Virus record (IMG/VR): IMGVR_UViG_3300042387_001591
Location: 1 to 20,770 of that record
Source of the DNA: a virus
DNA length: 20,770 bases
Reading direction: 5' to 3' (one strand)
Shown: positions 1 through 20,770 of the stretch, piece by piece
Layout: each line of letters starts with the position of its first letter
How positions within the stretch are numbered: position 1 is the first letter of the stretch
Notes under the pieces: generated by a model
Databases searched by the model: none
What the model saw: only the letters and a program-made list of their open reading frames with translations
What the model was told of the DNA's origin: nothing
Position numbers and translations under genes: made by a program

Positions 1-258
1 TTTTGTGCTTGCGGTGTTTACATTCAGATATTTTGTAGCTGAATTCCACCATAATTGACCCGGTAGTGGTGCAGTTGGAGCAGCCGTATTGCTGAAATTC
101 TCCATCAATCGAATCATATTTTGATTCAAAAATAATCCGTATCCAGGATAGTTTTTACCAACTAAAGTTAGGCTGCTGTTTATAGTGTCTATAGTACCAT
201 CAGGTAGTCCACCTGTAATTAAAACAGACCCGTTAGTTAAGGTAATATTATATGCCAT
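1..258 (-). CDS. Tail fibre-like protein, N-terminal 86 residues (cut by window edge)
   Basis: Reading the minus strand from the ATG at 258 gives an open frame of 86 codons that runs off the left edge. It begins MAYNITLTNGSVLITGGLPD and contains DTINSSLTLVGKNYPGYG, LFLNQNMIRLMENFSN and APTAPLPGQLWWNS. The order of an NGS/DGS strand, a T-L-x-G-x-NY-x-x-YG turn, an N-x-x-RL-x-ENF helix and P-x-P-x-GQLW matches the head of the 371-residue fibre protein, so both probably belong to one family of baseplate-attached fibre proteins in marine T4-like phages. The remainder, and therefore the receptor-binding part, lies outside the window. The start is supported by GGAG and a late-promoter-like box upstream. 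Confidence 0.8.
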   Translation of the reverse strand, partial: MAYNITLTNGSVLITGGLPDGTIDTINSSLTLVGKNYPGYGLFLNQNMIRLMENFSNTAAPTAPLPGQLWWNSATKYLNVNTASTK

Positions 259-268
259 TTTAAAAATT

Positions 269-272
269 CTCC
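269..272 (-). promoter_or_regulatory. Ribosome binding site for the left-edge fibre gene
   Basis: GGAG on the minus strand, 10 nt before the ATG at 258. The spacing is slightly long but usable, and it supports this start. Confidence 0.55.
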
Positions 273-280
273 AACTTTGT

Positions 281-288
281 TATTTATG
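281..288 (-). promoter_or_regulatory. T4-type late promoter box (CATAAATA) before the second fibre gene
   Basis: The minus strand reads CATAAATA (seven of eight bases of TATAAATA) in the 53-nt gap after the adhesin gene. A start about six bases downstream would give a short leader holding the GGAG ribosome-binding sequence. Together with the box before gp6, it suggests that the left fibre gene begins a separate late transcript. Confidence 0.5.
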
Positions 289-311
289 CGTTTATTTTCG
301 CTACTAGCAGC

Positions 312-1748
312 TTATGAATAGCTTCTGGCAGATGTGCCATAAAAAGTAGTTTCTGGATCAAGAGTAATGTCTTTTTGTCCAGACCCATTTATTTGTTTCC
401 AATTATTTCCGACTTTTACATATATGTAATCAATTTCTTTCCACGAGCCGCTTACTTTTACAAATATCTCGTTAATCTGTTTCCAAGCCCCGCCTACTTT
501 TACAGAATTTAAACCAATGGGTTCTATCAACAAAAATACCCTGCCGGGTTGTCCGCTGCCGCCAGTTCTACTTCCTCCGGCGCTATAGCCAGCTTTATAA
601 TAAGCAGTGCCGATTCCTGTTGTAGCTGCAAAAATTGGAAAATTGCCGCCGCACTGCCCAGCAAATCCACTAGCATCGCCTCCGACTACTTGGCCACCCT
701 GTCCACCAGGATAACCGCCGCCGCCACCACCAGCACCTCCACCGTCACCGCCTTTGGTCTCGCCATTTTCTCCACGATAATCGGATCCTGTTGCACTTAT
801 TGCATTTTTGCTTATTGCAGCATCTCTTCTTGCATATGTACCTGCGCTATTACCGTCGTTACCAGCACCGCCACCACCACCTCCACCTGCTGCAACTAAA
901 ACTGGAGTATTGTTTACTAGTATACCTGAGGCGCCACCGCCACCGCCGCCGGCACCTGACCAGGGCCTGGGACCAGAATTACTACCACGGCCACCGTTAA
1001 ACGATTTTGTTGAATCTCCGTTAATAGATATTCTGCTACTACCACCACTACCGCCAGGAGCACCGCCTGAGTTACTTCCTCCTCCACGACCGCCTTTGCC
1101 AACAAAAACTTCTAATAGATCTCCCTTGTCTACCTGGAAAACTGTAGTATTATATAATCCTGGACTACCAAGTCCTCCGATTGTGCCAGAATCATTTCCG
1201 CCACCGCCCCCACCTGCGCCCCAGGCGTAGGCAGTAATTTCTGCTTTAAAGGGCATGGTTACTACATACCTGCCGGAATCCGCAGTGCCTGCTGTTCGAG
1301 TGCTCCAAACTAAATTGCCTACTTCATAACGGTATACTAATTCATAATACACTCTTATAGAGAGTTCTTCTGATATAGTTACTGCGACTCCGGCCACATC
1401 TCCCGCATTCCTAGCATTTATTACCACATCCATTAAGCCGCCACCGTGGTAGATTCTAGTACTTGTTCTCAAATCAGTTCTAGATATGCTAGTGTTGAAG
1501 GCAAACAGATTAATTACCGTTCCGTTTACTACAACTGATCCAGAATTGTCTACTGTGCCTGTTACATAATAATAACCTTTTTGAAGTTCAATCTTTCGTC
1601 TAATCGTTATTGACTCTACTGTAGACCGACTACTGGTCCAAGCAGCAAATGTATTCTGAAATGAACCCCAGCGAGGATCAGATCTGGGTGTAAGTGTGTC
1701 GTAACCGTTTTGGACTACAAATTCTCTCTCAATTATTCGTGTGGTCAT
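312..1748 (-). CDS. Glycine-rich probable tail adhesin, 478 residues
   Basis: I start this protein at the ATG at 1748 (MTTRIIEREFVVQNGYD), one base after the upstream TAA. The frame is open further to a TTG at 1820, but that would overlap the fibre gene by 71 nt. Residues about 1-170 form a beta-rich N-terminal part (SITIRRKIELQKGYYYVTG). Residues about 173-400 are dominated by Gly tracts (YAWGAGGGGGGND, VFVGKGGRGGG, GAGGGGGGASG, VAAGGGGGGGAG, GGAGGGGGGYPGGQGG) separated by short non-Gly stretches. This resembles Gly_rich-type domains and the polyglycine-II sandwich of T4-like adhesins such as phage S16 gp38. The C-terminus has three tandem 14-residue VKV-x-x-x-W-K-(Q/E)-I repeats and a 21-residue tail. 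A role at the fibre tip in receptor binding is inferred from this architecture and from the flanking fibre genes. No ribosome-binding sequence is visible, so it is probably coupled to the upstream gene. Confidence 0.82.
   Translation of the reverse strand: MTTRIIEREFVVQNGYDTLTPRSDPRWGSFQNTFAAWTSSRSTVESITIRRKIELQKGYYYVTGTVDNSGSVVVNGTVINLFAFNTSISRTDLRTSTRIYHGGGLMDVVINARNAGDVAGVAVTISEELSIRVYYELVYRYEVGNLVWSTRTAGTADSGRYVVTMPFKAEITAYAWGAGGGGGGNDSGTIGGLGSPGLYNTTVFQVDKGDLLEVFVGKGGRGGGSNSGGAPGGSGGSSRISINGDSTKSFNGGRGSNSGPRPWSGAGGGGGGASGILVNNTPVLVAAGGGGGGGAGNDGNSAGTYARRDAAISKNAISATGSDYRGENGETKGGDGGGAGGGGGGYPGGQGGQVVGGDASGFAGQCGGNFPIFAATTGIGTAYYKAGYSAGGSRTGGSGQPGRVFLLIEPIGLNSVKVGGAWKQINEIFVKVSGSWKEIDYIYVKVGNNWKQINGSGQKDITLDPETTFYGTSARSYS
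378..503 (-). repeat. Three tandem 42-nt (14-residue) repeats at the adhesin C-terminus
   Basis: Units at 503-462, 461-420 and 419-378 encode VKVGGAWKQINEIF, VKVSGSWKEIDYIY and VKVGNNWKQINGSG. The VKV and W-K positions are exactly conserved, while codons and other residues differ, so the duplication is old and kept by selection. Each unit looks like a beta strand plus a Trp-containing turn. Confidence 0.85.
550..1232 (-). other. Glycine-tract domain with locally raised GC
   Basis: This segment encodes residues about 173-400 of the adhesin. Runs of Gly codons make it visibly richer in G and C than the AT-rich remainder of the window, and they create long false Pro-rich frames on the opposite strand. 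The composition follows from the protein sequence, so it need not indicate transfer. Low-complexity Gly codon tracts are also prone to length changes by slippage or recombination. Confidence 0.75.
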
Positions 1749-1749
1749 A

Positions 1750-2865
1750 TTATGGTAAGAATTTAAACCAAATATCGCCGTCGTCGCCGTCACTTGCACT
1801 TGGGTCTCCGGTACTGACAAATTTTCTACTACCGTCCCAAAAAACTGATCTAGTCATTACATATTCTGTGGTTGCGATTTGTAATGTGTTGGCGCCAAAC
1901 GCGGCAGTTGGTGCAGTAGGAACTCCACTGAATGTTGGACTCAATGTATCTGCTTTTAAAGCTAGGTTAGTAGTTAAAGCAATATTAAATGCAGTATTTA
2001 AAGCTACAATTGAAGCGTTAGTAGAAGCTATACTTACATTGGCACCATCTACCTTTGCATTAGCAGCAGCAACATTGGCTATCATTGCTGTGTTTACCGC
2101 TGAAGTTTGATCAACTCTTTGTGCTAAATTTGCATTTATAACATCAACGTTTGCTATGATTGCTGTATTAATATCGTTGTTGATAGAGTTAACTCTTGAA
2201 ATAGTGTCACGGAGTGATATTTGTGCGTTTGCCGCAGTTATATTTGCCCTCAATGAATTTTCTTCATTAATTCTAGACACTAAATTGGCATTAATAATAG
2301 TCACATTGGCCAATAAATTAGTGTCGCCTGTTGATGTTGCTGCTTGTATTTCGCTATCAACATATATCTTTGTAGTTACACCAAAGTTAGCTGAAGCGTT
2401 TGCATTTACTTCAACAAGTCCGGTTAGGCTGTTTAAATTTAAAACTCTTGTACTAGTTCCGTTTACATTAGAGTAAAAACTAATATCACCGAAGTTAGCA
2501 GAATTAGTAATCTGAACATTGCCATTTAAATCTTTAATTGCAAATCCATAAGGACCAATTTCTAAATTGCCACTTAGGTCAACGTTACCTTGTATTACAC
2601 TACCCACAGTGACCCATGTGTTTTCTGTAGTATAAACTTTTATATTGTTAGTTGTTCTATCAAACCACAATTGTCCCGAAATAGGATTTGCCGGACTGGT
2701 ATTAAATGAAAAATTTTCTAACAATCTTACAAAATTTTCGTTAGTTTGATCGCCATAATTTTGCACTAACCGACCAAAAAGAGTTATACTTGTACTAGTA
2801 GTGTCTTTAGTACCATCTAATACTACAATAACTGAACCATCGGTTTTATTTACAAAATATGACAT
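1750..2865 (-). CDS. Tail fibre-like protein with coiled-coil middle, 371 residues
   Basis: The N-terminal 85 residues contain TDGSVIVVLDGTKDT, LFGRLVQNYGDQTNENFVRL, LLENFSFNTSPANPISGQLW, a head module I recall from fibre-like proteins of marine T4-like phages; a related head occurs in the truncated gene at the left edge. Residues about 85-175 are beta-rich (GNVDLSGNLEIGPYGFAIKD). Residues about 180-290 are Ala/Asn/Val-rich with repeated ANV-x-x-(I/A)NA units and likely form a trimeric coiled coil. The end carries LKADTLSPTFSGVPTAPTAA and QIATTEYV, a common fibre motif, and closes with DGDDGDIWFKFLP. Such proteins are usually trimeric rods anchored on the baseplate. The start has an AGGAT ribosome-binding site and the stop is one base before the next ATG. 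Whether it is a long fibre, a short fibre or a connector cannot be told. Confidence 0.8.
   Translation of the reverse strand: MSYFVNKTDGSVIVVLDGTKDTTSTSITLFGRLVQNYGDQTNENFVRLLENFSFNTSPANPISGQLWFDRTTNNIKVYTTENTWVTVGSVIQGNVDLSGNLEIGPYGFAIKDLNGNVQITNSANFGDISFYSNVNGTSTRVLNLNSLTGLVEVNANASANFGVTTKIYVDSEIQAATSTGDTNLLANVTIINANLVSRINEENSLRANITAANAQISLRDTISRVNSINNDINTAIIANVDVINANLAQRVDQTSAVNTAMIANVAAANAKVDGANVSIASTNASIVALNTAFNIALTTNLALKADTLSPTFSGVPTAPTAAFGANTLQIATTEYVMTRSVFWDGSRKFVSTGDPSASDGDDGDIWFKFLP
2050..2316 (-). repeat. Imperfect internal repeats in the fibre coiled coil
   Basis: Within the 371-residue protein, LLANVTIINANLVSRINEEN (from residue 184) and AIIANVDVINANLAQRVDQT (from residue 235) are clear copies about 52 residues apart, and shorter units IANVAAANAKV and RANITAANAQI follow each of them. 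The pattern looks like duplication of a helical rod segment, a usual way in which fibre length changes. Confidence 0.65.
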
Positions 2866-2870
2866 TGTTA

Positions 2871-3566
2871 TTATCCTATGCTACTTAAGTTAGTTAAAGT
2901 TTGAATTCTTACTGTGTAATCAATCTGAATAAGTCGATTTAAACTTTTTTGTACAGGATGGAAGATAACATGTGTTAATAATTTTCCTGTAGTAGTCAAT
3001 CCAGAAGAACCATCTGTACTTCTGGCCTTTAATCCTAATTCATCAAATGTATAAGTATCTTCCAAATTAGTACTATTATCAAAAGCACTTTGTCCGGTTG
3101 GCTCGCCGTAGTCTAATAAGCAACTGACAACAATATCAGTGTAGACTCTACCCGGTACATGTCTAATCTCCATTTTATTTCTTGTGGGATCTGCATTTAA
3201 TGCGCTGGTATTGTCTACAATTTTAGCAAAAGTAGGATTGTACAAGTTACTATTGCTTGTGTTGATATTAGGAGGCAAATAGTTAATTATTCCTGTAGGA
3301 TCAATACTAGTTCCACCATTACCAAAATGCATTTCATAAATGTAGCTTTGACCTTTGTTAGCCAAAGTATATGCAATTGCTTCACTTATATTTTCATAGT
3401 GAATAGCATTTCTTTTATCAATAAAAACTTCTCCAGATTCTGGATCAAAAATTTTGATATGACCCTGAACATGTATGCCACCCGTTTCGTTGGGTTTTTC
3501 TGTAGAATTTTTTTGTAAATCTTCCATATTTTTATCCATATTACTATTTAGTTGGTTGTTGTTCAT
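2871..3566 (-). CDS. Putative baseplate/tail adaptor protein, 231 residues
   Basis: I cannot name this protein with certainty. The first 30 residues are Asn/Lys/Glu-rich and probably disordered (three Met codons at 1, 10 and 14; the first is chosen because it forms the ATGA overlap). The folded part has a strand-rich segment, IHVQGHIKIFDPESGEVF, then NAIHYENISEAIAYTLA and the Gly-rich MHFGNGGTSIDPTG (79-92). The C-terminal part carries FDELGLKAR and LLTHVIFHPVQKSLNRLIQI followed by YTVRIQTL. I associate this combination with structural proteins of T4-like marine phages. It has no visible catalytic motif, signal peptide or membrane segment. Its place between the giant wedge protein and the fibre genes, roughly where T4 has gp8 and gp9, suggests a connector that docks fibres to the baseplate; that role is inferred from position, not homology. 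Confidence 0.65.
   Translation of the reverse strand: MNNNQLNSNMDKNMEDLQKNSTEKPNETGGIHVQGHIKIFDPESGEVFIDKRNAIHYENISEAIAYTLANKGQSYIYEMHFGNGGTSIDPTGIINYLPPNINTSNSNLYNPTFAKIVDNTSALNADPTRNKMEIRHVPGRVYTDIVVSCLLDYGEPTGQSAFDNSTNLEDTYTFDELGLKARSTDGSSGLTTTGKLLTHVIFHPVQKSLNRLIQIDYTVRIQTLTNLSSIG
2873..2877 (-). promoter_or_regulatory. Ribosome binding site for the 371-residue fibre gene
   Basis: The minus strand reads AGGAT, and its last base is the first base of the TAA stop codon... the site spans 2877-2873, ending on the first stop base of the upstream gene. With a 7-nt spacer to the ATG at 2865 this supports the chosen start and tight coupling. Confidence 0.6.
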
Positions 3567-6500
3567 GGTATATAACTAGGCTCCGCTCTAATAAACTGTG
3601 CTCCTATAGTAGTACTATTTTGTAAAGTAGTGCCAGCTTGTTCCCAAATATTGCTCTGTAATACAGAAGTTCCTGTAAGAACAACATTGCCGTTTGCATA
3701 TACTTGTCCAAGCGGTGTCAAGCTAACCACATTAGCAACTGTGCTGGTTACACCTGTGGAAATGCTTGCCACATTCACTCGTGTTCCTATGTTAGCAGCA
3801 GTAATAAAAGTTCCAGTAACAAAATCAACCGCAATTACATTGGCTGAAGTAACACCGCTTAGAACTCTAGCATTTCCTGTATTACCAACAAACTGTGTTA
3901 TATAATCACCAACATTAGCAGTGATAGTGGAACTTAACAACAATTTGTATGTTACATTTGCTGTAACTTTTAAATTGCCAGTTTTTGTAGTACTAGTAAA
4001 AATTTGGGCATTTGGTATTAACTGTATCGAACTACTGTCTACTACTCGACTATTGGCTAGGTGTACATTTGGTACTCCGGTTCCATCTACTCCTCTGCGA
4101 ATTTGTCTCAATGAGTTTAAAGTAATTAATTGAATATTTGCAGAATTAACAAACGAATTAGCATTTGCATATACATTGCCCAAAGTCAAGTAAACATTAC
4201 TATTCAAAACAATCAAAGTGTCTACAGGTACATTGGTATTTGCAGACCACGGAATAGCAGTTGACATTGTTGCAACATCATATTTTTTATAATAAGTAAT
4301 TCTTTCACCATTTACAAATACAACACCAGGATTTCCCAACGAAGGCAACGGAGTTGGTAAATTGTCAACATTTGTAAGCAAAATTTCGTCTGCTGTTAAC
4401 TCTAAATTAGCAGACAGTGTACTTGTAGAATTGGCACTTATTCTTGTATACTCGATATTTGCGCTCATTGGTTGGAAAACTCTGAAACCATAAGTTTGCG
4501 TATTACCGACTGTGTTACTGAACACACGCATTTCCATAGCATCGTACATTCTGCCCGGAATTAGTTCTTCAGGTGCATGACTTGAATAAAAATCAACATA
4601 AGCTCCGCCCACAATGTTGATGTCTTGAGGTCTAGTGCCCAATGCTGTATCTAAATACTTACTGTAAATATTAGAATCAATGAAATACTCTTGGTCTAAA
4701 TAAGAAATAGTAAGATCAATATTACCGCCGGTACTACTACCACTGAATGTGGATATTCCAATAACATTAGCACCAACATTTGATCCGTTAATTGAAATAA
4801 AGTGTTGTACATTAGCACCATTGTAGAATTCTGGAACATTGTAAATAATGTCAATTTCACTGGTGTTAGTAACAGACTGTAATACAAAAGCATTCGCTAA
4901 AGTATTTGCCTGTGTGATAACATCGCCGCTACTGACAGTGACAGGTTTATCAAATTGTAATTTATAAGTAGTCTCAACAGGTTGACCTGTTAGCGTCATT
5001 GAATTACGAGTTACATTTACTATTGTGAAATAACCATTATTTTGGAAGGCGAAAGGAACATTGGCTGCAATTCTTATGTCCTTATCAACTTCAAATCCTA
5101 ATTTTATAAAATCCACTGCGGCTATATTACCACTATTAACAGTAAGACCTTCATACTTAAATGAAAAAACATTACTACTAATTTCAAAAGAATTAGCTTT
5201 AAATTCTGCACCTGTAACATAATTGCCAGGGTATTCTAATCCATTTACCAATTGGGCTAAATTCTTCCCTGGCATACCAGTTTCTGGTTGATAATAGGAA
5301 ATGATTCTATCTACAGCGTTTAATAAAACATTGCCCGAACTTATTCTATTAAATCTAGTAAAATCAAAAATTGATTCTGTAGTTACATTTGCATTTGTAG
5401 CAAGGTAGGCTTGATTATTGTACACCACAATATTGCCAGAATTAATATAAATGTTCCCAGGATCAACTGTAGTATTACCCACAACCACGATTGTATTTGC
5501 GTAAGCTGTATCAGGTTGCCAAATTACTAAATTACTTGCATATGCTACTCTATCAAATTTAAGTTCAGTTACTAAACTTCTTATTAAATTGTAACTAAGA
5601 TTAGCCTGTGTAGCATAAAATTCATTTTTAAGTAATGGATATACAGTTGCACCAACTCCGTCGCCATTAATAAAAACATTAGGAGTAGATGTATATCCAG
5701 ATCCTGGATTAGTGACTGTGATACTACTAACCTTACCATTAGCAAAGAGAGTGGTAATAGCTGCTGCACCGGCTCCGCCGCCTCCGGTAATTTCTACATT
5801 AGGAGGTAATATGTAATTTAATCCAATATTTCCTATAATATAATCAGTAACTTTGAGTTTGTAGTTTTGCGCCCAATCTGAATATAAATCTGTTGTAAAC
5901 AAAATAGCATCCGAAGATAACGATATATCTGGACTTCTAAATGTAGACGACCTTGAATCGTATGCACTAGGTAAATCAAAGTCGGTCCACCTTCCGTTAG
6001 CTAAATCTTGTCTAAAATAGCTAGGAATATATTCTCTAACTTGTGTTCTATAAGGCTTAACTTCGTTAATGTAATCATTATAAAAACTTTGATTATCTCT
6101 TACATAGCTAGGAAACTGTTCTAATGTTCTTAATTTATGATAAACATCAATGAAACTTGTTTTAATTACCCAGTCTGGATTTTTTTGTTCAACAAAAATA
6201 AAATTCAATATTGTTAAAAATAATCTATTAAATTCTGGACTTAGATCTTCTATTAATATTTCTTGATAAACACTGTCATAAATGTTTTGTAATTCTCTAA
6301 CTGCCTGAGGATCAAATCCAACCGAGTCATAAACCACGCTATCATATCCTGCACCAACAGTTACATCGTACACTTCTGTGCTTATTTCTAATGTGCCATC
6401 TTGAGCGCCAATTAAATCTAATTCACTTGACGATAAAACTTCATAAAGAAGCCATTTGCCCTGACCACTATCTAAAACTTTGATATAATTGCCTACATCT

Positions 6501-9500
6501 GGTGTCAGTGCCTGGATATCACTGTATATATTAACTGTATAGTTGATCTCCTTACCTAGCAAATAATTTTCAGAGTACCAATCTCTAGGATTCCAAAATA
6601 AATCAGTTTTAAAACTTTGTAATTTAAACAGCTCAAAAGTATCGTTTGTAGAGTTAAAACTGTAGATACTCCATTTTCCTTGATATGTGGAATCTTGCGG
6701 AATTAAAATTTTGTAACCGTTTGGAAATGCTTCGGTATTTAAATATGTTAAATTTATAACACTATCAGTTTGGGTGTCAAATCCTGTTGTAGGGATAGGA
6801 TCTTCTATATACAAACTAGAAGGAGTAGTAATTAGAAGAATTGGATAGTTAAATAAAATTGAATTTAATGTTTTGACATAATTTTGGAGTGCCCCTAATC
6901 TGTCAAGCACCATTGATTGCCTTGGAGTGTTTAAAATACCTAATCTATCTTGTAGATTTAAAAATGGATCTGGTACATTTAATCCATTAAGATCAAACCC
7001 TGCAAGACTGTCTTTAAGTTTGTTAATAGCTCTGAGTGGAATTGACTCTGCACCGGCTCCTTGCTGAACTAGTTGCCATTCATTATGTAATAAATTACTA
7101 TTTCTTTTCTCTGCAGTACTAATGTGTAAAGCAACATTATTGCCTACTAACTTATCTGTAGTGTTGTACACTGCAATAGCATTAGGTGCAAGTGTTGCAA
7201 GATAAGGTATGTTTTGATCTTTTGGATTTGTTATGTAAGCTTCTAAAGATTTGACACTTAATGTTCTTCTTGCCAAATTGACATCAACGCTTGTTTTTCC
7301 AGAGACCCAATAATAATATTTTTGATTTATTATACCAGTAGCAGGATCTACAATCATAACCGAAGTGTATGCCGAATCGTCTGCGTATTTTGCAATTCCA
7401 TCGTTAACAGCATTGGCATATTGACTTGGTAAAAAATCGCTTTCTATCCACTCATAAATTGTGACCTGACTGTCTGGAAATAGACTACCCCAGTTCTTTA
7501 CTCTATATTGTAATATATCCTGTTCATAATCAATGAAACTTGCTGTAGACAAATCCCACCAAGTTCTACCAACTTGTTTTTCTGACCAATAAAAATTTGT
7601 ATTGTTTATGGTATCTGATCTACTTGAATTTTTGTAACTAGCAGGATCGTACTCTTCGCGGTAGTCAATTTCTTGATCAACAATACCTAACAATTTTCCT
7701 TTAGCAGGATCTAAATAATCGTAGAAGTCTAATATATTTTGAGATACTGTATTATATAAAAATGCACTAGTTATAGCGCCAATGTCTACACGAGGTTCTT
7801 TGTACCTTGTGAGTGCCCAGCCCGACTTCGCGTCTTGATTATAAAAATAATATAAACTTCCGCCGCCGGCAGTTACATTAAAATCATTAGAAACACCAAC
7901 AATTAAAAAGTCTGCCCTAATGTCAATGCTTGATCCAAAATTAAATCCAGTATTTAAGTTAGGTCCAGTTAGTTTCTGAGAATATGCAAACAATGAAGGA
8001 TTATTAACATCCTCGTATGGATTTTGTAGTAGATTATAAATGTATACAGCACCGCTGTCAGTTATTAAATCAATAAATTTTGTACCGCCGCTGTCAAAAG
8101 TTGTAGGCACAGCTAAATTGCTATCAATTTGAATTGGAATAGATATATCAGCACCGTCACTTCCGATAGCAAGAGTACCACTATCTTGATCAACTTTTAA
8201 AGTTGTGCCAAAAGTTTCTCCTAGAGTTTCTGGATGTTTAATAACTTGGACATATTGATAATCATCTATACCCAAATCTTGTAATGGCGTACCTATATTA
8301 CCCGATACTACATTTAATTTGTTTGCTACCACAATAACATCACTTACAATTTTCAAGCGATTATTATCATTAGAAGCAGTAACACCTGGAATATTTGCTC
8401 CGTTAATATTATTAATTACTGCGGCTAATGTTGTTCCAGTAAATGTTACTGTTCGATCATTAATAACAATACTTTCGCCAACGGTTACTGTAGGATTCTC
8501 AACTGTTGCTGTTAAAGTTCCATAGACTCTACCAACATTAATATATCTTGTAACTAACCCAAATCTATAGTTTGCTTCTAGATATTTAGGACTCGAAACA
8601 TATATGTTGCACCCGCTGCTGCACATTGACATGTATGTTCCGAACGCCTCTCCTTGTAAACCTACAGTCTGCGGGTATATAGATTGATCAAGTATGAATT
8701 GATTGGTTTCAAATTTTAATTTATTTCCGGCAGGCAATGGATCAATCCCCGAATCACCGTATTGAATAAGATTGGCACCAATAACAGTATACAAAGCACT
8801 TACTCCAGCAGGTGCATTGTTAATATTGTAAATTAATTCATTGTTTAAAAATACTCGATAAACTGATCCAAGATTATCCGGTAATGCAAATGTGTTAGTT
8901 AAACCATTTGTGGTTATTTCTGTAACAGTTCTATGATATACATATAACGCACCTGCGCCGGCAATTCCGTCAACTGTTGTATTACTAGCACCAACTGCTA
9001 TAGTAGTTCCGTCTTGGTTACAAACTACAGAGATACCAAATTGATCGCCGGCAGTTGACTCCGAAGACAAAGGTAAGGTATCTAAAAGTGTGTAGAAATT
9101 TGGTCTTTTTTGTACTGTAATTCTTTCGCCTGGTGTTGGCGCTACATTAAAAATTATTCTGTCAGGACCTGATGCAACTGTGTAATCAATACCTGGCAAA
9201 TATTCTGCAGATCGCAACGGAACTGTGACTATTATATCAGATGCTGTAGTTGCCGAAAAAGTCAAATTATATGTTGACGACCCCGATGCAGTGATATTTT
9301 GTATTTCATTATTTCTTGGATAATTCAAACTGTAACAGTAAACTTTATTAGCGCCCGGGGCACCAATGTAAAGATAATTTCCATTGTCAGACATTGCTAA
9401 AGAAGCGCCAAAATTATCGCCTGCACTGCCTGCACTATCACTTAAGATTTGAATTAAGACTTGATTTTCAAAAATGTAAACTACGCCCTGTCCGCTGCCA

Positions 9501-12500
9501 GAATCTGGAGCAGCTACAGCTAAAAAAGATATTCCGTCGGTGGTTGCAGTTGCTAGCACTTTTCCAAAACTGTCTAATTGTGCATTATTGCCCCATAAAA
9601 AACCATAACTGTCCCATCCATTACTAGAATTTCTCGCATATATACTCACACGACCGTCAGAGCTATCAGGGGCACCGGCATATAAGTAAAGAGCAATATT
9701 ATCTAATACAACTGCTCTACCAAAATGATCATTACCTGCATACTGACTCTCACCAAGTTGTATTCTTGATTGATAACCCCAGACATCAGTCTTTGTATAC
9801 ACGCCCCAGTTGCTTTGATTATCTAGATTATCAATCCATACTTTATCGTTGGTTAACCATCCGCCATTTGGTACTTGATTTACGATATCTGTTGTTGCGG
9901 CCAAACGACTACTTGTAAGCCTATAGACCAAACCGTTACTAATTACTGCTTCGTCATTAATTAGTTCTTGTAGGTTACTGTATATTGTTACTAAAAATCT
10001 TGTGCTATCAATAATGGAATCTACAAAATATATTCCATTATATCTTACATCAAAATTCTTCAATGCAATTAAATTGCCAACTTCTAATCCGTGCTCGGCA
10101 CTCATTACAATTTCTGCCTGAGAGTCAACCGAATATCTCAAAATAAACGCCAAGCCCTGCACCGAAGTCGCACGATATACATTCCAAGAATTATTAAAAT
10201 CTTTAGCTGTCCATATCGTGTAGCCTACTCCTATGTTTTCAACTAGACTAGAATATTTGGTATAATCAGTGATATTAAATATAGTGGCATCAACATCATC
10301 TGAGTTAACGAAACCCGCAACTGGTAAAGATTTTAATTCCTTTGGTAAATCAATTGATTCTGTTCTTAAAAAGTCAGCGGTAAAATTTCCACTGTTCTTG
10401 TAAACATCAGTGACTGAAAAATTAACGATATCAGACTGTGCAGTTGTAGAACCGTCGGTGACCTGAAATACGGAAGGATTATTATCAAAGTCTGATTCAG
10501 ACAAAATAAATTCAATAAATTTATTAATGTCCAGAGCTCCATATTCACCAACTCTGATTGCCCAATTTTCAAAAAAATCAAGCTCAGTGTTTAAATTATT
10601 AAATTGAGCACCTTTCAATGCATTAATTGCATTAGTGGTACCACCTTGTTTAATTAATCCTTGGTAAAACTTGCTTTGTGTTGTTAAATCAATTCCCAAG
10701 TTAGTGAAATATTGTCTTGGTCTAAATCCTATTAATCCATTACTGAATAATTGAATTTTTTCATCTACTGGTTGATTATTCACATCATAATATCTCAATG
10801 ATTGTGATGCATTAGTTGCAAAGTTGTTTAATACACCAAACTTTAGTTCATTTTGAGCCAATAGTTGCCATAGTGTTATTTGAAATTCATCATTAGCAGT
10901 AATATTTTCCAAGGCTGTATATACTCTGCCTTTATGATTTACTACTGATCCTTTCAAATAATCTGTTCCCGGCAACCATTCTGTTACTTTTTCGCTACTA
11001 TAAACAAAACCTGGCAATTCTAAACTTCCATTCCATAAACCAGTTTTGCTTCCTACTAATTTTAATCTATATTGTCTATTTCCTGTTTCCGGAACATAAA
11101 CTACATCATTGAATACTGTTGTATTATCAAAAATTAATATATGTTCATATTGAACTATATTCAATTCAGCATAGCCGATAGTTTGATTAGAGAGTGATTG
11201 GATTGCAAATAAATTGTTTTCTCTGTTTATTGTAAAATTATTTTTGATAATCGGAGTATAATTAATGTCTAATATTCTGCTACCGGTTGGTGTATTGAGA
11301 ATCTCGTCTACAACACTAGATTCATTAAAAACTTTTAAATTACCCGAAACTGGGCTCAAGACTATAATATTTCCACTTCGCCACCCTTGAGTGGTCCAAT
11401 GTAAAAATTCTTTAGCACTCAATACCCAATCTTTTGTTTCATTTAAAAGATTATCTCTATCTTCAAATATAAAACCTTGTGATATTAAATATCTTTGATA
11501 ACCAACTAAGAAATCTACAATTTGTTGTTTGTTATCAAACTCAAAACCATAAGGAATACTAAATCTTTGATTTTTAAAATCTCTATAAACAACTCCTCGT
11601 TGCCCACTTACCTCTATTGTATAGGCATTGTTATTGGGTAAGCTAGGAATAATATTAAAATACGGGTCATTGATATCATAACCACTAACTGCATACCCGT
11701 TGGGTGTTTTCTCAATTATTACAGCCGAATATACAATTTTATTTAAAGGAGCCCCTTTATATAGATCAATAGTATAATTTTCTTCAGGGATTACCACACT
11801 ATCATTGATACTGCTTGGGCTTATTTGTTCGGCGAGTATTTCTAAAAATCTTTTGTCTGAATAGCTTGCCATTTTATAAGTTAGCTGTACAGACATCCCG
11901 GCCAGTGCTTGTTTTAAAACAGTACCAGCATCAGCTACACCTGTGTTTTTGATATAATCTCTAATCCAATTGATATACCCGGCACTTCTTTCTATAACTC
12001 CGTTATTATCAACATAGCCATTTACTCGTAAAGAACTTGGTTGCAAATGTTTTTTTGTGTTTATATTTAAAAATTGCCCAAGGTAAATGTCGCGATTATA
12101 GTCCTTGACATCTGCCAATAAAGAAAAATATTTTGCTGGTTTACCGATGGCCAAAGCATACTGCATAGCAAATGGAAAATCGCTGCTTCTTCTCCATGCT
12201 AATTCTGTAGGACCAATATCGCCGACTGAAAAACTTGTGTTTGCATTTGCACTATCAAAATCAGTTACTAAAAACTCTGATGGACTTCTTAGATTTCCAT
12301 TTTCGTCAACTGGAATAAACGCTGTTAATCCAGGTCTACTGTATCTGAAATCAATACCAGAACGAGTACCTTCGTGTATGTAGCCGGATTCTAAATCACT
12401 CCATAGTAAGAAATTACCTCCGGTATAAGGAGCAGGTCCATATCTGTCATTCCAGTAACTTGGCTTTTTGCTAAACCCTAACATTTCCCAAGGATGAGTA

Positions 12501-15500
12501 TGAGGTCTATCTGTGTCAAAGAAATATCTAAAAATACTTCTCCATGTCCCTGGTAATGATTCGCCATTTATTACATCTCTGAATTTTTTGTAATTCCAAG
12601 TAAATGGATCAGATGCGACAAAAGTATTATTTGTAGTAAAATCTACTCGATTGGTTCCTACCCATCGTAGGAAATTTTTACTTAAAAGCTGATTAAACTC
12701 TTGTCTGTTATAATCTAAAATTCTAAATTTTCCAGGAAGATAATCGTTAATATTAAAGTTGTTAATATCATATTCAACCTTAATATTATTGTAAATTCTT
12801 CTTTCTAATTCGAGTAATAGACTATCTCTAAAATCTCCAAATGCTGGAGTTAAACTTCCATCGTGTCCTTGTATGACCTGAACAGGTTTACGGTATGTAT
12901 TATCTAAAAATATCTCAGGAACATAACTGGGATATAAACCTAATTTTGTTGGGGTCTCTGGTACATAACTACCATCGGTGCTGTTATACTCAACAATTGT
13001 TAGAATGTCGTTGTATAATAAATTAAAAGAATCTTGTATTATAACCGCAGGCCTAGTTTGATCAAAATAATAATCTTGTTCTTTGACCAATAATATTTTT
13101 GTAGTTTGTCCTTCTAGTGTTCTTGTTAGATAAACAAATACTGCTTTATTACTAACGACTGTGTCTTGAAAAATATTTGTTATTTCATATGCCCTAATAT
13201 CAGTATCAAATACAGTATAACTAGGCAAAGTTACTTTTTCATCATCGCCGTGCGGAACCATGTCGCTATAGTGCCATGGAAAACTATCATTTTTAATGGC
13301 ATTAAGTTGCCCCATGATTGCATCTACTGATCCTGCTATGTCGCTTCTATCTAAATCTAAATTAGATGCTAATTCTAAAAATTTAATTTTAAATTGAGAA
13401 TATTCTTTGCTAGCTAATCTTAATGAATCAATAAAATTCATCTGTGGATTATTTAAAAATAAGCCAGAATAAACAAGAGGTGCGCTATGTTGTAAAATCC
13501 CACCACCACGATTTAAATAGTAAATGTCTCTGAGATTACTATTTCCTGGTACATCTCCAATTATGTCAAGACTATTGTTTTTAAATTCAATTAAATGATT
13601 TCTTAATTGTCCTAGTGTTAGTAATTCAATATCTGTGTTTAGACTATTAATATCAAAATTTACTGGAACTTGATAAAATGCTTGTCTTGAGGTAGATAAA
13701 CTGTTGTAAATGCTAACAAATACAACATCGCCATTGGTTAATATTGAAGGATCTACTAAAATTGCTAGTTTATCTACTGCTTTGGTTATAGCAAAGCTGG
13801 TATTTGAAATTTGTCTATTATTCAAAAATACTTTGATATTCGGGATGTCTACACTTAAATCAGGTAAAATATCTACAGGAAATAAATTGGTAGTTCCATC
13901 ATATGTAAAATTAAAAATTTGATATTGCTTACTAAAATTTGAATTAATTGTCCAAATGTTAATCCTTGTATTAGTATCTCTTGAAATATTTTTTTGTAAT
14001 AAACCAGAATTTACACTAATCGTTTCACTTACTCCACCTTCTAATAGGTATGTAAAAGTGTCAAGATCAAAATTATTCTCAAATTGAATATCACCTTGCG
14101 TGACAAGATTCTTATAACTTAAAGGAAAACCTAAAACAGGATCATTTGAGCCTGATCCAATTTTGTATGATAATATTTTAGTTCCTGCAAATTGGCTTCC
14201 GGGGAAAAACGAAAAATTAGAAAAACTTATACCATCACTAGTAATAACATCAAATAACGGAGCTTGATTGATCGACGATTTTTGTTGGCCTGCAATCCAT
14301 ATGGTACCGTTGTAATACCATTGTCTTGGCAGTAAATCACTCCATGCAGTAGAATTGACTAAAATTACATGTCCCGGTTCAACTAGCGAATCAACGGCCT
14401 CTTCTATGTAGGCTCTGTATTCCTCGGGGGGACCTTCTGACATTACTTCTATTCTAAAATTGTAAATTTTGTTTCGTACATCAAGATTTTCATCATTACT
14501 AAAAATAACTCTATCTCCACTTTGTAGAGTTACAGAGTCATCTCCAACTTGAATAGTCAGTTGTGTAGGAAATATGCAGATTACACCTTGTATTTGACTA
14601 TATGCGTTAGTTATAATGGTATCTAAGATATCAACTGTATTTTTTGCTTCTGTACCAAAATTAAACAATTGCAAATCTGGAACAAATTCAATAATAGGTC
14701 TTTGAGCTCTTCCGTTTTGATCTAAAATAAAATCTGTACCAGTATATTGGGCGGTTTTTTGTATAACATCAACATGAAACCACCGATTACTTCTTGACCA
14801 TCCGTTTAAGTCTATACTGCTTCTATTAATAGTTAAATAATCTGGATTTGAAAGATCATTATCTAATTCAGGGCAAACAAGATCATCAACTGGTACTAGT
14901 TTTATTGATACGCCAACTCCTTCAACATAAAAAGTTTTATTAGCATAAAAACTTGTTGCGGTTGCATCAAAATTAACTTTTAAACCATTAGTGAATAAAA
15001 CACCATTTGGACTTGTATAATTTTTTTGTCCTACAATTTCACTGTCCGGGTCAATATTAGCCGATGCTGGATCAATTAATTGTATGCCCCCTACTGCATT
15101 GTCAGTCTGATCGCTCTGATAAAACAGCAAATTTGATGGAGCAGTTATGGCAGGAATTTCATTAAAAATGTCTAATCTACTGTAAAATTCTTTACCTGCG
15201 TTTGTTACACCGGCTGTTACTCTAATTTTTTGTTCATTATTAACTAATGATTTACTGGATAGGTAAACTCTCGGACGATCTTGGTCGTCATTAAATATAT
15301 TAATTTTGTAAACATCGTTTCTCTGACCTAAAGGTATTAATTGATCTTGGTCAAGATATATTATATTGTCAACTACTCTGGCTGTATCGTGCCAATAAAT
15401 ATCATCAATAAATTCGTTGTTAACAAATATTAAACTAACATTTTCCAGAGAATTAGTGGGTCCATCTAATCCTCCTAAAACATCTTGTAAATCGTTAACT

Positions 15501-16315
15501 AAACAACCTTGTAATGATTGGTAACTCAATCTTGTTGCGTAATTCGCCGTCGCTGCCAACGACATATTAGTCCATTCAACTTGACTATCAGCCAATGGCA
15601 CTTGAAAAGTTACACTGCCAACTTCTTGACCATTCTCAGATACCCCGAACACATTTCTAGTGTTTAAATTAGGTGCATTAGGATCTACGCCCAATGAACC
15701 AGGGCTTGATTGAATGAAAAACTTGTTACCTGGTTCATTTATTACGAAGGTGTACAATCCGCCCCGCGCTAATGTTAATAAAGGATTAGGAACATTATCA
15801 ATAGAACTAAATTTATAAGTCTTTGATATTGAATCATATGAGACTTCAAAAGTCTGTTGAAGTGGAACTGTAGAAGCAGTAACAGGAACACTAAGTGGGC
15901 CCTGTTCTAGCCAGTAATATTGTGCATAATTAACAAATTTGTCTAAATCAATTTGAGGATCGTACGAATAGTACTCGTTGTCAAAAAGTCTTGAATGATT
16001 TTCACTTAAACCGCCATAAAAATTTATTTTATTAACAATATCAATGTAAGTGGTAGCAAATGTTAAATCCCCAGTTATGGGATCTTTAATAATTACACTT
16101 GGTTCTAATTGATAATCTTGCCGAATTTTAGTAGGTTCAGTAACATAACTGTCAGTGGCCTTATAGGATGGAGCAAGTTTTCTTCCAATATATCCTGTGC
16201 TTCTAATTAAATTAGGTTCGCTAGTAAGTTGGTCAACCGTTGCGTTCAGAAACTTTTTATTAGTATCTGTTCTAAAAATTTCAGGTAAAAATTGAATCGT
16301 CTGAAAAGCTGCCAT
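3563..16315 (-). CDS. Giant 4,250-residue multidomain baseplate/tail protein (gp7 position)
   Basis: One uninterrupted frame of 4,250 codons follows gp6. By position it replaces T4 gp7 (about 1,030 residues), but the identity with gp7 is inferred from order. Visible parts: an N-terminal region (about 1-140) with QTIQFLPEIFRTDTNKKFLN and FVNYAQYYWLEQGP; a fibre-type beta module near 799-870; an aromatic region near 1270 with HPWEMLGFSKKPSYWNDRYG; a carbohydrate-binding-like segment (WLPGTDYLKGSVV...W) at 1776-1819; seven FG-GAP repeats at 2189-2826; a conserved-looking segment with QKNPDWVIKTSFIDVYHKLR and EVKPYRTQVREY at 3373-3433; a GSGYTSTP module near 3505-3560; further WQPDTAY-like segments near 3600 and 4022; and an Asn/Val-rich C-terminus. 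No signal peptide or membrane segment is seen. It probably forms the outer wedge and may contact the cell. The stop overlaps the next start as ATGA. Confidence 0.75.
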   Translation of the reverse strand: MAAFQTIQFLPEIFRTDTNKKFLNATVDQLTSEPNLIRSTGYIGRKLAPSYKATDSYVTEPTKIRQDYQLEPSVIIKDPITGDLTFATTYIDIVNKINFYGGLSENHSRLFDNEYYSYDPQIDLDKFVNYAQYYWLEQGPLSVPVTASTVPLQQTFEVSYDSISKTYKFSSIDNVPNPLLTLARGGLYTFVINEPGNKFFIQSSPGSLGVDPNAPNLNTRNVFGVSENGQEVGSVTFQVPLADSQVEWTNMSLAATANYATRLSYQSLQGCLVNDLQDVLGGLDGPTNSLENVSLIFVNNEFIDDIYWHDTARVVDNIIYLDQDQLIPLGQRNDVYKINIFNDDQDRPRVYLSSKSLVNNEQKIRVTAGVTNAGKEFYSRLDIFNEIPAITAPSNLLFYQSDQTDNAVGGIQLIDPASANIDPDSEIVGQKNYTSPNGVLFTNGLKVNFDATATSFYANKTFYVEGVGVSIKLVPVDDLVCPELDNDLSNPDYLTINRSSIDLNGWSRSNRWFHVDVIQKTAQYTGTDFILDQNGRAQRPIIEFVPDLQLFNFGTEAKNTVDILDTIITNAYSQIQGVICIFPTQLTIQVGDDSVTLQSGDRVIFSNDENLDVRNKIYNFRIEVMSEGPPEEYRAYIEEAVDSLVEPGHVILVNSTAWSDLLPRQWYYNGTIWIAGQQKSSINQAPLFDVITSDGISFSNFSFFPGSQFAGTKILSYKIGSGSNDPVLGFPLSYKNLVTQGDIQFENNFDLDTFTYLLEGGVSETISVNSGLLQKNISRDTNTRINIWTINSNFSKQYQIFNFTYDGTTNLFPVDILPDLSVDIPNIKVFLNNRQISNTSFAITKAVDKLAILVDPSILTNGDVVFVSIYNSLSTSRQAFYQVPVNFDINSLNTDIELLTLGQLRNHLIEFKNNSLDIIGDVPGNSNLRDIYYLNRGGGILQHSAPLVYSGLFLNNPQMNFIDSLRLASKEYSQFKIKFLELASNLDLDRSDIAGSVDAIMGQLNAIKNDSFPWHYSDMVPHGDDEKVTLPSYTVFDTDIRAYEITNIFQDTVVSNKAVFVYLTRTLEGQTTKILLVKEQDYYFDQTRPAVIIQDSFNLLYNDILTIVEYNSTDGSYVPETPTKLGLYPSYVPEIFLDNTYRKPVQVIQGHDGSLTPAFGDFRDSLLLELERRIYNNIKVEYDINNFNINDYLPGKFRILDYNRQEFNQLLSKNFLRWVGTNRVDFTTNNTFVASDPFTWNYKKFRDVINGESLPGTWRSIFRYFFDTDRPHTHPWEMLGFSKKPSYWNDRYGPAPYTGGNFLLWSDLESGYIHEGTRSGIDFRYSRPGLTAFIPVDENGNLRSPSEFLVTDFDSANANTSFSVGDIGPTELAWRRSSDFPFAMQYALAIGKPAKYFSLLADVKDYNRDIYLGQFLNINTKKHLQPSSLRVNGYVDNNGVIERSAGYINWIRDYIKNTGVADAGTVLKQALAGMSVQLTYKMASYSDKRFLEILAEQISPSSINDSVVIPEENYTIDLYKGAPLNKIVYSAVIIEKTPNGYAVSGYDINDPYFNIIPSLPNNNAYTIEVSGQRGVVYRDFKNQRFSIPYGFEFDNKQQIVDFLVGYQRYLISQGFIFEDRDNLLNETKDWVLSAKEFLHWTTQGWRSGNIIVLSPVSGNLKVFNESSVVDEILNTPTGSRILDINYTPIIKNNFTINRENNLFAIQSLSNQTIGYAELNIVQYEHILIFDNTTVFNDVVYVPETGNRQYRLKLVGSKTGLWNGSLELPGFVYSSEKVTEWLPGTDYLKGSVVNHKGRVYTALENITANDEFQITLWQLLAQNELKFGVLNNFATNASQSLRYYDVNNQPVDEKIQLFSNGLIGFRPRQYFTNLGIDLTTQSKFYQGLIKQGGTTNAINALKGAQFNNLNTELDFFENWAIRVGEYGALDINKFIEFILSESDFDNNPSVFQVTDGSTTAQSDIVNFSVTDVYKNSGNFTADFLRTESIDLPKELKSLPVAGFVNSDDVDATIFNITDYTKYSSLVENIGVGYTIWTAKDFNNSWNVYRATSVQGLAFILRYSVDSQAEIVMSAEHGLEVGNLIALKNFDVRYNGIYFVDSIIDSTRFLVTIYSNLQELINDEAVISNGLVYRLTSSRLAATTDIVNQVPNGGWLTNDKVWIDNLDNQSNWGVYTKTDVWGYQSRIQLGESQYAGNDHFGRAVVLDNIALYLYAGAPDSSDGRVSIYARNSSNGWDSYGFLWGNNAQLDSFGKVLATATTDGISFLAVAAPDSGSGQGVVYIFENQVLIQILSDSAGSAGDNFGASLAMSDNGNYLYIGAPGANKVYCYSLNYPRNNEIQNITASGSSTYNLTFSATTASDIIVTVPLRSAEYLPGIDYTVASGPDRIIFNVAPTPGERITVQKRPNFYTLLDTLPLSSESTAGDQFGISVVCNQDGTTIAVGASNTTVDGIAGAGALYVYHRTVTEITTNGLTNTFALPDNLGSVYRVFLNNELIYNINNAPAGVSALYTVIGANLIQYGDSGIDPLPAGNKLKFETNQFILDQSIYPQTVGLQGEAFGTYMSMCSSGCNIYVSSPKYLEANYRFGLVTRYINVGRVYGTLTATVENPTVTVGESIVINDRTVTFTGTTLAAVINNINGANIPGVTASNDNNRLKIVSDVIVVANKLNVVSGNIGTPLQDLGIDDYQYVQVIKHPETLGETFGTTLKVDQDSGTLAIGSDGADISIPIQIDSNLAVPTTFDSGGTKFIDLITDSGAVYIYNLLQNPYEDVNNPSLFAYSQKLTGPNLNTGFNFGSSIDIRADFLIVGVSNDFNVTAGGGSLYYFYNQDAKSGWALTRYKEPRVDIGAITSAFLYNTVSQNILDFYDYLDPAKGKLLGIVDQEIDYREEYDPASYKNSSRSDTINNTNFYWSEKQVGRTWWDLSTASFIDYEQDILQYRVKNWGSLFPDSQVTIYEWIESDFLPSQYANAVNDGIAKYADDSAYTSVMIVDPATGIINQKYYYWVSGKTSVDVNLARRTLSVKSLEAYITNPKDQNIPYLATLAPNAIAVYNTTDKLVGNNVALHISTAEKRNSNLLHNEWQLVQQGAGAESIPLRAINKLKDSLAGFDLNGLNVPDPFLNLQDRLGILNTPRQSMVLDRLGALQNYVKTLNSILFNYPILLITTPSSLYIEDPIPTTGFDTQTDSVINLTYLNTEAFPNGYKILIPQDSTYQGKWSIYSFNSTNDTFELFKLQSFKTDLFWNPRDWYSENYLLGKEINYTVNIYSDIQALTPDVGNYIKVLDSGQGKWLLYEVLSSSELDLIGAQDGTLEISTEVYDVTVGAGYDSVVYDSVGFDPQAVRELQNIYDSVYQEILIEDLSPEFNRLFLTILNFIFVEQKNPDWVIKTSFIDVYHKLRTLEQFPSYVRDNQSFYNDYINEVKPYRTQVREYIPSYFRQDLANGRWTDFDLPSAYDSRSSTFRSPDISLSSDAILFTTDLYSDWAQNYKLKVTDYIIGNIGLNYILPPNVEITGGGGAGAAAITTLFANGKVSSITVTNPGSGYTSTPNVFINGDGVGATVYPLLKNEFYATQANLSYNLIRSLVTELKFDRVAYASNLVIWQPDTAYANTIVVVGNTTVDPGNIYINSGNIVVYNNQAYLATNANVTTESIFDFTRFNRISSGNVLLNAVDRIISYYQPETGMPGKNLAQLVNGLEYPGNYVTGAEFKANSFEISSNVFSFKYEGLTVNSGNIAAVDFIKLGFEVDKDIRIAANVPFAFQNNGYFTIVNVTRNSMTLTGQPVETTYKLQFDKPVTVSSGDVITQANTLANAFVLQSVTNTSEIDIIYNVPEFYNGANVQHFISINGSNVGANVIGISTFSGSSTGGNIDLTISYLDQEYFIDSNIYSKYLDTALGTRPQDINIVGGAYVDFYSSHAPEELIPGRMYDAMEMRVFSNTVGNTQTYGFRVFQPMSANIEYTRISANSTSTLSANLELTADEILLTNVDNLPTPLPSLGNPGVVFVNGERITYYKKYDVATMSTAIPWSANTNVPVDTLIVLNSNVYLTLGNVYANANSFVNSANIQLITLNSLRQIRRGVDGTGVPNVHLANSRVVDSSSIQLIPNAQIFTSTTKTGNLKVTANVTYKLLLSSTITANVGDYITQFVGNTGNARVLSGVTSANVIAVDFVTGTFITAANIGTRVNVASISTGVTSTVANVVSLTPLGQVYANGNVVLTGTSVLQSNIWEQAGTTLQNSTTIGAQFIRAEPSYIP
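3564..3566 (-). other. ATGA stop/start overlap between the giant gene and the next gene
   Basis: The minus strand reads ATGA at 3566-3563: the TGA ends the giant frame and the ATG starts the 231-residue gene. The nearest GGAG is about 17 nt upstream, too far for efficient use, so initiation by termination-reinitiation coupling is likely. Confidence 0.6.
7838..9752 (-). other. Seven FG-GAP-type repeats (predicted beta-propeller) in the giant protein
   Basis: Seven units share the pattern G-x-x-F-G, about 10-15 residues, a hydrophobic strand ending in G/A-x-P or G-A/S, and a final VY-x-Y/F strand. Approximate residues and markers are: 2189-2227 (NDHFGRAV, YAGAPDSSDG); 2247-2282 (LDSFGKVL, AAPDSGSGQG); 2300-2332 (GDNFGASL, IGAPGANK); 2422-2461 (GDQFGISV, VGASNTT); 2552-2592 (GEAFGTYM); 2697-2759 (GETFGTTL, IGSDGAD); 2787-2826 (GFNFGSSI, VGVSNDF). 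Seven units match the closed seven-blade propeller of integrin alpha chains. Acidic residues typical of calcium loops (DSSDG, SDGAD) are present in some units only. The fold is inferred from the repeat pattern. Confidence 0.75.
8303..8492 (-). other. Flagellin-IN-like module inserted between propeller blades 5 and 6
   Basis: Residues about 2609-2671 of the giant protein read VTVGESIVINDRTVTFTGTT, then LAAVINNINGANIPGVTASN, then NRLKIVSD. The order of an I-x-I-N strand, a helix with IN-x-x-x-x-x-x-GV-x-A and a final RLKI strand resembles the flagellin hook IN motif found in flagellins and hook proteins and in some phage structural proteins. It is a plausible protruding subdomain of the propeller. 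The assignment is by pattern only. Confidence 0.5.
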
Positions 16316-16320
16316 TCTAA

Positions 16321-16325
16321 ATCCT
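16321..16325 (-). promoter_or_regulatory. Ribosome binding site for the giant baseplate gene
   Basis: The minus strand reads AGGAT, with a 5-nt spacer (TTAGA) before the ATG at 16315, inside the 11-nt gap after the gp6 stop. It supports this ATG as the start of the very long frame. Confidence 0.6.
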
Positions 16326-16326
16326 A

Positions 16327-19300
16327 TTAACCAGTTATATTAAGTTGCGCTGCTGTGATAGCAGAAATTATTTGTACATTATCTACAGTTGCAGCACTTA
16401 CTAAAATTTCGTCAGGGTCTGCATTAATTTGATACAAAGTTCCAAATTGACTTCCGGTATTTGACGGAACAATAACTATACTGCTTACATTTGGAACTAA
16501 CGAAGTGTGCAGATATGCACTTAATTCGCTGAAGTAAAAAGTTTCTCCAAAATCCCAATTGTTAATATCAAAATATGTATTAATAGCAGCAATTACTTGG
16601 CTTTTTATTTCGTTATCACTGATTGTGACATTTGGATTTTTAATAACTTTAAATGTTGCTCTAAGAGCAGCATCGGCTTTGTTACCAAATAGAGGTTTAA
16701 AAACTGCTGGATTGTAAATTATGCTATCACTAATTGTTTTAAATAATTCAATAGATCCAAATTCAGTTTTAATTTCGTCTATAGATGGAGCTACTGGTTG
16801 TTTAATTCTTCCGCTTGTGTCAGTGATATATGAAAAATAATCATTGGAATAAGTTTTTGTTAGAATGTAAAAATCTATTAGATTATTTGGACTAGGATCT
16901 ATTCTACGATTATTCGCCGCATTGTGCTTATACTGAAACTGTAAATTTTGTCTACCAACTCTTGCTATATAATTTGTAACTAAAGTCGCGCTCGTACCAG
17001 TTGATTCGTAAAAAGCATTTTCAGCAGTTGCATAAAAAATAGTTCCTGTTGCATACAAAGAAATATTAGCTAAAATTGCTTCTAATACTGTATAAGCACT
17101 TACAATTAGTGTCTGATCAATTGAGTTATATATTAAAAAGTTGTATTGGTCCACTGATTCAACAAAATAAACATTTTTATTTGCGGTATTGACGGTTGGT
17201 GCAACAAGTTCAATAAACAAATCAGGATCGTCAGGGACCTCATCTAAATTATCATCAGGGAAAGTAATTTTTATTTTTCTGTTATCGTCGATTCCGTCCG
17301 GACCAACTGCATTGTCCCATATTCTATAAATTTGGCTATAGAATAAAGAATTACTCGAATCTGGTTCAGTATTTGTTCTTAGCACCCTGATGCTATCAAC
17401 CAAAGTTGTGGCTGTTCTACTATCATATACTCGCACATCTGGATCAAAATAGAATCTAGTTTCTCTTTCACTTTCGAACAAATAATTCAAACCTCTACTT
17501 ATTGCAGTATACTCGCCGGTCGCAAAAGACAAACTAATGAACCAACTGTTATCTATACCAGTGCCTGCAGTACTACCGGCGTTTGTTAAATTAAAACTTC
17601 CATTGCCTAAATTTTGACTTTCAATGATTTTCCATGACATGGTAGGAATATCATAGCGTAAGCCAAATGTTTTGTAACTTAAAATTTGTAAAATTATATC
17701 ATTAATTAAAGTTTCTGACCAATCGTTAGCAAATACTGGTATAATTTCACTTACTATAGCTGTAGATGGTACCACAACACTAAGTGTAGCAATTGCAGTT
17801 AGTCCTGGATTATCATAATTTATTATACTGGCCCATATATGAGTTCGTTGAAATTCTGTTGTTGGTGTCCCAGTTTGCAACTGATTTTGTGCGTCAAAAT
17901 ATGTTCCTGCAGGAGCAACAAATTTAACCAAACTGCCTTGTACTAAAAATGTATAATTAGGACTATTAAAAAATCCTGAACTACGGCTACCTGTATTGTT
18001 AGTTTGAGTCCATGTGGCCACGGTGGCAATTGTACCGGACCCAATACCTGCAAATCCTGCGCTGGTTGCAGTAAAAATCGTTCCTACAGTATTAGATGCC
18101 GCACCAAATAAAGTAAAATTAGTAGTTCCTACACTTATAATTTTATAAACAGTTCCTGTGTCCATGCTCGTGGCATTTATGGTTGATCCTTGAGGACTAT
18201 TTCTTGTTGCTGTATCGTAATATAAATGTCTGGTGGTAATCGTAGATATTAAAGGTTTTAAAATATTTCTGACAATAGCGTTTACTTCAATACTACTAGT
18301 AAATTGAAAGTTTTCTGTTTCTGAATAGTCTTCTTTATAAATTATACCATCTTCTGCAAAAATATTTGTGCTAGAATATTTGCCTGTAGTGTCAATGACA
18401 TCTAGGTATCTACTAGTGCCCGAACTACTTCTATTGACTGCTTTAATTTTTAAAATATTGCTAAAGGTGGTGTACGGTAGAACATTGTAATCCTCACCGG
18501 TTACCATCCGATTTTGAGTGTAATATTGTTGGGGAGCTTTAGTTCTAATTTCTTCGAGCGACTCTCTTGAAATTGCATTTGTTACCGTATATTTTAAACT
18601 CGCTCTGATAGTTAAAGTTTCTGCTCTACCAGTTCGACCACGGTAAGGAATACTTATAATAATACCAGACATTTCGTCAGGTGTAATTTTGTAGGTTAGG
18701 TTATTACTTACTCTATAGTATACCCTAAAGTTTCCAACAGGAATATTGGTAAATGAACCATCACCAAATACTAGGTCAATTTGATCATTTGCTCTAGAAG
18801 ATACACTATATAAATTTCTTTGATCGATATTATTATAAATTACATTTATTCCGTTAACCGCAGGAACTTGAGTCCATAAAGTGCTTAAATTATTCCCGGA
18901 AGTTAATGAGTAAAGCCACACATCTGTATTATTAATATTGTCAAAATTAATGTTGACTATTCTATTAGGTAAACTTTCGCTAATACTAAAATCCAAGTTG
19001 TTTAATGCGCCTTGCTTGAAATACAAGAAATATCCTGTATTATTGCTTGCATTTCCTTGATTATCATTTCTGTACAGTATGTTAAAAGCACCACCAGGGC
19101 TAGGGGTTGATTCATAAATGTAATTTTGATTATTACTAGTAGCACTCACTATTTCAAACGGGTAAGTAACTCCTGCTATTGATGCAGAATAAGGAAATGT
19201 TGGGGTTACCCCTGTAATAATATCAACTGTGTATTCGTCTGTTTTGACGCCACTTAAATTTTTTGATGCGCCTGGTTTTCCAATAGCTTGCGTAGCCACT

Positions 19301-19791
19301 AAAGAAGCATTTAAAATGCCGGTGAATTGCTCTAACCAGTTCTCGTTTGTTCCGTCATTCCAAGTTACAACTACATTTGATAAGTTGATGCCGGTACTGT
19401 CAAATATTGTTTCGGAAGTACTAACGCTATCAAATTTTAAAAATCCCGACGCTGGTGTGCTTCTTTTTGGGTTATAACTAACTAATCTAGCCAGCTTAAG
19501 AATGCTGTCTCTGCGCTCGGCAGTATCTATAAAATTTTCACGGGCATTCAAATCAGTTCTAAATGCCAAACTTTGCCCTAAAAATGCAATAAGATCAATT
19601 AGTGCTATATATTCGGAACTATCTGTAAAATCATTAAAATCTTCAGGATAGTATGTGCGTAAGTACTCAATCATTGACTTACGCAAGGTTTCGTAATCAA
19701 AACTCTGGAAATCAGCCTCTCTGAAAGTCTGATAAATTTTAGTCCAATCTTGTTGTACTAGTAAACTTGTTTGTCTTGTAGTAATAGCCAT
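16327..19791 (-). CDS. 6: Baseplate wedge subunit, gp6-like, enlarged
   Basis: The 1,154-residue product has the two conserved ends expected of gp6/baseplate-J-like wedge proteins. Residues about 1-115 carry the helical N-terminal region with DFNDFTDSSEYIALIDLIAF, RTDLNARENFIDTAERRDS and LARLVSYNPKR. Residues about 1040-1154 carry the C-terminal region with VIAAINTYFDINNWDFGETF, YFSELSAYLH and FGTLYQINADPDEI. In T4 gp6 forms the ring of wedges around the hub, with gp25 and gp7 as partners, which agrees with its neighbours here. T4 gp6 is about 660 residues, so roughly 500 residues are extra, mostly in the middle. They include a module at about 544-592 (VGTTNFTLFGAASNTVG, then FTATSAGFAGIGSGT) that I recognise from marine phage structural proteins. 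The start has a TAGG ribosome-binding sequence and a promoter-like box upstream. The gap to the next gene is 11 nt. Confidence 0.92.
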   Translation of the reverse strand: MAITTRQTSLLVQQDWTKIYQTFREADFQSFDYETLRKSMIEYLRTYYPEDFNDFTDSSEYIALIDLIAFLGQSLAFRTDLNARENFIDTAERRDSILKLARLVSYNPKRSTPASGFLKFDSVSTSETIFDSTGINLSNVVVTWNDGTNENWLEQFTGILNASLVATQAIGKPGASKNLSGVKTDEYTVDIITGVTPTFPYSASIAGVTYPFEIVSATSNNQNYIYESTPSPGGAFNILYRNDNQGNASNNTGYFLYFKQGALNNLDFSISESLPNRIVNINFDNINNTDVWLYSLTSGNNLSTLWTQVPAVNGINVIYNNIDQRNLYSVSSRANDQIDLVFGDGSFTNIPVGNFRVYYRVSNNLTYKITPDEMSGIIISIPYRGRTGRAETLTIRASLKYTVTNAISRESLEEIRTKAPQQYYTQNRMVTGEDYNVLPYTTFSNILKIKAVNRSSSGTSRYLDVIDTTGKYSSTNIFAEDGIIYKEDYSETENFQFTSSIEVNAIVRNILKPLISTITTRHLYYDTATRNSPQGSTINATSMDTGTVYKIISVGTTNFTLFGAASNTVGTIFTATSAGFAGIGSGTIATVATWTQTNNTGSRSSGFFNSPNYTFLVQGSLVKFVAPAGTYFDAQNQLQTGTPTTEFQRTHIWASIINYDNPGLTAIATLSVVVPSTAIVSEIIPVFANDWSETLINDIILQILSYKTFGLRYDIPTMSWKIIESQNLGNGSFNLTNAGSTAGTGIDNSWFISLSFATGEYTAISRGLNYLFESERETRFYFDPDVRVYDSRTATTLVDSIRVLRTNTEPDSSNSLFYSQIYRIWDNAVGPDGIDDNRKIKITFPDDNLDEVPDDPDLFIELVAPTVNTANKNVYFVESVDQYNFLIYNSIDQTLIVSAYTVLEAILANISLYATGTIFYATAENAFYESTGTSATLVTNYIARVGRQNLQFQYKHNAANNRRIDPSPNNLIDFYILTKTYSNDYFSYITDTSGRIKQPVAPSIDEIKTEFGSIELFKTISDSIIYNPAVFKPLFGNKADAALRATFKVIKNPNVTISDNEIKSQVIAAINTYFDINNWDFGETFYFSELSAYLHTSLVPNVSSIVIVPSNTGSQFGTLYQINADPDEILVSAATVDNVQIISAITAAQLNITG
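18015..18163 (-). other. Inserted surface module in gp6 (VGTTNFT/FTAT type)
   Basis: Residues about 544-592 of the gp6-like protein contain ISVGTTNFTLFGAASNTVG followed by IFTATSAGFAGIGSGTI. This is a short, Gly/Thr-rich beta-type module of a kind I recall as recurring in unrelated fibre and baseplate proteins of marine phages. It lies between the conserved N- and C-terminal regions of gp6, so it probably sits as an exposed insertion. Its function is unknown; a surface decoration or glycan contact is inference. Confidence 0.55.
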
Positions 19792-19799
19792 ACTTGATA

Positions 19800-19803
19800 C
19801 CTA
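19800..19803 (-). promoter_or_regulatory. Ribosome binding site for the gp6-like gene
   Basis: The minus strand reads TAGG followed by 8 nt (TATCAAGT) and the ATG at 19791. This is a short Shine-Dalgarno core at normal spacing, and it supports that ATG as the start. Confidence 0.5.
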
Positions 19804-19811
19804 TGTTTTAA

Positions 19812-19819
19812 TATTTATC
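19812..19819 (-). promoter_or_regulatory. T4-type late promoter box (GATAAATA) before the gp6-like gene
   Basis: On the minus strand the sequence reads GATAAATA, seven of eight bases of the T4 late consensus TATAAATA and a full match to the relaxed NATAAATA form I recall for cyanophages. It lies in the 48-nt gap between gp25 and gp6. Transcription starting about six bases downstream would give a leader of roughly 15 nt that contains the TAGG ribosome-binding sequence. The position is good, but eight-base AT-rich matches occur by chance in DNA of this composition. Confidence 0.5.
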
Positions 19820-19839
19820 GAAATAAAAAAGTGGTACTT

Positions 19840-20220
19840 TTATGCTGCAACCACAGTGTTTAATTCTTTATTAAACTGTAGGGATAGTACATCGCTTAAG
19901 TTATCTGGTAAAAAAGTTAATTCAAGTTGAATTTGTAATCCATAATCAAATTGGTCGACTAAGATATTATCAACCCGCACTCTAGGATCATACGAAGCTA
20001 CTCTTTGAATATCTTCTACAATAAGTGCTCTAACATCTGCGGTTAATGGCTCAAACAGAACATTCCAAATTATACTACCAAATTCAGAATTCATTAATTT
20101 TTCGCCCTTTCTAAGAGCAAAATGGTTAAGTAAATCACGCTTAATTAAATCTAAGTCAGTTAAGCGAAATTTCTTATATTGATCAATTGTACTGAAACCT
20201 TTGTATCTTGTAATAGCCAT
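19840..20220 (-). CDS. 25: Baseplate wedge protein, gp25-like (GPW/gp25 family)
   Basis: This 126-residue protein matches the gp25/GPW family in length (T4 gp25 is about 132 residues) and in motif order. An N-terminal helix is followed by LRKGEKLMNSEFG (about residues 36-48), a hydrophobic IIWNVLFEPL segment, a helix with VRALIVEDIQ, and the signature YDPRVRV at 77-83. In the family the signature is usually E-P-R; here Asp replaces Glu, a conservative change. It ends in paired beta strands (LQIQLELTF). gp25 is a conserved wedge and sheath-initiation component, related to TssE of type VI secretion. The ATG lies 8 nt after the upstream stop and is not preceded by a recognisable Shine-Dalgarno sequence, so translation is probably coupled to the upstream gene. 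The next gene downstream is its expected partner gp6. The family call is secure. Confidence 0.95.
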   Translation of the reverse strand: MAITRYKGFSTIDQYKKFRLTDLDLIKRDLLNHFALRKGEKLMNSEFGSIIWNVLFEPLTADVRALIVEDIQRVASYDPRVRVDNILVDQFDYGLQIQLELTFLPDNLSDVLSLQFNKELNTVVAA

Positions 20221-20228
20221 GTTAATAT

Positions 20229-20770
20229 TTATTCTGGCACATCTGCGCCTAAAGTTCGGATAGCATATCTTCCTGCATTAAAGTAAATATGGCCCGGTCT
20301 TCCTTGACTATCAACGGTTTGCCCAGTATTTCTCCATACATTTGCTCTAGATCCAATTGAATAATTTTCTAAATTCAAAGTTCCATCTGTATTGTATAAA
20401 GATTTGTTTAACTGAGGATTGCCCAGATCTTGATATTGATAGGCTAGAGAAAGCATACCTCCAATTGTCTCCTTACTATCACCATTTCTAATGGCACCGC
20501 TTTTAACAAGTTCGGCATACTGCTCTTGCAAAAAATCACCTAAAATTCTGTCTTGTACTGCTGTGGCTTCTAAAAAGATATCATTGCCGTCAACACCATC
20601 TTTAGCTGCCCATGTGCCGTCATTGTTTTTGTATCCTAGTCTAGTTAATAACCAGTCTGATGTTTGATATTTTCCCAACTTGAGTGGGTTGATATTAAAA
20701 GTAATATCGCCGCTTACTGCATGGCTACTACCCAGAATAATTTCATTATTTGTGCCCAATGCTGTTCCTG
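20229..20770 (-). CDS. Virion protein, C-terminal part; possible tail-lysozyme/hub (gp5-like) protein
   Basis: This frame is open to the right window edge, so only the last 179 residues and the TAA stop are visible. A TTG codon at 20759 could be read as a start, but the frame continues upstream without a stop (G-T-A-L-G-T-N-N-E), so I treat the gene as truncated at its 5' end. The visible part contains the stretch FLEATAVQDRILGDFLQEQY, then a GGMLSLAYQY segment, and ends with an IYFNAGRYAIRTLGA-type tail. The pattern of a helical segment with a VQD motif, a GML helix and a closing G-x-Y-x-N-x-G-x-Y-A segment resembles, from memory, C-terminal domains of phage tail-associated lysozyme or hub proteins. 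Its place directly upstream of gp25 fits, because a gp5-like hub protein often precedes gp25 in cyanophages. The catalytic part would lie outside the window, so lytic activity cannot be judged. It could also be another structural protein. Confidence 0.6.
   Translation of the reverse strand, partial: GTALGTNNEIILGSSHAVSGDITFNINPLKLGKYQTSDWLLTRLGYKNNDGTWAAKDGVDGNDIFLEATAVQDRILGDFLQEQYAELVKSGAIRNGDSKETIGGMLSLAYQYQDLGNPQLNKSLYNTDGTLNLENYSIGSRANVWRNTGQTVDSQGRPGHIYFNAGRYAIRTLGADVPE

Follow-up and report, generated by a model that had tools for sequence, protein, structure and literature searches.

The stretch of DNA analysed here (the window) comprises 20,770 nucleotides of the IMG/VR virus record IMGVR_UViG_3300042387_001591, and most of it is taken up by one gene on the minus strand (16315..3563); all window features given below with coordinates lie on that strand. 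The giant gene has 4,250 codons (12.75 kb) with zero interruptions, and stops occur throughout the plus strand across the same region. A Shine-Dalgarno-like AGGA lies ∼8 bases 5' of its ATG, and its stop codon and the start codon of the next gene share the bases ATGA. An earlier note on this DNA, which did not give the strand, had described one uninterrupted 12.75-kb frame with a good ribosome-binding site and an ATGA overlap, placed after gp25 and gp6 in the slot of gp7; this description is borne out, and both neighbours were identified by profile or Pfam matches. Comparison with a 75%-identical relative over 4,227 aligned codons gave differences of 0.22, 0.14 and 0.51 at the three codon positions, and since they fall mainly on third positions, the frame is under purifying selection.

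The giant gene directly follows gp6, which is the position of gp7 in T4. The upstream neighbour (16327..19791) encodes a gp6-like baseplate wedge protein of 1,154 residues (phrog_10646, 1.8e-299) that matches P-SSM2 gp6 in a profile comparison (probability 97.6). It is preceded by a gene for the 126-residue baseplate wedge protein gp25 (19840..20220; PF04965, 1.5e-8), and a gene fragment at the window edge, also upstream of the giant gene, matches a tail-lysozyme/hub family. T4 gp6 has 660 residues, and because only residues 27–442 of the gp6-like protein align confidently with gp6, it carries large additions of its own. Isolates and contigs alike show the order gp25-gp6-giant, with gp6 upstream in 79 loci and gp25 in 74. 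In SCTP-2, gene 141 (L006 10612–19902), which lies upstream of the giant gene where gp6 belongs, is itself 9.3 kb long. On the other side, the gene overlapping the giant gene by ATGA (2871..3566; PHROG 11259, 231 aa) is conserved and also lies 3' of the giant gene in PA5oct, Atu_ph07, Phosso and SCTP-2; its product, which may act together with the giant protein as a conserved partner, is 93–94% identical in relatives whose giant proteins reach only 70–75%.

A conservation profile of 58 sequences divides the giant protein into conserved blocks (residues 1–145, ∼480–550, 640–760, 900–1900 and 2850–3450) and variable parts (residues 150–400, 2190–2840 and 3450–4250, the last with insertions concentrated near 3900). 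The conserved N-terminal block (residues 1–145; 15881..16315), for which no match was found outside the family, is followed by a variable insert region (residues 150–400; 15116..15868). It is probably in this region that phrog_677, a gp9/gp10-related connector family, has its match, which was found within the N-terminal 760 residues in 14 of 30 relatives. The most conserved core comprises residues 901–1900 (10616..13615), and a PDB sequence search with the N-terminal block and the core returned nothing significant. Within the core lies a chitin-binding-type CBM_5_12 module (residues 1779–1807, with a fold of ∼1775–1822; 10895..10981; Pfam 3.9e-7) that is present in 28 of the 30 relatives and whose model matches a module of this type in baseplate or fibre proteins of phages Milano and 7-7-1 (Z 7.0, rmsd 1.3–1.6 over 45–47 residues). 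The segment that follows (residues 1851–1950; 10466..10765) contains a candidate gp7-core motif, FYQG.I.[KG]GT..A, whose homology to gp7 is not established. Further on, a variable region (residues 2190–2840; 7796..9748) contains FG-GAP repeats (Pfam FG-GAP_2, 5.3e-7, three stretches) that probably form a beta-propeller; then come a second conserved block (residues 2851–3450; 5966..7765) and a variable C-terminal module region (residues 3451–4250; 3563..5965), which includes a GSGYT..P.V.I.G.G.GA module common to cyanophage gp7 and PHROG 460. A T4 gp6-like fold at residues 489–656 and 1134–1167 was considered and rejected, as the weak collinear matches to T4 gp6 alone were not sustained with gp6 family profiles.

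The giant protein adds a member to a family of giant virion proteins already on record for jumbo phages and is ordinary for its lineage. It matches PHROG 10938 ("virion structural protein") with an E value of 0 and 1113.7 bits over four stretches; every member of three segment alignments matches this PHROG too. Homologs of the protein were found in 59 phage records and 75 viral loci, and a DNA-level search in phages gave zero matches. The giant proteins of PBECO4 (gp538, 3,333 aa), RaK2 (ORF070, 3,326 aa), SCTP-2 (gene 140, 3,807 aa), PA5oct (gp355, 3,857 aa), Atu_ph07 (gp180, 4,449 aa) and Phosso (4,555 aa) are homologous to it over most of their length and share its slot and size class (3,300–4,555 aa), and nearly all giants of PHROG 10938 isolates are encoded immediately 3' of gp25 and gp6. 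They differ from the window protein in that identity is only ∼25–30% and the middle FG-GAP region and the C-terminal modules diverge. Identity along the core is 43–46% for two UniProt entries from uncultured Caudovirales (A0A6J5L8L4 and A0A6J5T0D1, 'YHYH domain containing protein'), which are environmental sequences without function. Sinorhizobium phage AP-J-162 has the same gene trio, with products of 131, 1,198 and 4,455 aa (PMC11242549), and its gp58 is probably a member of the PHROG 10938 type. In phage CBB, the gene adjoining gp6 (CBB_236) yielded 21 virion peptides (PMC5259590), and from its position we infer that CBB_236 is homologous to the giant protein. The record of PA5oct gp355 notes detection by ESI-MS/MS; the published mass spectrometry concerns these two relatives. 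In the available text of the records and papers on the RaK2, PBECO4, PA5oct, Atu_ph07, Phosso, SCTP-2, AP-J-162 and CBB giants, the name gp7 was not found.

Single giant proteins in the gp7 slot are already known, and annotated, in cyanophages. P-SSM2 has a protein annotated gp7 of 5,195 residues immediately after gp25 and gp6, S-SSM7 has two proteins annotated gp7 of ∼3,000 residues each, and PHROGs lists several families from phages of this sort that run to between 3,000 and 6,000 positions. T4 gp7 has been described as absent from pelagimyophages and cyanomyophages, where it is seemingly replaced by VrlC (PMC7029224). The cyanophage giant gp7/VrlC (P-SSM2 gp7, PHROG 2885) resembles the window protein in slot, size (3,000–5,200 aa) and common accessory modules, but homology of the cores is not demonstrable: in a profile comparison of the two, only accessory modules at residues 3488–3566 and 3963–4010 were common, and the gp7 motif lies near the N-terminus of cyanophage gp7 whereas the candidate motif of the window protein lies at ∼residue 1,880. 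A module in L033, L034 and L035 (residues 769–887) and in L072 is 36–39% identical to residues 1303–1432 of P-SSM2 gp7 (blastp to 8e-15), a sign that the two giant families have exchanged modules.

We consider it likely that the giant protein is a baseplate-wedge structural protein of the RaK2/PA5oct/Atu_ph07-type jumbo myophage lineage that does the job of gp7 and also carries modules for the host surface. The gp7 assignment rests on the position of the gene and on six complete relatives, in which the gp7 family profile detects no T4-type gp7 gene; the same profile does find T4 itself and the cyanophage giants. These relatives carry the whole-genome check, the window's own record being a fragment of 20.8 kb. 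We infer the placement in the wedge from gene position, because no baseplate structure of the RaK2-type jumbo lineage was found in the literature, and the PHROGs category of PHROG 10938, 'head and packaging', was counted against it. We propose that the protein, probably one copy per wedge, would join the inner ring of gp25 and gp6, presumably in contact with gp6, and then spread outwards. The conserved blocks at residues 480–1900 and 2850–3450 would form a wedge scaffold in place of T4 gp7, and the variable ends, together with the CBM-type module and the FG-GAP repeats, may be turned towards the host surface or anchor fibres. Annotations of the PHROG 10938 family mostly stop at "virion structural protein". 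Its assignment to the slot of gp7, given that the six complete relatives have no other detectable gp7, offers a concrete target for structures of jumbo-phage baseplates and a way of testing whether the gp6-gp7 wedge core is universal.

The core may be a diverged gp7 or, alternatively, an unrelated protein that substitutes for it. The likeness of the giant protein to T4 gp7 (PHROG 964; Pfam Gp7_helical, Gp7_5th and Gp7_6th; 1,032 aa) consists in its position after gp6. It has zero matches to PHROG 964 and the Pfam gp7 domains, and none to PF23786 or to P2 gpI/Tail_P2_I (PF09684); the 80 P2 gpI loci gathered for a profile of our own were nearly identical and gave no useful profile. Profile comparison with T4 gp7 (hhalign) gave a probability of 0.1 for the family and of 96 for cyanophage gp7. 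Even so, it is a real, if tentative, possibility that the protein is a true but highly diverged gp7, in which the core bundle survives at ∼residues 1590–1950 and the remainder consists of accreted modules. Its slot and size class match those of P-SSM2 gp7, and the motif FYQGFIKxKGTxxA (residues 1875–1895) resembles DFYSTKGIEAS of T4 gp7 and SFYQSKGIEES of cyanophage gp7. Residues 1851–1950, which contain this motif, scored best among the 70 segments of one scan (E 0.0013, against 0.02 for the next unrelated one), but in a broader control the motif pair ranked only ∼20th of 903 comparisons (E ∼0.01), within noise, so that the "KGT" helix motif, though suggestive, is not above noise as a sign of gp7. 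A structure search with an AlphaFold2 model of residues 1090–2060, a weak model with low confidence in the motif helices, recognized only the CBM5/12-type module, and no gp7 chain was among the matches listed.

A protein without homology to gp7 that came to occupy its slot, which we regard as possible but somewhat doubtful, would explain why every sequence-level gp7 test fails and would agree with the absence of significant PDB sequence matches for the N-terminal block and core; distant gp7 homologs, however, often escape sequence detection, and cyanophage gp7 itself keeps merely a short motif. The wider statement that, in RaK2-like jumbo phages, an unrelated giant scaffold bearing host-binding modules has taken the place of gp7, a wedge protein regarded as universal among contractile tails, seems unlikely. 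The proposal in the earlier note of a gp7 with added adhesion functions is supported by the slot, the CBM_5_12 module and the FG-GAP repeats, and is not supported as regards homology to T4 gp7.

The earlier note had further suggested that peripheral wedge functions were absorbed, and this found no support. A gp7 that swallowed gp8, gp9, gp10 and gp11 would account for the length and for the phrog_677 matches, but we judge it very improbable since profile comparisons of T4 gp8, 9, 10, 11, 12 and 53 with the giant protein found nothing and PA5oct keeps a gp10-like gene separate from its giant gene (2.2e-17). Separate genes of the two kinds, which the note had named as contrary evidence, were thus seen for gp10 in PA5oct and for gp7 in none of the six complete relatives; gp8-like genes were not found in the relatives, apart from one marginal 28-residue match.

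An assembly artefact fusing several genes, for which the window itself offers nothing, has practically no probability and is refuted by dozens of independent contigs and complete genomes, isolates among them, that carry the giant gene in one intact frame of 3,300 to 4,900 codons (complete copies mostly 4,000 to 4,900), which also excludes a frameshift artefact. The split by a stop or frameshift that the note had allowed for was seen only in the L058 contig, where the gene lies in two frames (3,742 and 863 codons), owing either to a genuine break or to an error in sequencing. Where it overlaps the giant gene, fragment L040 shows 100% identity to the window.

Three further genes occupy the 3' side of the locus, on the minus strand. 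Those at 1–258 and 1750–2865 (PHROGs 14394 and 15511) have a GQLW-type domain at the N-terminus in common and apparently encode duplicated tail-fibre-like proteins. The gene at 312–1820 encodes a glycine-rich product with three imperfect V.G.WK.I repeats close to its end; its true start may be further downstream, because the listed TTG start overlaps the preceding gene by ∼70 bases.
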